From Hydrococcus rivularis NIES-593 (GTDB taxonomy: Bacteria; Cyanobacteriota; Cyanobacteriia; Cyanobacteriales; Microcystaceae), in NCBI RefSeq assembly GCF_001904635.1, contig NZ_MRCB01000002.1, positions 62,001 to 126,000 of the forward strand: a stretch of 64,000 nt of DNA. The letters run 5' to 3'. The first letter of the stretch is position 1. The number at the start of each line of letters is the position of its first letter. The notes below the pieces were generated by a model. The model ran no database searches. It was not told the origin of the DNA and saw nothing but the letters and a program-made list of their open reading frames with translations. Positions 1 through 64,000 of the stretch are shown one piece after another. The position numbers were made by a program, and so were the translations under genes.

Positions 1-683
1 GAGATTTATTCTCTGAGGCAAGCGTCGAAGCGCCGCAAGAAATAGCTAGCTTGGAGAACTTTACCCCAGAAGCCCCACAACCAACCGATGAAGCCACCTC
101 AGCAGACGACTCGGATTGGGGAGATTTATTCTCTGACGCAAGCGCCGAAGTTCTGCAAGAAACAGCTAACTTCGAGAATTTTGAATCCGAATCTCTAGAC
201 CCTTTTACTGCCGAATCAGCAGCCGAAACAGCTAGCTTCGAGAACTTTACCCCAGAAGCCCCACAACCAACCGATGAAGCCACCTCAGCAGACGACTCGG
301 ATTGGGGAGATTTATTCTCTGACTCGACCGCTGAAGCCGCACCAGAAATGGCTAGCTTTGAGAGCTTGGAAGCCGAATCCCTAGATCCCTTTGCTACCGA
401 ATCAGCAGGCGAAGCCGCCTCAGCAGACGACTCGGATTGGGGCGACTTATTCTCTGACTCGCAAGTTGATTCGGGTCAGAATGAACAATTAGACCAATTG
501 GATAACTTCTTCCAGGAAAATGCTGGTGGCTCCGAAAAGGAATTATTAGATATGTTCCAAACTGAAGAAACAGAGGCTCACTCTTCAGAGACTTCTTCAA
601 ATGGACATCTCGATCTCGATGGATTTGACGAACTGTTTGGCGAAGAAATCTCGAATAAAAGTCACAAAGAAGAAAAAATATGA
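1..683 (+). CDS. C-terminal part of an acidic tandem-repeat protein (cut by left edge)
   Basis: The reading frame is open to the first base of the window, so this is the 3' end of a longer gene; the first in-frame start-like codon (TTG at 51) lies inside the repeat and is not a real start. The visible ~227 residues are very acidic and built of repeats. A block containing the motif DDSDWGDLFSD occurs three times, and the copies at about 56-140 and 242-326 are almost identical at the DNA level with a 186-bp (62-codon) period. Shorter units (ASFENF, ESLDPF) alternate with it. The tail ends with a related acidic motif, GFDELFGEE. There is no catalytic domain, signal or membrane segment in this part. 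Similar acidic aromatic repeats occur as linkers or tails of large cyanobacterial regulatory proteins, but I do not recognise the family. Confidence 0.75.
   Translation, partial: DLFSEASVEAPQEIASLENFTPEAPQPTDEATSADDSDWGDLFSDASAEVLQETANFENFESESLDPFTAESAAETASFENFTPEAPQPTDEATSADDSDWGDLFSDSTAEAAPEMASFESLEAESLDPFATESAGEAASADDSDWGDLFSDSQVDSGQNEQLDQLDNFFQENAGGSEKELLDMFQTEETEAHSSETSSNGHLDLDGFDELFGEEISNKSHKEEKI
56..326 (+). repeat. 186-bp-period tandem coding repeat
   Basis: Positions 56-140 and 242-326 are near-identical (encoding ENFTPEAPQ...DDSDWGDLFSD). A third partial copy of the DDSDWGDLFSD segment lies near 424-463. The near identity at the nucleotide level implies recent duplication or gene conversion. 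Confidence 0.85.
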
Positions 684-722
684 TGAAGTCTTGTTAAGAA
701 ACCAACTTGTAAAACACCTTTT

Positions 723-768
723 TAGGCGATCGCATTTGCGAACGAGCGATCGCCCGTTCGTTTGCCTA
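723..768. terminator. Hairpin between convergent genes
   Basis: Nested inverted repeats TAGGC/GCCTA and CGAACG/CGTTCG enclose a HIP1 octamer (GCGATCGC). The site lies between the stop of the acidic repeat gene (+) and the stop of the dehydratase gene (-), so it could terminate both. Confidence 0.5.
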
Positions 769-771
769 GAT

Positions 772-1188
772 TCATTCCGATTGAGTCTGAGAAAATAGTT
801 GAGAAATAATTTGGGCTAGCTCGAAGTCTTTTTGGGTTAGTCCGCCTGCATCGTGGGTAGTCAGACTGACAGTAACTCGATTGTAAGAAATCGATAAGTC
901 TGGATGGTGTCCTGCTGTCTCGGCAGGTGCTACCAAGCGATTGACAAAAGCGATCGCCTCGACAAAATTGCTGAAAGAATAGGTACGACGAAGCTGCCCA
1001 TCTTCAATCGTCCAGCCAGGTAAGTTTTTTATCCGTTGGGATATCTCTGCTTGGGTCAGTCTAGTTGAATTGTTAGGCGGTTCGTTGGCTAGAGTATAGC
1101 TAGCATGAACTAGGAGAAGACAGGCGATCGCTATACCTAATGTCAGATTTTTTTTCAGATTAGAAAGCATGGCGAATAGAACAAACAA
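772..1188 (-). CDS. Pterin-4a-carbinolamine dehydratase with signal peptide
   Basis: The product (138 aa) belongs to the PCD/DCoH family, which dehydrates 4a-hydroxytetrahydropterin during recycling of pterin cofactors. The catalytic signature is visible as HHPD at residues 94-97, followed by the family's VTVSLTTHDAGGLTQ strand-turn. The core runs from about residue 42 to the end, the usual ~95-residue length. It is preceded by a basic and then hydrophobic N-terminus (LKKNLTLGIAIACLLLVHAS) that looks like a signal peptide or membrane anchor; a second possible start is Met7. Export is an inference from this segment. It converges on the upstream repeat-protein gene, and no aromatic hydroxylase gene is nearby. 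Confidence 0.9.
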   Translation of the reverse strand: MFVLFAMLSNLKKNLTLGIAIACLLLVHASYTLANEPPNNSTRLTQAEISQRIKNLPGWTIEDGQLRRTYSFSNFVEAIAFVNRLVAPAETAGHHPDLSISYNRVTVSLTTHDAGGLTQKDFELAQIISQLFSQTQSE

Positions 1189-1415
1189 CTAAGTCAAACA
1201 TAAATTTATCCCGATCGAGATAAATTTTCAGATTTTTGTCTAGGGGCATTGGCAGGAGTACCAATGAGCGCTATTATGTATCAACTCTAGTTTGGTTAGA
1301 TTTAGTGTCGTATCTACTATAGTGGTAGTCTGAACTGGGCAAGCATGACTTATACGCCTAGTTTGCCTGACTGATAAATTTTTACTGTAAGCCTAATTAA
1401 TGCTTTCTAAGTGCA

Positions 1416-2867
1416 ATGACTGCTGTGCCTATTCCCCGCCAGCCCTCTTCAACCGATAAGAATGCAAACCCTAGTGGTGTCAGAACTGAAACTACGCCGG
1501 TATTGGCACTGAAGGAACTGGTAGCTAGTTTGTACCGAGAACAAAACAAAATTCAAAATTTGTTGAGTTCTCTAGGCTTTGCTTTGCGTAGCTTTAATAA
1601 CCTCAATCAATTTTTGGAGTTAACGCCATTAATGGCGGCACGAGTCACCGATGCTGATGGCAGCGCTCTGATTTTGTTGAAATCCAACGGGCAGGTATCC
1701 CTAGAACAGTTACATTGTCAGGAACATCAGGCGACTCAAGAACTTCGTCGTCTGCTCGATGGCGTGATTCGTCAGGCCAATACTTCAGAAAACCAAAGAA
1801 ACAAAAATTCAAACAATTCGCCTGTCTTGCTATTACCATCGTTGCTTGACGAGCAAATCAGGCAGGCTTTGGGTTCCCAAGTACGACTCTACAGCACGCC
1901 AGTTTTGGTCAAAAATGTCGAGAGAGGGCGTTTTTATATCTTTAGTAACGATCCAGACTACGTTTGGACTCAAACTCGGCGAAAGTTGCTTCAGCTAGTT
2001 GCCGATCAAACAGCCGTAGCGATCGCCAATAACGAATTGACCGTCGAATTGCGCTCTAAAGAACGTCAGGATCGAGAACTAGAAATTGCCTCAGAAATTC
2101 AGCTACGCCTGCTACCCAGGAAATGCCCAAAAATACAAGGGGTCGAACTGGCTGCTAGGTGCAGAAATGCCGATCGCGTCGGCGGAGACTACTACGACTT
2201 CATTCCCACTAACTACGACCAACTGAGGCAAACCCAAGAAGGCAAGATTGACAAGCAAACTGCCTGCTGCGTTCCCTGGAGTATCGTCATCGGCGACGTG
2301 ATGGGCAAAGGAGTTCCGGCAGGTCTAATCATGACCATGACCAGAGGAATGCTGAGGGCAGAAGTTCTCAACCGTCATTCTCCCGCTCAAATTTTGCAAC
2401 ACTTAAATCGGGTCATGTATGCCGATTTAGACAAGTCTCATCGCTTTGTCACCCTATTTTATTCAGAATACGACCCTCAAAGTCAGATTCTCTCTTACAG
2501 TAATGCTGCTCACAATCCCCCGCTCATGTGGCGAGCTTCTAGCCAAGAAATCGAACGCTTGGATACTAATGGAATGTTGATTGGCGTGGATGCCGATTCT
2601 CAATACGAAGATGCCAAGGTTCAGCTAAAGCCAGGAGATACCATTATTTACTATACAGATGGGTTTACCGATGCGGTAAATCCCAACGGCGATCGCTTTG
2701 AAGAAAAAGGCTTGATAGAAGCTTTTCGGCGAGCCTGCCAGCAATGTCACAGCCCTCAAGAAATTCTCGACTATCTATTCGAGCAAGTCGATCGCTTCGT
2801 TGGCGGAGAAAATAGTAATGGGGATGATATGACCTTAGTGGTGATGCGGGTACAATCTTCGGAGTAA
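1416..2867 (+). CDS. GAF domain-SpoIIE (PP2C-type) serine phosphatase, RsbU-like
   Basis: A 483-residue soluble protein. Residues ~45-210 resemble a GAF sensor domain. Residues ~220-480 form a SpoIIE/PP2C phosphatase, recognisable by the metal-binding motifs GGDYYDF and IGDVMGKGVPAG, the FVTLFY and NAAHNPP strands, IIYYTDGFTDA, and the terminal GDDMTLVVMRV. Such enzymes dephosphorylate anti-sigma-factor antagonists in partner-switching pathways; no antagonist or anti-sigma gene is adjacent, so the target is unknown. The ATG at 1416 gives a normal N-terminus. Synechocystis has phosphatases of this architecture (Slr2031/IcfG type), but I cannot assign strict orthology. Confidence 0.9.
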   Translation: MTAVPIPRQPSSTDKNANPSGVRTETTPVLALKELVASLYREQNKIQNLLSSLGFALRSFNNLNQFLELTPLMAARVTDADGSALILLKSNGQVSLEQLHCQEHQATQELRRLLDGVIRQANTSENQRNKNSNNSPVLLLPSLLDEQIRQALGSQVRLYSTPVLVKNVERGRFYIFSNDPDYVWTQTRRKLLQLVADQTAVAIANNELTVELRSKERQDRELEIASEIQLRLLPRKCPKIQGVELAARCRNADRVGGDYYDFIPTNYDQLRQTQEGKIDKQTACCVPWSIVIGDVMGKGVPAGLIMTMTRGMLRAEVLNRHSPAQILQHLNRVMYADLDKSHRFVTLFYSEYDPQSQILSYSNAAHNPPLMWRASSQEIERLDTNGMLIGVDADSQYEDAKVQLKPGDTIIYYTDGFTDAVNPNGDRFEEKGLIEAFRRACQQCHSPQEILDYLFEQVDRFVGGENSNGDDMTLVVMRVQSSE

Positions 2868-2892
2868 GCTATATTTAGAGGAACAAATCTCC

Positions 2893-3135
2893 ATGGAGAA
2901 TTTGAAAGGACAGAGCCTGAGAAGCCAATTTATCACTTTTCTCCCGGCAAAAGAAACATCAACCGCATCGAGCGTTCAATACGCAGTGACGGTAATCGCC
3001 AAAATCGATAAAGATGTCGATGTTTTGGCTCAGATGCAAGATGCTTTCAATAACTTTATTGAATCGGGTCAAGTCTGGGCATTGCTGATCGGGTTCGTCC
3101 TGGGCTATATTTTTCGGAGTTTTACCGCATATTAA
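2893..3135 (+). CDS. Small protein with C-terminal membrane segment, unknown function
   Basis: An 80-residue product whose last ~30 residues (SGQVWALLIGFVLGYIFRSF) form one transmembrane helix followed by a short basic-aromatic end. The ATG at 2893 has an upstream AGAGGA at a workable distance. An internal ATG at 3034 would give a 33-residue protein made almost only of the membrane helix, and I cannot exclude that as the real start. It sits between the phosphatase and argH, 32 bp before the argH start, on the same strand. The family is not recognised. Confidence 0.6.
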   Translation: MENLKGQSLRSQFITFLPAKETSTASSVQYAVTVIAKIDKDVDVLAQMQDAFNNFIESGQVWALLIGFVLGYIFRSFTAY

Positions 3136-3166
3136 TTTCCCATTGGGAGCGATATAGTAGTTTGCC

Positions 3167-4552
3167 GTGACAGAAAAAAAGACTTGGAGCGATCGCTTTG
3201 AAGGGACGCTGCATCCCGCGATCGCCCGTTTCAATGCCAGCATCGGTTTCGATCTCGAACTGATCGAATACGACATAACGGGTTCGATTGCCCATGCGAA
3301 AATGCTTGCCCATACGGGAATTATCGAGCAATCGGAAGCTGGACAGTTAGTCGCCGGATTGGAACAGATTTGCCAAGAATATCGAGAAGGCAAATTTAAT
3401 CCCGGCATCGAACAAGAAGACGTTCACTTTGCCGTCGAACGACGATTGATAGAAATCGTCGGCGATGTAGGCAAAAAATTACACACGGCGCGATCGCGCA
3501 ACGACCAAGTAGGCACCGACATCCGCCTCTATCTGCGCGATCGCATCGACGAGATCCGGCATCGATTGCGGCAGTTTCAACGGGTTCTCCTGCGCCATGC
3601 CGAAGCTCGCGTAGAAACCCTCATCCCCGGCTATACTCACCTACAACGAGCGCAACCGATAAGTTTAGCCCATCACTTGCTAGCGTATTTTCAAATGGCG
3701 CAGCGAGACTGGGAACGCCTGGGAGAGATTCGCTCTAGAACGAATATTTCGCCCTTGGGATGCGGTGCCCTAGCTGGAACGACTTTTCCCATCGATCGCC
3801 AATACAGCGCCAATCTATTAGGCTTTGAGGGCGTTTATAGCAATAGTTTGGATGGCGTGAGCGATCGCGATTTTGCGATCGAATTTTTGGGTGCTGCTAG
3901 CTTGATTATGGTTCACCTGAGTCGCCTAAGCGAAGAAATTATCCTCTGGGCATCTCAGGAATTCAATTTCGTTACCCTCAAAGATAGCTGTGCCACGGGG
4001 TCGAGTATTATGCCGCAAAAGAAAAACCCCGACGTACCCGAACTGGTACGCGGGAAAAGCGGGCGCGTCTTTGGACACTTGCAAGGAATGCTAGTTTTGA
4101 TGAAAGGTTTGCCATTGGCGTATAACAAAGACTTGCAAGAAGATAAAGAAGCCCTTTTTGATGCCGTTAAAACCGTGCAAGCTTGCCTGGAGGCAATGAC
4201 GATTTTATTGGATGAGGGATTGGAATTCCGAGACGAACGACTGGCGGAGGCAGTCTCTGAGGATTTCTCCAACGCGACGGATGTTGCTGATTATTTAGCA
4301 GCGCGAGGAGTTCCTTTCCGGGAAGCTTATAATTTAGTAGGGAAAGTCGTCAAGACCAGTCTCGTTGCGGGTAAATTGCTCAAAGACTTAACTTTAGAGG
4401 AATGGAAGCAATTGCATCCAGCCTTTGAAGCAGATATTTACGAAGCGATCGCTCCCAAACAAGTGGTTGCAGCTCGCAACAGTTATGGCGGGACGGGTTT
4501 CGAGCAAGTTCGTCAAGCTCTGGCTAAAGCTAAGTCTTTAGTTGAAAACTAG
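3167..4552 (+). CDS. argH: Argininosuccinate lyase
   Basis: Cleaves argininosuccinate to arginine and fumarate, the last step of arginine synthesis. The 461-residue length is standard. The fumarase/aspartase superfamily signature [12 protein letters not shown] lies at about residues 278-289 and carries the catalytic serine loop; the N-terminal [12 protein letters not shown] and the [15 protein letters not shown] region with the catalytic histidine are also intact. The start is GTG, directly giving the expected N-terminus ([10 protein letters not shown]). The ornithine carbamoyltransferase of the same pathway is encoded at 16.5 kb, not in an operon with it. Confidence 0.97.
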
Positions 4553-4669
4553 CTTCTGGAAACCTATTCGGCGTATCAAAATGCGGATTTGCCACCTAGG
4601 GGCAAATCATTCGAGCGTTCGTCGCGATAAGAATACATCCCTACCGATCGCAATACCGATAACTCATAT

Positions 4670-5125
4670 ATGCTTCGTGCTTGGCGATTTATTTCAACCG
4701 TAATCGGCATCATCTTCCGCCATCCAGTCACGGGAACGACAATTATCCCGATCCTGCCAGATGGGCGAATTATCTTAATTCGTCGGCGCGATACGGGTCA
4801 ATGGTCTTTGCCAGGAGGAATCGTGGATTGGGGAGAAGATATTGCAACGACTGCACGTCGAGAGTTGGCAGAGGAAACCGGATTAGAACTGGTCAAGATT
4901 CGGCGATTAGTTGGCGTATACTCTTCACCAGACCGCGATCCCAGAATTCATTCGATTACAGTTTCTATCGAAGCAGAAGTTCGGGGGGCTTTAGCTATTG
5001 GAGATACTTTGGAAGTCTCGGATGCTAAAGCATTTTTGCCAGAGGATTTGCCTCTGGGCAACCTCTCCCACGATCACGATCGACAGTTGCAAGACTATTT
5101 TAAAGGCTCAACTATCCTTGCGTAA
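4670..5125 (+). CDS. Nudix hydrolase
   Basis: A 151-residue Nudix-family pyrophosphohydrolase. The complete Nudix box (G-x5-E-x7-REL-x-EE-x-G-L) is at about residues 49-71, within GGIVDWGED and RRELAEETG, so the enzyme should be active. The substrate (nucleoside diphosphate linked to another moiety) cannot be told from the sequence. The N-terminus includes a short hydrophobic stretch (WRFISTVIGIIF) that may only be a core strand. It lies downstream of argH on the same strand, with a 117-bp gap. Confidence 0.88.
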   Translation: MLRAWRFISTVIGIIFRHPVTGTTIIPILPDGRIILIRRRDTGQWSLPGGIVDWGEDIATTARRELAEETGLELVKIRRLVGVYSSPDRDPRIHSITVSIEAEVRGALAIGDTLEVSDAKAFLPEDLPLGNLSHDHDRQLQDYFKGSTILA

Positions 5126-5498
5126 GTTTCCAGTAACCTTTTTACTGCAAGGGCTTGCTATTGCCAAGCCTTTACAAGAATATTCTCTTTCTACTTAAGA
5201 CTTTTTTGCCTGAAGTCCCTTCGCCCTTTGTGGGAGAAGGGATTTAGGGGTGAGGGGACAAAGATTTGTCAGTCAACCAGCAATTTGCTCTAGTATGGGT
5301 AACTTTTTTCAATTTTGCTCGTCTAATTAGCGGTTATATTGCTTGATTTTTTTGCTGTATCTAATTTTCGCATTTCTTTCCCTGTTGAAGAAAGCTGCGA
5401 TCGCGATCGCATGAGAAATTGGATTTATATAAGCTTAAAACGGATAGATGATACAGTAATTTGTCAAATCTCTCTAAATTTTTCCTCGACGAACTCAA
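5126..5498. other. Intergenic region with a dispersed repeat
   Basis: No convincing gene. It holds a ~46-bp GC-rich dispersed repeat at 5207-5252 (second copy at 16485-16531) and AT-rich DNA with HIP1-related CGATCGCGATCG near 5399-5410, upstream of the membrane-protein gene. Confidence 0.6.
5207..5252 (+). repeat. Dispersed repeat family 2, copy 1
   Basis: TGCCTGAAGTC...CTTCGCCC...GTGGGAGAAGGGATTT..AGGGGTG. It matches 16485-16531 in the same orientation with few differences. It can fold through CCCTTC/GAAGGG. Confidence 0.75.
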
Positions 5499-7253
5499 AT
5501 GTCCTCGATTACTTCTCTAAAACAACTATGGGTGCCGATCAAGTCTTCAAAATTATTCAGCCATCCCAATACTTTGTTTTGGTTTAGTTTAAGTCTTAGC
5601 GTTAACCTATATTTCGGACTCGTATCCATAGGTCATGGATTCAGTCAAGATTACATCATTCAGGATGATGTTCGACAACATGTCGTCTGGTTGCAAAGAT
5701 TTGTCGATCCTCAACTGTTTCCTAACGATCTCATTGCTGACTACTTTCAGACTCTTGCTCCAGTTGGCTATAAATTTTTCTATTGGAGCATGGCAAAGCT
5801 TGGGATCGAGTCAATCTTACTCGCTAAAATCTTACCGCTAGTTTTAGGATCGATCGCAACTGTCTATCTTTTCTTTTTCTCTCTTAAAATCTTTCCCATT
5901 CCTAGCGGTGCTTTTCTAATTAGCCTACTTTTTAATCAAGTCATCTGGAATAATGACGATCTAATTTCAGCTACGCCTAGAGCGTTTGTCTATCCATTTT
6001 TTGCAGCTTTCTTATACTACTTAGTTCAGCGATCGCTAATTCCAGTTTTAATTTCTATTGCTCTACAAGGTTTATTTTATCCACAATTATTATTAGTAGA
6101 AGTTACCATTCTCACAGTACGATTATTTCGCTGGCAAAGAGGATTGCCTCAGCTTTCTCAAGATCGAAAGGATTATTTTTTTTTGCTCTCTGGATTAGGA
6201 GTTGCTTTTGTCGTTTTGCTCCCTTTTATTCTAGATCGCTCGGAATTTTCAACGGTTGTCACTTTGGCGCAAATGAAAGCCATGCCTGAATTTGGATTTA
6301 GGGGAAGAAATCAATATTTTGGAGTCAATCCAATTTGGTTTATTTTTATGGGTTCTAGCGGCATAAAAATCCCCTTATTTCCCTCGATTGTCTGGTTTGC
6401 TTTTGCCTTGCCATTTTGGCATAAGTCACAACTCTCGCTAGCCAAGTTTGTCACAGAAGATGCGAAGATTCTCTGGCAAATTGTTATTGCTTCTTTGGGA
6501 ATGTTTTTTCTAGCTCATTTGTTGCTGCCACAACTCCATCTCCCTAGTCGCTATACCCATCACAGCATTCGATTTGTGATGCCAATAGCAGCAGGGATTG
6601 TCTTACTCGTTCTTTTAGAATCTGGATGGCGTTGGCTATCTAAGAAAAAGTTAACCCAAGCAAAATTTACCAGCAAAGAATCATTTTTATTAGGACTGAT
6701 TGCCTTGTTTGCCGCAATAGTAATAATCGTTCCGGCAATTCCTTCTGGAGTTCTATTTTTATTTCAAACCTGGGTGGTTGGAGATGCACCAGCAGTCTAT
6801 GAATTTTTATCCAAGCAGCCTAAAGATACCTTAGTTGCTTCGATAGCACAAGAGTCCGATAATATCCCTGCTTTTTCCCAGCGATCGATCTTGGCGAGTA
6901 GAGAATTTGCTCTCGCCTATCATCCAGCTTATTACAATCGAATCGAGCAAAGAACGATTGATACGATTCGTGCCCAATATAGCTCTGATTTATCGGTGAC
7001 TAAAAGCATTATTAAAAAATATGGTATTGACTTTTTGCTGATAGAACGCAATTCTTTTGAGCCAGATTATCTTTTCAAACAAGAATGGCTGATCCGGAGT
7101 TCCTTTAGAGATAGTGTATTTGCAACAATTAATCGACTAGAGAAAGGAGAAAAGCCAGCCTTGGAAAAATTGAGCGATCACTGTTCTGTTGTCTCAACAG
7201 AAAAATTCATTTTATTAGAGGCAGCTTGTATTACAAAAGTAGAAGAAAATTAG
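5499..7253 (+). CDS. Polytopic membrane protein, possible GT-C-like glycosyltransferase
   Basis: A 584-residue protein with about ten hydrophobic segments spread from residue 25 to ~430, followed by a soluble C-terminal domain of ~150 residues. The first extracytoplasmic loop carries IIQDDVRQHV, with an acidic pair right after the first membrane helix. That is the position of the catalytic acidic residue in GT-C glycosyltransferases and related lipid-linked sugar transferases, so a role in surface polysaccharide or lipid glycosylation is plausible but inferred only from topology. Neighbours give no pathway. It is flanked on both sides by repeat-rich intergenic DNA. Confidence 0.75.
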   Translation: MSSITSLKQLWVPIKSSKLFSHPNTLFWFSLSLSVNLYFGLVSIGHGFSQDYIIQDDVRQHVVWLQRFVDPQLFPNDLIADYFQTLAPVGYKFFYWSMAKLGIESILLAKILPLVLGSIATVYLFFFSLKIFPIPSGAFLISLLFNQVIWNNDDLISATPRAFVYPFFAAFLYYLVQRSLIPVLISIALQGLFYPQLLLVEVTILTVRLFRWQRGLPQLSQDRKDYFFLLSGLGVAFVVLLPFILDRSEFSTVVTLAQMKAMPEFGFRGRNQYFGVNPIWFIFMGSSGIKIPLFPSIVWFAFALPFWHKSQLSLAKFVTEDAKILWQIVIASLGMFFLAHLLLPQLHLPSRYTHHSIRFVMPIAAGIVLLVLLESGWRWLSKKKLTQAKFTSKESFLLGLIALFAAIVIIVPAIPSGVLFLFQTWVVGDAPAVYEFLSKQPKDTLVASIAQESDNIPAFSQRSILASREFALAYHPAYYNRIEQRTIDTIRAQYSSDLSVTKSIIKKYGIDFLLIERNSFEPDYLFKQEWLIRSSFRDSVFATINRLEKGEKPALEKLSDHCSVVSTEKFILLEAACITKVEEN

Positions 7254-7374
7254 TTGAACTAATTAGATTAAATAACCATGAAATTGATAGTAGGATCGGA
7301 TTTAGTTAGCACCTTGCGGCTAGGATAATAACTTAATTAATTGCAAAACTTGTCCCCTGGAAATATTGTGGTAG

Positions 7375-7460
7375 TGCGAGCATCTTGCTCGCGCACGAGC
7401 GAGACGTGAGGTGCTACGCATCCGCTGAGAGCCTCCGGCTCCGCTACGCGAATGCGAACA
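7375..7460. repeat. GC-rich palindromic intergenic repeat
   Basis: Contains the hairpin GCGAGCA-TCT-TGCTCGC and the phrase GAGCCTCCGGCTCCGCTACG. It is much more GC-rich than the surrounding DNA and resembles repeats scattered in many cyanobacterial genomes. Confidence 0.5.
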
Positions 7461-7478
7461 CATTAGGCTATATGAAAT

Positions 7479-7572
7479 AGAGTTGTTGCGAAATAGCTTT
7501 TTCTGAAAATTCGAGCCTTATCTGATAAGATAAGGGTTTCAGCAACGCACCTATTTAATTCGCAACAAGTCT
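7479..7572. mobile_element. 94-bp MITE-like element
   Basis: Ends are inverted repeats: AGAGTTGTTGCGAA at the left, and AGACTTGTTGCGAA as the reverse complement of the right end (13 of 14 match). Both ends are flanked by AAT (7476-7478 and 7573-7575), consistent with a 3-bp target duplication. The centre has a perfect hairpin CCTTATCT-GATA-AGATAAGG at 7516-7535. There is no coding capacity, so movement would need a transposase elsewhere. Confidence 0.6.
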
Positions 7573-7641
7573 AATAATTATGTTTACCTACTTATCTTAT
7601 AAAAAGTATGAAGTAACGCAATTAAGAAAGACACTCCTAGT

Positions 7642-8526
7642 TTGACAACCGTGAGTAAAATTACTGATTTAGCTTTGGTCAAAGGAATTTTAGTTATAGG
7701 AGGAATCTTAGTAACTGTCTACATCGGAGTCTGCTTGTTTTTAAAATTCTGGCAGACACGAATGATTTTTTTTCCGCCTGCCGCGATCGCAACAACGCCA
7801 GCAGACGTCAATCTCAACTATGAGGAAGTTTGGTTGCCCGTCTCAACAGGGAAAATACATGGTTGGTGGATACGATCCCCAAAAGCCGAAGCTCCCGTCT
7901 TGCTCTATTTTCATGGTAACGGAAGCAACATCGGCGATAACGTCCATCGCGCTTCTCGCTTTCACCAGTTAGGACTGTCCGTATTGCTTATTGACTATCG
8001 CGGTTATGGCAAAAGTTCGGGACCATTTCCCAATGAGTCCCTTGTTTACGAAGATGCAGAAGCAGCCTGGACTTATTTAACTCAACAACGAAGGATTGCG
8101 CCCAAAAATATTTTTCTTTACGGTCATTCATTAGGTGGCGCGATCGCCATTGAAATGGCGGTACGACATCCCGACATCGCGGGCATCATCGTAGAAGGGG
8201 CTTTCACATCCGTAAGAGCAATGGTAGACGAGGTTAGCTTATATCGGCTTTTCCCCGTAGATTTGATTCTGACTCAGCGATTCGATTCTCTTGCCAAAGT
8301 GCGATCGCTGCAAATGCCAATCCTCTTCATTCACGGGACTGCTGACGAGATAATCCCTGTCAAAATGAGCCAGGAACTCTACCAGGCTGCACCGGAACCC
8401 AAACAACTGCTGTTAGTGCCTCATGCAGGACACAACGATACGGCTGAACTAGGAGGGATGCAGTATCTTCAAACAATTCGGGAATTTATCGAGCAAACGC
8501 GCAAGAGAAACCCATCCCTAAGATAG
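7642..8526 (+). CDS. Membrane-anchored alpha/beta hydrolase (ABHD13/BEM46-like)
   Basis: A 294-residue protein with an N-terminal membrane helix (residues ~13-36) and a serine hydrolase domain. The oxyanion region is YFHGNGSN, the nucleophile elbow is GHSLGG at about residue 161, the acid lies in HGTADEIIP and the catalytic histidine in HAGHND, all in normal order. This matches the uncharacterised BEM46/ABHD13 group, whose substrate is unknown. The start is TTG at 7642; a GTG nine bases later (7651) is an equally possible start and leaves the helix intact. Confidence 0.85.
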   Translation: MTTVSKITDLALVKGILVIGGILVTVYIGVCLFLKFWQTRMIFFPPAAIATTPADVNLNYEEVWLPVSTGKIHGWWIRSPKAEAPVLLYFHGNGSNIGDNVHRASRFHQLGLSVLLIDYRGYGKSSGPFPNESLVYEDAEAAWTYLTQQRRIAPKNIFLYGHSLGGAIAIEMAVRHPDIAGIIVEGAFTSVRAMVDEVSLYRLFPVDLILTQRFDSLAKVRSLQMPILFIHGTADEIIPVKMSQELYQAAPEPKQLLLVPHAGHNDTAELGGMQYLQTIREFIEQTRKRNPSLR

Positions 8527-8658
8527 GATGCAAGGTTTTCCGGGGAGAGGAGACGATGAAGTCCTGGATTCATAGTGAAAACCAATCACTGACACTCGCA
8601 CTCTCCCTATTGATAGCGATATAGTTAGTAACATCGGTGTAGCTGGACAAAAAATAAA

Positions 8659-9339
8659 TTGATGAATCAGCCGAGTTTAGAACAAATCGCCGTCCAACTC
8701 GAAAGTCCCAATTCTCGCGATCGCCTGTTGGCACTCGCCTCGTTGCGACAATTCCCAGCCGCAGATGCAGTCCCTTTGATCAAAAAAGTTCTCTACGACG
8801 AAATCTTGCCAGTGCGTTCCATGGCAGTCTTTGCCTTGGGAGTCAAGCAGACGGAAGAATGCTATGAGATTTTGGTGAAGCTTCTAGAGACCGATCCCGA
8901 CTACGGCATTCGAGCCGATGCGGCAGGCGCTTTGGGCTATTTAGAAGACGGACGCGCCTTTGAACCGCTAGTGCGTGCCTTTTACGAAGATACGGAATGG
9001 TTAGTGCGTTTTAGTGCGGCGGTTTCCTTGGGAAATCTCAAAGATATTCGCGCTAAGGAAGTTTTACTAAAAGCGCTAGAAAGTGAGGAAGCCGTCTTAC
9101 AACAGGCCGCGATCGCGGCTTTGGGAGAAATTGAAGCAGTAGATACCGTCGATCGCCTTCTTCAGTTTGCTCCTTCAGAGGATTGGCTGATTCGCCAGCG
9201 TCTGGCGGAAGCTTTGGGCAACCTCAAAACGGAAAAAAGCATTTCTGCGCTCAAATTTTTAGCCAAAGATCCCCATCCTCAAGTCAGTCAAGCGGCGACC
9301 CTATCCCTAGAGCGACTCGAAGAAGGGTCAACGGAATAA
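8659..9339 (+). CDS. HEAT-repeat protein, NblB-like
   Basis: The 226 residues consist almost wholly of HEAT/PBS-lyase repeats of about 31 residues (for example IRADAAGALGYLEDGRAFEPL, VRFSAAVSLGNLKD, LQQAAIAALGEIE, IRQRLAEALGNLKTEKS). Length and composition fit the NblB/CpcE-related family that acts on phycobilisomes as chromophore lyase or bilin-detaching protein. The gene 88 bp downstream on the same strand encodes a CpcS/CpeS-type lyase, which supports a phycobiliprotein role. HEAT repeats alone do not prove it, so no symbol is assigned. Confidence 0.8.
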   Translation: MMNQPSLEQIAVQLESPNSRDRLLALASLRQFPAADAVPLIKKVLYDEILPVRSMAVFALGVKQTEECYEILVKLLETDPDYGIRADAAGALGYLEDGRAFEPLVRAFYEDTEWLVRFSAAVSLGNLKDIRAKEVLLKALESEEAVLQQAAIAALGEIEAVDTVDRLLQFAPSEDWLIRQRLAEALGNLKTEKSISALKFLAKDPHPQVSQAATLSLERLEEGSTE

Positions 9340-9427
9340 TAAAGGATAACAACAGCGGTAGAATTGATAAAGTCAATTCTGACGATTCATTGAGTCAACT
9401 GATAAGAACAGCGTTTGCGAATCATTC

Positions 9428-9958
9428 ATGGAAATTGAGGAATTTCTCGAACTGTGTGCGGGTAAATGGTTTTCTCAGCGCACGAGTTATCATTTAAATG
9501 AAACAAAAGTTGAAAATCACAAAGCAGACCTGACTGTAGAAAGACTATCCCAAGATCGACCGGAAATAATAACTCTTTGTCAGCAACATAAAATTGACCC
9601 CAGCCATACCTTGGGAGGAACGAAAACGTTGTGGGATAACTCGGTAGATTGGGGAAAACCCAAGCAAAGCGGTTCTTCAGTCACGATCCTAGTTCCCGAT
9701 CGCGATAATTCTCAAACTGGCAAACTTTTGTTTGCGACAGGAATGCCTCTGACAACGATAAGCTTGGGTAGCTTTGTCTTGGGCAATGACCAAGCTTTGA
9801 CTTTAATGATTGAAAAAGACAAAACGTATTTAGAAGAACGCCTCTGGTTTGCCAGTCCCAATTTACGGTTGAGAACTAGCTTGGTGAAAAATGCTCATGG
9901 CTTCAGTCGAACCGCTTTTTATTCAGAAATTCGCAAAATTCCCCCTAAATCGACATAA
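9428..9958 (+). CDS. CpcS/CpeS-family phycobiliprotein chromophore lyase
   Basis: A 176-residue lipocalin-like protein. The N-terminal signature FLELCAGKWFSQRTSYHL is diagnostic of the CpcS/CpeS/CpcU/CpcV family, which attaches phycocyanobilin to Cys84-type sites of phycobiliprotein subunits. The length is normal and the beta-barrel strands continue to the end (LYLEERLWFASPNLRLRTS region). I cannot decide which subgroup (S, U or V) it is. It follows the HEAT-repeat gene and converges on the kinase gene, with only 21 bp between the stops. Confidence 0.88.
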   Translation: MEIEEFLELCAGKWFSQRTSYHLNETKVENHKADLTVERLSQDRPEIITLCQQHKIDPSHTLGGTKTLWDNSVDWGKPKQSGSSVTILVPDRDNSQTGKLLFATGMPLTTISLGSFVLGNDQALTLMIEKDKTYLEERLWFASPNLRLRTSLVKNAHGFSRTAFYSEIRKIPPKST

Positions 9959-9979
9959 TTATATCGATCGCCGAGAAGT

Positions 9980-11602
9980 TTACCAAAATCCTTTTCTTCC
10001 CGTTGGCATAATAGTCGAGCGATTCGTTTTTGCATAAACGAGTTGCTCCTCGGTTACTTTGGCATTAGTAAGATTTGCCCCGCATAAGTTTGCCCCTTTC
10101 AAATTGGCATAAGTCAGATGGGCAAAACTCAGATCGGCTCCTCGCAAATCGGCACCTTCGAGATCGGCATAACTTAAATAAGCCCGACTCAAATTCGCAT
10201 TTCGCAAATCGGCGTGAGTTAAATTGGCATGACCAAAATCCGCGTTCGCCAAATTTGCCCTTTGAAAATTGGCTTGGTTCAACTGGGATTGATGAAAAAT
10301 CGCACCGGGCAAGCTAGCTCTGCTTAAATTCAAGTTATTCAGCTCTTGCTGAGCAAAATCTCGCCTGCCATTTTTATAACCCTCTACAATGCTGTTAGCA
10401 TCTAATTTAGGTACGGGTTTCTTAGGGGCTGGTGATTTTGATGGACTAGTCAATCGATTTTTGTCGATGGCATAATTGCTAGACATTTGATAGTTGAGAG
10501 CGGCAGAGAAATTCGAGCCAGCCGTAGCTTTATTAGGGACATTAGGGGCAGGTGGATTGGCACTCGTCCGAGTAGCGCGATCGATGCGAGTGCGATTGCC
10601 CGTTCCTATTTTTGAGATGGGTGTAGTGGACAGAATAGCAGAATTGCCCGTTCCTTTCTCTAAATTGGGTGCATTAATCATGCTCTGCGCCAAACTTTCG
10701 CTATAGGGAACCAGTTCGAGCGCTTGTAGCACTTCGTTAGCAGTTTTATAGCGGTGACGAACAGACACCTCCAGCATTGTTTTCAATACCTTAGCAAACG
10801 ACTCGCTTACCGTTACCCATCTTTCCCAGGTAATTTCTCCGGTAGTCGGATCGGTGCCTAAATCTTTAGGAGATTTGCCAATGAGTAAATAAAGACAAGT
10901 CACGCCAACCGCATAAATGTCGCTGGCAAAAACGGGACGCATTGCCATCTGTTCTGGCGGGGCAAAACCTGCCGTTCCTACTGCAAATGCCGTGAAAGCC
11001 GTCTGAGTAGACGCACTGTTAGCCACTGAATTGACTTGATTAGTCACTGCCCCAAAATCGATCAAGACGAGTTGGCGATCTTCTTCGCGGCGAATGATGT
11101 TAGCGGGTTTAATATCCCGATGAATCACTCGTTGGGTATGGATATATTGTAGGATGGGTAGGACTTCGCTCAAAAACTGTCTAACTCCTACCTCGCTGAA
11201 GGGACCGTTCTTTTTGACTTCTTGATGAAGGTTGTGTCCCTTAACGTATTCTTGGACTAAATAAAACTGCTGCCTGTCTTCAAAATAGTCTAGCAATCTG
11301 GGAACCTGCGGGTGATTGCCAATTCTGCCCAAGGTTTCCGCTTCTCGCTCGAAAAGCTCCTTTGCCATTTTGAATAAGGCGGGGTCGTCAGTCGAGGGGC
11401 GCAGTTGTTTGACGACGCACCAGGGTTTGCCGGGAAGCGAGAGATCGACTGCGACAAAGGTTGCTCCAAATCCCCCTTTGCCTAAGATCCCTAAAACTCG
11501 GTAACGTCCGCGTAAGATCAGACTAGAGCCACAAGCTTGACAAACTTCAGCATTTTTGGGGTTTTTCGGTTGAGAACAAGAGGGATTTACACAGTAGCTC
11601 AT
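9980..11602 (-). CDS. spkB: Serine/threonine kinase with Cys motif and pentapeptide repeats (SpkB type)
   Basis: 540 residues. The N-terminus has a C-x4-C-x11-C-x2-C motif (Cys4, 9, 21, 24). The kinase domain (~33-295) has the glycine loop GKGGFGATF, the VVKQL lysine, HRDIKPANI and DFGAV. A variable linker (~300-420) leads to a C-terminal pentapeptide-repeat right-handed helix (A[D/N]Lxx units, ~425-520). This order is that of Synechocystis SpkB, where the Cys motif is needed for activity. Substrates cannot be read from sequence. The start ATG is at 11602. Confidence 0.88.
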   Translation of the reverse strand: MSYCVNPSCSQPKNPKNAEVCQACGSSLILRGRYRVLGILGKGGFGATFVAVDLSLPGKPWCVVKQLRPSTDDPALFKMAKELFEREAETLGRIGNHPQVPRLLDYFEDRQQFYLVQEYVKGHNLHQEVKKNGPFSEVGVRQFLSEVLPILQYIHTQRVIHRDIKPANIIRREEDRQLVLIDFGAVTNQVNSVANSASTQTAFTAFAVGTAGFAPPEQMAMRPVFASDIYAVGVTCLYLLIGKSPKDLGTDPTTGEITWERWVTVSESFAKVLKTMLEVSVRHRYKTANEVLQALELVPYSESLAQSMINAPNLEKGTGNSAILSTTPISKIGTGNRTRIDRATRTSANPPAPNVPNKATAGSNFSAALNYQMSSNYAIDKNRLTSPSKSPAPKKPVPKLDANSIVEGYKNGRRDFAQQELNNLNLSRASLPGAIFHQSQLNQANFQRANLANADFGHANLTHADLRNANLSRAYLSYADLEGADLRGADLSFAHLTYANLKGANLCGANLTNAKVTEEQLVYAKTNRSTIMPTGRKGFW

Positions 11603-12027
11603 TCTGGATCGCCGTTATCGCATCGAGTGCCGAATTTCAGTCGTTGCTTGCAACTGACAAGGTTAAGATACTCTCTCTTTATCAAGAGTTCCCCGAAATT
11701 TACTTAAACTAACAATTCAAACGTCAAAATTATCATTTGACGCATTTGGCGAACTCAGTCAAGTCACTGCCAATGACTTGCTAAGGGTTGTCGAGTTTTT
11801 GCAATAAATAATCTTATTTTATTACATCGAGTGTTTTTTCTCGATGCTTTTGCCCAATTCATGAAAATCTAAATCGATCGTTCACCAGTTTTTAGCCACA
11901 GATAGCCATTTTTGTCAATGCTAAACCTTGCGATCGCTAATCCCCAAAACCGGAAGCGCCAATCCCTGTTAATATTAGTTAAAATTGAAAAAAGTATAGC
12001 CATAACTATTGCTCGATAGGTCAGTCC
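11603..12027. other. Divergent intergenic region between spkB-like gene and def
   Basis: No gene seen. It must hold promoters for both flanking genes. A hairpin CATCGAG/CTCGATG at 11825-11846 with a T-rich loop is the only structure noticed. Confidence 0.5.
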
Positions 12028-12594
12028 ATGACTTCAGGAATCGCTGTAGAGAAAAAAAAGTTAGAAAAACCCCCTTTAAAAATTCATTATTTGGGCGATC
12101 GCGTCCTGCGCCAGCCCGCCAAGCGCATTGCTAAGGTAGACGACAGCGTGCGGCAACTCGCCAAAGAAATGCTGCAAACCATGTATAGCTCTAACGGGGT
12201 CGGTTTGGCAGCTCCTCAAGTCGGCATCCACAAACAATTAATCGTCATCGACTGCGAACCAGATAATCCCGCCAATCCCCCTCTAGTTTTAATTAACCCG
12301 CAAATCACTAGCTATGGAAGCGAATTGTGCGACTTTGAAGAAGGGTGTTTGAGCATTCCCGGCGTGTATATGGATGTCACTCGTCCAGAAACGGTTGAAG
12401 TCTCGTTTAAGGACGAACAGGGACGACCTCGCAAGCTTAAAGCATCGGGATTCCTCGCTCGCGTCATCCAACACGAAATGGATCACCTCGAAGGGGTTCT
12501 GTTTGTCGATCGCGTTGAAAATAGTTTAGCACTGACAGAAGAATTGAAGAAGAAAGGCTTTTCGCTTGGGGCGGTTAAGTCTATTTCGCACTAG
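12028..12594 (+). CDS. def: Peptide deformylase
   Basis: Removes the N-formyl group from nascent proteins. All three family motifs are intact in 188 residues: GVGLAAPQVG (motif 1), EGCLSIPG with the metal-binding cysteine (motif 2) and QHEMDHLEG with the two metal-binding histidines and catalytic glutamate (motif 3). The ~18-residue basic N-terminal extension is common in cyanobacterial and plastid type 1B forms. A small membrane-protein gene follows after 11 bp. Confidence 0.97.
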   Translation: MTSGIAVEKKKLEKPPLKIHYLGDRVLRQPAKRIAKVDDSVRQLAKEMLQTMYSSNGVGLAAPQVGIHKQLIVIDCEPDNPANPPLVLINPQITSYGSELCDFEEGCLSIPGVYMDVTRPETVEVSFKDEQGRPRKLKASGFLARVIQHEMDHLEGVLFVDRVENSLALTEELKKKGFSLGAVKSISH

Positions 12595-12605
12595 GAGTAA
12601 TAACA

Positions 12606-12803
12606 GTGACACCGAAAAGCGGCGTATTTTTATTGGGTTCTTGTATTGCAGCGATCGCTGGAGTGGGTTCGGTCTTTGAACTGTCCTCAGGAACGCCAGA
12701 ACTAGGAAATGTCGCGACTGGAATTATTCTAGCGGCGAGCATTCCTTTAACCGGATTGTTCTTTTGGGTGGCTGTTCGAGACACGAGAGCTAATCTGAAA
12801 TAA
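12606..12803 (+). CDS. Small two-helix membrane protein, unknown function
   Basis: 65 residues starting with GTG at 12606, preceded by AGGAG eight bases upstream, which fixes this start. Two hydrophobic segments (about 7-25 and 38-58) with a short GTPELGN loop and a charged C-terminus. It is probably cotranscribed with def (11-bp gap). The family is not recognised; coding potential rests on the good ribosome binding site, membrane topology and a frame free of stops. Confidence 0.65.
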   Translation: MTPKSGVFLLGSCIAAIAGVGSVFELSSGTPELGNVATGIILAASIPLTGLFFWVAVRDTRANLK

Positions 12804-12864
12804 AAGTTACCGAAAAGCGTTGTTGAATGCCCCTATCTTTTCAGCCGGGGAGAGGGCGCTTAAA

Positions 12865-12885
12865 GTGCCGGATTTACCTCGGCAC
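12865..12885. terminator. Hairpin between convergent genes
   Basis: Stem GTGCCG/CGGCAC with a 9-nt loop, located between the stop of the small membrane protein (+) and the stop of putA (-). No clear T-tract, so termination is inferred. Confidence 0.4.
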
Positions 12886-12946
12886 CTAGTCCCTCAGAAA
12901 AACGAGCAAGCGTTCAGTTCGTTACCCACTTATTATTCGGTTCAAC

Positions 12947-15925
12947 TTATTCCGCTCCCTCAATTGGCGCAAATCCCTGACGTTGGATATTCTCGGTGAT
13001 ATGGCGAGGTTCGAGGAATTGCAGTAAGTAATCGGGTCCTCCGGCTTTAGAACCGACTCCAGAGAGTTTAAACCCGCCAAAGGGCTGTCTGGCAACGATC
13101 GCGCCCGTAATCGTTCGGTTGATATATAAGTTGCCGACTTCAAATTCCTCGCCAGCCCGTTTAATATGGTCGGGAGTGCGAGAATATAGACCACCTGTGA
13201 GGGCGTAATCGGTTCCGTTAGCAACCTTTAATGCCTCATTGAAATCTTTTACCCGTATTAGTGCGACTACGGGCCCAAAAATCTCTTCTTGGGCAATAAT
13301 TGCCGTGGGAGAAACATGGGTAAAGATCGTGGGACCGACGAAATAGCCGTTTTCGGGGGAATCCATTTCTAGGACAACTTCGGCTTCCTGTTTGCCTTTG
13401 GCAATGTAGTCCCGAATGCGATCGCGTGCAGTTGCGTCGATAACCGGACCGACTTGCGTACTGGGTAAATCTGCCGCACCGATATTGAGCGATCGCGTGG
13501 CTTCAACAAACCGTTCCACAAAGGCATCGTATACGGAATCGAGAACGATAACCCGCGAACAAGCCGAACATTTTTGCCCGCTATAGCCAAACGCCGATTG
13601 CACCACGCCAGCTACTGCTTGGTCGAGATCGGCACTTTCATCGACGATAATGGCGTTTTTTCCGCCCATCTCGGCTATGACTCGTTTGAGATGTTTTTGT
13701 CCGGGTTGCAGTATAGATGCGTCGGCATAGATACGACAGCCTACCTCCCGCGATCCTGTAAAGGCGATTAAATGAATGTCGGGATGCTTCACCATGTAAG
13801 CGCCTACTTGAGAACCTTTGCCAGGGACAAATTGAAACACTCCTTTAGGAATTCCTGCTTCTACGAGGATTTCGGCTATTTTGGCAGCAATGACGGAGGA
13901 AGTTTCGGCGGGTTTGAGTAAGGTACAATTGCCAGCGACTAATGCAGCTACCGTCATTCCCGTAGCAATGGCGATGGGGAAATTCCAAGGAGAAATGACC
14001 ACGGCAACGCCTCGCGGTTGATAGCGGTAGCGATTGGTTTCTCCGGCAACGTCAAAATTATGCCCGCCATCCAACCGTTCCATTTCTTTGGCATAGTAGC
14101 GGCAGAAATCGATCGCTTCCGAGACTTCCGCATCGGCTTGTTGCAAGACTTTTCCCACTTCTAGGCAGATCCAAGCGCTCAATTCGTGGCGGCGTTGTTC
14201 CATTATTTGAGCAGCTTTGCGCAAAATTCCTGCCCGCACTTTAACAGGAGTCTTTTTCCAGGCGGGGAAAGCAGCTTTTGCCGCCTCTATCGCTCTTTCG
14301 GCTTGTTCGACAGAAATTAAGCCAATTTTGCCGACAATCTCGCTAGGATTCGACGGATTGACCGAATCGATCGCTGTCTCAGTTTGGACATATTCCCCAT
14401 TAATCAAAGGTAAATAGGTTTTCCCCAAGGAATTGCGAACTTTAACTAAAGCTTGTTTGGCTGCCTCGCGCAATTCGGCGTTAGCATAATCCGTATCGGG
14501 CGCACCAGGGAAAGTCTCTCTGTCTCCTCGTCTCCTTGTCTCCCCGTCTCTAACGACGGGTGGGGCGATCAACTCCTCGACGGGGCGTTCTTCCAGACTT
14601 TGTTTGAGGAAAGAACTGTTTGCCGTATTCTCCAGCAGGCGGCGAATTAAGTATGCCATGCCAGGAAGAAGTTTTCCGTAGGGTGCATAGACTCGTACTC
14701 GATGACCGCGTTTGATTAAAGCTTGTGCCAAGCGATCGCCCATTCCATAGAGGACTTGCATCTCGAAGCGGCGGCGAGGAATGTTGAGAGTTTCGGCAAT
14801 GGCACAGGCTAATGCCTGCGATCGCACGTTATGGCTGCCGATCGCCGCATACAAATATTCGTGATTTTCCAGCAATAACTGGGTTAAACGCTCAAAATTT
14901 GCATCAGTAGCCGCTTTCTCGTTATATACTGGCTGCTGCCAATGACGCTGGAGGGATTTAATCGTTTCTTGATCCCAGTATGCCCCTTTGACCAAGCGAA
15001 CCGTTACCGGATTGCCCCGTTTTTTTGCCCATTCGATGACATCTTTTAAATCTCGTTCCGAGTCGCGTAAATAGGCTTGGATGGTAATTCCGATATCGGT
15101 ACGGGTGCGAAACTCCTCTTCGAGTAACAATTCTTTGAGGATAGCGAAGGTCAAATCTTTGTAGACATATTGTTCCATGTCGAAGTGAACCGCTACTCCT
15201 AATTCCTTAGCGCGACGGAGAAGGATGCGAATGCGATCGCAGACTTTTTCCTGACTTCCCTGTGGATCGATCGGATCGAATTGGGAGTAAAAAGCTGTTA
15301 ATTTCACCGAAACTTGAACTTTTGGGAGCGGTTCTCCATCTGCTTCGTCAATTTCTGGCACTTTCGACCATCTTTGCGCTTCCTGGGCTAGCTGTTCCAT
15401 CAAATCCAGATAGCCTTGCAGATAGGCTTTCGCTTCTGCCTCTGTAATGACGGCTTCTCCGAGTAAGTCGATGGTAAATGCCATCTTTTCTCTACGCAGG
15501 CGATCGATAGTCTTAATAACCTGTGGAACAGTCTCCCCAGCAATATACTTAAAGGCTAGTGCTTCTACTGCTTTGCTAATCGTTGCAGCTGCTAATTGAG
15601 CCGGAGCAGAATTGGGATCGGTAAAATTGAGTATGCTTTTCAGTGCCGACGGAAGTTCTACCGATTCTTCTCCTAAGTACTGTTGCATGTGGCGGGCGAT
15701 TTCGGCATTGCTGCGCAAAGCCGGCAAACAGTCGATGAAGCGAAATAATTGAACCCGCAAGCCAGGATTGCTCATTGCCCAGTCGAGAAGTTTATCGTCC
15801 CAGCGCATTTGGTCGCGTACCTGTGCCCAGAGAGAACGCCTCTCCCGCGTCGATGCTAAAAGCTGTCTGGCGATCTCTTGAGTTTTCGCTTCATAAGCTT
15901 GATTAGAATTTACTTGGATAACCAC
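12947..15925 (-). CDS. putA: Bifunctional proline dehydrogenase / glutamate-semialdehyde dehydrogenase
   Basis: Oxidises proline to glutamate in two steps. Residues ~80-455 form the FAD-dependent proline dehydrogenase barrel (VKLTAFYSQFDP, VRLVKGAYWD, RRRFEMQVLYGMGDR). Residues ~485-980 form the NAD-dependent P5C dehydrogenase (VVISPWNFP, FTGSREVG, AEMGGKNAIIVD with the glutamate, GYSGQKCSACS with the catalytic cysteine). At 992 residues it lacks the ribbon-helix-helix DNA-binding domain of enteric PutA, so it should not autoregulate. The inter-domain linker contains an in-frame octamer repeat (14514-14553) that reads as GETRRRGDRET. Confidence 0.95.
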   Translation of the reverse strand: MVIQVNSNQAYEAKTQEIARQLLASTRERRSLWAQVRDQMRWDDKLLDWAMSNPGLRVQLFRFIDCLPALRSNAEIARHMQQYLGEESVELPSALKSILNFTDPNSAPAQLAAATISKAVEALAFKYIAGETVPQVIKTIDRLRREKMAFTIDLLGEAVITEAEAKAYLQGYLDLMEQLAQEAQRWSKVPEIDEADGEPLPKVQVSVKLTAFYSQFDPIDPQGSQEKVCDRIRILLRRAKELGVAVHFDMEQYVYKDLTFAILKELLLEEEFRTRTDIGITIQAYLRDSERDLKDVIEWAKKRGNPVTVRLVKGAYWDQETIKSLQRHWQQPVYNEKAATDANFERLTQLLLENHEYLYAAIGSHNVRSQALACAIAETLNIPRRRFEMQVLYGMGDRLAQALIKRGHRVRVYAPYGKLLPGMAYLIRRLLENTANSSFLKQSLEERPVEELIAPPVVRDGETRRRGDRETFPGAPDTDYANAELREAAKQALVKVRNSLGKTYLPLINGEYVQTETAIDSVNPSNPSEIVGKIGLISVEQAERAIEAAKAAFPAWKKTPVKVRAGILRKAAQIMEQRRHELSAWICLEVGKVLQQADAEVSEAIDFCRYYAKEMERLDGGHNFDVAGETNRYRYQPRGVAVVISPWNFPIAIATGMTVAALVAGNCTLLKPAETSSVIAAKIAEILVEAGIPKGVFQFVPGKGSQVGAYMVKHPDIHLIAFTGSREVGCRIYADASILQPGQKHLKRVIAEMGGKNAIIVDESADLDQAVAGVVQSAFGYSGQKCSACSRVIVLDSVYDAFVERFVEATRSLNIGAADLPSTQVGPVIDATARDRIRDYIAKGKQEAEVVLEMDSPENGYFVGPTIFTHVSPTAIIAQEEIFGPVVALIRVKDFNEALKVANGTDYALTGGLYSRTPDHIKRAGEEFEVGNLYINRTITGAIVARQPFGGFKLSGVGSKAGGPDYLLQFLEPRHITENIQRQGFAPIEGAE
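14514..14553 (-). repeat. GGAGAC octamer repeat inside putA
   Basis: On the plus strand GTCTCTCT, GTCTCCTC, GTCTCCTT, GTCTCCCC and GTCTCTAA follow one another: five imperfect 8-mers. This type of repeat is usually found between cyanobacterial genes. Here it lies in the linker between the two enzyme domains and stays in frame. Confidence 0.75.
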
Positions 15926-16201
15926 AGTTAATTAACTCCAATTCGAGCGAGGCTTTTTAGTAAGACTGACTAGGTTATTAGAATGCTCGATCTTTGATGT
16001 TTTAATCTAATAAGCTCAAATATATTAATTCTAGCATTTGGAGCTATCGAAAAATTGACAATTTTAAATGGACAATTCCTAAGAAATTATATTTATTTAC
16101 GGGATTGACTTTATTATTAGTGCCGTTCGTTAATTAAAGTAAATTTTTTTCATAAGAAATTTTATTGTCAATAACAATTTATTCTATTTTGATTAAAGTT
16201 A

Positions 16202-16314
16202 TATCATTTTTCATTCATTAATGACAGAGATAGTCGATCGCCCTCACCCCAAAACCCTCTCGCTATTTGGGAGAGGGGTGAAGAATGTCGATCGCGAAAC
16301 TATGAAAATTGGTA
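16202..16314 (+). mobile_element. MITE-like element, copy A
   Basis: 113 bp, non-coding. Terminal inverted repeats are TATCATTTTTCA and TACCAATTTTCA (10 of 12 match). It is flanked on both sides by TTA (16199-16201 and 16315-16317). The body carries CCCTCACCCC and a CCCTCTC/GAGAGGG hairpin. It aligns over its whole length with 49203-49318 in inverted orientation. Confidence 0.75.
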
Positions 16315-16484
16315 TTAGAAATAGAACCAGAATAAGCGTTCTAATCGAGTAGTGAGTGCAAAAGAGCTGTTACTCTTTTGGGCGCTTCGCGTCTTGAAAA
16401 GCAATAGTTGTGAGCTTCGTATTGCTATAGAAGAACAATTAAAATTAAAGCGATCGCGTTTCTCGTCCTAAATCTAAAAAAATC

Positions 16485-16531
16485 TGCCTGAAGTCTCTTC
16501 GCCCCCTGTGGGAGAAGGGATTTCAGGGGTG
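16485..16531 (+). repeat. Dispersed repeat family 2, copy 2
   Basis: Matches 5207-5252 in the same orientation (TGCCTGAAGTC, CTTCGCCC, GTGGGAGAAGGGATTT, AGGGGTG). Confidence 0.75.
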
Positions 16532-16568
16532 CATCGCGATTCGTCCTTGCCAATAATTCCAAATAGTA

Positions 16569-17495
16569 TTATTCAATTCCCAACAAACTAACTAACAAAG
16601 CTTTTTGGACGTGCATGCGGTTTTCTGCCTCATCCCATACTCGCGATTGCTTGCCTTCAATGACAGCTTCAGTAATTTCCTCTCCTCGATGAGCAGGCAA
16701 ACAGTGCAGTACGATCGCATCCGAATCCGCATGAGCGAGAATTTCTTCGTTGACTTGGTAAGGTTGAAACATGGGAATTCTCGACTCAGCTGAAGCTTCT
16801 TGTCCCATACTTGCCCAAACGTCAGTATAGACCACTTGCGATCCTTTTACTGCCTCAACAGGGTCTTCAGTAATGATAATTTCCGCCCCGTCTACTGCCA
16901 ATTGCCTTGCCTTTTCTACAATAGCGGGTTCTGGTTGATGTGCCTCTGGGGTAGCTACGCGAATTTTCATGCCCATTAAGGCACCGCCGAGAATGAAGGA
17001 ATGAGCGACATTATTGCCATCGCCGAGAAAAGTGGCGGTAACGCCCGAAACCTTACCAAAACACTCTTGAATCGTCAATAAATCCGCCAAAATTTGACAG
17101 GGATGCTCTAGATCGCTCAAGGCGTTGATAATAGGAATCTGGGCATAGCGAGCAAACTCTTCCAAATCGGTTTGCTTGAAGGTTCGCACTGCCAAAATAT
17201 CGATATAGCGATCTAAAACCCTTGCCGTGTCTGAGATGGGTTCGCCCCTGCCGACTTGAGTGACGTTGGGATTGAGATCGATGACTTGACCACCAAGTTG
17301 GTGCATGGCAACGGTAAAAGACACGCGAGTGCGAGTAGAAGCTTTGTAAAATAATAATCCTAAGATTTTGTTACAAACAGGCGATCGCTTTCCACTTTTC
17401 AAATCGGCGGCGAGTTGCAACAAATCTTTAATTTCTGCCGCGCTCAAGTCTGCTATACCTAAAATATCTCTGCTTTTTAAGTCTTTAATCCCCAT
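16569..17495 (-). CDS. argF: Ornithine carbamoyltransferase
   Basis: Makes citrulline from ornithine and carbamoyl phosphate in arginine synthesis. The carbamoyl-phosphate loop STRTRVSF, the HPCQILADLLT motif with the substrate histidine, and the HCLPAHRGEEI ornithine loop with the catalytic cysteine are all present. I start at the ATG at 17495 (MGIKDLKSRD), giving 308 residues like other family members and preceded by AGAG; an in-frame TTG at 17525 would add ten basic residues and seems less likely. Confidence 0.95.
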   Translation of the reverse strand: MGIKDLKSRDILGIADLSAAEIKDLLQLAADLKSGKRSPVCNKILGLLFYKASTRTRVSFTVAMHQLGGQVIDLNPNVTQVGRGEPISDTARVLDRYIDILAVRTFKQTDLEEFARYAQIPIINALSDLEHPCQILADLLTIQECFGKVSGVTATFLGDGNNVAHSFILGGALMGMKIRVATPEAHQPEPAIVEKARQLAVDGAEIIITEDPVEAVKGSQVVYTDVWASMGQEASAESRIPMFQPYQVNEEILAHADSDAIVLHCLPAHRGEEITEAVIEGKQSRVWDEAENRMHVQKALLVSLLGIE

Positions 17496-17816
17496 CTCTT
17501 TTCTCTCAACCCTTTTTCTTGGCAATAGAGTAGTAGAAACTCTTAATTATACAAGCATTAAATCTCGATTCGAGAGAACTGCTCGAAATAATTAAGCTTG
17601 GATTTACAATCTTGCCTTTTAATCTTTTTAAATTAAATCAATAACTTTCTTCTCCTACCTAACCGAACTTTTTTGGACGGTTTTTACTAAAATAGCTAAG
17701 ATTAATTGCTTTTAACACTTCGTTACAATTGAAACAGAAGCTAATAACTAATTCAGCCGTCTTCGGAATTCATCCTGCGGGCGGGTTTAAAATTCAAAAG
17801 TTTCAGAGGTTATCTC
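17496..17816. other. Divergent intergenic region
   Basis: About 320 bp between the start of argF (-) and the start of the site-2 protease gene (+). AT-rich; both promoters must lie here. I see no gene and no strong structured element. Confidence 0.5.
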
Positions 17817-18938
17817 ATGAATGGCAACATTCGCGTCGGCAATTTATTTGGGATTCCTTTTTATGTGAATCCTTCCTGGTTTTTTGTCCTAGGCTTAGTA
17901 ACTTTGAGTTACGGGGGACAACTAACATCATTTCCTCAACTCACAGGAATAACGCCCTGGATTCTGGGATTTGTTGCCGCACTGTTATTATTTGCTTCTG
18001 TGGTATTCCACGAACTAGGACATAGTTTCGTTGCGATCGCTCAAGGAATTAAAGTTAGATCGATTACTTTATTTCTCTTTGGCGGATTGGCAACCTTAGA
18101 GAAGGAATCGAATAGTCCCCTGCAAGCATTCTTAGTCGCGATCGCGGGACCAGTTGTTAGTTTACTGCTGTTCGGTCTATTTACAGTTATTGGCAATAAC
18201 TTATCTTTGCCATCTCCTGTAGAAGCGATCGTTTACTTACTCGCTTCAATTAATTTAATCTTGGGATTATTTAACCTAATTCCTGGCTTACCCCTAGATG
18301 GAGGCAACGTTCTTAAAGCGATCGTTTGGCAGATTACAGGAAACCCTAATCAAGGTATTATCTTTGCCAGTAGAGTCGGTCAATTCTTTGGTTGGCTAGC
18401 TGTAATTTTAGGCGGACTATCTATCTTAGGACTGAGCCAATTTGGTAGTTTTTGGACGCTATTAATTGGTTTATTTCTATTACAAAATGCTGGTTTCTCC
18501 GCTCAATCGGCTAGAATTCAAGAAACTTTAAGTCAATACACGGCTCAAGATGCTGTCATTCCTAATAGTCCAACTGTTCCTGCTATCTTAACACTGCGGG
18601 ACTTTGCCAATGATTATGTCATTGGACAGAACCAGTGGAAAAAGTTTTTAGTGACTAACGAAGCCGGACAATTATTAGGAGAAATTGCCGTCGATGACCT
18701 GAAAAAAGTTCCAACTTCTAAATGGACAGAAGTTCGAGTTAGCAAACTCATTCAACCATCACAAGCCATGGAAATGATTAGCGCCGATCGCTCTCTATTA
18801 GAAGTCGTTAAACTACTAGAACAAAAAAATCTACAACAGCTAACGGTTGTCGGTGAAAATGGCGTTGTTGTTGGACTTTTGGAGAAAACATCAATTGTTA
18901 ATTTCCTGCAACAACAAGCCCAAGCTAAAGCAGCTTGA
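17817..18938 (+). CDS. Site-2 protease family (M50) membrane metalloprotease with CBS domains
   Basis: 373 residues. The zinc site HELGH is at about residues 66-70 inside the second membrane helix, and the third ligand motif NLIPGLPLDGGNVL near 155-168 is intact. About six hydrophobic segments extend to residue ~225. Residues ~240-370 form a soluble CBS-domain pair. This matches the SpoIVFB-like branch with C-terminal CBS domains that usually bind nucleotides. Family members cut transmembrane substrates such as anti-sigma factors; the substrate here is unknown. The ATG at 17817 gives the conserved NIRVGNLFGIPFYVNPSWF start. Confidence 0.92.
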   Translation: MNGNIRVGNLFGIPFYVNPSWFFVLGLVTLSYGGQLTSFPQLTGITPWILGFVAALLLFASVVFHELGHSFVAIAQGIKVRSITLFLFGGLATLEKESNSPLQAFLVAIAGPVVSLLLFGLFTVIGNNLSLPSPVEAIVYLLASINLILGLFNLIPGLPLDGGNVLKAIVWQITGNPNQGIIFASRVGQFFGWLAVILGGLSILGLSQFGSFWTLLIGLFLLQNAGFSAQSARIQETLSQYTAQDAVIPNSPTVPAILTLRDFANDYVIGQNQWKKFLVTNEAGQLLGEIAVDDLKKVPTSKWTEVRVSKLIQPSQAMEMISADRSLLEVVKLLEQKNLQQLTVVGENGVVVGLLEKTSIVNFLQQQAQAKAA

Positions 18939-18945
18939 CGAACTG

Positions 18946-18984
18946 GGTGGTAGTGGGTTGCGTTTCGCAAACCCCAACCCACCC
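18946..18984. terminator. Hairpin between convergent genes
   Basis: GTGGGTTGCG-TTT-CGCAAACCCCAACCCAC forms a long imperfect stem. It lies in the 51-bp gap between two convergent stops and resembles the common cyanobacterial GGGTTGCGTTTCGCAAACCC repeat. Confidence 0.55.
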
Positions 18985-18989
18985 AACGA

Positions 18990-19769
18990 TCAGAGGCTAA
19001 CAGCTCTTTTTTCTAACTCTACTTCAAATGCTTCGCCCGGTTTTGGTTCGATCGCCCGCGTCGAGAGGTGATTTTTGGCAAGCAAAGCACGAAATGTTTC
19101 GACGCTTCCTTCAGCACGAAGCACGGACATCAGCAATCCTTCAAAGGTTATGTCACCTCCTGCTGCTGTTGGCACGATGACTTGAGGTTGCAACCATTTA
19201 CATACTTCCAAGGCACTCTGTTGTCCCTTAATGACCGAACCTAGAAGCGGGATTTTTAGATCGATAATCGGGGTAATAACGACATCGACAGGTGCATTCG
19301 CTTTAAGAGCAGGAGAATGATAGCCGTGAGGTTCGTAATAGATTGTTTGACCGTTTTCTAGATCTTTTAGCAAATAGCCATTTTCAACTAACTGCGGTCC
19401 GATAGGAGAACCGGGAACGGCTTTGATTTCTATTTGGTGAGCCAAGGTAAAAGTTTCTCCGTGGGCTAAAGCCGTTACCTGTAGGTATCCTAGCTCTCGA
19501 ACTACCCTAGCTGCATTGGGAGAAGCAACGACGGGAATATTGCGATCGAGTTGTTTGAGTGTCGGAGGGTGAGCGTGGTCTTCTAATCCTTGGGACAGTA
19601 GAATCAAATCGATCTTTTCGGGAATGGGACGAGAAGCGTTTTTTTCCCCTTTGAACAGCCACGAGAGATTGCCAAAGACTAGAGAACCAACTAACCAGGG
19701 GTCGAGGAGGATGCGTTTTCCTGCCAGTTCGATCAGCCAAGAATTACTGTCAAGCCAAGTTAACTTCAT
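18990..19769 (-). CDS. MBL-fold (UlaG-like) protein with altered metal site
   Basis: 259 residues with the metallo-beta-lactamase fold order: KLTWLDSNSWLIELAGKRILLDPWL at the start, then a loop at the HxHxDH position, EPHGYHSP in the middle and later VVITPIID. The canonical first metal motif is replaced: the loop reads SQGLEDHAHPP, so only the D-H pair of HxHxDH remains. It resembles the plant/cyanobacterial UlaG-like group. Catalysis with a reduced metal site, or loss of activity, are both possible. It converges on the site-2 protease gene. Confidence 0.8.
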   Translation of the reverse strand: MKLTWLDSNSWLIELAGKRILLDPWLVGSLVFGNLSWLFKGEKNASRPIPEKIDLILLSQGLEDHAHPPTLKQLDRNIPVVASPNAARVVRELGYLQVTALAHGETFTLAHQIEIKAVPGSPIGPQLVENGYLLKDLENGQTIYYEPHGYHSPALKANAPVDVVITPIIDLKIPLLGSVIKGQQSALEVCKWLQPQVIVPTAAGGDITFEGLLMSVLRAEGSVETFRALLAKNHLSTRAIEPKPGEAFEVELEKRAVSL

Positions 19770-19939
19770 AATCTTCGCCTGTAAATGTCTACATTTATTC
19801 TAAAGATTGAGCGGAAATCTTTTTCTCTAAGCAATCGAGAAAAAATAAGTATAAATGCTTACAGAAGCTAGCTAGCTATTTGTCAAAATGTAAAAAACTC
19901 TTAAGACATGGTTGTAAGATTGAATATAAGGAGATTTTT

Positions 19940-20149
19940 ATGGGCGATCGCACTCCAGGTCAAATGACTTGGAAACCTGACGGCGCAACCGATGCGGGAA
20001 TGCTACATCTACGGCACGATCCCTCAGAAAAATGGCGTCCCTATACGGAGTTTCCCGAATATCTCGTTCCCGATCCGCCCAAATTCGAGTTTTCGGCAGG
20101 CTACGCCACTTTTTTAGCGCTGCTCAAGAAACAATGGCAACTTGTATAG
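19940..20149 (+). CDS. Small conserved-looking protein, unknown function
   Basis: 69 residues. The start is the ATG at 19940, preceded by AAGGAG seven bases upstream, rather than the earlier in-frame start-like codon at 19880. The sequence is soluble and proline/aromatic-rich (TPGQMTWKPDGATDAGML, YTEFPEYLVPDPPKFEF). No membrane segment or known motif. The next gene follows 47 bp later on the same strand. I do not recognise a family with a known function. Confidence 0.7.
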   Translation: MGDRTPGQMTWKPDGATDAGMLHLRHDPSEKWRPYTEFPEYLVPDPPKFEFSAGYATFLALLKKQWQLV

Positions 20150-20196
20150 AAAAGCCCCCAGGAAAACTTGAGGGAGCGATCGCAACAGGTGAAAGT

Positions 20197-21150
20197 ATGA
20201 AAGCAATCATCATTAATCGGTACGGTTCTGCTAATGTCCTACAATACGCAGATGTCGAAAAGCCTTCTCTAAAAAGCGATCGACTGCTAATCAAAATTTA
20301 TGCCAGCAGCGTCAATCCCATCGATTGGAAAATCAGACAGGGTATGCTTCAATTCCTGACAGGCTATAAATTTCCATTAATTTTAGGGTTTGACGTTTCG
20401 GGAGAAGTGGTAGAAGTTGGCGATCGAGTGACTAAATTCAAGCCCGGAGATGCAGTCTATGCCTATCTCAGTTCTATTCCTGGCGGGGCTTATGCTGAAT
20501 ATGTAGCCGTCGCAGAACAGTTTGTTTGCCTCAAACCAAATAACATGACTCACGAACAAGCGGCTGCCGTTCCCCTTGCTGCTACAACTGCCCTACAAGC
20601 CCTGCGAGATGCAGGAGAGATAAAAAGAGGTCAAAAAGTTCTCATTAACGGTGCATCGGGCGGTGTAGGGACATTTGCGGTGCAAATTGCTAAAGCATGG
20701 GAAACAGAAGTCACGGCAGTTTGCAGCACAAAAAACGTGGAATTGGTAAAAAGCTTAGGCGCAGATCGAGTCATTGATTACACGCAACAAGACTTTACGA
20801 AAGAAACTGAAAAATACGACATTATTTTTGATGTTGTGAGCAAACGCTCTTTTTCTGAATGTAAAAATAATTTACTTTCTCAAGGGATTTATATCGCTCT
20901 TTTGCCAAGCCCTGACGTTCTTGTGAATAGTTTTTTGACTTCTTTAATTCCAGGAAAAAAAGCAAAATTATTTTTTGCCAAAGCAAGTGGCAAGGACTTG
21001 GCTGAATTAAAAAAATTAATTGAAGCCGATAAAATTCGCTCTGTTATCGATCGCACTTATCCCTTATCAGAAATAGCTGAGGCTCATCGCTATAGTGAAA
21101 GCGGTCGCGCAGTTGGCAAGATTGTCATTACTTTAGAAAGCAATCACTAA
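20197..21150 (+). CDS. Zinc-independent MDR-family NAD(P)H oxidoreductase
   Basis: 317 residues from the ATG at 20197, the start that matches the family N-terminus (MKAIIINRYG); an earlier in-frame start at 20032 would add 55 residues with no family match that overlap the preceding gene. The medium-chain dehydrogenase fold is clear: GroES-like N-terminus with SSVNPIDWKIRQG and LGFDVSGEV, then the nucleotide-binding NGASGGVGTFAVQIAKAW motif. The structural and catalytic zinc ligands of alcohol dehydrogenases are absent, so it belongs to the quinone oxidoreductase/enone reductase branch. Substrate unknown. Confidence 0.9.
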   Translation: MKAIIINRYGSANVLQYADVEKPSLKSDRLLIKIYASSVNPIDWKIRQGMLQFLTGYKFPLILGFDVSGEVVEVGDRVTKFKPGDAVYAYLSSIPGGAYAEYVAVAEQFVCLKPNNMTHEQAAAVPLAATTALQALRDAGEIKRGQKVLINGASGGVGTFAVQIAKAWETEVTAVCSTKNVELVKSLGADRVIDYTQQDFTKETEKYDIIFDVVSKRSFSECKNNLLSQGIYIALLPSPDVLVNSFLTSLIPGKKAKLFFAKASGKDLAELKKLIEADKIRSVIDRTYPLSEIAEAHRYSESGRAVGKIVITLESNH

Positions 21151-21158
21151 TAGCCGAA

Positions 21159-21824
21159 CTATGGCGTTGGAGGATTACCAGGAGGAGACGGCTGAGAATT
21201 CGGAGTCGTTTGTGTCGGACTTGCTTGGGGTTTGGGTTCGGGTTTGCGAACTTCGGGAATGGGGAGCAAGAAAGCGATAAACCCAGTCAACGCTAAACCC
21301 ACGACTCCCAATGTGGCAGGAATGGCTCTTTGTGCGATAGGTTCGTCGGGTTTGCGGTAGCGACGAGATACGGGTTTTAACTCGATCGAGATATCGGGTA
21401 AGGTACGAGTGTCGGCAACAAATTGATCGACGGCTTCTACGAGATCGAATAACTGCACTGTCGTTAATTCAATTTCGACGGGTTGTTCGTTGGCATCTTC
21501 TGCAGGTTGCCAGGTGAGGCGATGCAGATTGGTTCCTTCAATTTTCTCTAAATGAATGCGATCGCCATTTTCCTGAGAGTCCTGGGGGTGGCGAACTCCG
21601 CTGAGACACTCCTGGGCATAGGCACTGACCGCTTTGACTAAATTTTCCAAAAACGTCCGTCCGCCGTGCAGCTTTTTGTTAATGCCAACAAACTGACATT
21701 CTGCATTGACCAAAATGGATAGCATTGGTCGTGCATCTGTTGCGTCGGCAGGTGCTGCCTCGTTGCTCAATCCTTCTAAAATTAATGTACAGTTAGGCAA
21801 ACTATACTGTCGTCGAATGGTCAT
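21159..21824 (-). CDS. DUF4335 protein with C-terminal membrane segment
   Basis: 221 residues beginning MTIRRQYSLPNCTLILEGL, the cyanobacterial DUF4335 signature. A soluble domain (1-160) is followed by one hydrophobic segment (~170-192, ATLGVVGLALTGFIAFLLP) and a short Pro/Thr/Ser-rich tail. Its start overlaps the stop of the DUF3038 gene by four bases, so the two are translationally coupled. Function unknown; I know of these two families only from cyanobacteria, where they are commonly paired. Confidence 0.85.
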   Translation of the reverse strand: MTIRRQYSLPNCTLILEGLSNEAAPADATDARPMLSILVNAECQFVGINKKLHGGRTFLENLVKAVSAYAQECLSGVRHPQDSQENGDRIHLEKIEGTNLHRLTWQPAEDANEQPVEIELTTVQLFDLVEAVDQFVADTRTLPDISIELKPVSRRYRKPDEPIAQRAIPATLGVVGLALTGFIAFLLPIPEVRKPEPKPQASPTQTTPNSQPSPPGNPPTP

Positions 21825-22429
21825 GCTACCTCTCCGTCAAACAAACTAATCCAAAATCGCTGCATGCCCATCGTACCCGTAAAAAATATTAGCTGATGAA
21901 GTAGGGATAGGGCGAGTTCGTTCAATTCGTCTTCCCAACCAAGATAAACGGCTACCTTCGCGCGACGGGGATTCATGCGACTGCGAAAGTGCGAACGAAA
22001 CTGTTCTAGATACTCCGATAAGAGAAAATGGTTATCTAGGGGCAATCCTTTATCTCGCATTTGTTGTTCGGCAAGCAGTAGGTTGCGGATGGGAACGATG
22101 AGTTGTTTGGCTCGATAGCTAGCGATAATGACAAGTGCTTTTGCTTGCTCCAAGGTAAGGCTATTGCGCAGGTAAGAACGCCGCCAAGGATTCGTGCAAC
22201 GCAAGCGCCACAGGACGATCCGATTTTTAATAATCCCCTGAAGATCTAACTGTTTAGCCGTTGCTAAAAACTGCTCTGACGCTCCTAATTCCAAAGCTTC
22301 GATCGCCAAGAGGAGCAGGTCAATTTTTTGCTGAATGCGAATAGCAGATTGCTGCCCTATGATAGGAAAGTCGGGCAGAATATTTAAAATGTGCGGTTTG
22401 GCATCAACAGGAGAATTAGAATCGGACAT
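21821..22429 (-). CDS. DUF3038 protein
   Basis: A soluble, alpha-helical protein. The family core begins at ILNILPDFP and includes KIDLLLLAIEALELG, the RLRCTNPWRRSYLR stretch and LSEYLEQFRSHFRSRMNPRR. I start at the ATG at 22429 (MSDSNSPVD, 202 aa); another ATG at 22450 would add seven residues. It is the first gene of a two-gene unit with DUF4335 (ATGA overlap). No enzymatic motif is visible; conservation of the pair suggests a shared complex near the membrane, which is inference. Confidence 0.85.
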   Translation of the reverse strand: MSDSNSPVDAKPHILNILPDFPIIGQQSAIRIQQKIDLLLLAIEALELGASEQFLATAKQLDLQGIIKNRIVLWRLRCTNPWRRSYLRNSLTLEQAKALVIIASYRAKQLIVPIRNLLLAEQQMRDKGLPLDNHFLLSEYLEQFRSHFRSRMNPRRAKVAVYLGWEDELNELALSLLHQLIFFTGTMGMQRFWISLFDGEVA

Positions 22430-22517
22430 TATAGTTGTAGAAGGACTCATCCTAGAATAGCTTATTGGGAAAATTGTATTTTAGTCATTAGCGATTAATT
22501 CGTGAATTAGTGAAATT

Positions 22518-23036
22518 ATGGATCTCAAATCTCTCATTCGAGATATTCCTGACTTTCCGAAGCCGGGAATTACTTTTCGCGATATTACGACCCTGCTTAG
22601 CAATCCGGAGGGGTTGCGCTACGCGATCGATACATTAACTCAGAAGTGCAAAGACGCTGGTTTGGTTCCCGATTACATCGTCGGCATGGAATCTCGCGGT
22701 TTTATCTTTGGAACGCCGCTAGCCTATACCCTCAATGCTGGATTCGTTCCAGTCCGCAAACCGGGAAAGCTTCCAGCAGCGGTTCATGCCGTTGAATACG
22801 AGCTAGAGTATGGAACCGATCGCTTGGAAATCCATCAAGATGCTATAGACGGTCGAAGTCGAGTGCTGATCGTTGACGATCTCATTGCCACTGGCGGAAC
22901 GGCTAAAGCAACAGCCGATTTACTAGAACAAATTGGCTGTCAAGTCTTGGGATTTAGTTTTATCATCGAGTTAACCGAATTAGAAGGGCGCAAAAAATTG
23001 CCAGATGTTCCTATTATTACGTTAGTTCAATATTAG
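22518..23036 (+). CDS. apt: Adenine phosphoribosyltransferase
   Basis: Salvages adenine to AMP with PRPP. 172 residues, standard length. The PRPP-binding motif [16 protein letters not shown] is at about residues 115-130, and the N-terminal [21 protein letters not shown] and ESRGFIFG motifs are typical. It is divergent from DUF3038, whose start lies 68-90 bp away. A short heptamer repeat follows the stop. Confidence 0.97.
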
Positions 23037-23044
23037 TAATTAGT

Positions 23045-23065
23045 AGTTAGTGGTTAGCGGTTAGT
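23045..23065 (+). repeat. Heptamer tandem repeat
   Basis: AGTTAGT, GGTTAGC, GGTTAGT in tandem, between apt and the permease gene. It belongs to a heptamer repeat family seen at several gene junctions in this window. Confidence 0.6.
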
Positions 23066-23121
23066 ATGGTAGCGCCAAATAAGCAACAAACTAACCAATA
23101 ACCAATACCAGAATAATTTTT

Positions 23122-24180
23122 ATGGCTTCTACTAAAGTTTCTTCATTCAAAAATGGATTTAATCATGGATTGTTGAGATTGCGATCGCAATTAACTAGCG
23201 AAACCTCGTGCTATGTTTTCAAAAGATTATTGCAGGGACTTTTGACCTTATTTTTAGCTTCTGTTCTCAGTTTTGCGATTATGCAACTCGCCCCTGGCAA
23301 TTTTCTTGAAACCTTGCAGCTCAATCCGAAAATTTCCCAAGAAACTATTGAGGAATACAAAAGACAGTTTGGTTTAGATAAGCCAGCGATCGTTCAATAT
23401 TGGCTATGGCTGTTTCGGGTTTTTACGGGCAACTTTGGCACGAGCTTTGTCTATCTTCGCCCCGTATCTTCTCTTCTTCTAGAACGCATTCCAGCTACTT
23501 TGTTGCTCGCAATAGCATCGATTATCGTGACTTGGATGGTTGCTATTCCCCTAGGAATTATTGGTGCTGTCAAACAAAACAGTTGGGTAGATAAAATTTT
23601 ACGAGTAATTAGCTATTTAGGTCAGGGCTTTCCCAGCTTTATCACAGCTTTGTTATTTTTAATTTTGGCACAAAATCTTTCTCCTTTGTTGCCCGTTGGG
23701 GATATGACCAGCCTTTACCACGCCGAGCTAACCCCTTTTGGCAAAGTCGTCGATATCGCTTGGCACATGCTTCTGCCAACGCTTGCCCTCAGCATCACTA
23801 GCTTTGCAGGATTACAGCGTCTGATGCGAGGACAGTTGCTCGATGTCTTGCGACAGGATTATATTCAAACAGCACGCGCTAAAGGATTGCCAGAAAATCG
23901 AGTCATCTACGTTCATGCCTTACGTAATGCGATCAATCCCCTGATCACTTTACTCGGATTTGAATTTGCTAGTTTGCTAAGCGGCGCATTTATTGCAGAA
24001 TTTTTCTTTAATTGGCCCGGTTTAGGACGTTTAATATTACAAGCCGTAACGGCAAGAGATCCCTATTTAGTTATGGGCAGTTTGATGATGGGCGCAGCCA
24101 TGCTAATCATTGGCAATTTGTTAGCTGACTTATTACTAAAAGCAGTCGATCCTCGAATTAAATTAGAAGACCTGAAATAA
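23122..24180 (+). CDS. ABC transporter permease, DppB/OppB family
   Basis: 352 residues with six predicted membrane helices. The N-terminal family region LAPGNFLETLQLNPKIS...YKRQFGLDKP and the cytoplasmic EAA-type loop DYIQTARAKGLPENRVIYVHALRNAINPLIT, which contacts the ATPase, are clear. The family imports oligopeptides, nickel or related solutes. No partner permease, ATPase or binding protein is adjacent, so it works with subunits encoded elsewhere or is an orphan. The ~35-residue N-terminal extension before the first helix may partly be non-native; a later start is possible. Confidence 0.9.
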   Translation: MASTKVSSFKNGFNHGLLRLRSQLTSETSCYVFKRLLQGLLTLFLASVLSFAIMQLAPGNFLETLQLNPKISQETIEEYKRQFGLDKPAIVQYWLWLFRVFTGNFGTSFVYLRPVSSLLLERIPATLLLAIASIIVTWMVAIPLGIIGAVKQNSWVDKILRVISYLGQGFPSFITALLFLILAQNLSPLLPVGDMTSLYHAELTPFGKVVDIAWHMLLPTLALSITSFAGLQRLMRGQLLDVLRQDYIQTARAKGLPENRVIYVHALRNAINPLITLLGFEFASLLSGAFIAEFFFNWPGLGRLILQAVTARDPYLVMGSLMMGAAMLIIGNLLADLLLKAVDPRIKLEDLK

Positions 24181-24208
24181 GCTCTAATGACCAATCCAAA
24201 ATCCCAAT

Positions 24209-24502
24209 ATGTTATCTCAAACTCACTACCTGATTCGCTCTAGAATTGACGGTCAATATCTTGTAGCTCGTTTGAGAGCAGGCGAGAGTCCTACTGAGGC
24301 TAACTATTTATTATTGTTTAAAGAACATTACGACGCGCTCAGTTATCTTAACACTCACGCTGCGGGCGTTAGCGATCGCTTTTCAGTAGAATCAATCCCG
24401 GCTACCCAGTTAAAAAGCATCATGCAGCGTTGGGGTTTTAAAGGACTCGGACTCGTTCAAGATCCCCTCGAACCCCAGATTCAGTTTTTAGTTTACGAGT
24501 AA
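24209..24502 (+). CDS. Small soluble protein, unknown function
   Basis: 97 residues, soluble and mixed alpha/beta in appearance (HYLIRSRIDGQYLVARL, EANYLLLFKEHYDALSYLN). No cysteines or catalytic motif. It is 28 bp downstream of the permease on the same strand and convergent with hoxH. I do not recognise a function; a role linked to the hydrogenase cannot be inferred from position alone, because it is on the opposite strand. Confidence 0.65.
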   Translation: MLSQTHYLIRSRIDGQYLVARLRAGESPTEANYLLLFKEHYDALSYLNTHAAGVSDRFSVESIPATQLKSIMQRWGFKGLGLVQDPLEPQIQFLVYE

Positions 24503-24601
24503 TCGATAGAATTCTTACATCGTTCGCTTTCTAACGTACACTCCAACAAAAGTTGCATCGTCGCCAATTTGTCGATCGTGATTTTTTCTCCTCTTTATTG
24601 T

Positions 24602-24627
24602 TAGTTAGTAGTTTTTTCTACTAACTA
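24602..24627. terminator. Bidirectional hairpin terminator after hoxH
   Basis: Perfect 10-bp stem TAGTTAGTAG/CTACTAACTA with a T6 loop, lying between the convergent stops at 24502 (+) and 24635 (hoxH). It uses the same AGTTAGT motif as the heptamer repeats. Confidence 0.65.
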
Positions 24628-24634
24628 CTAACTC

Positions 24635-26059
24635 TTAATCTCGATAAACTTCTTTTAATACCCTTCCATCAGATCCAATCAATTGAATCTGTAACGGCAT
24701 TTGACCTACTGCGTGGGTAGAACAACTCAAACAAGGATCGAAGGCACGAATTCCCGCTTCGACTCGATTGAGCATCCCTTCAGGAATTTCTGTGCCATGG
24801 ATGTAATGCTTAGCAATTTGAGTTACGGTTTTGTTCATTGCCAGGTTGTTTTGTCCGGTGGCAATAATCAGGTTGACTTTTTTAATCAAACCGTTCTCGT
24901 CGATTTGATAATGGTGGAACAGCGTTCCTCTGGGCGCTTCGCTAACACCAATACCTTCGAGTTGGTTAATTCCAGCTGTAGCACGGGTGCGATTGGAAGT
25001 AATATCGGGATCGTCGATGAGTTGAGAAATTCGTTCCAAACAGCCCAAGATTTCAACTAGGCGGGCATAGTGATATAAGAATGAGGAAGTGGCAACGCCG
25101 CCAGCGCGATCGCGATACTCTATCAATTCCTTATCCGCTTCTGGCGTACCGAAATGGGAGCAAACGTTGAGTCGTGCCAAAGGACCAACTCGATAGATGC
25201 CGTCGGGATAACCTAATGGCTTGTAGTAGGGGAATTTCAGATACGACCAGTTTTCCACGGCTTCCCCTAAAAAGTCTTTATAGTCATCTTCGCTAAGACC
25301 ATCGGCGACGATATTCCCTTCGCTGTCGGTAAAGCGCAGATGACCGCCATAGTGATCCCATTCGCCGTTTTTGCCGACCAATCCCATATACAGGGAAGGG
25401 AATTTGCCAAATGCTTCGACTTCGGTCACAAAGCGATCGAGTAGGTTTTTAAACAAATCGAGTGCCATCCTGATGGTAGTAAAGGACTCCGGCAAGCGAT
25501 CGCGTATCCATTCCCGTCCTTCTTGTGAAAGGGGAGTACGCACCCCGCCAGGAACCGCCCAAGCGGCATGAATTTTCCTCGCCCCCAACAACTCGATTAC
25601 CGTCTGTCCGAACTGGCGCAAGCGAATCCCTGCCCTTGCCAACTCCGGATCGGAGCCAATTAAACCAAATATATTACGTTTTGCCGGATCGCTATCCCAT
25701 CCCAGCAGAAAATCGGGACTGCTGAGATGGAAAAAAGAAAGGGCATGAGATTGGGTAATTTGTCCCAAATTCATCAATCGCCGCAGCTTTTCTCCAGCAG
25801 GGGGAACTTTAACCGCCAGCAGTTTATCGCCTGTTTTTGCCGAAGCGAGTAAGTGACTCACCGGACAGATGCCGCAAATGCGGGCAGTAATGCCAGCCAT
25901 TTCGGGGAAAGGTCTTCCCTCGCAGAATTTCTCAAATCCCCGATATTCAACGACATGAAAGCGGGCATCGTCTACTTCGCCTGCATCGTTTAAGTAGATA
26001 GAAATCTTCGCGTGACCTTCTATGCGCGTGACTGGATCGATGACTACTGTTTTAGACAT
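24635..26059 (-). CDS. hoxH: Bidirectional [NiFe]-hydrogenase large subunit
   Basis: Carries the NiFe(CN)2CO active site. 474 residues. The four nickel-binding cysteines are present: [10 protein letters not shown] (Cys62, Cys65) and DPCLSCSTH (Cys443, Cys446). Twenty-five residues follow His449, the typical C-terminal extension removed by the maturation protease HoxW after nickel insertion; hoxW is not in the window. It is the last gene of hoxEFUYH, separated from hoxY by a heptamer repeat. Confidence 0.97.
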
Positions 26060-26072
26060 GATTTCCTCCAGA

Positions 26073-26100
26073 GTTAGTTGTTAGTTGTTATTAGTTATTG
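26073..26100 (+). repeat. Heptamer tandem repeat between hoxY and hoxH
   Basis: GTTAGTT, GTTAGTT, GTTATTA, GTTATTG: four consecutive 7-mers in the 67-bp hoxY-hoxH gap, just upstream of the hoxH start. Confidence 0.65.
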
Positions 26101-26126
26101 GGAAATGTCCTACCAACTACTAACCA

Positions 26127-26675
26127 TTAACCAAACTTAATCATTTCTCGTCCCTCCATTTTGGGTTTTTCTCCTCGCAATAAGGGTTCGATGGTTGCTT
26201 TGATGCGAGGGGCATCGGGCGGACATCCCGGCATAAAAATATCTACGGGGACGACTTCGTGAACGGGTAAAACTTTATCTAACAATTCGGGAACGATTCC
26301 CGGTTCGTGGGGGAGTTGGGGCTTGAGGTCGGCTAGTTCTATGTAGCCTCTTTGAAGTACGGGATCGGCTCCCTTCAAGATATTGCGCATTGCTGGAACG
26401 TTAGCAGTAACGGCGCAATCGCCAAAGGAAACGAGGGTTTTTGTCCGCGCCCTAACTTTGCGAATCAGTTCCAAATTGTCTTCGTTTGCCACGCCTCCCT
26501 CAACTAAGCAAATATCCACGCCTTCGGGATATTCTTTGAGGTCGCAACCGACGGGACTGTAGACAACATCGACGTAGTTAGCGAGTTCGAGCAACCATTC
26601 ATCCAAGTCGAGAAACGACATATGACAGCCCGAACACCCCGCTAGCCAAACTGTAGCAAATTTAATTTTAGTCAT
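26127..26675 (-). CDS. hoxY: Bidirectional [NiFe]-hydrogenase small subunit
   Basis: 182 residues. Holds the proximal [4Fe-4S] cluster that passes electrons between HoxH and the diaphorase part. Cluster ligand regions are GCSGCHMSFLD (Cys14, Cys17), the later GDCAV and GCPPDAPRI. There is no signal peptide, as expected for the cytoplasmic Hox enzyme. It starts 50 bp after the hoxU stop. Confidence 0.96.
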   Translation of the reverse strand: MTKIKFATVWLAGCSGCHMSFLDLDEWLLELANYVDVVYSPVGCDLKEYPEGVDICLVEGGVANEDNLELIRKVRARTKTLVSFGDCAVTANVPAMRNILKGADPVLQRGYIELADLKPQLPHEPGIVPELLDKVLPVHEVVPVDIFMPGCPPDAPRIKATIEPLLRGEKPKMEGREMIKFG

Positions 26676-26724
26676 TGGTCATTTGTCCTTTGTTCTTGGT
26701 TGCTAGTTACTGATAAGTTAAGTA

Positions 26725-27441
26725 TCATCGCGTCCATTCGTGTTTTTCTCTGGCATTGACCAGAAATTCGAGTTTGGCGCGATCGCGTTCTTTTTCTGCC
26801 GTGGTGGTTCCTTTGCGGAAGATTGCCCCCGTCGGACAAGCATCGACGCACTTGCCGCAAGAGGTACAAGCGCTTACCTCGCCCCAGGGCTGATTTAGCC
26901 CGGAAATAATGTAAGCAGCTGCACCGCGTTGTCCTACATCCCAAACGTGTGCCCCTTCGATTTCGTCGCAGACGCGAACGCAGCGGGTGCAGAGGATGCA
27001 ACGGTTGTGGTCGATGCCAAACTGCGGGTGAGAGATGTCAACGCCGCGATTGGGAAAGCGATAGGGAAAGCGCGTATGATCCATTCCCACTTGAATAGCA
27101 ACGTCCTGAAGTTCGCAATTGCCATTAGCGATACAAATAGAGCAAACGTGATTGCCTTCGGCAAAGAGCAATTCCACTGCCATGCGCCGATATTCTTGCA
27201 GTTTGGGGGTATTGGTACGCACTACCATCTCTTCTGCTACTTTCGTAACGCAAGATGGCAAGAGTTTATTGGTGCCTTCTATTTCTACCAGACACAACCG
27301 ACAAGCCCCCACATCGGAAACCCCGTCTAAATGGCAAAGGGTAGGAATGGGAATGCCCGCCTCTTTTGCTGCTTCTAAAATGGTAGCTCCATCTTCTATA
27401 GCGACGGGTCGATCGTCGATGGTTAAGGTTCTGACCGCCAT
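26725..27441 (-). CDS. hoxU: Bidirectional hydrogenase diaphorase subunit HoxU
   Basis: 238 residues, an Fe-S protein related to the N-terminus of complex I NuoG. The N-terminal [2Fe-2S] ferredoxin-like domain has CHLDGVSDVGACRLC; next comes the HVCSICIANGNCELQ cluster region near residue 100, then two [4Fe-4S] sites CILCTRCVRVC (~143-153) and CTSCGKCVDACPTGAI (~190-205). It transfers electrons between HoxF/HoxE and HoxY. Confidence 0.96.
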   Translation of the reverse strand: MAVRTLTIDDRPVAIEDGATILEAAKEAGIPIPTLCHLDGVSDVGACRLCLVEIEGTNKLLPSCVTKVAEEMVVRTNTPKLQEYRRMAVELLFAEGNHVCSICIANGNCELQDVAIQVGMDHTRFPYRFPNRGVDISHPQFGIDHNRCILCTRCVRVCDEIEGAHVWDVGQRGAAAYIISGLNQPWGEVSACTSCGKCVDACPTGAIFRKGTTTAEKERDRAKLEFLVNAREKHEWTR

Positions 27442-27578
27442 AAATGTTCTCCTTTTTTATTTGTCATTGTCGAGTCGCGCAACCCGCCCGGAAATTAATT
27501 TCCGGGCTAATAACCCAAGTCAGTTTAAACGGACTGAAAACTTCTGATTATCAGACAAGGAATTTATTCCTTGGCGGA

Positions 27579-29198
27579 CTAATGACTTACTAATACTTTT
27601 CCGTTCGGACTTTCTTGACTCAGCAACGCTAAATACTCTTCCTTGAAATAGCGCAGCGTACTCAAGACTGGATTGGGGGCACTGATCCCCAAACCGCACA
27701 GACTGGTATCCCTGACCATGTAACAGAGGTCTTCTAGTTTTTCCAAATCGGCCATGGTTGCCTGTCCCTTGAGAATTTTGTCGAGGAGTTCGTATAGTTG
27801 TACCGTACCCGCCCGACAGGGAATGCACTTGCCACAGGATTCTTCTCGACAGAATTCCATATAAAATTGGGCGACTTCTACCATGCTGGTGCTTTTATCC
27901 ATGACCACCATGCCGCCCGAACCCATCATCGAACCGACTTTGGTTAGGGAGTCGTAGTCTACAGGCGTATCGAGTAAGGAGGCGGGAATACAGCCGCCAG
28001 AAGGACCGCCCGTTTGCACGGCTTTGACTTCGCCATCGGGAACGCCGCCGCCCATGTCTTCGACGATTTCCCGCAGGGTAATCCCCATGGGGACTTCGAT
28101 CAGACCGTTGTTGCGAATTTTCCCGGTGAGGGCAAAGATTTTGGTGCCTTTGCTTTTTTCGGTACCGATACTGGCATACCAGTCTGCCCCTTCTCGGATG
28201 ATGGCGCTAATGTTAGCGAAGGTTTCGACGTTATTAATGAGAGTAGGACAGCCCCACAAACCGGATTCAGCGGGATAGGGCGGACGGGGAATTGGGTTGC
28301 CTCGCTTACCTTCTACAGATTGGATCAGGGCAGTTTCTTCGCCGCAGACAAACGCGCCCGCCCCGATGCGAATGTCGATCTTGAAATCAAAGGGAGAATC
28401 GAAGACTTGACTGCCGAGAATTCCGTATTTTCTGGCTTGCTGGATGGCTTTTTGCAGTCTTTGGATGGCGAGGGGATATTCGGCGCGAACGTAGATAAAG
28501 CCATGGTTGGCACCGACGGCATATCCTGCGATCGCCATTCCCTCTAATACCAAGTGGGGATCGCTTTCCAAGACGCTGCGATCCATAAAAGCACCAGGAT
28601 CGCCTTCGTCTCCGTTGCAGATGACGTATTTTTGCTCCCCAGGCATTTTTGCTACGGTTGCCCACTTCAAGCCCGTAGGATAGCCGCCGCCGCCGCGCCC
28701 GCGCAGCCCGCTTTTACTAATTTCTTCTACCACTTGAGGGGGGGACATTTCGTAGAGCGCTTTGTAGAGAGATTGATAGCCTCCAACCGCTATATATTCT
28801 TCGATGCGTTCGGGATCGATCTTGCCGCTATGTTTCCTGACGATCCGCATTTGGCGGGCAAAAAAGGGATGTTGGAAGTCGCCTTTAACTGCTTTTCCCT
28901 CTCCCTCGTTGAGAGCGGCAACGATGCTAGAGGCATCTTCTGGGGTGACTTCTTCGTAGAGGGTGTCTTCTGGATCGATTTGCACCAAAGGTCCGCGGCC
29001 GCAAAATCCCATACAGCCTACACCGATGACTTCAACGCGATCGCTCAACCCCGTTTCTTCTACCGCATTTTCAAGATTCCGCTTCACTGTCAGGGAATTA
29101 GCGGCTTGACAACCCGTCGAAGTACAGCAATGTACTCGAATGCTTTTTTGTCTTTCCCGTTCTGCTTTGGCTACTTCTAATAGTTCGCTCAAATCCAT
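27579..29198 (-). CDS. hoxF: Bidirectional hydrogenase diaphorase subunit HoxF (NAD(P)H/FMN)
   Basis: 539 residues, NuoF-like. An N-terminal thioredoxin-like [2Fe-2S] domain ([18 protein letters not shown]) precedes the FMN/NADH domain ([13 protein letters not shown] near 170, the [13 protein letters not shown] loop) and the C-terminal [4Fe-4S] site [13 protein letters not shown] near 455. It couples the hydrogenase to NAD(P)H or ferredoxin. The gap to hoxE is 48 bp; the gap to hoxU is 137 bp with no inserted ORF. Confidence 0.97.
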
Positions 29199-29246
29199 AA
29201 TTAATGTTCTCCTCTGATAGCGTCAGACAGTCGCGATCGCAAGAAT

Positions 29247-29795
29247 TTAAGAAGCTTTAGACCGCCAAGCTTTGATTTTGTCGAGTACCATTTCTGGCTC
29301 TTGTTTCCCGGCAACAGCGCCATCAAACACGACTGCCGGAGCGATGCCGCATGCCCCAATACAGCGCGCTGCCATCAGAGAGACTTCTCCGTCTGGCGTG
29401 GTCTCGCCAATGCTAATGCCGAGTTCTTTCTCCAGTGCTGCCACGATCTTGCCGCTCCCTTTGACGTAGCAAGCCGTTCCCAGGCAGACGACGCAGCTAT
29501 GAGCGCCGCTGGGTTTGAGCGAGAAGAGATGGTAAAAGGTTGCCACGCCATAAACGCGACTCAACGGCAATTTCAACTGTCGCGCCACGTACTCCAGCAC
29601 CTCTGGTTCTAGGTAGCCAAAGGATTCCTGCGCCTTATGCAACACTTCAATTAAGGAATCCTGGCGATAATGGTGGCGCTTCATGGTGATGTCTAGCGCT
29701 TTTAAGCGTTTGTCTGCCTGTTTATCGCTCTTAGGATTGGCTTTTTTTTCACTTGACAATTCTTTAACTTTTTGTTCGGTCGTAACGGTTTGCAT
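29247..29795 (-). CDS. hoxE: Bidirectional hydrogenase diaphorase subunit HoxE
   Basis: 182 residues, NuoE-like. The [2Fe-2S] ligands are Cys104 and Cys109 (CLGTAC) and Cys145 and Cys149 (CIGAC). A lysine-rich, low-complexity segment of ~35 residues precedes the core. It is the first gene of hoxEFUYH. Its start codon is about 60 bp downstream of a 14-bp palindrome (29854-29867), and behind that lies the pckA pseudogene in the same direction. Confidence 0.95.
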   Translation of the reverse strand: MQTVTTEQKVKELSSEKKANPKSDKQADKRLKALDITMKRHHYRQDSLIEVLHKAQESFGYLEPEVLEYVARQLKLPLSRVYGVATFYHLFSLKPSGAHSCVVCLGTACYVKGSGKIVAALEKELGISIGETTPDGEVSLMAARCIGACGIAPAVVFDGAVAGKQEPEMVLDKIKAWRSKAS

Positions 29796-29853
29796 CGTTG
29801 TTAATCCCTTTTGCCTTTTTTATGGGTGCCAAGCTTTGCTCTCCCAGGAAGGA

Positions 29854-29867
29854 CGGTTCGCGAACCG
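29854..29867. promoter_or_regulatory. 14-bp perfect palindrome upstream of hoxE
   Basis: CGGTTCGCGAACCG lies between the pckA pseudogene and hoxE. It could be an operator, or a short hairpin terminating pckA transcription. No promoter elements could be placed with confidence in this 83-bp gap. Confidence 0.4.
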
Positions 29868-29878
29868 CCTCACTGCAT

Positions 29879-30770
29879 TTATTGAACCTTCGGATTTGCT
29901 TGGACAATTTCTGGACTGGCGGTAGTAAACTTTTGGAAATTCTCGACAAACCTTTTAGCTAATTCTCGCGCTTGTTGCTCGTAAGCTTCTGGATCGTTCC
30001 AAGTATTTTAAGTATTTTTAGGATTGAGAATTTTACTGGGTACTTCCGGTACGGTTTCTGGGAGAGAAAAAACACTGACCAAAACATGCGGAGAAAGTCA
30101 CTTGAGGTGTGGTAATTCCTCGCTCTGTTCCCGCTAGCTTGCTCGTGTAACCAGAGATGACAAACCCTTCGCTGCGGATGCCATCTTCTTCTGGGTCGCC
30201 TTGGAATCCCGGTACGGCAATAACGGTAAAATCTGCTTGATGCTCTGCTAGCTCGTCTGTCGTCGGTCGCAAGAACAGTTGATGAACAAAGAGGTTTTGG
30301 AAGGCAAATTCGTTGACGACGCGAACGCCAAACCGATACCTGGGATCGGCACCGACAAAATCATCAAAAATATAGAGATCGCGCCCCTGAACGTAGGCGA
30401 GAACTCGCCGATACAAGCGATCGAAAGTCTCTTCGTACAGGGGAACATTGAGGTTATTCCAGTGAATCTCGTCGCGAGTGCTGGGTTCGTCAACGATATA
30501 TCTGTCCTGTGGCGATCGCCCGGTATATTTTCCCGTCTCGACAACGAAAGCGCCATTGCTGGCTAGCCGTCCTTCGCCACGCGCGAGGGCGTGTTGAATC
30601 AACTGCGCAACGGGGATATTGCGATAGACCCAACCCGGATTTTTGATACCCAGCGTCTCCAATCCGTAAGTTTCAGGATGATACAACTTATCAAAAGAAA
30701 AGAGTTCTTTGCTCGAAACATTGCTTCTATTCCGTTCTAGAAGATATTGAGTTAACCCTGAGTTGAGCAA
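29879..30770 (-). pseudogene. pckA: ATP-dependent phosphoenolpyruvate carboxykinase, decayed
   Basis: The N-terminal ~210 residues match PckA (LYHPETYGLETLGIKNPGW, ETGKYTGRSPQDRYIVDE, RYRFGVRVVNE). The frame then jumps from EGFVI straight to SGYTSKLAGTERGIT, losing the P-loop and metal-binding residues, about 150 residues in the family. After SACFGQ a second deletion plus frameshift joins to LPETVPEVPSKILNPKNT. There a 9-bp tandem duplication (AAAATACTT twice) creates a TAA, after which NTWNDPEAYEQQARELAKRF...EIVQANPKVQ continues to the natural stop at 29879. The 5' end has only a TTG start. The intact enzyme is ~530-540 residues, so this copy cannot be functional. Confidence 0.93.
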
Positions 30771-30815
30771 ACTCCGGTAATCGTTACTCTCTAAACTTTT
30801 AAGCTCGATCGTGAC

Positions 30816-31488
30816 TTAACCTTGCCTAATGCAGCCTTAATTAAATTATTAAAAAAGCGTGACTTTTAGGTCTTCTTAAAAATTGGCAAGGTTCGGTTAC
30901 AGTCTTGAAATACTTTGTTGTTTTTTCTATCAATTCAAGTCTAGATCGAATCTTTTATTCAAGTAAAAATTTTAAGAAAAAGGAAATAATCTGGAAAACA
31001 ATTAGACGCGATCGTTAAAAGCTCGCGATATCTTTGACTTGTATTTGAGTACATTCTTCCCGAACCCGATTCAGCAATAAATCAGGTTTTTAGTACTGCG
31101 ATCGCATCAATAACCATCAAGATCGATCGCATAATTTACAATTATAGCTGGGTTAGTATTAAATAAATCAGAAGGTATTGGTTTGATAGAAAGTAATATG
31201 TTGAGCCTGATTAAGATTGTTAATTTTATCTGCTAGCCTATAGCATATAACTTGCTTTTTTTTAGTATAACGTGCCGATTTTGTACTCAAACAAATGAAT
31301 TCTGTAAATAAAATTGTCCTGGAATTTTCGGTGCAACTACACGCAAAATTATCCGAATAGTTACGACCGCAGCGATTGAGCGCCAAGAATTCACTCAATT
31401 CCTCTTGTATCAAGCAATGCTGGCAACAATGAAAAAACACCCCAATCCCAGAGACTGGGCGGGGTTAACTTTACATTAGCAAATCCGA
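30816..31488. other. Intergenic region without a supported gene
   Basis: About 670 bp upstream of the pckA relic and downstream of the DUF2996 gene. A minus-strand frame of 90 codons at 31168-31440 is cysteine-rich at its N-terminus but has no recognisable motif or ribosome binding site, and I do not call it. The rest is AT-rich with isolated GCGATCGC-like sites. Confidence 0.45.
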
Positions 31489-31944
31489 TTAATTTCTAGT
31501 GAGCCACTTTTGACCGTTAAGACGCTGCAAAGTATACATGATCAGTAAATCCAAGCTCGCTTTGCGCTCGTCTATCATAAACGACTCGATAATGCTGGGG
31601 CGAGCGCCATTGGTGCTGCAAGAAAAGGCTTTTTTGCCGTTGATATTTTCGTCTAAAAAGTAAAGATTAAACTGACGCTTTCCGTTTTGCCATTTGCCGA
31701 TGACTTGCCAGCACTGCTCGTTTGCTCCCGCTATAGGCAGCGGTTCCTTAGCAAACTTTAACTCCGCATCCTCAAGTCCTAGCTTAGCCAAGGTTTCTTT
31801 GAGAGCAGGAACGAAGTGCTGCTCCATAAATTCGGTAAAGGGTTTATCCTCAATGGCGGGTTCTTTCGGCTTTTTCGCTGCTGCTGGTTTTGTTGCGGCA
31901 GCAGGCTTTTTGGTTTCTGGAGTGGGTGTGGTTTCTTCTGCCAT
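31489..31944 (-). CDS. DUF2996 protein
   Basis: 151 residues. A low-complexity N-terminus of Ala, Lys, Pro and Thr (residues 1-35) is followed by a conserved domain (FTEFMEQHFVPALKETLAKLG, CWQVIGKWQNGKRQFNLYFLDENINGKKAFSCS, PSIIESFMIDERK). This matches the cyanobacterial/plastid DUF2996 family of unknown function. Soluble. It is divergent from bciB, with a ~200-bp shared upstream region. Confidence 0.85.
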   Translation of the reverse strand: MAEETTPTPETKKPAAATKPAAAKKPKEPAIEDKPFTEFMEQHFVPALKETLAKLGLEDAELKFAKEPLPIAGANEQCWQVIGKWQNGKRQFNLYFLDENINGKKAFSCSTNGARPSIIESFMIDERKASLDLLIMYTLQRLNGQKWLTRN

Positions 31945-32142
31945 AATCTTTAAGATGCGATCGCTATTTAATTCCCTCTAGAATATATCCTACAAGCTGA
32001 AGCTTTGCGCTGTTGGAGATATTGGCTTTTCTCATAACTAATACAACCTCGTTACATTCCTTTAAACTCCTTAGCTTTGTGTCTCGATTCTGCTTTAATC
32101 TGAAAAATTGTTACATAAAATTCGTTAACAAACGCTATATAG

Positions 32143-33336
32143 ATGACCTCGGTTGCACCTCACAAAAAAGCCAAAGCGCTCAAACCCAACAGTCGCCGCC
32201 CCGCTAAGGAACTCTGTAGCGAATGCGGACTGTGCGATACCTACTACATTCATTACGTTAAAGAAGCCTGCGCCTTTCTCAACCAACAAATCGCCGAACT
32301 CGAAGCAGAAGCCCACGGACGCAGCCGTAATTTAGATAGCCAAGACGACTGGTACTTCGGCGTGCATCAAGACATGATGGCAGCCAGGAAAAAGCAACCC
32401 ATCGAAGGGGCGCAATGGACGGGGATTGTCAGTACCATCGCCTGCGAAATGCTAAATCGCGGCATCGTAGAAGGGGTAGTCTGCATTCAAAATACCAAAG
32501 AAGACCGATTTCAACCCAAGCCAGTCCTCGCCAAAACTCCAGAAGAAGTTCTTGCTGCCAAAGTTAATAAACCAACCCTTTCCCCCAATCTTTCCGTCCT
32601 CGAAGAAATAGAAAAATCGGGCATGAAGCGGTTGCTAGTCATCGGAGTCGGTTGCCAAATTCAAGCATTGCGGACGGTTGAAAAAGAATTGGGACTAGAA
32701 AAACTCTTCGTTTTGGGAACGCCCTGCGTCGATAACGTAACCCGTGCTGGCTTGCAAAAATTTCTCGATACGACGAGTAAATCTCCCAATACCGTCGTGC
32801 ATTACGAATTTATGCAAGACTTTAAAGTGCATTTTAAACACGAAGATGGCTCGATCGAAAAAGTTCCTTTTTTTGGACTCAAAACCAATCAATTGAAAGA
32901 CGTTTTTGCCCCTTCTTGCATGAGTTGCTTTGATTATGTCAACTCGTTAGCCGACTTAGTTGTAGGCTATATGGGCGCACCTTTTGGCTGGCAATGGATT
33001 GTCGTGCGCAACGAAAAAGGACAAGAAATGTTGGAGTTAGTGCGAGAGCAACTCGATACCCAACCCGTCATGTCAAAAGGAGATAGAAAACAGGCAGTAC
33101 AACAGAGCATTCCCGCTTATGATAAAGGAGTAACGCTGCCGATGTGGGCGGCAAAATTAATGGGAGTTGTTATCGAAAAAATTGGTCCCAAAGGATTAGA
33201 ATATGCCCGCTTTTCCATCGATTCCCATTTCACTCGCAATTATCTGTATGTAAAGCGGAACTATCGAGAAAAATTGGAGTCTCACGTACCAGAATTTGCC
33301 AAGCGCATTGTCGGACAGTATAAGTTACCTGAGTAA
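32143..33336 (+). CDS. bciB: Divinyl (proto)chlorophyllide 8-vinyl reductase, BciB/FrhB type
   Basis: 397 residues of the F420-hydrogenase beta-subunit-like family. Cysteine clusters expected for iron-sulfur centres are visible: LCSECGLCD near residue 25, GVGCQIQALRT, GTPCVDNV, and APSCMSCFDY near 260. Cyanobacterial members (Synechocystis Slr1923) reduce the 8-vinyl group of divinyl chlorophyll precursors using ferredoxin and FAD. Related plant proteins are 7-hydroxymethyl chlorophyll a reductases, so the exact substrate is assigned from lineage. The ATG at 32143 gives a normal length. Confidence 0.88.
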   Translation: MTSVAPHKKAKALKPNSRRPAKELCSECGLCDTYYIHYVKEACAFLNQQIAELEAEAHGRSRNLDSQDDWYFGVHQDMMAARKKQPIEGAQWTGIVSTIACEMLNRGIVEGVVCIQNTKEDRFQPKPVLAKTPEEVLAAKVNKPTLSPNLSVLEEIEKSGMKRLLVIGVGCQIQALRTVEKELGLEKLFVLGTPCVDNVTRAGLQKFLDTTSKSPNTVVHYEFMQDFKVHFKHEDGSIEKVPFFGLKTNQLKDVFAPSCMSCFDYVNSLADLVVGYMGAPFGWQWIVVRNEKGQEMLELVREQLDTQPVMSKGDRKQAVQQSIPAYDKGVTLPMWAAKLMGVVIEKIGPKGLEYARFSIDSHFTRNYLYVKRNYREKLESHVPEFAKRIVGQYKLPE

Positions 33337-33391
33337 ATTTTAGAGCATTACTAATTTCGACTTCTATCTTCTAAATTCTTACTTTCTTGCC

Positions 33392-33979
33392 ATGATTATC
33401 GCAATTACTGCCCTTAAAGGTGGGGTAGGCAAAACAACAACTGCTATACATTTAGCTGCCTACTTTCAGCAAAAAGCCCCGACTTTATTAATCGATGCCG
33501 ATCGCAACCGTTCGGCGTTAGTTTGGTCAAAAGAAGATAAATTGCCATTCTACGTCGCTTCTCAAGCAGGTTCTACCAGCTTAGTCAAAAAATATACTCA
33601 CATCGTCATCGATACGCAAGCCAGACCGGAAATTGAAGATCTAAAAGACTTAGCATCGGCAAGCGATTTGCTAATTATTCCCACGACTCCCAATCATTTA
33701 GATTTAGATACCACGGTCAAAACCGTCGAGGTCCTAGAATCTCTACAGGCTAATTTTAAGGTGCTTCTAACCCAGGTAGACTCTCGCACCAAAAGCGGAC
33801 GCGAAGCTAGAGAATTTATTAAAGAACATCACCTGCCCGCATTTAAGACTGATATTCCTCATCTGGTTGCCTTTGAAAGAGCGCCTGAGAGGGGGGTTAT
33901 TATTAAAGACTATCCCGATCCGCGATCGCAAGTGGGTTGGTCTAGCTATGTCGCTGTCGCACGGGAAATCCTATCATAA
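33392..33979 (+). CDS. ParA/MinD-family ATPase, compact
   Basis: 195 residues, about the minimum size of the family. The deviant Walker A box KGGVGKTTT is at residues 9-17, Walker A' is LLIDADRNRSAL, and the Walker B region VIDTQARPE follows, with the switch lysine in place. No ParB gene or centromere-like repeat is adjacent, so it is a chromosomal orphan ParA whose cargo is unknown. It follows bciB after 55 bp on the same strand. Confidence 0.88.
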   Translation: MIIAITALKGGVGKTTTAIHLAAYFQQKAPTLLIDADRNRSALVWSKEDKLPFYVASQAGSTSLVKKYTHIVIDTQARPEIEDLKDLASASDLLIIPTTPNHLDLDTTVKTVEVLESLQANFKVLLTQVDSRTKSGREAREFIKEHHLPAFKTDIPHLVAFERAPERGVIIKDYPDPRSQVGWSSYVAVAREILS

Positions 33980-34102
33980 ATTGTCTATAAAAATGGCAAA
34001 AGAAAAAATTCTTTGTCTAGGAAGACCTTGCATCATTCTCAACAACTACTGTTGTCATTAATTTCCTGTCCGAGCGAAACAGAAAGTAGCGAGGTCAATA
34101 TG

Positions 34103-35083
34103 TCAATGTAGTAAATCGATCGCGACCAGAAAAAACAGCGCGATCGCTAACCAAATGAGAAAGCAATAGCGAGTTAATCGCAAGGCTTGGTAAATTTTTT
34201 CAGAAGTAATAGGATAGGTGGGGTCGCCCAATAACGGTTTATATTTAACGACCCCGCCGTAGACATTATTCCCCCCTAATTGCACTCCCAAAATCGCCGC
34301 ATAAGCGCATTCACTCCAACCAGAATTAGGACTGGGATCTTTAACTGCATCGCGACGACACATTCGCAAAACCGGGCCGGGTTTGCCCGAAAGCAGTGCC
34401 AGCGTCAACACGGTTAAGCGGCAGGGAAGCCATGTCAGCCGATCCTCTAATTGGGCGCTAAACCAGCCGATATCTATATAGGGTTCTTGGCGATAGCCCA
34501 GCATCGAATCGAGAGTACTAACGGCTTTATAGGCTAAGGCGAGGGGAACGCTACCCAAACTGGGGACAAACGCACCGATAATGGCATAAAATAGCGGAGC
34601 TGTCACGCCATCTGGGGTATTTTCTGCGACGGTTTCTAATATCGCCCGTAAAATTTCTGATTGACAAAGATGTGCCGTATCTCGACCGACATATCGACCC
34701 AATTTAGAACGAGCTAGTTTAATATCGCCAGAACTTAATGGTTGCAAAACATCGATCGCTGCTTTTCTCAAACTACGACCGGCAAAACAACTTGCTAATA
34801 AGATTATTTCGATTACAATTCCTAAGGCGGGATGAATCCAAGTTGCTCCCCAGACAATTAACCATCCCACCAGTCCGCTGCCAATAATTAATCCTGTGCT
34901 TAAGATAATTCCAGCTACGCGACGCTGCCATCGGTCTTGGAAATAGTTAATCGCTAACTGGGTGAAATGAGAAATAATCCATCCCATGACTTGTACGGGA
35001 TGAAGCCATCTCCAAGGATCTGCGACTAAAAAATCTAAAATGGCAGCCAACAGTAAGACAACGACAGCGATATTGACCCTCAC
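34103..35083 (-). CDS. cbiB: Adenosylcobinamide-phosphate synthase
   Basis: 326 residues, polytopic. It attaches the aminopropanol arm in late cobamide synthesis. Family motifs: DFLVADPWRWLHPVQVMGW at the N-terminus, ILETVAENTPDGVTAPLFYAIIG in the middle, and RRDAVKDPSPNSGWSECAYAAILGVQLGG towards the end. No other cobamide gene and no cobalamin riboswitch was seen nearby; the gene starts only 16 bp from the stop of the GFA gene. Confidence 0.95.
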   Translation of the reverse strand: MRVNIAVVVLLLAAILDFLVADPWRWLHPVQVMGWIISHFTQLAINYFQDRWQRRVAGIILSTGLIIGSGLVGWLIVWGATWIHPALGIVIEIILLASCFAGRSLRKAAIDVLQPLSSGDIKLARSKLGRYVGRDTAHLCQSEILRAILETVAENTPDGVTAPLFYAIIGAFVPSLGSVPLALAYKAVSTLDSMLGYRQEPYIDIGWFSAQLEDRLTWLPCRLTVLTLALLSGKPGPVLRMCRRDAVKDPSPNSGWSECAYAAILGVQLGGNNVYGGVVKYKPLLGDPTYPITSEKIYQALRLTRYCFLIWLAIALFFLVAIDLLH

Positions 35084-35099
35084 AATCTTCTAGCTAAAT

Positions 35100-35498
35100 T
35101 CAGACCTCAGAATTCTGAATTTTATCAATATTTTCTTCCCAATTAGCCCCGTCAAAAAGCTGGAGTTTAAATTTCGCTAGGACATCTTCATCGAGACAGC
35201 GAACGTTGACATCAATCCAGTTAGGATGGGAGCGGGGGCGATAGAAAGGATGAATGCCACAAATCCGGCAAAAAGTATGTTTAGCTGTATGAGTACCAAA
35301 GGTGTAAGTCTCTAAAACTTCAGACCCTTTGAGTAAGGTAAATTTTTCCGGCGGCACGATTAGATGAAGAAAGCCTTTTTTGCGGCAGATCGAGCAATTA
35401 CACTCGATAGCTTCCCAACGATCGACAATCACTTGAAAGCGAACTGCACCGCAGTGACAACCCCCTTCAAAAGTGACGGATTCGTTAACTATTGTCAT
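35100..35498 (-). CDS. GFA-family zinc protein
   Basis: 132 residues with the CENP-V/GFA fold. Zinc-binding cysteines appear in order: GGCHCGAVRF, CNCSICRKKG and FCRICGIHPFY. The family is named after glutathione-dependent formaldehyde-activating enzyme, but most members are of unknown function. It sits between the Rrf2 gene and cbiB on the same strand with short gaps (14 and 16 bp), suggesting cotranscription. Confidence 0.88.
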   Translation of the reverse strand: MTIVNESVTFEGGCHCGAVRFQVIVDRWEAIECNCSICRKKGFLHLIVPPEKFTLLKGSEVLETYTFGTHTAKHTFCRICGIHPFYRPRSHPNWIDVNVRCLDEDVLAKFKLQLFDGANWEENIDKIQNSEV

Positions 35499-35512
35499 GA
35501 GAATTAAATAAT

Positions 35513-35956
35513 CTAAACAACAAAGCTAGTTTCCTCTCCAACAGCGGCTTGCCAGCTACGAGCATCGTAATAGAGATCCGCAAGAGTGATACTATAAAGT
35601 GCCTCTTTCAATTTCTGATGGAGTCGCTTCCACAAACTAAATGTTACCCAATCTTCAGCTTGTTCTGCGTCTGGACGATAGCGAGGTAAAGGCTCAATTG
35701 TTTCTCCTACAGCTTCTAAAATTTGACCGAGAGAAATTTGACTTGGTTGACGAGCTAATTGATACCCACCTTGGGAACCTCTTACTGATATAACTAAGCC
35801 AGCACGACGCATTTCGATCAACAATTTTTCCAAATAAGGAGCGGGTAAATCTTGTCTGTGTGCGATCGCTTTTACCGAGGTCGGACCGTAACCGGGCTGT
35901 AAACTTAGATCTAGTAAGGCTTTAACGCTATAATGACCGCGAGTTGTGAGCTTCAT
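35513..35956 (-). CDS. Rrf2-family transcriptional regulator without Fe-S cysteines
   Basis: 147 residues from the ATG at 35956 (MKLTTRGHYSVKALLDL, the family N-terminus); an upstream in-frame TTG would add ten residues. The winged-helix DNA-binding part includes AHRQDLPAPYLEKLLIEMRRAGLV and VRGSQGGYQLAR. The protein contains no cysteine at all, so it cannot bind the [2Fe-2S] cluster of IscR or NsrR. It is probably first in an operon with the GFA gene and cbiB. Target genes unknown. Confidence 0.9.
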   Translation of the reverse strand: MKLTTRGHYSVKALLDLSLQPGYGPTSVKAIAHRQDLPAPYLEKLLIEMRRAGLVISVRGSQGGYQLARQPSQISLGQILEAVGETIEPLPRYRPDAEQAEDWVTFSLWKRLHQKLKEALYSITLADLYYDARSWQAAVGEETSFVV

Positions 35957-36278
35957 TAATAAATTTTTTTGTTGAGCTTTTGTCAAAATGTAACCTGCCT
36001 TTTATACAGAGGCAGCAGCTCGCCTCTCTACTTTCTAACATTTACTTAACCTCCAGAACCAGGCAAAGTCAAACATTTGTAAATTCCGAGCAGATTTTTG
36101 TCTAAAGATTGAGTGCGATCGATTAATATTAACTCAATGAAACTTGAATTAATTTTACTTTTTGCGTGTAATATAGTCTTATAGAGAGATAACAATCAAA
36201 TCTATTTATTGCCTTTGCTAAAATTACAGTAGGCAGTAAACCTGTAAACCTATAAGTAAATAGTTGGCTTAGAAGTTG
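35957..36278. other. Divergent regulatory region between rrf2-like gene and cyAbrB
   Basis: About 320 bp, AT-rich, with no gene. It must contain promoters for both regulators. A possible -10 element TAATAT is at 36169-36174 upstream of cyAbrB, but the -35 spacing is poor. Confidence 0.45.
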
Positions 36279-36659
36279 ATGGCTAAAACTACACAACCAG
36301 AACCTTTAACTGGCGAAGACTTACTCCAGAAAGTTAAATCCTTAGGCAACCTCTCTAAAGAGGAAAAAGCGAAACAGTGTGGCTATTATACCGTTACTAA
36401 AAACGGTATAGTACGAGTTAATATGATGAAGTTCCTTAATGCTCTAATTGATGCAGAAGGGATCGAGTTAGACAGTACTTCCAACGGTCAAGGACGTGGC
36501 GGTCGGACGGCAAGCCATCGCATTAGAGTACAGTCTAATGGCAACCTCCTCATTGGCTCGGCTTATACGAAGAAGATGGGATTGCGAGAGGGAGATGAGT
36601 TTGAAATTACCCTGGGGCGAAAGCACATTCATCTCAAACAGATCGAGCCATCTGAGTAA
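36279..36659 (+). CDS. AbrB-like transcriptional regulator (cyAbrB)
   Basis: 126 residues from the ATG at 36279 (three bases after an in-frame TTG). It is the cyanobacterial AbrB family, where the DNA-binding AbrB fold is C-terminal: GEDLLQKVKSLGNLSKEEKAKQCGYYT, then RVQSNGNLLIGSAYTKKMGLREGDEFEITLGRKHIHL. The GRGGR-type linker is visible (QGRGGRTASHRI). It looks closer to cyAbrB2 (Sll0822-like) than cyAbrB1, but I cannot be sure. In Synechocystis cyAbrB proteins control carbon/nitrogen genes and hox; a hox operon lies 6.5 kb away. Confidence 0.9.
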   Translation: MAKTTQPEPLTGEDLLQKVKSLGNLSKEEKAKQCGYYTVTKNGIVRVNMMKFLNALIDAEGIELDSTSNGQGRGGRTASHRIRVQSNGNLLIGSAYTKKMGLREGDEFEITLGRKHIHLKQIEPSE

Positions 36660-36724
36660 TAAGCTGGCGACCAAAAAGAAGGCTAGAGACTTGCTAGCCA
36701 AAAAGTCTAATAAACTTCAAAAAT

Positions 36725-36781
36725 AAGAGCAGAGTATATTCCTTATTGAGGAAAACTCAACTTGGGAAAAATTCTGCTCTT
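36725..36781. terminator. Bidirectional terminator hairpin
   Basis: Outer stem AAGAGCAGA/TCTGCTCTT with an inner hairpin TTGAG-GAAAA-CTCAA, between the stops of cyAbrB (+) and the ArnT-like gene (-). Confidence 0.6.
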
Positions 36782-36816
36782 GAAGAGGCTTAATTATTTG
36801 ATTTATGGGTTGCTTC

Positions 36817-38154
36817 CTAGTTAAGGAACACCATCCAATGAGAAGAGCAGACAAGAAGCAGCCAAGAGATATACATTCCCCAAAACAAGACTAAAATAAA
36901 CTGCTCGGATCGTTGAGCCATTAGTGCTGCACTTACTGCCCAAGTCAATGAAAGGGAACCCATAAATAAGAACGCTAAGTAATCGATCGCGGCAAACGAT
37001 CCAAAGTCAACGTCAAAATAAAAACCAATACAAACAACAATCGGAACCAGGGCTAACAAACTCAGAACTATCGTCCAAAGGCGAGGGTAAACGCGATCGA
37101 CAGGCCGTCCGCTCGCCTCAGCTAACGCTGCACCCCCGGCTAGTGCCAACGCTGGATAAATCGGAACGATCGCGCCAACGTATCGCGTGGAAAACAACGA
37201 AACGATTGCTAACAAAACACCGCTCCAAACTAAGAGCAGCTTAGCCCATCCCCAGTTTCGTTCTTGCCAAGCCAATCTCAGTCCGTAAAGCGCAAAAATT
37301 AGCCAAGGCCAAGAAGATTTTAAAATCTCCAGCAAGGGGTACCAAGACAGCCCGATTGCATATCCGTCGCTCGCCTGAAAATCTTGACCGAACATCGCCG
37401 CGACAAACGGTTTGCCGTGAAGTAAAAATTGAGATGCATGCCAAGTAAGAGCTGGCGCGCCTCCCAGCAGAGCGCCAATGACAAAAAAGCCGGAACTCAG
37501 AAGTCTTGGCGTATCCCAAGCCAGAAACCAAAGAGCGATTGCCGCGACAATAACCCCCATTATTCCTTGCGATAAACCCAGCAAGCTTAAACCGACTCCA
37601 ACCCCCAACGCCCAGCGCAAATCGCGCCGCGATCGCACGATACAGACCATTGTCAAAATTTCAAAACAAAGCACGGCTCCATCGAGCATGGCTAACCGCC
37701 CATAACGCACCACTGGCAATAGCGTCAAGTAGATTGCTGCCGAAAAAAGAGATGGCATACGAGCGACAAAAATCTCTCGACCTAAACTGTAGAGCAGCGG
37801 AACCGAACAAGCTGCTAAAAATGCTCCTGGCAGGCGAGTCGTCCATTCATTGCTTCCGGCAAGCGAATAAGCTAGAGCAATCAGTCCGTGAACTAAGGGG
37901 GGTCGTTCCAGATAGGGTTGTTCTTGGAGGGTTGGAAACAGCCAACGCAAGGAATCGAATGAAGCAGAGGCAATTTCTTTCGCTACCTGCGAGACGATTT
38001 GTTCGTCTGCCTGTAGCGGCAAATTTCCCAAATTAATGCTAAACAGCCCTAAAGCCGCAAAAAATAACCCTGCTTTCGACAGGAACTCAATCCAACGAAT
38101 TTCTTGGCGAAGTTTATTTCTCGAACGGTTCCAAGCAAAGGTTTGACGATTCAT
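36817..38154 (-). CDS. ArnT/PMT-like membrane glycosyltransferase
   Basis: 445 residues, about 11 hydrophobic segments. The first loop after helix 1 contains LPLQADEQIVSQVAKEI, with the conserved acidic residue followed by the YLERPPLVHGLIALAY motif typical of ArnT and the GT83/PMT_2 family, which moves sugars from undecaprenyl- or polyprenyl-phosphate carriers to lipids or proteins. It is shorter than ArnT (~550) and lacks a large periplasmic domain. The acceptor is unknown. Confidence 0.85.
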   Translation of the reverse strand: MNRQTFAWNRSRNKLRQEIRWIEFLSKAGLFFAALGLFSINLGNLPLQADEQIVSQVAKEIASASFDSLRWLFPTLQEQPYLERPPLVHGLIALAYSLAGSNEWTTRLPGAFLAACSVPLLYSLGREIFVARMPSLFSAAIYLTLLPVVRYGRLAMLDGAVLCFEILTMVCIVRSRRDLRWALGVGVGLSLLGLSQGIMGVIVAAIALWFLAWDTPRLLSSGFFVIGALLGGAPALTWHASQFLLHGKPFVAAMFGQDFQASDGYAIGLSWYPLLEILKSSWPWLIFALYGLRLAWQERNWGWAKLLLVWSGVLLAIVSLFSTRYVGAIVPIYPALALAGGAALAEASGRPVDRVYPRLWTIVLSLLALVPIVVCIGFYFDVDFGSFAAIDYLAFLFMGSLSLTWAVSAALMAQRSEQFILVLFWGMYISWLLLVCSSHWMVFLN

Positions 38155-38766
38155 AGAGTAGCCAATCTTTCCAGATTACTTACGTTTTGCCCTAACTCGC
38201 GCAAATGGCGGCGGTGACAGTTACGATTTGGAAAGTCACCTAGAGCGATCGCGCTCAGACTTTAGGAAAATCAGAGCGACTCCCCTCATTGGACTTTTCT
38301 TTCTTCTAGCGTGTCCTAAATTCATTGTTACAGCAACCTGCTCTAGGGCATTCGGTAAAATGGGAAAAAATATATTTTTAGGCGCGACAGTTTGAGACAA
38401 TCGACTACGAAACTCTCTAAATCGATTGTTGCAACAGAAAGCCCGACTATCCTCAACTCTTTTGAGGATATAAGAACATCAATGTTAAAATACCCAAAAT
38501 GAATAAAAAATTTCCATTTCAAACAGTCGATCTTTTTTTAAATTCAAACCAATAACCGAGTTAATTGCAGACATATTATTGCTTGAGAACTAAATCTATA
38601 TCCTAAATTCAGCTAAAGGCGATCTTTGATGGTTCGGAAGATCTGCTTCGGGCAATCTTACTAGAGCTTGATGTTATGAAAATCATTTTTGGGAATATTG
38701 AAACTAAGCCTCTTGCTAACGCCCAGAATCTAAACTGTCACAGATGCGCCTGCGATCGATACGCCT
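38155..38766. other. Intergenic region, divergent
   Basis: 612 bp between two divergent starts. No supported gene. A short plus-strand open frame (~62 codons from ~38615) overlaps the start of the antiporter gene and has no ribosome binding site. The hairpin CCTCAA-CTCTT-TTGAGG lies near 38452-38468. Confidence 0.45.
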
Positions 38767-40698
38767 ATGGAAGGATCGTTTGAATTAACCCTGCAAATCG
38801 CGATCGCGGTTCTTGCAGGCATCAGCGCTCAAGTCGTTGCCGAATATCTGAAAGTTCCTAGCATTATTTTCTTGCTCTTATTTGGCATCTTGCTTGGACC
38901 AGACGGATTGAGCCTGCTGCATCCCCACCATTTAGGGATGGGCTTAGAAGTTATCGTTGCTCTCTCAGTTGCCATTATTTTGTTTGAGGGAGGATTAAAT
39001 CTCTCCTGGCGCGATTTGGGGCGCGTCTCCGGCAGTCTGCGCAATCTCGTCACTATCGGCACGCTCATCACCCTAATTGGCGGCGGAATGGCAGCTCATT
39101 GGCTGGCAGAATTTCCTTGGTCGATCGCGTTTCTCTATGCCTCGCTCGTCGTCGTAACGGGTCCGACAGTCATTAGTCCCCTGCTCAAACACGTGGAAGT
39201 AGATCGGCGAGTTGCCACCTTACTCGAAGGAGAAGGAGTACTCATCGATCCGGTGGGAGCCATTTTAGCCGTCGTCGTCCTCAACACGATCCTCAACAGC
39301 AACGCTACTCCGGTAGAAATCTTCAGCGGTCTGCTGATGCGCTTGGGCATCGGAGCGGCAATTGGAGCCGCTAGCGGGTGGCTGCTCGGTCTATGCCTCA
39401 AGCGAGCCAGCTTTCTCTCGGAAGACCTGAAAAACTTGGTCGTGCTGGCAGGGGTTTGGAGTCTATTTTGTCTGGCGCAAATGAGTCGCAGCGAATCGGG
39501 ACTGATGGCAACGGTAATCGCGGGCATGGTTGTAAGAGCATCTTCCCTTCCCGAAGAGCGATTGCTCAGACGGTTTAAAGGACAGCTAACCGTCCTGTGC
39601 GTTTCCGTCTTATTTATTCTCCTAGCAGCCGACCTGTCGATCGCGAGTATCTTTGCCTTGGGATGGGGCAGCGTTCTGACCGTCCTTGCTCTGATGTTCG
39701 TCGTTCGACCGATCGCGATCGCTGTTTGTACCATCAACAGCGGTCTGAACTGGCGACATAAGCTATTTTTGGCATGGGTGGCTCCTAGAGGCATCGTCGC
39801 TGCCTCAGTCGCATCCCTGTTTGCCATTCTCTTGACCCAGCAAGGAATTAATGGTGGCGATGCCATCAAAGCCTTAGTTTTTCTCACCATCGTGATAACC
39901 GTTTTCGTAGGCGGATTGACGGCTCGTTGGGTTGCCAGTTGGTTAAAAATTACCTCCTCCGAAGCAACGGGAGCGGTCATCGTTGGCTGTAACCCCCTAA
40001 GCCGCCTGATTGCACGCCTGTTTCAGGAATCGGGCGAATCCGTCGTGCTCATCGACACCGATCCCGAAGCTTGTCAAAAAGCCGCAGCAGAAAACTTACC
40101 CGTTTTTCAGAGTAGCGCTCTCGACCCCGAAGTATTAGAAGAAGCCGGGGTTCACTCGATGGGAACCTTTATGGCGCTCACCAGCAATGGGGAAGTCAAC
40201 TTAGTCCTAGCGCAGCGAGCCGTCGAAGAATTTCAGCCGCCTCGCGTCTTGGCAGTCTTTCCCAGCAATAGCCAGAGCGGCGCGACTAATAAAGCAAAAG
40301 TGAATCAAGCTTTCATCGAGCAACTGTCAATCAAAACCTGGAATCAGTATCTTAACGACGGTCAAGTGAAGCTAGGCACGACGATTCTCAAAGAGCCGGG
40401 ATTGGAGCTACAACAAGCTCACTTACAAACCCTAATTCGTGCTGGAGAACTGCTGCCGCTACTCGTTAAAAGGGACAGAAGCCTCCAAGTGGTCAAAGCG
40501 ACCGAAGAATGGCTCTGTGGCGATGAAATTATTTATCTGCTCTACGATCCCAGACCTCAATTGTTAAAACGCCTTTCTGGAGAAACGCCATCTTCCCGCT
40601 TGGCGCTAGAAAAGCTGCCGAAAGTGGAGGAAGTACCAGTCGTCGTTACTGTCTCCGAAACGGCTCTAGAAAACATTGCCGAACCCGTCAAGTCTTAA
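38767..40698 (+). CDS. Cation:proton antiporter (CPA1 type) with TrkA-N domain
   Basis: 643 residues. Residues ~5-395 are a 12-13-helix NhaP-like exchanger with ILFEGGLNL, the ion-binding LEGEGVLIDPVGA motif and the WVAPRGIVAASVASLFA helix. Residues ~400-520 are a Rossmann TrkA-N/RCK domain (GAVIVGCNPLSRLIARLF, VVLIDTDPE), and a TrkA-C-like region follows. It should exchange Na+ or K+ for H+ under nucleotide control. Na+ versus K+ preference cannot be told. Confidence 0.92.
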   Translation: MEGSFELTLQIAIAVLAGISAQVVAEYLKVPSIIFLLLFGILLGPDGLSLLHPHHLGMGLEVIVALSVAIILFEGGLNLSWRDLGRVSGSLRNLVTIGTLITLIGGGMAAHWLAEFPWSIAFLYASLVVVTGPTVISPLLKHVEVDRRVATLLEGEGVLIDPVGAILAVVVLNTILNSNATPVEIFSGLLMRLGIGAAIGAASGWLLGLCLKRASFLSEDLKNLVVLAGVWSLFCLAQMSRSESGLMATVIAGMVVRASSLPEERLLRRFKGQLTVLCVSVLFILLAADLSIASIFALGWGSVLTVLALMFVVRPIAIAVCTINSGLNWRHKLFLAWVAPRGIVAASVASLFAILLTQQGINGGDAIKALVFLTIVITVFVGGLTARWVASWLKITSSEATGAVIVGCNPLSRLIARLFQESGESVVLIDTDPEACQKAAAENLPVFQSSALDPEVLEEAGVHSMGTFMALTSNGEVNLVLAQRAVEEFQPPRVLAVFPSNSQSGATNKAKVNQAFIEQLSIKTWNQYLNDGQVKLGTTILKEPGLELQQAHLQTLIRAGELLPLLVKRDRSLQVVKATEEWLCGDEIIYLLYDPRPQLLKRLSGETPSSRLALEKLPKVEEVPVVVTVSETALENIAEPVKS

Positions 40699-40795
40699 AT
40701 TTTTCTGTCAATTGGGACTCAAGAGCGATAACCTAAGAAAAAATACCGAAAGCTATCATAGATAGTGGGAGTTTCGCAACAGGAAGAAAGTAATT

Positions 40796-40918
40796 ATGGA
40801 AGTAAAAATGGTCATGGCGATTCTGACAGGGCTTTTTATTGTTAGTTCTCTGTTTTTCGGCACTAAGAATGGGTTTTACGATTCCGATAATTATGACGGT
40901 AATGGCTCGGCTCACTAG
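40796..40918 (+). CDS. 40-residue single-helix membrane protein, unknown function
   Basis: ATG at 40796 preceded by AGGAAG at a good distance; stop TAG at 40916-40918. One hydrophobic segment (MAILTGLFIVSSLFFG) is followed by a polar, Gly/Asp/Tyr-rich C-terminus (YDSDNYDGNGSAH). Size and topology are like the small subunits of thylakoid complexes (PSII, NDH-1, cytochrome b6f), but I do not recognise a named family. The gene lies between the antiporter and an MBL protein on the same strand. Confidence 0.6.
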   Translation: MEVKMVMAILTGLFIVSSLFFGTKNGFYDSDNYDGNGSAH

Positions 40919-40971
40919 CGAGTGACTGGCGAATTGAACGCTTGCTCCAGTTCCCTTCCGTCAACGACAAC

Positions 40972-42612
40972 ATGAGTAAACGTCGCTCAGATCCCGCCGA
41001 TCTCCAAGATGGTTTGTCCTGCTTTCCCTATGGAGTAGGGCACGGTAATGAGGGAGTGTGTTTGTTAGTGACGATGGGGGCGCATCGCATCCTCCTCGAC
41101 TGCGGTTTAGCCGATATCCAACCGCTTCAAACCGCAGCCAAATCACCCGCTGACCTTGTTTTGTGCAGTCACGCCCACGCCGACCATGCGCGGGGATTGC
41201 TAGCGCTTCACGAGGCTTTCCCCGAACTGCCCATCTACGCTAGCGAAGTCACCGTTAGGCTTTTGCCGCTCAACTGGCAAGATCGTCCTCCTCAAGAAAT
41301 TCGTCAATTTTGTCAAGCTCTTAAATGGCGATCGCCAGTTGAATTATTCGACGACTTGACGGTGGAGTTGTTTCCGGCGGGACATTTACCGGGTGCTGCT
41401 GCTATTTTCCTGACTTATAAAACTCCCAAGCGCGCCTACAAGCTTTTCTACACGGGAGATTTTTCGCTCTCGAACTTTCAACTGGTTGAGGGCTTATCTA
41501 TCGAAGCGTTGCGAGGATTAGCGCCAGACGTGCTAATTATCGAAGGCAGTTACGGAACAACCCGACACCCCCATCGCCGCCAGCAGGAAAAGCACCTAAT
41601 GGAGCGCATTTATCAAGCTCTCGTCAGCGGACAGAACGTTCTCTTGCCAGTGCCAACTCTGGGGTTAGGGCAGGAAATCCTTAAACTGTTGCGCTCCCAT
41701 CACCAGTTTACGGGTCGCGATCTCGACATTTGGGTCGATGGCAGCGTCGCGCAAGCGTGCGATATCTATCTGGAACTACTGCCTCAGTTTCCCATCGCCG
41801 TCCAAAATTTTGCCAAACACCAACCTTTGTTTTGGGACGACAGAATTTGTCCCCGAATGCGCCGATTTCCCAGCCAAAAACCTCCGATTTTCGGTCAAGC
41901 TCCCTGTATCGTGTTAACGGATGACGCAGCTAATTTAGAAGACTATTGTTATTCTGGCTCCGGTTCTTGGTTAATTTTGGTACCCGAACGTCCTGGCAGT
42001 CCCTCGGCAACTGATGCCCCACAGATTGCGGCTCTCAAAAAGTCCCGCCAGATCGCTGTTGAAAGTTATTTTTTAGCCGAACACAGCGATGGTCGCAACA
42101 CCACGCAACTCGTTCACAATCTGCGACCCCAGCACGTTATTTTTATTCACGGTTCCCCTCTTTATCTGGCTGACTTGACTTCTCTAGAAGAGCTACAAAA
42201 TCGCTATCAACTCCATTCTCCAGCTGCTGGAACTTTCGTCGAACTTCCTATCGGCGATAAGTTTATGCAGCCTGCTGCTCCCTCGCCAACTGTTTATGAA
42301 GGCGAGCTAAACGAAACGGGAACTAGCGTTACGATTACCCTCCCCGACGCAATTACTGAAGATCCGCGCTGGAGTAATTTTTCCGATACGGGGTTGGTAG
42401 AAGCTCGCTGGCAGGGCGAAGAGTTAGTGTTGAGAGGGTTATCCCAGCGCGAGCTTTTGAGTCAAAGTAGCGAAGTCAGACGACTAGAAGATGTCGATTG
42501 CTGCGGCGCGTGCCGCTATTGGAGAAGCCAGCGCTGTTGGAATCAAGCCTCTCCCCTATATGGATTTAAGGTCACGCCAGAGGGCTATTGTCCGGTTTTT
42601 GAACCACTTTAG
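40972..42612 (+). CDS. MBL-fold exonuclease-like protein (beta-CASP type)
   Basis: 546 residues from the ATG at 40972 (an in-frame TTG at 40942 is less likely). The full metal motif SHAHADHARG is near residue 66, followed by FPAGHLPGAAAIFL and FYTGDFS, the mark of RNase J/CPSF-like hydrolases. A beta-CASP-like region (LLPVPTLGLGQEIL, VFIHGSPLYL) follows. The C-terminal ~120 residues are extra and end in a cysteine cluster (DCCGACRYWRSQRCWN, later GYCPVFEPL) that could bind zinc. Substrate is probably RNA, by family. Confidence 0.85.
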   Translation: MSKRRSDPADLQDGLSCFPYGVGHGNEGVCLLVTMGAHRILLDCGLADIQPLQTAAKSPADLVLCSHAHADHARGLLALHEAFPELPIYASEVTVRLLPLNWQDRPPQEIRQFCQALKWRSPVELFDDLTVELFPAGHLPGAAAIFLTYKTPKRAYKLFYTGDFSLSNFQLVEGLSIEALRGLAPDVLIIEGSYGTTRHPHRRQQEKHLMERIYQALVSGQNVLLPVPTLGLGQEILKLLRSHHQFTGRDLDIWVDGSVAQACDIYLELLPQFPIAVQNFAKHQPLFWDDRICPRMRRFPSQKPPIFGQAPCIVLTDDAANLEDYCYSGSGSWLILVPERPGSPSATDAPQIAALKKSRQIAVESYFLAEHSDGRNTTQLVHNLRPQHVIFIHGSPLYLADLTSLEELQNRYQLHSPAAGTFVELPIGDKFMQPAAPSPTVYEGELNETGTSVTITLPDAITEDPRWSNFSDTGLVEARWQGEELVLRGLSQRELLSQSSEVRRLEDVDCCGACRYWRSQRCWNQASPLYGFKVTPEGYCPVFEPL

Positions 42613-42630
42613 CGATCGAATCGATAGTTG

Positions 42631-42658
42631 GTAGGGGCGATTCGAGAATTACCCCTAC
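42631..42658. terminator. Hairpin terminator
   Basis: GTAGGGG/CCCCTAC with an inner GATTC/GAATT stem, in the 55-bp gap between the convergent stops of the MBL gene (+) and the small DUF6679-like gene (-). Confidence 0.6.
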
Positions 42659-42667
42659 ACTCACCGT

Positions 42668-42976
42668 TCACTGTTCTGAGTCGGGATAGCGAGGATAAAT
42701 TTGCTCGGCTTCAGGGCATTCGTCTGAAACTGCGATTTCAGAACTCACTCGCGAGACAGAAGCTAGCTTTTGACTGATAGCACCAATACTTTCTAGACGA
42801 ATCATTTCTTCCCACGAACAAATTTCATCGTCTTCTTCTGTTTCATAGCGAATCGTTACCAAATCGCCTTCTAAACCGACAATGCGAGCGCTTTCAATCC
42901 AGCGTTGTTGATCCCGCAAGAAAATACAAACTTCGCGTCCTTCGGTACAGAGTTGATAAATCTTGCGGTGTAGCAT
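42668..42976 (-). CDS. Small cyanobacterial protein, probably DUF6679
   Basis: 102 residues. The first ~70 residues (MLHRKIYQLCTEGREVCIFLRDQQRWIE, GDLVTIRYETEEDDEICSWEEMIRLESIGAI) look like a small SH3/Sm-like beta-barrel and fit a family I remember as DUF6679 in cyanobacteria. The last 30 residues are acidic and variable. Soluble, function unknown. Confidence 0.75.
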   Translation of the reverse strand: MLHRKIYQLCTEGREVCIFLRDQQRWIESARIVGLEGDLVTIRYETEEDDEICSWEEMIRLESIGAISQKLASVSRVSSEIAVSDECPEAEQIYPRYPDSEQ

Positions 42977-43276
42977 AGGCTTCTCCTTAGCAGGTAACTC
43001 GTCACTAAAATTAATAAATTAGTCTAGGTTGTTCCAACTTAACATCTGGAACGGCGATCGGATCGCTTCTGGTTATGAGAATTTTTGGCTTTATCTTGAC
43101 ATGAGATGCGATCGCGCCAATCATACGAGCTAAATCACTTTGATGCAAGTGTATCGCGCGCTAGCCATACTTGAGTCAGTAATTTTGCAGAACTTATAAG
43201 CATCTAACCGCTTGCTGCCTCAGTGTTAATATCAACCCTCTCCTAGCTGGCTTTGGATTGCCATCACCCAAACCCC
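42977..43276. other. Intergenic region
   Basis: 300 bp upstream of the small DUF gene and downstream of the next hydrolase gene. No gene and no clear repeat seen. Confidence 0.4.
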
Positions 43277-44197
43277 CTACTTTGAACTATGTTCTATTAG
43301 GATCTTAACAATTTTTGCCCCGACAATTTCAGGTTGCTCTATCATAGACAAATGTCCGCAATTTGGAATCTCAATCACATTGCCCTCATTAGCGGTAAAG
43401 AGTTGGTGAAAGCTGGCTAAATGCCGAACGTATTTTGGTTCCATCACATTATCTTTGTTCCCAGCCAAAAAATAGACGGGCTGTTGAAGACGAGAAACCA
43501 ATTGGGGAAGTAAGTGTACTTCGGCTTCTGTTGTCGTATCTAGTAACGAGCCGATCGCCGCTTCTCCATCTGCCCGGACGAAATCGATAACTCGCTGTCT
43601 CCCCCAATGGCGAGCAAGCGGACGCGCTACCATCATGCGAGCAAATAAAAGGTCAATCAAAGGCAGAGAAGATAACCAACGCGGTCTCAGTTGAATCAAT
43701 TGTTGTCCAGCCGTGCGAAATCGTTCAAATTCTTCTTTAATATAAATCCCTCCGCCGGAATTGAGGCAGATCGCGCCTTTGACGATTTCCGGACACAGGT
43801 CTGCCGCCCACAGCGCAATGCTACCCCCAAGAGAATGCCCTATCAGCCAAGCTTTCTTTATCGCTAATTTTTCTAACAAAATGCTCAAATCTTGAGCATA
43901 AGCGGCTAATGAATAACAGGAATAGCCTTTGCTGTCTCCCTCCTCCAACTTACTCCACTGAGGATTCGAGCAACTTTTTTGATGAGCTTCAACTGCTGCA
44001 GGCTGAGAATCTCCAAATCCTCTAAGATCGTAAGTCAAACATTGATAGTCCGGCGATAGCCGCTCGACGAGCGGTTTCCAATAGTTGCGACTTAATAACC
44101 AGCCATGAATGAAGACTAGGACAGGATTATCTGAACTAGAAGTGGGAGGCGTTAGCTCGTATGCGTGCGGTACTCCCCATATGTCTATAATTGGCAT
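43277..44197 (-). CDS. Alpha/beta hydrolase
   Basis: 306 residues, soluble. Oxyanion motif FIHGWLLSRNYW near residue 30, nucleophile elbow GHSLGGS near 122, the acid in the LAGNKDNVME region and the catalytic histidine in NCGHLSMIEQPE at the end. It contains an inserted segment (QKSCSNPQWSKLEEGDSKGY, ~75-95) before the core helix. Substrate unknown; in cyanobacteria such proteins are often annotated as haloperoxidase-like or esterases. Confidence 0.88.
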   Translation of the reverse strand: MPIIDIWGVPHAYELTPPTSSSDNPVLVFIHGWLLSRNYWKPLVERLSPDYQCLTYDLRGFGDSQPAAVEAHQKSCSNPQWSKLEEGDSKGYSCYSLAAYAQDLSILLEKLAIKKAWLIGHSLGGSIALWAADLCPEIVKGAICLNSGGGIYIKEEFERFRTAGQQLIQLRPRWLSSLPLIDLLFARMMVARPLARHWGRQRVIDFVRADGEAAIGSLLDTTTEAEVHLLPQLVSRLQQPVYFLAGNKDNVMEPKYVRHLASFHQLFTANEGNVIEIPNCGHLSMIEQPEIVGAKIVKILIEHSSK

Positions 44198-44356
44198 ATT
44201 TTCATCCTATCCCAACAGAGAGCCATTTGCTCGGTAGAGGTAGAATAGACTAAGCTAGAAAATTTTATTCTCCTTACGAGTCTCAGAAAAATTTTTCCGG
44301 CTAAATTCAGTATAAATTAAAGAAAATTCTCAAGCAAAAGCAACAGCCGCATTGGC

Positions 44357-44881
44357 ATGGTTTTTTGGAAACGATTGTTTAGCAATTCTGAAACGGTTAC
44401 GACTTCTGGAACAACTCAGTTTGATGGAGAATTGTTGGAGTTGACGGATGATTCTCTCACTCAGTCTCGTATTGTATTTAGCACCGAACGAGATCTCGAT
44501 CTTTACGAACTCGAAGAACTTTGCGATGCCGTCGGTTGGGCTAGACGACCTCTACGAAAAGTCAAAAAAGCCCTTGAATGCAGTTATCTAGTCGTCTCTA
44601 TGTGGGAAGTTAGGAACAATAGGCGGCGTTTGATTGGTTTTGCTCGCGCTACGTCAGACCACGCTTTTAATGCCACGATTTGGGATGTCGTCGTCCATCC
44701 GACCGTTCAAAAACAGGGATTGGGCAAAGCTTTGATGAAATATACCATCAAAAAGCTCAGAAGTGATGATATCAGCAATATCACTTTGTTTGCCGATCCC
44801 CACGTGGTTGACTTTTATCGCCGACTAGGATTTGTTCTCGATCCGGAAGGGATTAAAGGAATGTTTTGGTATCCTAACTAA
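44357..44881 (+). CDS. GNAT acetyltransferase, ycf52/NSI-like
   Basis: 174 residues. The GNAT domain covers ~50-174 with the acetyl-CoA loop [10 protein letters not shown] near 118 and the C-terminal [13 protein letters not shown]. The sequence around [27 protein letters not shown] matches the ycf52 family of algal plastids and the chloroplast GNAT/NSI (serotonin N-acetyltransferase-like) enzymes. Substrates may be proteins or amines. A paralogue with the same FARATSDG...ATVWDVVIHP motif lies at 48487-48957. Confidence 0.88.
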
Positions 44882-44901
44882 TTTCTGATTTTTAAATCCT
44901 T

Positions 44902-44929
44902 TTGAATTTGGGGCGATTTAGTCTATACT
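44902..44929 (+). promoter_or_regulatory. Promoter of tRNA-Pro
   Basis: -35 TTGAAT (44902-44907), 16-bp spacer, -10 TATACT (44924-44929), 12 bp before the mature tRNA end. A good sigma-70-type promoter. Confidence 0.65.
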
Positions 44930-44941
44930 GGATAAAGTGAC

Positions 44942-45015
44942 CGGGATGTAGCGCAGCTTGGTAGCGCGCCTGCTTTGGGAGCAGGATGTCGCAGGTTCAA
45001 ATCCTGTCATCCCGA
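44942..45015 (+). tRNA. tRNA-Pro (anticodon TGG)
   Basis: A 74-nt cloverleaf: acceptor CGGGATG/CATCCCG with discriminator A, D arm GCGC..GCGC, anticodon stem CCTGC/GCAGG around loop TTTGGGA (anticodon TGG), and T arm GCAGG-TTCAAAT-CCTGT. The 3' CCA is not encoded. Confidence 0.95.
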
Positions 45016-45350
45016 TTACGGCTCGGAAAAATTGGTAAAAGAAACTTTCCGAGCTAGCGTCGATCGAACATCTGTAAAACATGGAAATCTAAACTTCCAG
45101 CTGTTTACTATTTTTTTACAATTTTGTCATAGGATCCCCTAAGATCGGAGGGGAACTTTAGCTAGTCCCTCAAAGTCAAAAAAGGGAAAGAAAAGTTGGT
45201 ATTAAAAAATGCCTGAATGAATTCGCGATAATAATTTATGACGATGAAATTCTAAAAGAGTTAATAGGCTAGAGAGAACTTAGGGCTAAGTTAGTCAAAA
45301 TTTTTCCGATAAATCATCTATATTTAAGCAAAAAATTTGAGGTAAAACCC
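45016..45350. other. Intergenic region with tRNA terminator hairpin
   Basis: 335 bp between tRNA-Pro and tic22. A hairpin (45021-45054) follows the tRNA. The rest shows no gene or repeat and probably carries the tic22 promoter. Confidence 0.5.
45021..45054 (+). terminator. Hairpin downstream of tRNA-Pro
   Basis: Perfect 9-bp stem GCTCGGAAA/TTTCCGAGC with a 16-nt loop, 6 bp after the tRNA. Confidence 0.55.
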
Positions 45351-46160
45351 ATGAAATCATTAATCCGTTGGAGTGCTACCCTGGGATTGGTCGGAAGTGC
45401 TATTTTAGGGGTTGGCTTTGGTCAAGCCGCCAAGGTATTGGCTCTTCCCCAAGACCAAATTGTCAAAACTCTACAGCCAGTTCCAGTATTTACAATTGTG
45501 GACGCGCAAGGCGCTCCTATAGTGAGACAGCATGAAAATAAACAGGTAACGGGAGTATTTATCAGCCAACAAGATGCCCAGAAATTTTTTCAACAACTGC
45601 AACAGCAAAATCCAGAACTGGCGAAGAAAGTTAAGGTTCAACCCGTATCTCTGGGAGAAGTTTATAAGTTCTCTCAGTCGATGGAAGGCAAACCCGACGG
45701 ATTAAATATTGACTATGTGCCAATGAATGATGAAGTCGAGTTGGCAAAGCAAGTCATGAATCAAAACGGACAACAGTATCCAGAAGGGGTAGTGCCGTTA
45801 TTTGTCGCTAGAGTTGGCAAAGAACAGGGGTATCTAATGATCGAACGAAATAACGAGTCAAGAATTCCCTTCTTTTTTGAGAAAGCACAACTGCAACAGT
45901 TGTTAGAGCGCTTCAAAAAGGAAAAACCCGATCTGGCTTCAACTGTGAAGATTGAAGTTATTCCTCTGGAGATTATGATTGCGACGATGAAGGAAAAGAA
46001 TGACGAAATGCTAACTAAAATCGAGTTAGTTCCTTCTCAAGAGTCGCTACAATTTATTCAATCTACTATCCAAAACCGAGGTCAAAGTAATCCTCAAGGT
46101 CAATCAGCCCCTCAAAATCAACCCGCTCAATCCAATCCTCAAAATCAACAAAAGAAATAA
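45351..46160 (+). CDS. Tic22-like periplasmic protein
   Basis: 269 residues with an N-terminal signal sequence (GLVGSAILGVGFGQAAKVLA). The Tic22 fold follows: VFTIVDAQGAPIV, GVFISQQDAQKFFQQLQQQNPELAKKVKVQPVSL, VPLFVARVGKEQGYL, then a second related half (FFFEKAQLQQLLERFKKEKPDL). A Gln/Asn/Pro-rich low-complexity tail ends the protein. Cyanobacterial Tic22 helps outer-membrane protein assembly with Omp85 in the periplasm; plastid Tic22 acts in import. prmC begins one base after the stop. Confidence 0.9.
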   Translation: MKSLIRWSATLGLVGSAILGVGFGQAAKVLALPQDQIVKTLQPVPVFTIVDAQGAPIVRQHENKQVTGVFISQQDAQKFFQQLQQQNPELAKKVKVQPVSLGEVYKFSQSMEGKPDGLNIDYVPMNDEVELAKQVMNQNGQQYPEGVVPLFVARVGKEQGYLMIERNNESRIPFFFEKAQLQQLLERFKKEKPDLASTVKIEVIPLEIMIATMKEKNDEMLTKIELVPSQESLQFIQSTIQNRGQSNPQGQSAPQNQPAQSNPQNQQKK

Positions 46161-46161
46161 A

Positions 46162-47064
46162 TTGGAATTGCCAACGGTATCGGGCCAAGAACTCGCTCTC
46201 TGGCGCGACCGAGCCAAGCAAGATGCGATCGCTGCTGGGGTTTCTCCCGATGAAGTCGATTGGTTGCTAGAGGAAGTAGCAGATCTAGACAAACTATCAC
46301 TTCGTTTGGAGTCTTTTAAGGAGCGATCGCAAATTCCGCTGAAGCAACCTTTATCAGTCTTAACCGAACTATGGCAGCAGCGCCTGCAAGATCGCATGCC
46401 CGTCCAGTATTTAGCAGGTGTTGCTCCTTGGCGACATTTCTCTCTAAAAGTAGCGACCGGAGTACTGATTCCTCGTCCGGAGACGGAATTGCTCGTCGAT
46501 CTTGCCGTTCGTGCCATCCAAGCTAGTCCAACGCCAGATTTGGCTTCGGGATATTGGGTCGATTTGGGTACGGGCAGCGGGGCAATTGCCCTCGGACTTG
46601 TCGAAGCTTTGCCCAATGCCACGATTTATGCTACAGATACGAGTGCAGAGGCTTTAGCAATTGCCAGACAAAACGCGATCGCGCTGGGCTTCGGCGAGCG
46701 AATTAAATTCTGCCAGGGGTCTTGGTGGTCGCCACTAGAAGCGCTTAAAGGTCGAGTTAGCGGCATGGTATCCAATCCGCCCTACATTCCGACTTCTGAG
46801 ATAGCTCGTCTGCAACCGGAAGTCGCTCGACACGAACCTCTCCTAGCGCTCGATGGAGGTAGTGACGGTCTCGATTGCATTCGTCACTTAGTCGAAACAG
46901 CTCCCGATTATTTGTGCCCTGGCGGCATCTGGTTAATCGAAATGATGGCAGGTCAAGCCAAGCAAGTCGTGCAACTTCTCCAAAAGCGTGGCTGCTACGA
47001 CAAAATTCAGATTTTCTGTGACTTAGCAAATATAGAACGTTTTGCTTTAGCGTATCGTTGTTAG
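46162..47064 (+). CDS. prmC: Release-factor glutamine methyltransferase
   Basis: Methylates the GGQ glutamine of release factors RF1/RF2 with SAM. 300 residues. SAM motif DLGTGSGAIALGL near 132-144, catalytic SNPPYIP near 205, N-terminal helical domain, and PVQYLAG plus VLIPRPETELLV upstream of the catalytic domain. The TTG start at 46162 is one base past the tic22 stop, pointing to translational coupling. No ATG with a better site is near. Confidence 0.94.
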   Translation: MELPTVSGQELALWRDRAKQDAIAAGVSPDEVDWLLEEVADLDKLSLRLESFKERSQIPLKQPLSVLTELWQQRLQDRMPVQYLAGVAPWRHFSLKVATGVLIPRPETELLVDLAVRAIQASPTPDLASGYWVDLGTGSGAIALGLVEALPNATIYATDTSAEALAIARQNAIALGFGERIKFCQGSWWSPLEALKGRVSGMVSNPPYIPTSEIARLQPEVARHEPLLALDGGSDGLDCIRHLVETAPDYLCPGGIWLIEMMAGQAKQVVQLLQKRGCYDKIQIFCDLANIERFALAYRC

Positions 47065-47090
47065 TAGTTATTAGTTCAACAACTAACAAC
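47057..47090. repeat. Heptamer-type hairpin repeat
   Basis: GTTGTTAGT...ACTAACAAC inverted repeat containing GTTAGTA and GTTATTA units, spanning the prmC stop and the gap before the YrdC gene. Confidence 0.55.
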
Positions 47091-47092
47091 CA

Positions 47093-47695
47093 ATGCCTAA
47101 AGTTTCTCAAGTCGAACTGGTTCGAGGGGCGCTTGCGGGTCGAGTTGTCAGTTTTCCCACAGATACCGTACCCGCTCTTGCTGCGCTGCCAGAAAATGCG
47201 GCGCTGATTTTTGTTGCAAAAAAGCGCTCTCAAGATAAGCCGTTGATCCTGATGGGGGCTTCTGAGGAGGATTTATGGCCTTACGTAATGGGGACGCCTG
47301 AAGAATTTGTCATTTGGCAACAAGTCGTCGATCGCTGCTGGCCGGGAGCATTAACATTAGTCTTGCCTGCTTCCGAGCGCGTCCCCACGGCAATGAATCC
47401 CACCGATCCAACAACGATTGGCATCCGCGTTCCCGATAGCAGTATCGCTCGCGCCATTCTAGCCCAAACCGGACCGCTAGCAACGACCAGCGCTAATTTT
47501 TCAGGGGAGCCGCCTTTAGAAACGATGAGTGCCATAGAAAATGCTTTTCCTGACGTTTTAACCCTCGATTGTGCCGAGTTAAACGACAAAAAACAGGGAA
47601 GCGGTCTTCCGTCTACAGTGGCAAAATGGACAAGAAAGGAGTGGCAAATTTTACGTCAGGGAAGCGTACAAATTCTAGATCTAGAAGAATTGTGA
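47093..47695 (+). CDS. Sua5/YciO/YrdC-family protein (threonylcarbamoyl-AMP synthase)
   Basis: 200 residues, single YrdC domain. VVSFPTDTVPALAA, KKRSQDKPLILM, WPGALTLVLP, TIGIRVPD and GPLATTSANFSG are the family's ATP/threonine-binding motifs, so it probably makes threonylcarbamoyl-AMP for the t6A modification of tRNA. It is of TsaC length rather than Sua5 length (no C-terminal domain). It lies next to prmC, a common neighbour of this gene in many bacteria. Confidence 0.88.
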   Translation: MPKVSQVELVRGALAGRVVSFPTDTVPALAALPENAALIFVAKKRSQDKPLILMGASEEDLWPYVMGTPEEFVIWQQVVDRCWPGALTLVLPASERVPTAMNPTDPTTIGIRVPDSSIARAILAQTGPLATTSANFSGEPPLETMSAIENAFPDVLTLDCAELNDKKQGSGLPSTVAKWTRKEWQILRQGSVQILDLEEL

Positions 47696-47708
47696 ATAGC
47701 AGCAATTT

Positions 47709-48539
47709 ATGAATGAGATAGAGGCACTCAAAGAAGAATTAAAGCAAACTAAGTTAGCTTACCTCATGGCAACCCAGCTCGGTCAATTTAAAAGTGGTTT
47801 TTTGGCGCGAACGGCGCACGAGTTGCGATCGCCTCTAAGCAGTTTGATTGGTTTGCATCAGATAATTTTGTCTAATTTGTGCGATAATCCTCAAGAAGAG
47901 AGAGATTTTCTCGCGCAGTCTTATCAATCTGCCCAACAATTTCTCAAACTTCTCGACGAACTGATCGAAGTTTCTAAGATAGACTGTGGCGCGATCGAGC
48001 TAGAAATTCAACCCGTTTACTTAACTCAAGTCTTTTCAGAGTTACATCAGTTCACCTACCTACAAGCTAAGAATCGCAGACTCGATCTAGAAATTGTCTC
48101 GCCGTCGCCAAATCTTCGCGTAATGGCAGACTACCAGCGCCTTGTACAAATACTTGTTAATCTCGTAGATACCAGCATTAGCTACCTCAAAGAAGGTAGG
48201 ATTCGAGTTGTAGCGATTGCCGAGCGCGCGTCCACAGAAAAACTTGCAGGTTGTGTCGATCTCGATTGTCCCGTCAATATTTGGTGCGAACCAATCGATT
48301 TATTCCAATCTACACCAGAAACCCCATCGATGCCAAAACCTACTTTGGAAGAAACTAGCTTCTTGGCTCAAAATCTTCAAATGTCCTCAGGCATGAAATT
48401 GTGGGTTGCTCAAACCTTATTAGAGGCAATGGGAGGAAAGTTAGAGGTTTTAGAGATATCTTCTTCACAAGCAACTGCTCAAAAGATTACACGGTTACGG
48501 TGTCGGCTTCCCCTAGTTCTGGAATGGGTAGAGGACTAG
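47709..48539 (+). CDS. Histidine-kinase-like protein with degenerate ATPase domain
   Basis: 276 residues, no membrane segment. A HisKA domain with the H box TAHELRSPLSSLIGLHQ is near residues 35-50. An ATPase-like domain follows with an N-box-like QILVNLVDTSISYL, but the G1 motif DxGxG is missing and the G2 motif is altered (SSGMKLWVAQTLLEAMGG instead of GLGL). It may be phosphorylated in trans or act as a scaffold. It follows the YrdC gene by 13 bp. Its 3' end overlaps the acetyltransferase gene on the other strand by 53 bp. Confidence 0.85.
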   Translation: MNEIEALKEELKQTKLAYLMATQLGQFKSGFLARTAHELRSPLSSLIGLHQIILSNLCDNPQEERDFLAQSYQSAQQFLKLLDELIEVSKIDCGAIELEIQPVYLTQVFSELHQFTYLQAKNRRLDLEIVSPSPNLRVMADYQRLVQILVNLVDTSISYLKEGRIRVVAIAERASTEKLAGCVDLDCPVNIWCEPIDLFQSTPETPSMPKPTLEETSFLAQNLQMSSGMKLWVAQTLLEAMGGKLEVLEISSSQATAQKITRLRCRLPLVLEWVED

Positions 48540-48957
48540 CGCTTGGAAAGTTGTGTAACACCATAGTGGTTGTTCTATTTTCCTGAAAGCCTATCCGTTC
48601 GTAGAAGCTTTGTTGATGAGTGGTCATCAAATAAACTTTCTCGACGCGATTAAGCAAAGGATGACTTAATACGGTTTCTACCAGCTTGCGTCCCAATCCT
48701 AATCCCCGATAATCTGGGTGAATGACGACATCCCAAACCGTAGCGCGATAGATGCCATCGGATGTAGCTCTGGCAAAACCAATGATGCGATTTGCGTCCC
48801 AAACGGTGACAACTGGATTGCTATTGTTAATTGCGATTTCTAGATCTTCTATTTTTCGTTCGCGCGCCCAAAATGCGGCTAGGTTAAATAATTCTTGTAA
48901 CTGATAAAGATCGATCGCCGATCTTTGAGCGCAAAATCGAATGTAGCGGCAATCCAT
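48487..48957 (-). CDS. GNAT acetyltransferase, ycf52-like paralogue
   Basis: 156 residues. The acetyl-CoA loop YRGLGLGRKLV and the C-terminal FYERIGF are intact, and [26 protein letters not shown] matches the acetyltransferase at 44357. It lacks the ~45-residue N-terminal segment of that paralogue. The last 18 residues (PLPIPELGEADTVTV) are read from the antisense of the kinase gene end, so the two 3' ends overlap tail-to-tail. Substrate unknown. Confidence 0.85.
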   Translation of the reverse strand: MDCRYIRFCAQRSAIDLYQLQELFNLAAFWARERKIEDLEIAINNSNPVVTVWDANRIIGFARATSDGIYRATVWDVVIHPDYRGLGLGRKLVETVLSHPLLNRVEKVYLMTTHQQSFYERIGFQENRTTTMVLHNFPSASPLPIPELGEADTVTV

Positions 48958-49202
48958 TGTTGATAATCCCTACGATCTGTGTCCGATTAATGATTCTGTT
49001 GGAATCTAATTAAGCTAACCTATTCAGAAATTATTGGTAGATAATTGTGGTTGTATTTTCCTTAACTATTGTTTTAGTTTAGCTAGTTTTAGGATGGCTA
49101 TTTAACCATCTTATCCTACTAATATTCTAGGTAAATTGTAGCGATTTTGACAGACAAATCAAGCGAATCTAATTTGAACTATCTAGATTTCTTGACTTTT
49201 AA

Positions 49203-49318
49203 TACCAATTTTCAGGTTTTCGCGATCGACATCTTTTTCCCCTCTCCCAAACTGGGAGAGGGGTTGGGGGGGGTGAGGGCAATCGACCATCTCTGTCATT
49301 AATGAATGAAAAATGGTA
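49203..49318 (-). mobile_element. MITE-like element, copy B
   Basis: 116 bp. Terminal inverted repeats TACCAATTTTCA and TACCATTTTTCA (11 of 12 match). Its reverse complement aligns with 16202-16314 from end to end, with small differences in the C-rich centre. The flanks are T/A-rich; a clean target duplication is not obvious here. Confidence 0.75.
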
Positions 49319-49426
49319 AAACTTATCGTACTGACAAATAATACCAACTAGATCCGCAGCTCTAGCAACCGGACACCATTCGCGTATTAAAACAGGGTCT
49401 GATGTAATCATGCCGAGCTAGCAAAC

Positions 49427-49492
49427 AGTTAGTAGCTATTAGTTATGGTTGGTAAGAACTAACTAACATCTACTAACTACTTGCTACTAACT
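49427..49492. terminator. Heptamer-type hairpin after rpsJ
   Basis: 10-bp stem AGTTAGTAGC/GCTACTAACT with several further CTACTAA/ACTAACT units between. It lies just downstream of the rpsJ stop and could terminate the str operon. Confidence 0.5.
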
Positions 49493-49499
49493 TAACTTC

Positions 49500-49817
49500 T
49501 TACAATTTCACTTCAATATCAACTCCCGCAGGCAAATCCAGCTTCATCAAAGCATCGATCGTTTTTGAAGAAGGCTGATAAATATCGATGATTCGGCGAT
49601 GAGTACGAGTTTCAAAATGTTCGCGCGAGTCTTTATCGACGTGAGGCGATCGCAGGACGCAATAGATTCTGCGCTTGGTTGGCAAAGGAATTGGACCGAT
49701 TGCCGTGGCGTTAGTTCTATTTGCCGTGTCTACTATTTTTTCGCAGGAAGTATCGAGCAGACGACGGTCAAAAGCTTTCAAACGAATGCGAATTTTTTGT
49801 TGTTGAAGGGTTGCCAT
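49500..49817 (-). CDS. rpsJ: Ribosomal protein S10
   Basis: 105 residues, standard for cyanobacteria. [52 protein letters not shown] and the conserved [12 protein letters not shown] end. Part of the 30S head and, in other bacteria, the NusB partner in antitermination. It is the last gene of the str cluster, 152 bp after tufA, the usual cyanobacterial position. Confidence 0.98.
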
Positions 49818-49969
49818 TTTCTTTCTTTAAATTGTCAAGGTTCTGTTAATGATGTGTCATTTGTCATTTGTTTATTTGCGACAAATAACCGTTTCAAGAT
49901 AGTAAAGGAGCAGACAAAGCATTTGACTTTTCGACACTTATCTGCTCCGACTGCTTTATGTAAGTTGTT

Positions 49970-51199
49970 CTACTTAAGGATTTTCGATACGACTCCAGCA
50001 CCGATGGTGCGTCCGCCTTCGCGAATAGCAAAACGCATTCCTTGTTCGATCGCGATCGGGTTGATCAGTTCGACTGTCATTTTGATGCGATCGCCAGGCA
50101 TGACCATTTCTACTGCGCTGCCATCATCTGCGGTGTAGTCTTTAATCGTTCCGGTTACGTCGGTCGTGCGCACGTAGAACTGAGGGCGATAGTTCTTGAA
50201 GAATGGGGTGTGACGACCGCCTTCTTCCTTAGTCAGAACGTAAACTTCTCCCTCAAATTGCGTGTGAGGGGTAATCGAACCTGGTTTGGCGAGTACCATT
50301 CCCCGTTCGACTTCTTCTTTCTTAAGACCGCGAAGTAGCAGACCAACGTTGTCTCCAGCTATACCTTCATCGAGAGTTTTCTGGAACATTTCTACCCCAG
50401 TCACCGTAGTGCTGCGAGTATCCTTAATCCCCACTAATTCGACGGTTTCACCGACCTTAATCCTGCCGCGCTCGATTCTTCCGGTTGCTACGGTACCGCG
50501 ACCAGAGATTGAGAACACGTCTTCTACTGCCATCAAGAAGGGTTTATCGACTTCGCGTTCTGGCGTGGGAATATAATTGTCTACTGCTTCCATGAGTTTA
50601 TAGATTTGGTCAACCCACTCATTTTCCCCCTTCTGAATTTTGGGATTAGCAACCATGGCTTCGAGTGCCTGGAGGGCAGAACCAGCTACGATTGGAATTT
50701 CATCCCCATTAAAACCATATTGGCTCAGAAGCTCTCTTACCTCAAGCTCGACGAGTTCCAACAGTTCCTCGTCATCGACCATATCTTTCTTGTTTAGGAA
50801 AACAACGAGGTTAGGTACGCCTACCTGTCTTGCCAGGAGGATATGCTCGCGAGTTTGGGGCATAGGACCATCAGCCGCAGACACGACTAGAATAGCACCA
50901 TCCATCTGAGCGGCCCCTGTGATCATGTTCTTCACATAGTCAGCGTGTCCGGGGCAATCTACGTGAGCGTAGTGACGATTTTCGGTTTCGTACTCTACGT
51001 GAGCGGTATTGATCGTGATGCCCCGTGCTTTTTCTTCGGGAGCCGCATCAATTTCGTCGTATTTTCTGGCTTTTGCCTTACCCTGTGCAGCTAAAGTCAT
51101 TGTAATCGCTGCCGTTAGGGTCGTCTTACCGTGGTCTACGTGACCGATAGTACCAATGTTTACGTGGGGTTTAGTTCGTTCAAATTTTGCGCGTGCCAT
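49970..51199 (-). CDS. tufA: Elongation factor Tu
   Basis: Delivers aminoacyl-tRNA to the ribosome. 409 residues. G motifs are intact: [29 protein letters not shown] and SALQAL. The cyanobacterial ~10-residue insertion after [13 protein letters not shown] is present. Start ATG ([19 protein letters not shown]). No second tuf gene is in the window. Confidence 0.99.
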
Positions 51200-51251
51200 G
51201 AATTATCGTTCCTTTTTTTGATTCCGCTTCACATTATCAGTTATCAGTTTT

Positions 51252-51286
51252 ACCAGTGACCCGCAAAAAAGCAACTGGTCACTGGT
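51252..51286. repeat. Heptamer-type hairpin between fusA and tufA
   Basis: 10-bp stem ACCAGTGACC/GGTCACTGGT with a 15-nt loop, next to AGTTATC units (51231-51247). It may modulate the fusA-tufA ratio by partial termination or mRNA processing, which is inference. Confidence 0.55.
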
Positions 51287-51298
51287 TACTGGTCACTG

Positions 51299-53374
51299 TT
51301 AGGCGTTCCCTTTGTTTTTCGCAATAATCGTCTCAGCGACGTTGCGAGGTACTTCTTCGTAATGACTGAACTCCATTGAGAAGATACCTCGACCTTGAGT
51401 TTTTGACCGGATATCGGTCGCGTAGCCAAACATTTCTGCCAGAGGAACTTTAGCAGTAACCTTGGCTAAGCCAGCTTCGGAGTTCATACCTTCGATGTTG
51501 CCGCGACGAGAGTTGAGATCGCCCATAACATCTCCTAAAAAGTCTTCTGGTACTTCTACCTCGACCTTCATCATCGGCTCTAAAATTACTGGAGATGATT
51601 TCATGACTGCATCTCGAATTGCCATCGAACCGGCAATCTTAAATGCCATTTCATTGGAGTCAACTTCGTGATAGGAGCCATCTACTAAAGTAACTTTAAT
51701 GTCAATTAGAGGATAGCCAGCAACAATTCCCGATTCACAAGCTTCTCTGACTCCGTTCTCAACAGCTGGTATGTATTCTTTGGGGATTGCCCCCCCAACG
51801 ATCTTGGAGACAAACTCGAATCCGCTCGCCGGTTCGCCTGGTTCGACTTCGATTACAGCGTGACCGTATTGACCTTTACCGCCGCTCTGCTTGATGTATT
51901 TACCTTCGGCTTTGGCAGGCTTGCGGATAGTCTCGCGGTAAGCTACTTGCGGTTGACCCACATTCGCTTCTACTTTGTACTCCCGCAGCATTCTGTCAAC
52001 AAGAATCTCTAAGTGCAACTCGCCCATTCCAGCAATAATGGTTTGGTTCGTCTCTCGATCGACGCTGACGCGGAAAGTCGGATCTTCGTCAGCTAGTGCC
52101 TGAAGAGCCTTAGAGAGCTTATCCATGTCTTGCTTGGTTTTTGGCTCTACTGCTACCGAGATAACAGGTTCGGGAATGAAGAGCGATTCTAAAATGATGG
52201 GATTTGCCTCGTCGCAGAGGGTATCTCCCGTGGTCGTGTTCTTCAAACCAATAGCCGCACCGAGATCGCCTGCTCGTAGCTCTTCAACTTCAATCCGCTC
52301 GTTGGATTTGAGGACGACTAGACGAGAAATTCGCTCTTTTTGTTGCTTGGTGGAGTTGTAGACGTAACTGCCTTTTTGCAAGACTCCAGAATATACTCGC
52401 AAAAAGGTTAAACGTCCGAAGGGGTCGGCAGCGATCTTGAAAGCCAGTGCTGAGAAAGGTTCGTTATCGTCAGCCTTTCTGACTGCTTCGGTTCCGTCTG
52501 GCACAACGCCCTTAATAGCAGCAACTTCTGTAGGAGATGGCAGATAATCGACTACTGCGTCAAGTAGCAACTGAACGCCTTTGTTTTTAAAGGCAGAACC
52601 GCATAACATCGGGACGATCGATCCGGCAATCGTACCTTGGCGCAACCCTCTCTTGATTTCTTCGACGGTTAGTTCTTCGCCTTCTAAATACTTTTCAATC
52701 AACGCTTCGTCGGTTTCAGCTACCGCTTCGATCAGCTTAGTGCGATATTCTTCTGCCAGCTCTTTCATATTTTCAGGAATCTCGGTATCTTCATAGTTCT
52801 TACCGAGGTCGTCTTTGTAGATTCTGGCATTCATCTGCACGAGATCGACAATTCCCTGGAAATCGCTTTCTGCGCCGATGGGAATTTGAATGGGTACGGC
52901 GTTTGCCCTCAGGCGATCGCGCATCTGCTCGTATACTTTAAAGAAGTTCGCTCCGGTGCGATCCATTTTGTTGACGAATGCAATCCGAGGCACTTGATAG
53001 CGGTCTGCTTGCCGCCATACAGTTTCAGATTGGGGCTGGACACCTCCCACCGAACAGAATACGGCAATTACACCGTCTAACACTCGCATAGAGCGTTCGA
53101 CTTCGATAGTAAAGTCCACGTGACCGGGCGTATCGATAATATTAACCCGGTGGTCTTTCCAGCTCGTACTGATGGCGGCAGCCGTGATGGTGATACCGCG
53201 CTCCCGTTCCTGCTCCATCCAGTCAGTAATAGCGGTCCCTTCGTGGACTTCGCCCAATTTATGAGCGACTCCCGTATAAAAGAGAATTCGTTCAGTTGTC
53301 GTTGTCTTGCCCGCATCTATATGCGCTGCGATACCTATATTGCGCACTCTCTCCAGCGGGATGCTACGTGCCAC
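51299..53374 (-). CDS. fusA: Elongation factor G
   Basis: Ribosome translocase GTPase. I use the GTG at 53374 ([14 protein letters not shown]), because a perfect Shine-Dalgarno AAAGGAGG sits just upstream of it. The in-frame TTG at 53401 would put that site inside the gene. 691 residues. G motifs [21 protein letters not shown] and NKMDR are intact; domains II-V follow to the [17 protein letters not shown] end. A complete family member. Confidence 0.97.
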
Positions 53375-53376
53375 AG

Positions 53377-53387
53377 CTACCTCCTTT
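53377..53387 (-). promoter_or_regulatory. Ribosome binding site of fusA
   Basis: AAAGGAGGTAG on the minus strand immediately before the GTG start at 53374; it decides the fusA start. Confidence 0.8.
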
Positions 53388-53534
53388 GTCTTGCCCAGCA
53401 AATATTAATCGTATCGTTAGGATTTGTTTACACCCTTTACAATTCTATACTTTTCTTTGTTGAAATTATTCAACGTCGTAGAGGAGGTGACCGTACCTCC
53501 TATTTTTAGAACTAGATTAGGCAGATTGCAGATT

Positions 53535-54005
53535 TTAGTATCTGTAATGAGCAAATGCTTTATTTGCCTCAGCCATCCGATGAGTTTCTTCTCGTTTTTT
53601 AATAGCTCCCCCGGTTTCGTTGGCGGCATCCATAATTTCATTGGCAAGTTTGCTTGCCATCGTCTTACCGCCTCTGTTGCGAGAATAATTAATCAGCCAG
53701 CGCAAGGCTAGGGTCGTTCCCCGTTCTGGACGCACTTCCATCGGGACTTGATAAGTTGCACCTCCAACGCGACGCGCCTTGACTTCCACTAGCGGAGTTA
53801 GATTTTTAATCGCTTTCTCAAATAATTCTATGGGATCGCTACCCGTTCGTTCTCCTATTGTTTTAAGGGCATCGTATACGATGCTAGAAGCCAGCGATTT
53901 TTTACCGCTTTTCATGACGCGCCGAATTGTCATATTAACAAGACGGCTATTGTATACGGGATCGGGGGCGATAGTGCGTCTTTTGTGACTAGATCGACGA
54001 GACAT
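53535..54005 (-). CDS. rpsG: Ribosomal protein S7
   Basis: 156 residues, standard. [29 protein letters not shown] start, [21 protein letters not shown] and [14 protein letters not shown] in the middle, [15 protein letters not shown] end. It nucleates assembly of the 30S head. Second gene of the str operon, 175 bp after rpsL. Confidence 0.98.
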
Positions 54006-54180
54006 TGCTATTCTTTATCCTCGTATTGTTTAGAAATATTAGGAAGCTAGTTTTTGAGGTAAACAAACTAATTTTGCCTCCAAGCATTAATCTTGTCTTA
54101 AAACAAGATTGCTTAAGGCTGAGCTAATTATATTGTCTAATTTTTAATTAGACGACTCGACTAGGATTAGAGGAAATCAA

Positions 54181-54558
54181 CTAGGCAGATTTTGGACGCT
54201 TAGTTCCGTATTTTGAACGACCTTGCTTGCGATCTTTGACCCCAGTCGCATCTAAAGTTCCGCGAATGATATGATATCTGACACCGGGCAAGTCTTTAAC
54301 GCGACCGCCACGAATGAGAACTACGGAATGTTCTTGTAAATTATGACCGATGCCGGGAATATATGCTGTTACTTCAAACCCTGAAGTCAAGCGAACCCTT
54401 GCTACTTTTCTCAAAGCGGAGTTGGGTTTTTTCGGCGTGGTCGTGAATACTCTGGTACAAACGCCTCGACGCTGCGGGCATTGCTTGAGCGCCGGAGATT
54501 TGGTTTTTTTGTTAAATTTAGCTCGTTCGCTGCGAATAAGCTGCTGAATAGTGGGCAT
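54181..54558 (-). CDS. rpsL: Ribosomal protein S12
   Basis: 125 residues. The decoding-site loops are wild type: [19 protein letters not shown] with the streptomycin-site lysine, and [28 protein letters not shown]. First gene of the str operon. Confidence 0.98.
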
Positions 54559-54683
54559 GAGTTACTCAATAAAAGTTAGAACAAACTCCTAGTCAAAATG
54601 AAAATGGTTGACAAATTTCCATCCTACCGACATTAGAGCAGTCGTGTCAACCATTTTTATTAAAATATGCATTGCGCCGCTTC

Positions 54684-55013
54684 CTAGACAGCGCAGGAGA
54701 AAGATAAGGCACAACCACAAGTCGAAGCTGCATTGGGATTTTGAAAGCGAAAACTACCTCCCATCAGATCTTCAGCGAAGTCTAGCTTGAGACCTTTGAG
54801 GTAGGAATCGCTTTTCTCATCGACTAGGATAGAGATGCTTTGACTTTCGTAGGTGCGATCGCCGCTATGGGGCGTGTCGCAGAAGTCTAGTGTATAGTAT
54901 AAGCCGGAACATCCGCCCGTTTGCACGCCTAGACGAAAGTAGCTGCCAATTTTTTGACGACTGGCTTGTAAGCGCCTGATTTCATTGGCAGCAGCTTGAG
55001 TGAGATGGATCAT
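54684..55013 (-). CDS. A-type iron-sulfur carrier (IscA/SufA/ErpA family)
   Basis: 109 residues. The three cluster-binding cysteines are in QTGGCSGLYYTL (~Cys35) and the C-terminal STCGCALSF pair. It carries or delivers [2Fe-2S]/[4Fe-4S] clusters, for example to photosystem or hydrogenase proteins. The extended C-terminal SFSCAV tail adds one more cysteine. The subgroup (SufA versus IscA) cannot be fixed. It is not cotranscribed with suf genes here; a heptamer repeat lies just upstream. Confidence 0.92.
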   Translation of the reverse strand: MIHLTQAAANEIRRLQASRQKIGSYFRLGVQTGGCSGLYYTLDFCDTPHSGDRTYESQSISILVDEKSDSYLKGLKLDFAEDLMGGSFRFQNPNAASTCGCALSFSCAV

Positions 55014-55025
55014 TTATCGGTGATT

Positions 55026-55053
55026 AGTTATCAGTTACCAGTTACCAGTTATT
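55026..55053 (+). repeat. Heptamer tandem repeat
   Basis: AGTTATC, AGTTACC, AGTTACC, AGTTATT: four consecutive 7-mers upstream of the Fe-S carrier gene. Confidence 0.65.
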
Positions 55054-55167
55054 CTATTTAATTTTGGATAACTATCGCGATACCCAACATGACAAAGTCG
55101 AATCCGACTCCGCTGCTCAATTAGTGGAGTATCTTCGACGTTCTATACTTTTTAGACAAGTTAGTAG

Positions 55168-55229
55168 GGGCGGGTTTATTGAAAAACGCTAGAAACTTAC
55201 CTGCAGTTACTGTCAAAAACCCGCCCGTA
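55168..55229. repeat. Intergenic inverted repeat
   Basis: GGGCGGGTTT and AAAACCCGCCC are inverted around a ~40-bp spacer. This 'gggcgggttt' type of element is common between cyanobacterial genes. Confidence 0.5.
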
Positions 55230-55275
55230 CAGCGGTTAGTTTCCTCCTATTTCCCCTTGCTTCTCTTCTATCTCT

Positions 55276-55671
55276 TTACTTGCGAGCGTAGTCATCTTGG
55301 AAGCGAATGATGTCGTCTTCTCCTAAGTATTCTCCGTTTTGAACTTCGATGAGAATTAGCTTAATTACGCCTGGATTCTCCAGACGGTGTGGAGTACATT
55401 GAGGGACGTAGGTAGATTGATTGGCGCCTAAAATTTCTTCTTTATCTCCACAAATTACTCTAGCCGTACCGGAGACAACGATCCAGTGTTCGCTACGGTG
55501 ATGGTGCATCTGTAAGCTTAAGCGATGTCCCGGATTGACTTCAATACGCTTAATCTTATAGCCAATTCCTTCTTCGAGGGTCGTAAAAGAACCCCAGGGA
55601 CGGATTTCGGTCGCTGCTACTCCCGTTTGCGTTACGGAAGTGAGCAGAGAAACTTCTTTGGACTGAACCAT
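55276..55671 (-). CDS. Single-domain cupin, mannose-6-phosphate isomerase (type II C-terminal) like
   Basis: 131 residues from the ATG at 55671, which has GGAG six bases upstream; in-frame starts at 55683 (ATG) and 55689 (TTG) are alternatives. The cupin metal site HHHRSEHWIVVSGTARV and the second motif PQCTPHRLENPG are clear. It corresponds to the isolated C-terminal domain of bifunctional GDP-mannose pyrophosphorylase/mannose-6-phosphate isomerase (RPWGSFTTLEEG start). It probably isomerises mannose 6-phosphate or a related sugar for surface polysaccharides; a glycan cluster starts 2 kb away. Confidence 0.85.
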   Translation of the reverse strand: MVQSKEVSLLTSVTQTGVAATEIRPWGSFTTLEEGIGYKIKRIEVNPGHRLSLQMHHHRSEHWIVVSGTARVICGDKEEILGANQSTYVPQCTPHRLENPGVIKLILIEVQNGEYLGEDDIIRFQDDYARK

Positions 55672-55867
55672 AGTTTGCTCCATAAACAACGTCGATCGCG
55701 AGACAATCAGAACTAACAGAGTGATAAATCACCTTAGCATAAGATAACAATAGACACAGGAAAGTTGTCATCCGGGCAACAAACAATTCGCGCGATCTTT
55801 ATCAATTCTTCACATTAAAGACGCGGTCTAGTAGCCTATTAATTCCGTTTGCCTACACCGTTTTCAT

Positions 55868-57082
55868 TCAGTTGGTCGGTTGCTGGGGATTTGAATTGAC
55901 ACAGTTAAGCATTCGCAAAGTAGCTGCTGCTGCGTAGTTACGAAAGGCGGGAGCGTTGGGAGCAAAGGCAGTGCCCTTTTCGTTAACTGGAGAAGCAACT
56001 TGGCAATAAGCTGACATTTGGCTGACTAAGGTTTCAGCCCAGTGTCCGGCTGTATCGGAGAAAGTTTTTGGCGTCTCCTTAGCTGGCAATTGTGCCGACG
56101 AACCGCGCTGAGTTTGGGCATATTTTGCTGCCTTCTGCAACACGGCTACTAACTCGGCTCTAGTTACTTCTTTAGTCGGTTTAAACGTCCCGTCGGGATA
56201 GCCGCTAACGATCTGATTTTTCTTTGCCCATTGAATCTTGGCAGCACTCCAGCGCGAACCATCTACATCAGTATAAGGGTTCTCAGAGATCCGGTCGGCA
56301 ACGCTCACCTTGGTTTCGGGTACGGTTTTGAGAGCATCGACAATCATCGAAACCAATTGCTCTCTGGTAAGGGCAACTTCGGGACGGAAGGTACTATCTT
56401 CTTTAAAACCCGCGATAAATCCTTTGGCTACTGCTTGTTCGATCTCGGCTTTGTAGATGTCGTTGCCGATGTCTGTGAAAGCGATCGCTGGGGCGGGAGT
56501 ATGATTGGGAGGTAAAGAACCGCCAGCCGCTACGATTGCTTCTCCATTGCCGCTGAAATAGAAGTGACCGAGTTCTTTGCCATCAAAGGCTCTTTTTGAA
56601 AATTGCCAGCCCGGTTCGAGAACAAATTTAAGAAATCCCTGACTCAGACCCCTTGTTCTAGCGACGACAATTTCTGGTCCGCCCGTTCTAGGCGTTCCGA
56701 CTAAGAAAAGTTCGCCGTTGCGAGGAACGACGCTCAGGAGATAATTCAAGCCGTAGTCTCGACCGTCGATGCGAATGGAGTAGCCGTTACTATCGGTAGC
56801 GCGCCGACAATGCCCGGTAAAATCAAATTTTAGCAATAGGGGTTCTACCACGACTGGATTGGCACCGCTTTCGCTCCAGCACTGTTTTTTGCCTGGAATT
56901 TGCTCGATCACGAGCAAGTCATATTTATTACTGCCATAGGGTCTAGCAACGGCAATCACTTGACTTTGGTCGATAACTCGTTCGTCGAAGGAGACTGCCG
57001 ATTTGGCGGAATCCAAAGGAAAGATACTTGTTAGCGTAAGGGTAGCTAAAGTTGCTAAACGAATTGGAAGCGTCAATTTCAT
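55868..57082 (-). CDS. Exported SLH-domain protein
   Basis: 404 residues. An N-terminal signal peptide (MKLTLPIRLATLATLTLTSIF) is followed by a ~140-residue unnamed domain with several cysteines. At ~190-345 come SLH repeats: AFTDIGNDIYKAEIEQAVAKGFIAGFKEDSTFRPEVALTREQLV, then YTDVDGSRWSAAKIQWAKKNQIVSGYPDGTFKP, then a partial third. A cysteine-containing end follows (MLNCVNSN). It is presumably periplasmic or bound to secondary wall polymer, by SLH analogy. The first domain has no assigned function. Confidence 0.88.
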   Translation of the reverse strand: MKLTLPIRLATLATLTLTSIFPLDSAKSAVSFDERVIDQSQVIAVARPYGSNKYDLLVIEQIPGKKQCWSESGANPVVVEPLLLKFDFTGHCRRATDSNGYSIRIDGRDYGLNYLLSVVPRNGELFLVGTPRTGGPEIVVARTRGLSQGFLKFVLEPGWQFSKRAFDGKELGHFYFSGNGEAIVAAGGSLPPNHTPAPAIAFTDIGNDIYKAEIEQAVAKGFIAGFKEDSTFRPEVALTREQLVSMIVDALKTVPETKVSVADRISENPYTDVDGSRWSAAKIQWAKKNQIVSGYPDGTFKPTKEVTRAELVAVLQKAAKYAQTQRGSSAQLPAKETPKTFSDTAGHWAETLVSQMSAYCQVASPVNEKGTAFAPNAPAFRNYAAAATLRMLNCVNSNPQQPTN

Positions 57083-57431
57083 TGTTTCTCCTGGATCGAT
57101 TTATTGAAAGTTTTTGAATAACAAAGCAAGCCATCTGCGATCGCCGTAAATGAATGACAAGCTTACTCGATGTCGAGTTCCAAAATCACTTGGAAAACTA
57201 TCGAGCAATGTTTACTCGCTCCTTATAGAAATCGCAATCTGGGTTCGGTTACCATAAAAGATCGACTAAAAATAAGAATAACTATTAACTAACATAGGCT
57301 GGCGTTTGTATCATTGGCTTCTAGCGAAAGACAGAACTTTTTGACAACCGCGAAACCCTGATAGGTAATAATAGCCGACGAATTGACGTAAGATTTGAAA
57401 AACTAAAAACAAAACCCGTCCGGCGATACTA
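57083..57431. other. Divergent intergenic region
   Basis: About 350 bp between the SLH gene and the first glycosyltransferase. No gene or repeat seen; both promoters should be here. Confidence 0.4.
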
Positions 57432-58529
57432 ATGCTGAAAGTTGCTCTGCTGCATTTTTGTTTTGAGGATTACACGGTTGAATTAGCCAATGGGTTGTGC
57501 CAGTATGTCGAGCTAACCCTAATTCACCCGGAGAAAATCTCAGCAAGCTGTAAAAACGTTCTCGACTCGAGAATCGCCGTTCGTAGCTTTAAAAAACCTC
57601 GGATCCGCGATCCGCGTAATGTTTTGGCAATGAGGGAGATGATGCGGATCGTTCGCCAAGTACAGCCCGATGTTTTGCATCTACAGGAAACGAACGATCC
57701 CTGGTTCGATCTAACGCTTTTGTACCATCGAGTGCCGCCATTAGTGACGACTATTCATGATGTCGTGCGGCATCCTGGCGATCGCGATCGCGTACCGGGT
57801 TCGGATTATACTCGCCAAATCGTCATCAATCGCTCCCAACAGTTTATCGTTCATGCCGATTCTCTTAAAAAAGCCTTAAGCGAACGATTTCCCAAGTCCA
57901 AGCGGCGAGTTAACGTGTTGCCCCATGGAGAACTAGGTAGCCTCTATCAGCGACGTGTCGGTAAGATGCACTTCCCCCGCGAGCCATATAAGCTACTGTT
58001 TTTCGGAAGGATTTGGCCTTACAAAGGTTTATCTTATCTACTCAAGGCAATGCCTCTAATCGTCGATAAAATTCCCGAAGTTAAGTTGATTATTGCGGGA
58101 CGGGGCGAAAATCTCAGACAATATTTTCCCAACGGCTGGGACGAGCGACACTATCAAATTATCAATGATTTCATTCCCATTGAAGAGGTCATAGCTTTGT
58201 TCCAAAGCAGCACCGTTGTGGTTTTACCCTACGTTGAAGCCTCTCAAAGCGGGGTTGCTGCTCTAGCTTACGGTATGGGAACGCCAATTATTGCCTCTGA
58301 TGTGGGAGGAATCGGCGAGGTCGTTCGACACGAACGAGACGGACTGCTCGTACCGCCTCGCGACGTTCCCGCTCTAGCCGACGCGATCGTTCGCCTGTTG
58401 AGCGATCGCCAATTGCAAGCGCGAATGCAAGCAGCAGCCTTAGCTCGCTGTCAGGAAGATTTAAATTGGTCAACTATCGCCGCTCAAACGGTTGAGATTT
58501 ATCGCCAAGCGCTAGCGTCAAACCGTTGA
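57432..58529 (+). CDS. GT4-family glycosyltransferase
   Basis: 365 residues, GT-B fold. The C-terminal nucleotide-sugar domain has LLFFGRIWPYKGLSYLL, KLIIAGRGENL and the EX7E-like VLPYVEASQSGVAALAYGMGTPIIASDVGGIGEVV. N-terminal acceptor-binding half with VVRHPGDRDRV. It is probably part of an exopolysaccharide or glycolipid pathway together with the GT at 58990 and the Wzc-like kinase. Donor sugar unknown. Confidence 0.92.
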   Translation: MLKVALLHFCFEDYTVELANGLCQYVELTLIHPEKISASCKNVLDSRIAVRSFKKPRIRDPRNVLAMREMMRIVRQVQPDVLHLQETNDPWFDLTLLYHRVPPLVTTIHDVVRHPGDRDRVPGSDYTRQIVINRSQQFIVHADSLKKALSERFPKSKRRVNVLPHGELGSLYQRRVGKMHFPREPYKLLFFGRIWPYKGLSYLLKAMPLIVDKIPEVKLIIAGRGENLRQYFPNGWDERHYQIINDFIPIEEVIALFQSSTVVVLPYVEASQSGVAALAYGMGTPIIASDVGGIGEVVRHERDGLLVPPRDVPALADAIVRLLSDRQLQARMQAAALARCQEDLNWSTIAAQTVEIYRQALASNR

Positions 58530-58989
58530 GAGATTTCTTGGCTCGCAGCCAGGAGATCTTTACGCTTATCGCTTCAATAGCTCCGTGTTTTTCCTAGCAG
58601 TCTTAATTTACTTTGCAACTCGCGCGCTTTAAAACTCCTTATAAAACATGAGCTGTGGTAAGTGTTTTTATAAATTTTATATTTTTGATTTTTGCATAAA
58701 AATTTAACAATCAAAGGAATATTGTTGATTTTCAATTTTATAAAAACATTGATTAATTTACGACTATTTTTAGTTTACATTTTAAATACTGTAAATCCAG
58801 GAAATCTGATTTTAGAGTTAGATTTATCAAGCGATGATATTCTTAAAATTTACATTTTGTCTAACATAGCTAAAACAAAACTATCGGAATACGACAACAT
58901 TTTTCGAGGATTGGAATCGCAACAAATTTATTGCCACTCGAAGGTTCTGATATATTATTTGCAAAACATGAAAACTGCCGTTTGACGAG
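58530..58989. other. AT-rich spacer in the glycan cluster
   Basis: About 460 bp, much more AT-rich than the neighbours, especially from 58650. A 97-codon plus-strand frame (58692-58985, TTG start) is rich in Ile, Leu, Asn and Lys. It has one hydrophobic stretch but no recognisable domain or ribosome binding site. It may be a decayed or foreign remnant; I do not call it as a gene. Confidence 0.5.
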
Positions 58990-60093
58990 ATGGACTCATT
59001 AAAATATCGAGTAGTAATGATGGGGTCTAACCTCAACCAAAAAGGTGGCATTGCTTCTGTAGAAAAATTAATCTTAAACTATAGTCTTCCCGAATTTGAG
59101 ATTCGGCATATTACAACTCATGATGAAGGGTCAACCTTTTATCGCGTTCGAGTCTTTATCAAAGCTTTGACTGCCCTAATATTGCTCCTATCAAAAAAAG
59201 ACGTAGATTTACTGCACGTCCATTTTTCAGAACGCGGTAGCGTCCTCCGAAAAACGATCGTTATTTTTGTTGCCTCGTGGTTTAAGAACCCGATCTTAAT
59301 GCATGCCCACGGAGCTGAATTCCATTCATTTTTCTCGGCTCTTCCTAAATGGATTCAGCAATTAATCAGATCGGCATTTCGTCGATGTAAAGGATTAATT
59401 GCTTTATCTAAAACCGATCGCGAGCTATATATTCGCACTCTTGAGTTACCGCGCGATCGCGTTTTTGTCCTTCCCAATCCTGTCGAGTTACCCTCTCAAG
59501 TTCCAGAACGAGTCAATCGCTCATCCGTCAATCTTGTCTTTTTAGGACGAGTGGGTCAGCGCAAAGGAGCATTCGATTTAATCGAAGCCTTTGCTAATTT
59601 GCCAGATCTCCAGCAGCAAAAAGCTAAATTGATTTTGGCAGGCGACGGAGACTTAGAGAGAGGATATAGGTTAGTCGAGAAGTTCAATCTTGCCGAGAAA
59701 GTTGTTCTGCTGGGCTGGATTTCTTCAGAGCAACGCAAGGCGCTTATGAGCGAAGCGGACATTTTTATTTTACCTTCATATCACGAAGCCTTACCGATGG
59801 CAATCCTAGAAGCGATGGCTTGGGGTTTACCGATTATAGCTACGCCTGTAGGAGGAATTGCCGAGCTAGTTGTCTGTGGCGAAAATGGTTTGTTAGTAAG
59901 GCCGGGAAATATCGAGCAGCTTTCTAATGCCATGAAATTGGCGATCGAAGACGAATCGCTGCGACTGGCTTTAGGAAAAACTGCCAGAACCATGGCGGCT
60001 AGGTTTGATATCAAAAATTACTGGCACAGTTTGGCGCAGTTTTATTGTCTAGTCGCGACATCTCGCTTGCAACAAGCTTATGTCAGTAAATAA
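58990..60093 (+). CDS. GT4-family glycosyltransferase
   Basis: 367 residues, GT-B fold. N-terminal half VVMMGSNLNQKGGIASVEKLILNY with a sugar-binding glycine loop; acceptor side LLHVHFSERGS and LMHAHGAEFHSFF; C-terminal LVFLGRVGQRKGAFDLI, KLILAGDGDLERGY and LPSYHEALPMAILEAMAWGLPIIATPVGGIAELV with the two conserved glutamates. It follows the first GT in the same direction; the product probably enters the polysaccharide handled by the Wzc-like protein downstream. Confidence 0.93.
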   Translation: MDSLKYRVVMMGSNLNQKGGIASVEKLILNYSLPEFEIRHITTHDEGSTFYRVRVFIKALTALILLLSKKDVDLLHVHFSERGSVLRKTIVIFVASWFKNPILMHAHGAEFHSFFSALPKWIQQLIRSAFRRCKGLIALSKTDRELYIRTLELPRDRVFVLPNPVELPSQVPERVNRSSVNLVFLGRVGQRKGAFDLIEAFANLPDLQQQKAKLILAGDGDLERGYRLVEKFNLAEKVVLLGWISSEQRKALMSEADIFILPSYHEALPMAILEAMAWGLPIIATPVGGIAELVVCGENGLLVRPGNIEQLSNAMKLAIEDESLRLALGKTARTMAARFDIKNYWHSLAQFYCLVATSRLQQAYVSK

Positions 60094-60150
60094 ATATGCC
60101 ACTGCGAGAAAATAAATATATCAGATCGATAAAATACTACACGAGAGTTT

Positions 60151-62748
60151 ATGGAAGATAGAGAATTGTTGGATTTAGACTTTGGTAAGTACCTAATCGC
60201 CCTGAAACGACGATGGGTGTCAATGGTCGGCGTTTTTTTGGCAACCGTTGGTCTATCTGCCCTTTCGATAACTCTGCTCAAACCCTCTTATCAAGCTGAA
60301 GGAAAGCTGTTATTCAAAGAAGATCGCACTACGATGCTAATGGGATTGGGGAACGAGATCGGACAACTCAAACCGCTCGTTTCCACCCAAAATCCTTTAA
60401 ATACCCAAATAGAGATCCTAACTTCCACGCCGCTTCTGCAAAAGACAATCGATGCTCTCAATCTCAAAGATAAAGAAGGTAAGCCTCTCAAACCAAAAGA
60501 CTTCAAGAAGAGGTTAGAGGTTAAAATCATCGGTGGAACGGATGTCTTGAAGGTTGTTTATACGAGCTCCGATCCCAAGCTAGCTGCTGCCGTAGTCAAC
60601 CAACTGATCCAGTTTTATAGAGAAATCGATATTCTCAACAAACGGGATGAAGCCCAAGCAGCGCGCAAATCTATTGCCAACCAGTTGCCCAAAGCAGAAG
60701 CCGCGCTGAGCCAAGCCGAAATTGCGCTGCGTCAATTTAAACTGCAAAACAAAATCGTAGATTTAGCGGAAGAATCTAAGTCAGCCGTCGAAAAAATAAA
60801 AATTTTAGACAACGACATTGCTACTACTAAGGCGCGATTTGAGGGAGTTGAAGCACAAGTCAAGGCATGGCGCAAGCAACTGGGGCTAAGCTTCGAGCAA
60901 GCCATTGCCGCGCAAATTCTCAGCAAGTCTCCTGCCATACAAGCCATCTTCAAAGACCTCGAACAGGTAGAACAAGACCTAGCCAATGAAAGAAGTCGTT
61001 ACCAAGAGTCCCATCCTATAGTCGCGACCTTGAAGGAAAAGCAAACAGAAATCAGAGACAACTTGCAACGACAAATTCGAAAAACACTAGGCTCTGAGGC
61101 GCGTATTCCCGACGGACTGCTCGAAAATAACCGCGATCGCCAAACTCAAAACTTGATGGAAGATTACATCCAAATCGAGAAGAAACGCCTCGACCTAGCA
61201 CAACAATTGCTGTCTCAATACAATTCTAAGGCGGCGTACCAACGAAGAGCGGATTTACTCCCGAAATTGGAACAAAAGCAGCGAGTCCTAGAGAGACAAC
61301 TAGAAACTGCCCGAACGACTTATATAAGCTTATTTCAAAAAATTCAAGAAGCTCAGCTAGCCGCTCAGAAAGATTCGACTAACGTCTCAATTGTTGAAGA
61401 GGCAATCGTTCCTGAAAAGCCGCAATTGAGCCAGCCGCTTAAGGTTTTGGCTTTAGGAACGATCTTAGGTGCTTTCTTATCTACCACTGCCGTCTTAGTG
61501 CTAGAAAGAAAAGACCGAACCCTCAAGACAGTCAAAGAAATCAAGCAATTGTTTGGCTATCCGCTGCTAGGGATCGTTCCATCGCTCGATCGCCCAAAGA
61601 AATCCGCTCGTTTGGATGAAAACTCAGAACTGCCCATTCCGACGCTCGTGGTTCAAAATACTCCCGATTCGCCGATTAGCGAATCCTATCGAATGCTTCA
61701 GTCCAATCTCAAGTTTCTCAGTTCCGATCGCCAACAAAAAATTATTGTCGTAACCAGTTCGGTTTCTAAAGAGGGAAAATCCACTGTAGCTGCTAATTTA
61801 GCGGCTGCTATGGCGCAGGTGGGGCACAAAGTCTTGTTGGTAGATGCAAACTTGCACCATCCAATTCAACATCGGATCTGGGAACTTTATCCCAATGTGG
61901 GGTTGAGCAATCTTTTAGTCGAGCAAATCGCTCTTAGTAAGGCGCTCAAACAAGCAGTCATTCCCAATCTAGATATTCTCAGTTCTGGCGTAATTCCTCC
62001 CAGTCCGGCAACAATTTTAGATTCTCAACGGATGACTTTATTACTGCGAGAATTTACTAGAAAATACGATTTCGTTATCATTGACACTCCTTCTCTAAAC
62101 CTGGCTGCCGACGCTCCGATTCTGAGCCGCATGGCTGATGGAATGTTATTAGTCGTTAAGCCTGGTGTCGTCGAGCGAGACAGTGCCATTTTTGCCAAAG
62201 AAATTTTGGAACAATCGGGTCAGAACGTTCTAGGAATCGTCGTCAATGGCGTTATTCCCGATCGCGAACCCTATAGCTACTACTATTTTGCTCCAGAGAG
62301 CAAGCAGGAGTCAGCCTCAAATAATAAGTATTCAGAAGTTCGGGAGAATAGGCTGCCCCCCTCTTGGTCGATGGCGTCGAACGAGTTTTCGCTCGACGAT
62401 GACTCTACCTCCTCTATAGGGTTAGGAAATACATCCATTCATGAGTTGGAGCAAATTGCGCTCGATTTTCAATACAACTGGGAACAGTTACAGTCTTTGG
62501 TTAACGACCAAGAAGAAGAATTGGTCATGCAGGAGCAGACGATTAAGGAATTACAAGAGAGACTTAATAGAGCTAGTCAGCGCGAGCGGCTGACGCTAGA
62601 ACAAGAACTTGCCTACGAACTCGAAAAACAAAAAATGTTAAGGGCAACCCTAGTCGGTCAGCGGGACAATCTTCAGAAAAGACATGAGCTTTTGCGCCAA
62701 TATCAGGTTTTGCAACGCGAGCAAGTCTATCGTTCGCAAGATACCTAG
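60151..62748 (+). CDS. Wzc-like polysaccharide tyrosine autokinase / chain-length regulator
   Basis: 865 residues. N-terminal Wzz domain with a membrane helix (~28-46), a long coiled-coil periplasmic part (~160-420), a GNVR-like second helix (~430-452) and the cytoplasmic BY-kinase domain (Walker A SSVSKEGKSTVAAN near 540, A' LLVDANLHHP, Walker B FVIIDTPSLNLAADAP). The tyrosine cluster EPYSYYYFAPE near 708 ends the usual protein. Here another ~140 residues follow, mostly a charged coiled coil (EEELVMQEQTIKELQERLNRA). It controls polymer length and export. Confidence 0.92.
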   Translation: MEDRELLDLDFGKYLIALKRRWVSMVGVFLATVGLSALSITLLKPSYQAEGKLLFKEDRTTMLMGLGNEIGQLKPLVSTQNPLNTQIEILTSTPLLQKTIDALNLKDKEGKPLKPKDFKKRLEVKIIGGTDVLKVVYTSSDPKLAAAVVNQLIQFYREIDILNKRDEAQAARKSIANQLPKAEAALSQAEIALRQFKLQNKIVDLAEESKSAVEKIKILDNDIATTKARFEGVEAQVKAWRKQLGLSFEQAIAAQILSKSPAIQAIFKDLEQVEQDLANERSRYQESHPIVATLKEKQTEIRDNLQRQIRKTLGSEARIPDGLLENNRDRQTQNLMEDYIQIEKKRLDLAQQLLSQYNSKAAYQRRADLLPKLEQKQRVLERQLETARTTYISLFQKIQEAQLAAQKDSTNVSIVEEAIVPEKPQLSQPLKVLALGTILGAFLSTTAVLVLERKDRTLKTVKEIKQLFGYPLLGIVPSLDRPKKSARLDENSELPIPTLVVQNTPDSPISESYRMLQSNLKFLSSDRQQKIIVVTSSVSKEGKSTVAANLAAAMAQVGHKVLLVDANLHHPIQHRIWELYPNVGLSNLLVEQIALSKALKQAVIPNLDILSSGVIPPSPATILDSQRMTLLLREFTRKYDFVIIDTPSLNLAADAPILSRMADGMLLVVKPGVVERDSAIFAKEILEQSGQNVLGIVVNGVIPDREPYSYYYFAPESKQESASNNKYSEVRENRLPPSWSMASNEFSLDDDSTSSIGLGNTSIHELEQIALDFQYNWEQLQSLVNDQEEELVMQEQTIKELQERLNRASQRERLTLEQELAYELEKQKMLRATLVGQRDNLQKRHELLRQYQVLQREQVYRSQDT

Positions 62749-62836
62749 TATTGATAGCGTTTGGAGAGCGGTACGGATGAGCGCGACTTGGTTGGCAGGA
62801 GAAAATCCCGGCAAAAGTTATCAATTCTCAGCAAAA

Positions 62837-62860
62837 ATCCCACGAATTGAGGCGTGGGAT
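62837..62860. terminator. Hairpin between convergent genes
   Basis: Perfect 8-bp stem ATCCCACG/CGTGGGAT with an 8-nt loop, between the stops of the Wzc-like gene and clpP. The sequence also resembles the right-end hairpin of IS200/IS605-type elements. Confidence 0.5.
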
Positions 62861-62895
62861 CCAGTCGATCGCTAACTCGCATGCAAGACGATCGC

Positions 62896-63495
62896 TCACT
62901 TTTTGGTTTCTTCGATTACCCTATCGATGAGACCGTATTCTTTGGCTTCTTCAGCAGACATGAAGTAATCGCGATCGGTATCTTTCTCAATTCTTTCGAT
63001 TGGTTGACCCGTTCTTTGCGCCAGGATTTCATTTAACTGACGACGAATTCGGATAATTTCTTTGGCCTCGATCTCGATATCTGTTGCTTGTCTGCGTCCG
63101 GTTCCTCCTAGGGGTTGGTGAATCATGATCCGGGAGTGAGGAAGGGCTAGACGTTTTCCGGGCGTGCCTGCTGCTAGCAAGAAAGCTCCCATCGAAGCAG
63201 CTAAACCAACGCAGATAGTAATAACATCTGCTTTAATGTATTGCATGGTATCATAAATCGCCATGCCAGCCGTGACGGAACCGCCTGGAGAGTTAATGTA
63301 CATGTAGATCGGCTTGCTCGAATCATCGGAGTCCAAATATAACAGAAAAGCCACGATGCGATTAGCGAGTCCGTCTGTCACCTCTTGACCGAGGAAAATA
63401 ATGCGTTCCTGACTCAGGCGAGTGTAAATATCGATCCAACGCTCGAACTGGCTGCCAGGAAGGCGATAAGGCACACTAGGAACACCAATGGGCAT
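62896..63495 (-). CDS. clpP3: ATP-dependent Clp protease proteolytic subunit (ClpP3 type)
   Basis: 199 residues. The catalytic triad is intact: Ser101 in GLAASMGAF, His126 in MIHQPLGG and Asp176 in KDTDRDYFM. The gene directly follows clpR (39-bp gap) in the same direction, the arrangement known for the clpR-clpP3 operon of Synechococcus elongatus, whose products form a mixed ring with ClpC. The P3 assignment rests on this linkage. The ATG at 63495 gives the usual short N-terminal processing region. Confidence 0.9.
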
Positions 63496-63534
63496 AGCAA
63501 TTTACTCGTATTTGTATTTAAAGGTTAACAACAA

Positions 63535-64000
63535 TTAACTGACACTCGTTAAAGGTTTGGGCAGTTCTTTGCGACTCTCTAGGACGCGATCGATCAGTCC
63601 ATATTCTTTGGCTTGTTGAGGGGTCATGTAGAAGGTACGATCCATATCCTTGGCGATTTTCTCGATTGGTTGACCCGTATTCTTGGAGAGAATCTCCAGC
63701 ATGGTTCTCTTATTGGAGATTACCTCTTTGGCTCGGATTTGAATGTCTGTCGCTTGACCTTGCGCTCCTGTTCGGCTTTGGTTGAGAACGATGGTAGCGT
63801 GGGGAAGGCTAGCGCGACAACCTTTGGTTCCTGCCGAGAGGATCATGGCTGCCGTTCCCATTGCCTGACCGATACAAATAGTATGAACGGGAGGTTTGAT
63901 GTAAGCGATCGTGTCGCAGATTGCAAAAGCTTCCGTTTCATAGCCGATCGCGTCTCCGGTGTACCACGAGGTTCCGGTAGAGTTGATGTAGAAGTAGATC
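63535..64000 (-). CDS. clpR: Catalytically inactive Clp subunit ClpR (cut by right edge)
   Basis: The C-terminal ~154 residues are visible; the frame is open to the window end, so the true start is outside. The catalytic serine position reads GQAMGTAAM (Gly in place of Ser) and the histidine position reads IVLNQSRTG (Asn in place of His), while flanking residues align with ClpP3. This identifies ClpR, the non-proteolytic partner of ClpP3 in cyanobacteria and plastids. The preceding YFYINSTGTSWYTGDAIGY segment is typical of ClpR. Confidence 0.92.
   Translation of the reverse strand, partial: IYFYINSTGTSWYTGDAIGYETEAFAICDTIAYIKPPVHTICIGQAMGTAAMILSAGTKGCRASLPHATIVLNQSRTGAQGQATDIQIRAKEVISNKRTMLEILSKNTGQPIEKIAKDMDRTFYMTPQQAKEYGLIDRVLESRKELPKPLTSVS

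Follow-up and report, generated by a model that had tools for sequence, protein, structure and literature searches.

The minus strand at positions 29879-30815 of the window (the whole stretch of 64,000 nucleotides from Hydrococcus rivularis NIES-593 that was analysed) carries a pckA pseudogene, located directly upstream of hoxE. Very probably, it is what remains of a redundant second pckA that was inactivated in a common ancestor with a sister genome and was then trimmed differently in each lineage, with an intact copy elsewhere. The sequence-only reading of this DNA had proposed a relic of the gene for ATP-dependent PEP carboxykinase at this very place, and the Pfam matches, the alignment and the relic in the sister all agree with that identification.

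A search with Pfam profiles gave two matches of PF01293 at the relic, one covering profile positions 3-160 (E 1.3e-52) and the other 352-385 (E 3.4e-11). Their scores of 180 and 43.8 bits, against a cut-off of 26.5, establish the ancestry from ATP-dependent PEP carboxykinase by homology. The similarity to PckA extends to 30803 according to tblastn, slightly 5' of the end given earlier. The N-terminal part is in frame up to GFVI, where it is joined to SGYTSK at about 30156/30155, an in-frame fusion that leads into SGYTSKLAGTERG. Alignment to a relative of 557 amino acids (L076) revealed that residues 207-398 of the latter, about 192 codons, are gone at this junction, in frame, and that this first deletion takes both the P-loop and the kinase-2 motif, which have roles in PEP carboxykinase. 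At the second junction, after SACFGQ(CFF), residues 429-500 (about 72 codons) are gone and the frame is shifted. Further on, the unit AAAATACTT is present in two tandem copies and the resulting TAA is in frame with the C-terminal part. The anatomy read from the letters (Table 1), in which an in-frame deletion takes the P-loop, a deletion past SACFGQ shifts the frame and a 9-bp duplication creates a TAA, thus proved accurate throughout.

Compared to PckA (PF01293, TIGR00224, NF006820) the relic keeps the N-terminal part with the YTGRSP stretch, the SGYTSKLAGTERG and FGQ stretches and the C-terminus, whereas about 192 and 72 codons are deleted, the frame changes, a premature stop is present and the P-loop is lacking. 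More specifically, neither the P-loop (GLSGTGKTT) nor the kinase-2 motif (GDDEHG), which begin at residues 262 and 281 in L076, is found. The longest frame with a start codon counts 245 codons (30033-30770), a full-length frame of roughly 520-600 codons being precluded by the frame change and the TAA, and TIGR00224 yields 206.4 bits against a cut-off of 590.05. The disabling lesions, together with further decay in a relative, mark the gene as a pseudogene.

Table 1. Features of the pckA relic and its surroundings in the window
Feature	Position	Strand	Basis
DUF2996 gene, upstream flank common to G002	31489..31944	-	PF11210; synteny
pckA relic, N-terminal fragment	30156..30815	-	PF01293 3-160; 205 codons, TTG at 30770 to junction
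In-frame deletion junction, P-loop removed	30155..30156	-	alignment to L076
Relic fragment SGYTSKLAGTERGITTPQVTFSACFGQCFF	30066..30155	-	PF01293 352-385, E 3.4e-11; L076 alignment
Second deletion junction, frame change, common to G002	30060..30069	-	alignment
9-bp tandem duplication, giving TAA at 30008-30010	30001..30018	-	repeat in sequence; none in G002
C-terminal fragment up to natural stop TAA (29879-29881)	29879..30060	-	sequence, alignment
hoxE	29247..29795	-	NF005747, 276.3 bits, cut-off 224
hoxF (presumed)	27579..29198	-	NuoF-family matches, cluster position
hoxU	26725..27441	-	NF005745, 428.6 bits, cut-off 333
hoxY (presumed)	26127..26675	-	below-cut-off matches to hydrogenase subunit families
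hoxH (presumed)	24635..26059	-	below-cut-off matches to hydrogenase large-subunit families

In a genome of the same genus that is available as one contig of 4,986,817 bases (G002), the corresponding position, flanked by the DUF2996 gene and hoxE, is also occupied by a relic. Comparison with this genome (G000) showed that its second junction is identical and that it lacks the 9-bp duplication. The N-terminus is gone (about residues 1-224 of L076), the part with the P-loop is retained but carries a frameshift, and much of the stretch that is missing here by the first deletion is still present. Since the second deletion is common and the other lesions are private, the two relics are complementary. 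Over the DNA aligned from the SGYTSK stretch of the relic into hoxF, 1121 of 1161 positions are identical. Because G002 has the same junction without the duplication, the latter is derived, and the common junction likewise implies that this copy of pckA was dead before the two genomes split. The decay had been judged recent. By this comparison that view may hold for the P-loop deletion and the duplication, which are private to this genome, but not for the second deletion, which is older than the split. In trees, the end branches of the relic pieces exceeded the median by factors of 2.6 and 2.7 (0.6 versus 0.23 and 0.25 versus 0.092), a length that fits relaxed constraint.

One could argue that the frame 30033-30770, being open, still yields a useful truncated protein of 245 codons. 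This is very improbable, as the frame lacks the P-loop and the kinase-2 motif, the sister has deleted the N-terminal part and keeps another part, and the end branch of the relic is long. There is also scarcely any chance that the relic is an artefact of assembly or sequencing: this genome was assembled in 67 contigs, yet the common junction is found at the same place in the single contig of the sister. That same junction led us to reject the second deletion as an assembly collapse.

The metabolic consequence that had been drawn from the relic, namely that PEP carboxylase would be left without its decarboxylating counterpart, needs to be corrected, for pckA is still in the genome. Indeed, an intact pckA was sought elsewhere in the genome and in a relative, and it was present in both: a profile search of the contigs revealed a gene of 595 codons on another contig (C1), and G002 also has an intact copy, in the same surroundings. 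Loss of PckA from the genome is thereby ruled out. Comparison of the intact copies of G000 and G002 gave a dN/dS of 0.106, as under purifying selection. The gene adjoins one with a weak, below-cut-off match to RNase D.

The preferred history, that of a redundant second copy, then runs as follows. Immediately upstream of hoxEFUYH, and in the same orientation, there was formerly a second pckA, distinct from the intact copy. The frame-shifting loss of about 72 codons towards the C-terminus inactivated it in the common ancestor with the sister, as shown by the common junction. Afterwards, the P-loop region was removed in frame in this lineage, which also gained the 9-bp tandem duplication, and the sister lineage lost the N-terminus and acquired a frameshift. 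Because neither frame has all catalytic motifs, the relic should yield no PEP carboxykinase; the intact copy presumably supplies that function, and the relic copy was probably tolerated as redundant.

Matches to PF01293 at E up to 0.001 were found in 37 of 388 sampled genomes of the class, 33 of them over the cut-off and 27, near full-length, with at least 696 bits, so that the statement that few cyanobacteria carry pckA is in line with this sample. Within the family, 24 of 50 genomes have a match. A wider search of the phylum (186 of 386 genomes matching) concerned mostly other classes and was kept out of the cyanobacterial count. Two further likely relics of pckA were observed, each in another genus of the family: a C-terminal piece with one in-frame TAG (G268:C58:7652-7861, L095), and pieces of 40-59% identity with one in-frame TAA (G283:C1:604664-604843, L096). 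The patchy presence of pckA together with these likely relics suggests that the gene probably decayed more than once. Five genomes of one cyanobacterial family (G413, G428, G436, G453 and G462, family f55) have long open frames with a weak PF01293 match, possibly a distinct PckA-like group.

The relic and the genome's intact PckA (C1:276661-278049) belong to the same family and subfamily, NF006820 being the best NCBIfam match of both. They differ in genomic place, and the N fragment of the relic is only 59% identical to its intact paralogue, compared to 71% for L079 and 70% for L076, L077, L080 and L012. In a tree of 61 rows the relic stood beside PckAs of Xenococcaceae/Pleurocapsa and L079, with weak support (85/43). 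Constraining it with the intact copies of the genus was not rejected (p-AU 0.208 with three copies and 0.06 with two), nor was the same constraint on the pieces of the G002 relic (0.539) or a position of the relic inside the Xenococcaceae group (0.322). The N fragment used in the trees comprised 212 residues, 7 of them past the deletion junction; in the trees for the topology tests 8 distant rows of 60 were left out, and one stop each in the tblastn stretches of L005 and L077 was set to X. The source of the relic copy may thus be an old duplication or a transfer.

The gene hoxE starts 83 bp past the stop of the relic, on the same strand. The 3' end of the relic could have been recruited to serve the hox operon as a promoter or leader and retained for that role. 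Between G000 and G002 only 3 of 256 aligned bases before hoxE differ, against 9 of 94 in the adjoining part of the relic (Fisher p 0.0006). Moreover, a perfect 14-base palindrome, CGGTTCGCGAACCG, is found between relic and hoxE (29854-29867), and a passage of PMC2674450 places the hox transcription start of Lyngbya majuscula 27 bp upstream of hoxE. However, three spacers close by differ at 10 of 301 sites, a rate from which the 3 in 256 is not distinct (p 0.16); it is the stretch with 9 in 94 that exceeds the spacers (p 0.02). In addition, the promoter search found no sigma-70-like site in 29796-30100, and folding of the leader was no better than that of shuffles (z +1.09; 176 of 200 shuffles at least as good), so that an RNA structure in the hox leader found no support either. 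We consider recruitment unlikely, and reuse of the relic's end by hox is not supported by these comparisons. The window contains no other site like the palindrome at up to 3 mismatches. Gene conversion from the intact copy was discarded as the cause of the 9 in 94, both relics being about equally distant from both intact copies.

The genes at 27579..29198, 26127..26675 and 24635..26059 are those that we take to be hoxF, hoxY and hoxH, the first from its position in the cluster and the other two likewise from position. In G002 and G003 a gene for an FAD-binding protein (PF01494, scanned in L166) separates hoxU from hoxY (L016 12699-14273; L166 584-2050); the window lacks it there. A small ORF and genes for a PAS protein and a SpoIIE-type phosphatase follow hoxH in G002, and in G494 they come after adhE (L016 16424-18387; L135 9883-11854); none of these was found beside hoxH in the window.

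Some relatives have ppsA next to pckA or hox. Among 58 loci of pckA, which are partly redundant, six (L076, L077, L078, L080, L135 and L155) have ppsA next after pckA, as does L173, and L076-L078 are among the nearest kin of the relic. In the congeners G001 and G003, ppsA is located directly upstream of hoxE and PFOR further upstream in opposite orientation; tblastn detected no traces of pckA around their ppsA and hoxE (L030, L031, L166, L167). One genome of the class, G494, has hoxEFUYH, adhE, pckA and ppsA in one block, the order on the single strand being hoxE, F, U, Y, a CBS gene, hoxH, adhE, the PAS and SpoIIE-type genes, a hydrogenase maturation protease gene, pckA and ppsA (L135). In a Xenococcaceae MAG (L082; L191 2066-4630, 4919-10105), hoxEFUYH is immediately preceded by a glycogen-phosphorylase-type gene (PF00343), and an intact pckA lies at the other end, convergent with hoxH. 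The best ppsA of this genome and of G002 is found elsewhere, beside CBS and PFOR genes, and has 89% identity to the hox-linked ppsA of G003. The ppsA and PFOR of this genome score over their NCBIfam cut-offs, and although the ppsA matches in this genome and G002 count stops, a frame of 833 codons is open in both. A CBS-CP12 fusion lies between ppsA and PFOR in this genome (L174 7738-8349), and a relative of it lies between hoxY and hoxH in L135.

Among 122 hoxE-bearing genomes searched, six (G001, G003, G410, G570, G513 and G498) have ppsA at most 5 kb from hoxE, five of them upstream and on the same strand; a universal stress protein gene stands in between in G570 and a like-sized ORF in G513. 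The ppsA search at E up to 1e-100 matched 119 of the 122 genomes, with distances read from the coordinates, and the count left out 19 of 132 hoxE-positive genomes (weaker or split matches), plus G006 and G016. By chance, with rough values for genome size and for the number of copies, about 0.31 genomes would be expected (Poisson p 1e-6 for six genomes and 3e-4 for four genera), and the statistic is post hoc because the idea arose from G001 and G003, which are both counted. At 17 of the 22 hoxE loci of the close set, own genome included, none of pckA, ppsA, PFOR, adhE, CBS or glycogen phosphorylase genes occurs within about 1.5 kb; pckA is near 2 of the 22, ppsA near 2 and PFOR near 1. Full-length pckA and a strong HoxH (at least 700 bits) occur together in 18 of 30 genomes and lie within 15 kb in at least one of the 18 (G494), a lower bound because contigs are fragmented. 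One of the 19 named pckA loci (L082) has hox genes in its flank. No match for pckA, ppsA or PFOR was found beside hoxE at the hox loci of the L076-L078 genomes (L188-L190, the upstream part of L188 being less than 1 kb), and a contiguous pckA, ppsA and hoxE was seen at none of the examined loci.

The pseudogene itself is ordinary: it represents the decay of a redundant copy, which matters little alone, and nothing essential is lost. The neighbourhood is suggestive, as it may point to a turnover of genes for dark carbon metabolism next to the hydrogenase. Judged from adjacency, the place of the relic would fit a loose and reshuffling set of genes for dark carbon metabolism and fermentation around hox (pckA, ppsA, PFOR, adhE and glycogen phosphorylase). 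We tentatively put forward, as a possibility with somewhat less than even chances, that genes of dark carbon-routing enzymes (pckA, ppsA, PFOR, glycogen phosphorylase) are exchanged on the 5' flank of hoxEFUYH in cyanobacteria, the relic being a snapshot of an ancestral pckA-ppsA-hox unit in turnover. In this genome and its sister a dying pckA would have been kept at hox, and the hox-type ppsA lies elsewhere, next to genes for CBS-CP12 and PFOR; in the two congeners ppsA is located at hoxE and no pckA was seen there. If so, the bidirectional hydrogenase would be regulated together with the interconversion of PEP, pyruvate and oxaloacetate in the dark.

Literature searches, judged mostly from listings, gave no recognisable report of pckA or ppsA beside hox, and the word 'phosphoenolpyruvate' is absent from the main text of a survey of the phylum (PMC5186783). 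PEPCK is described as working in either direction in a passage of PMC8100219. The place of the relic adds an enzyme of the PEP node to the fermentation genes known beside hox, and as such bears on what the cyanobacterial bidirectional hydrogenase is for. Passages of PMC2674450 and PMC3858816 report PFOR before hoxE in Lyngbya. Both systems thus have the gene of a central fermentation enzyme 5' of hoxE, which is PFOR in Lyngbya, whereas here it is pckA, and dead.
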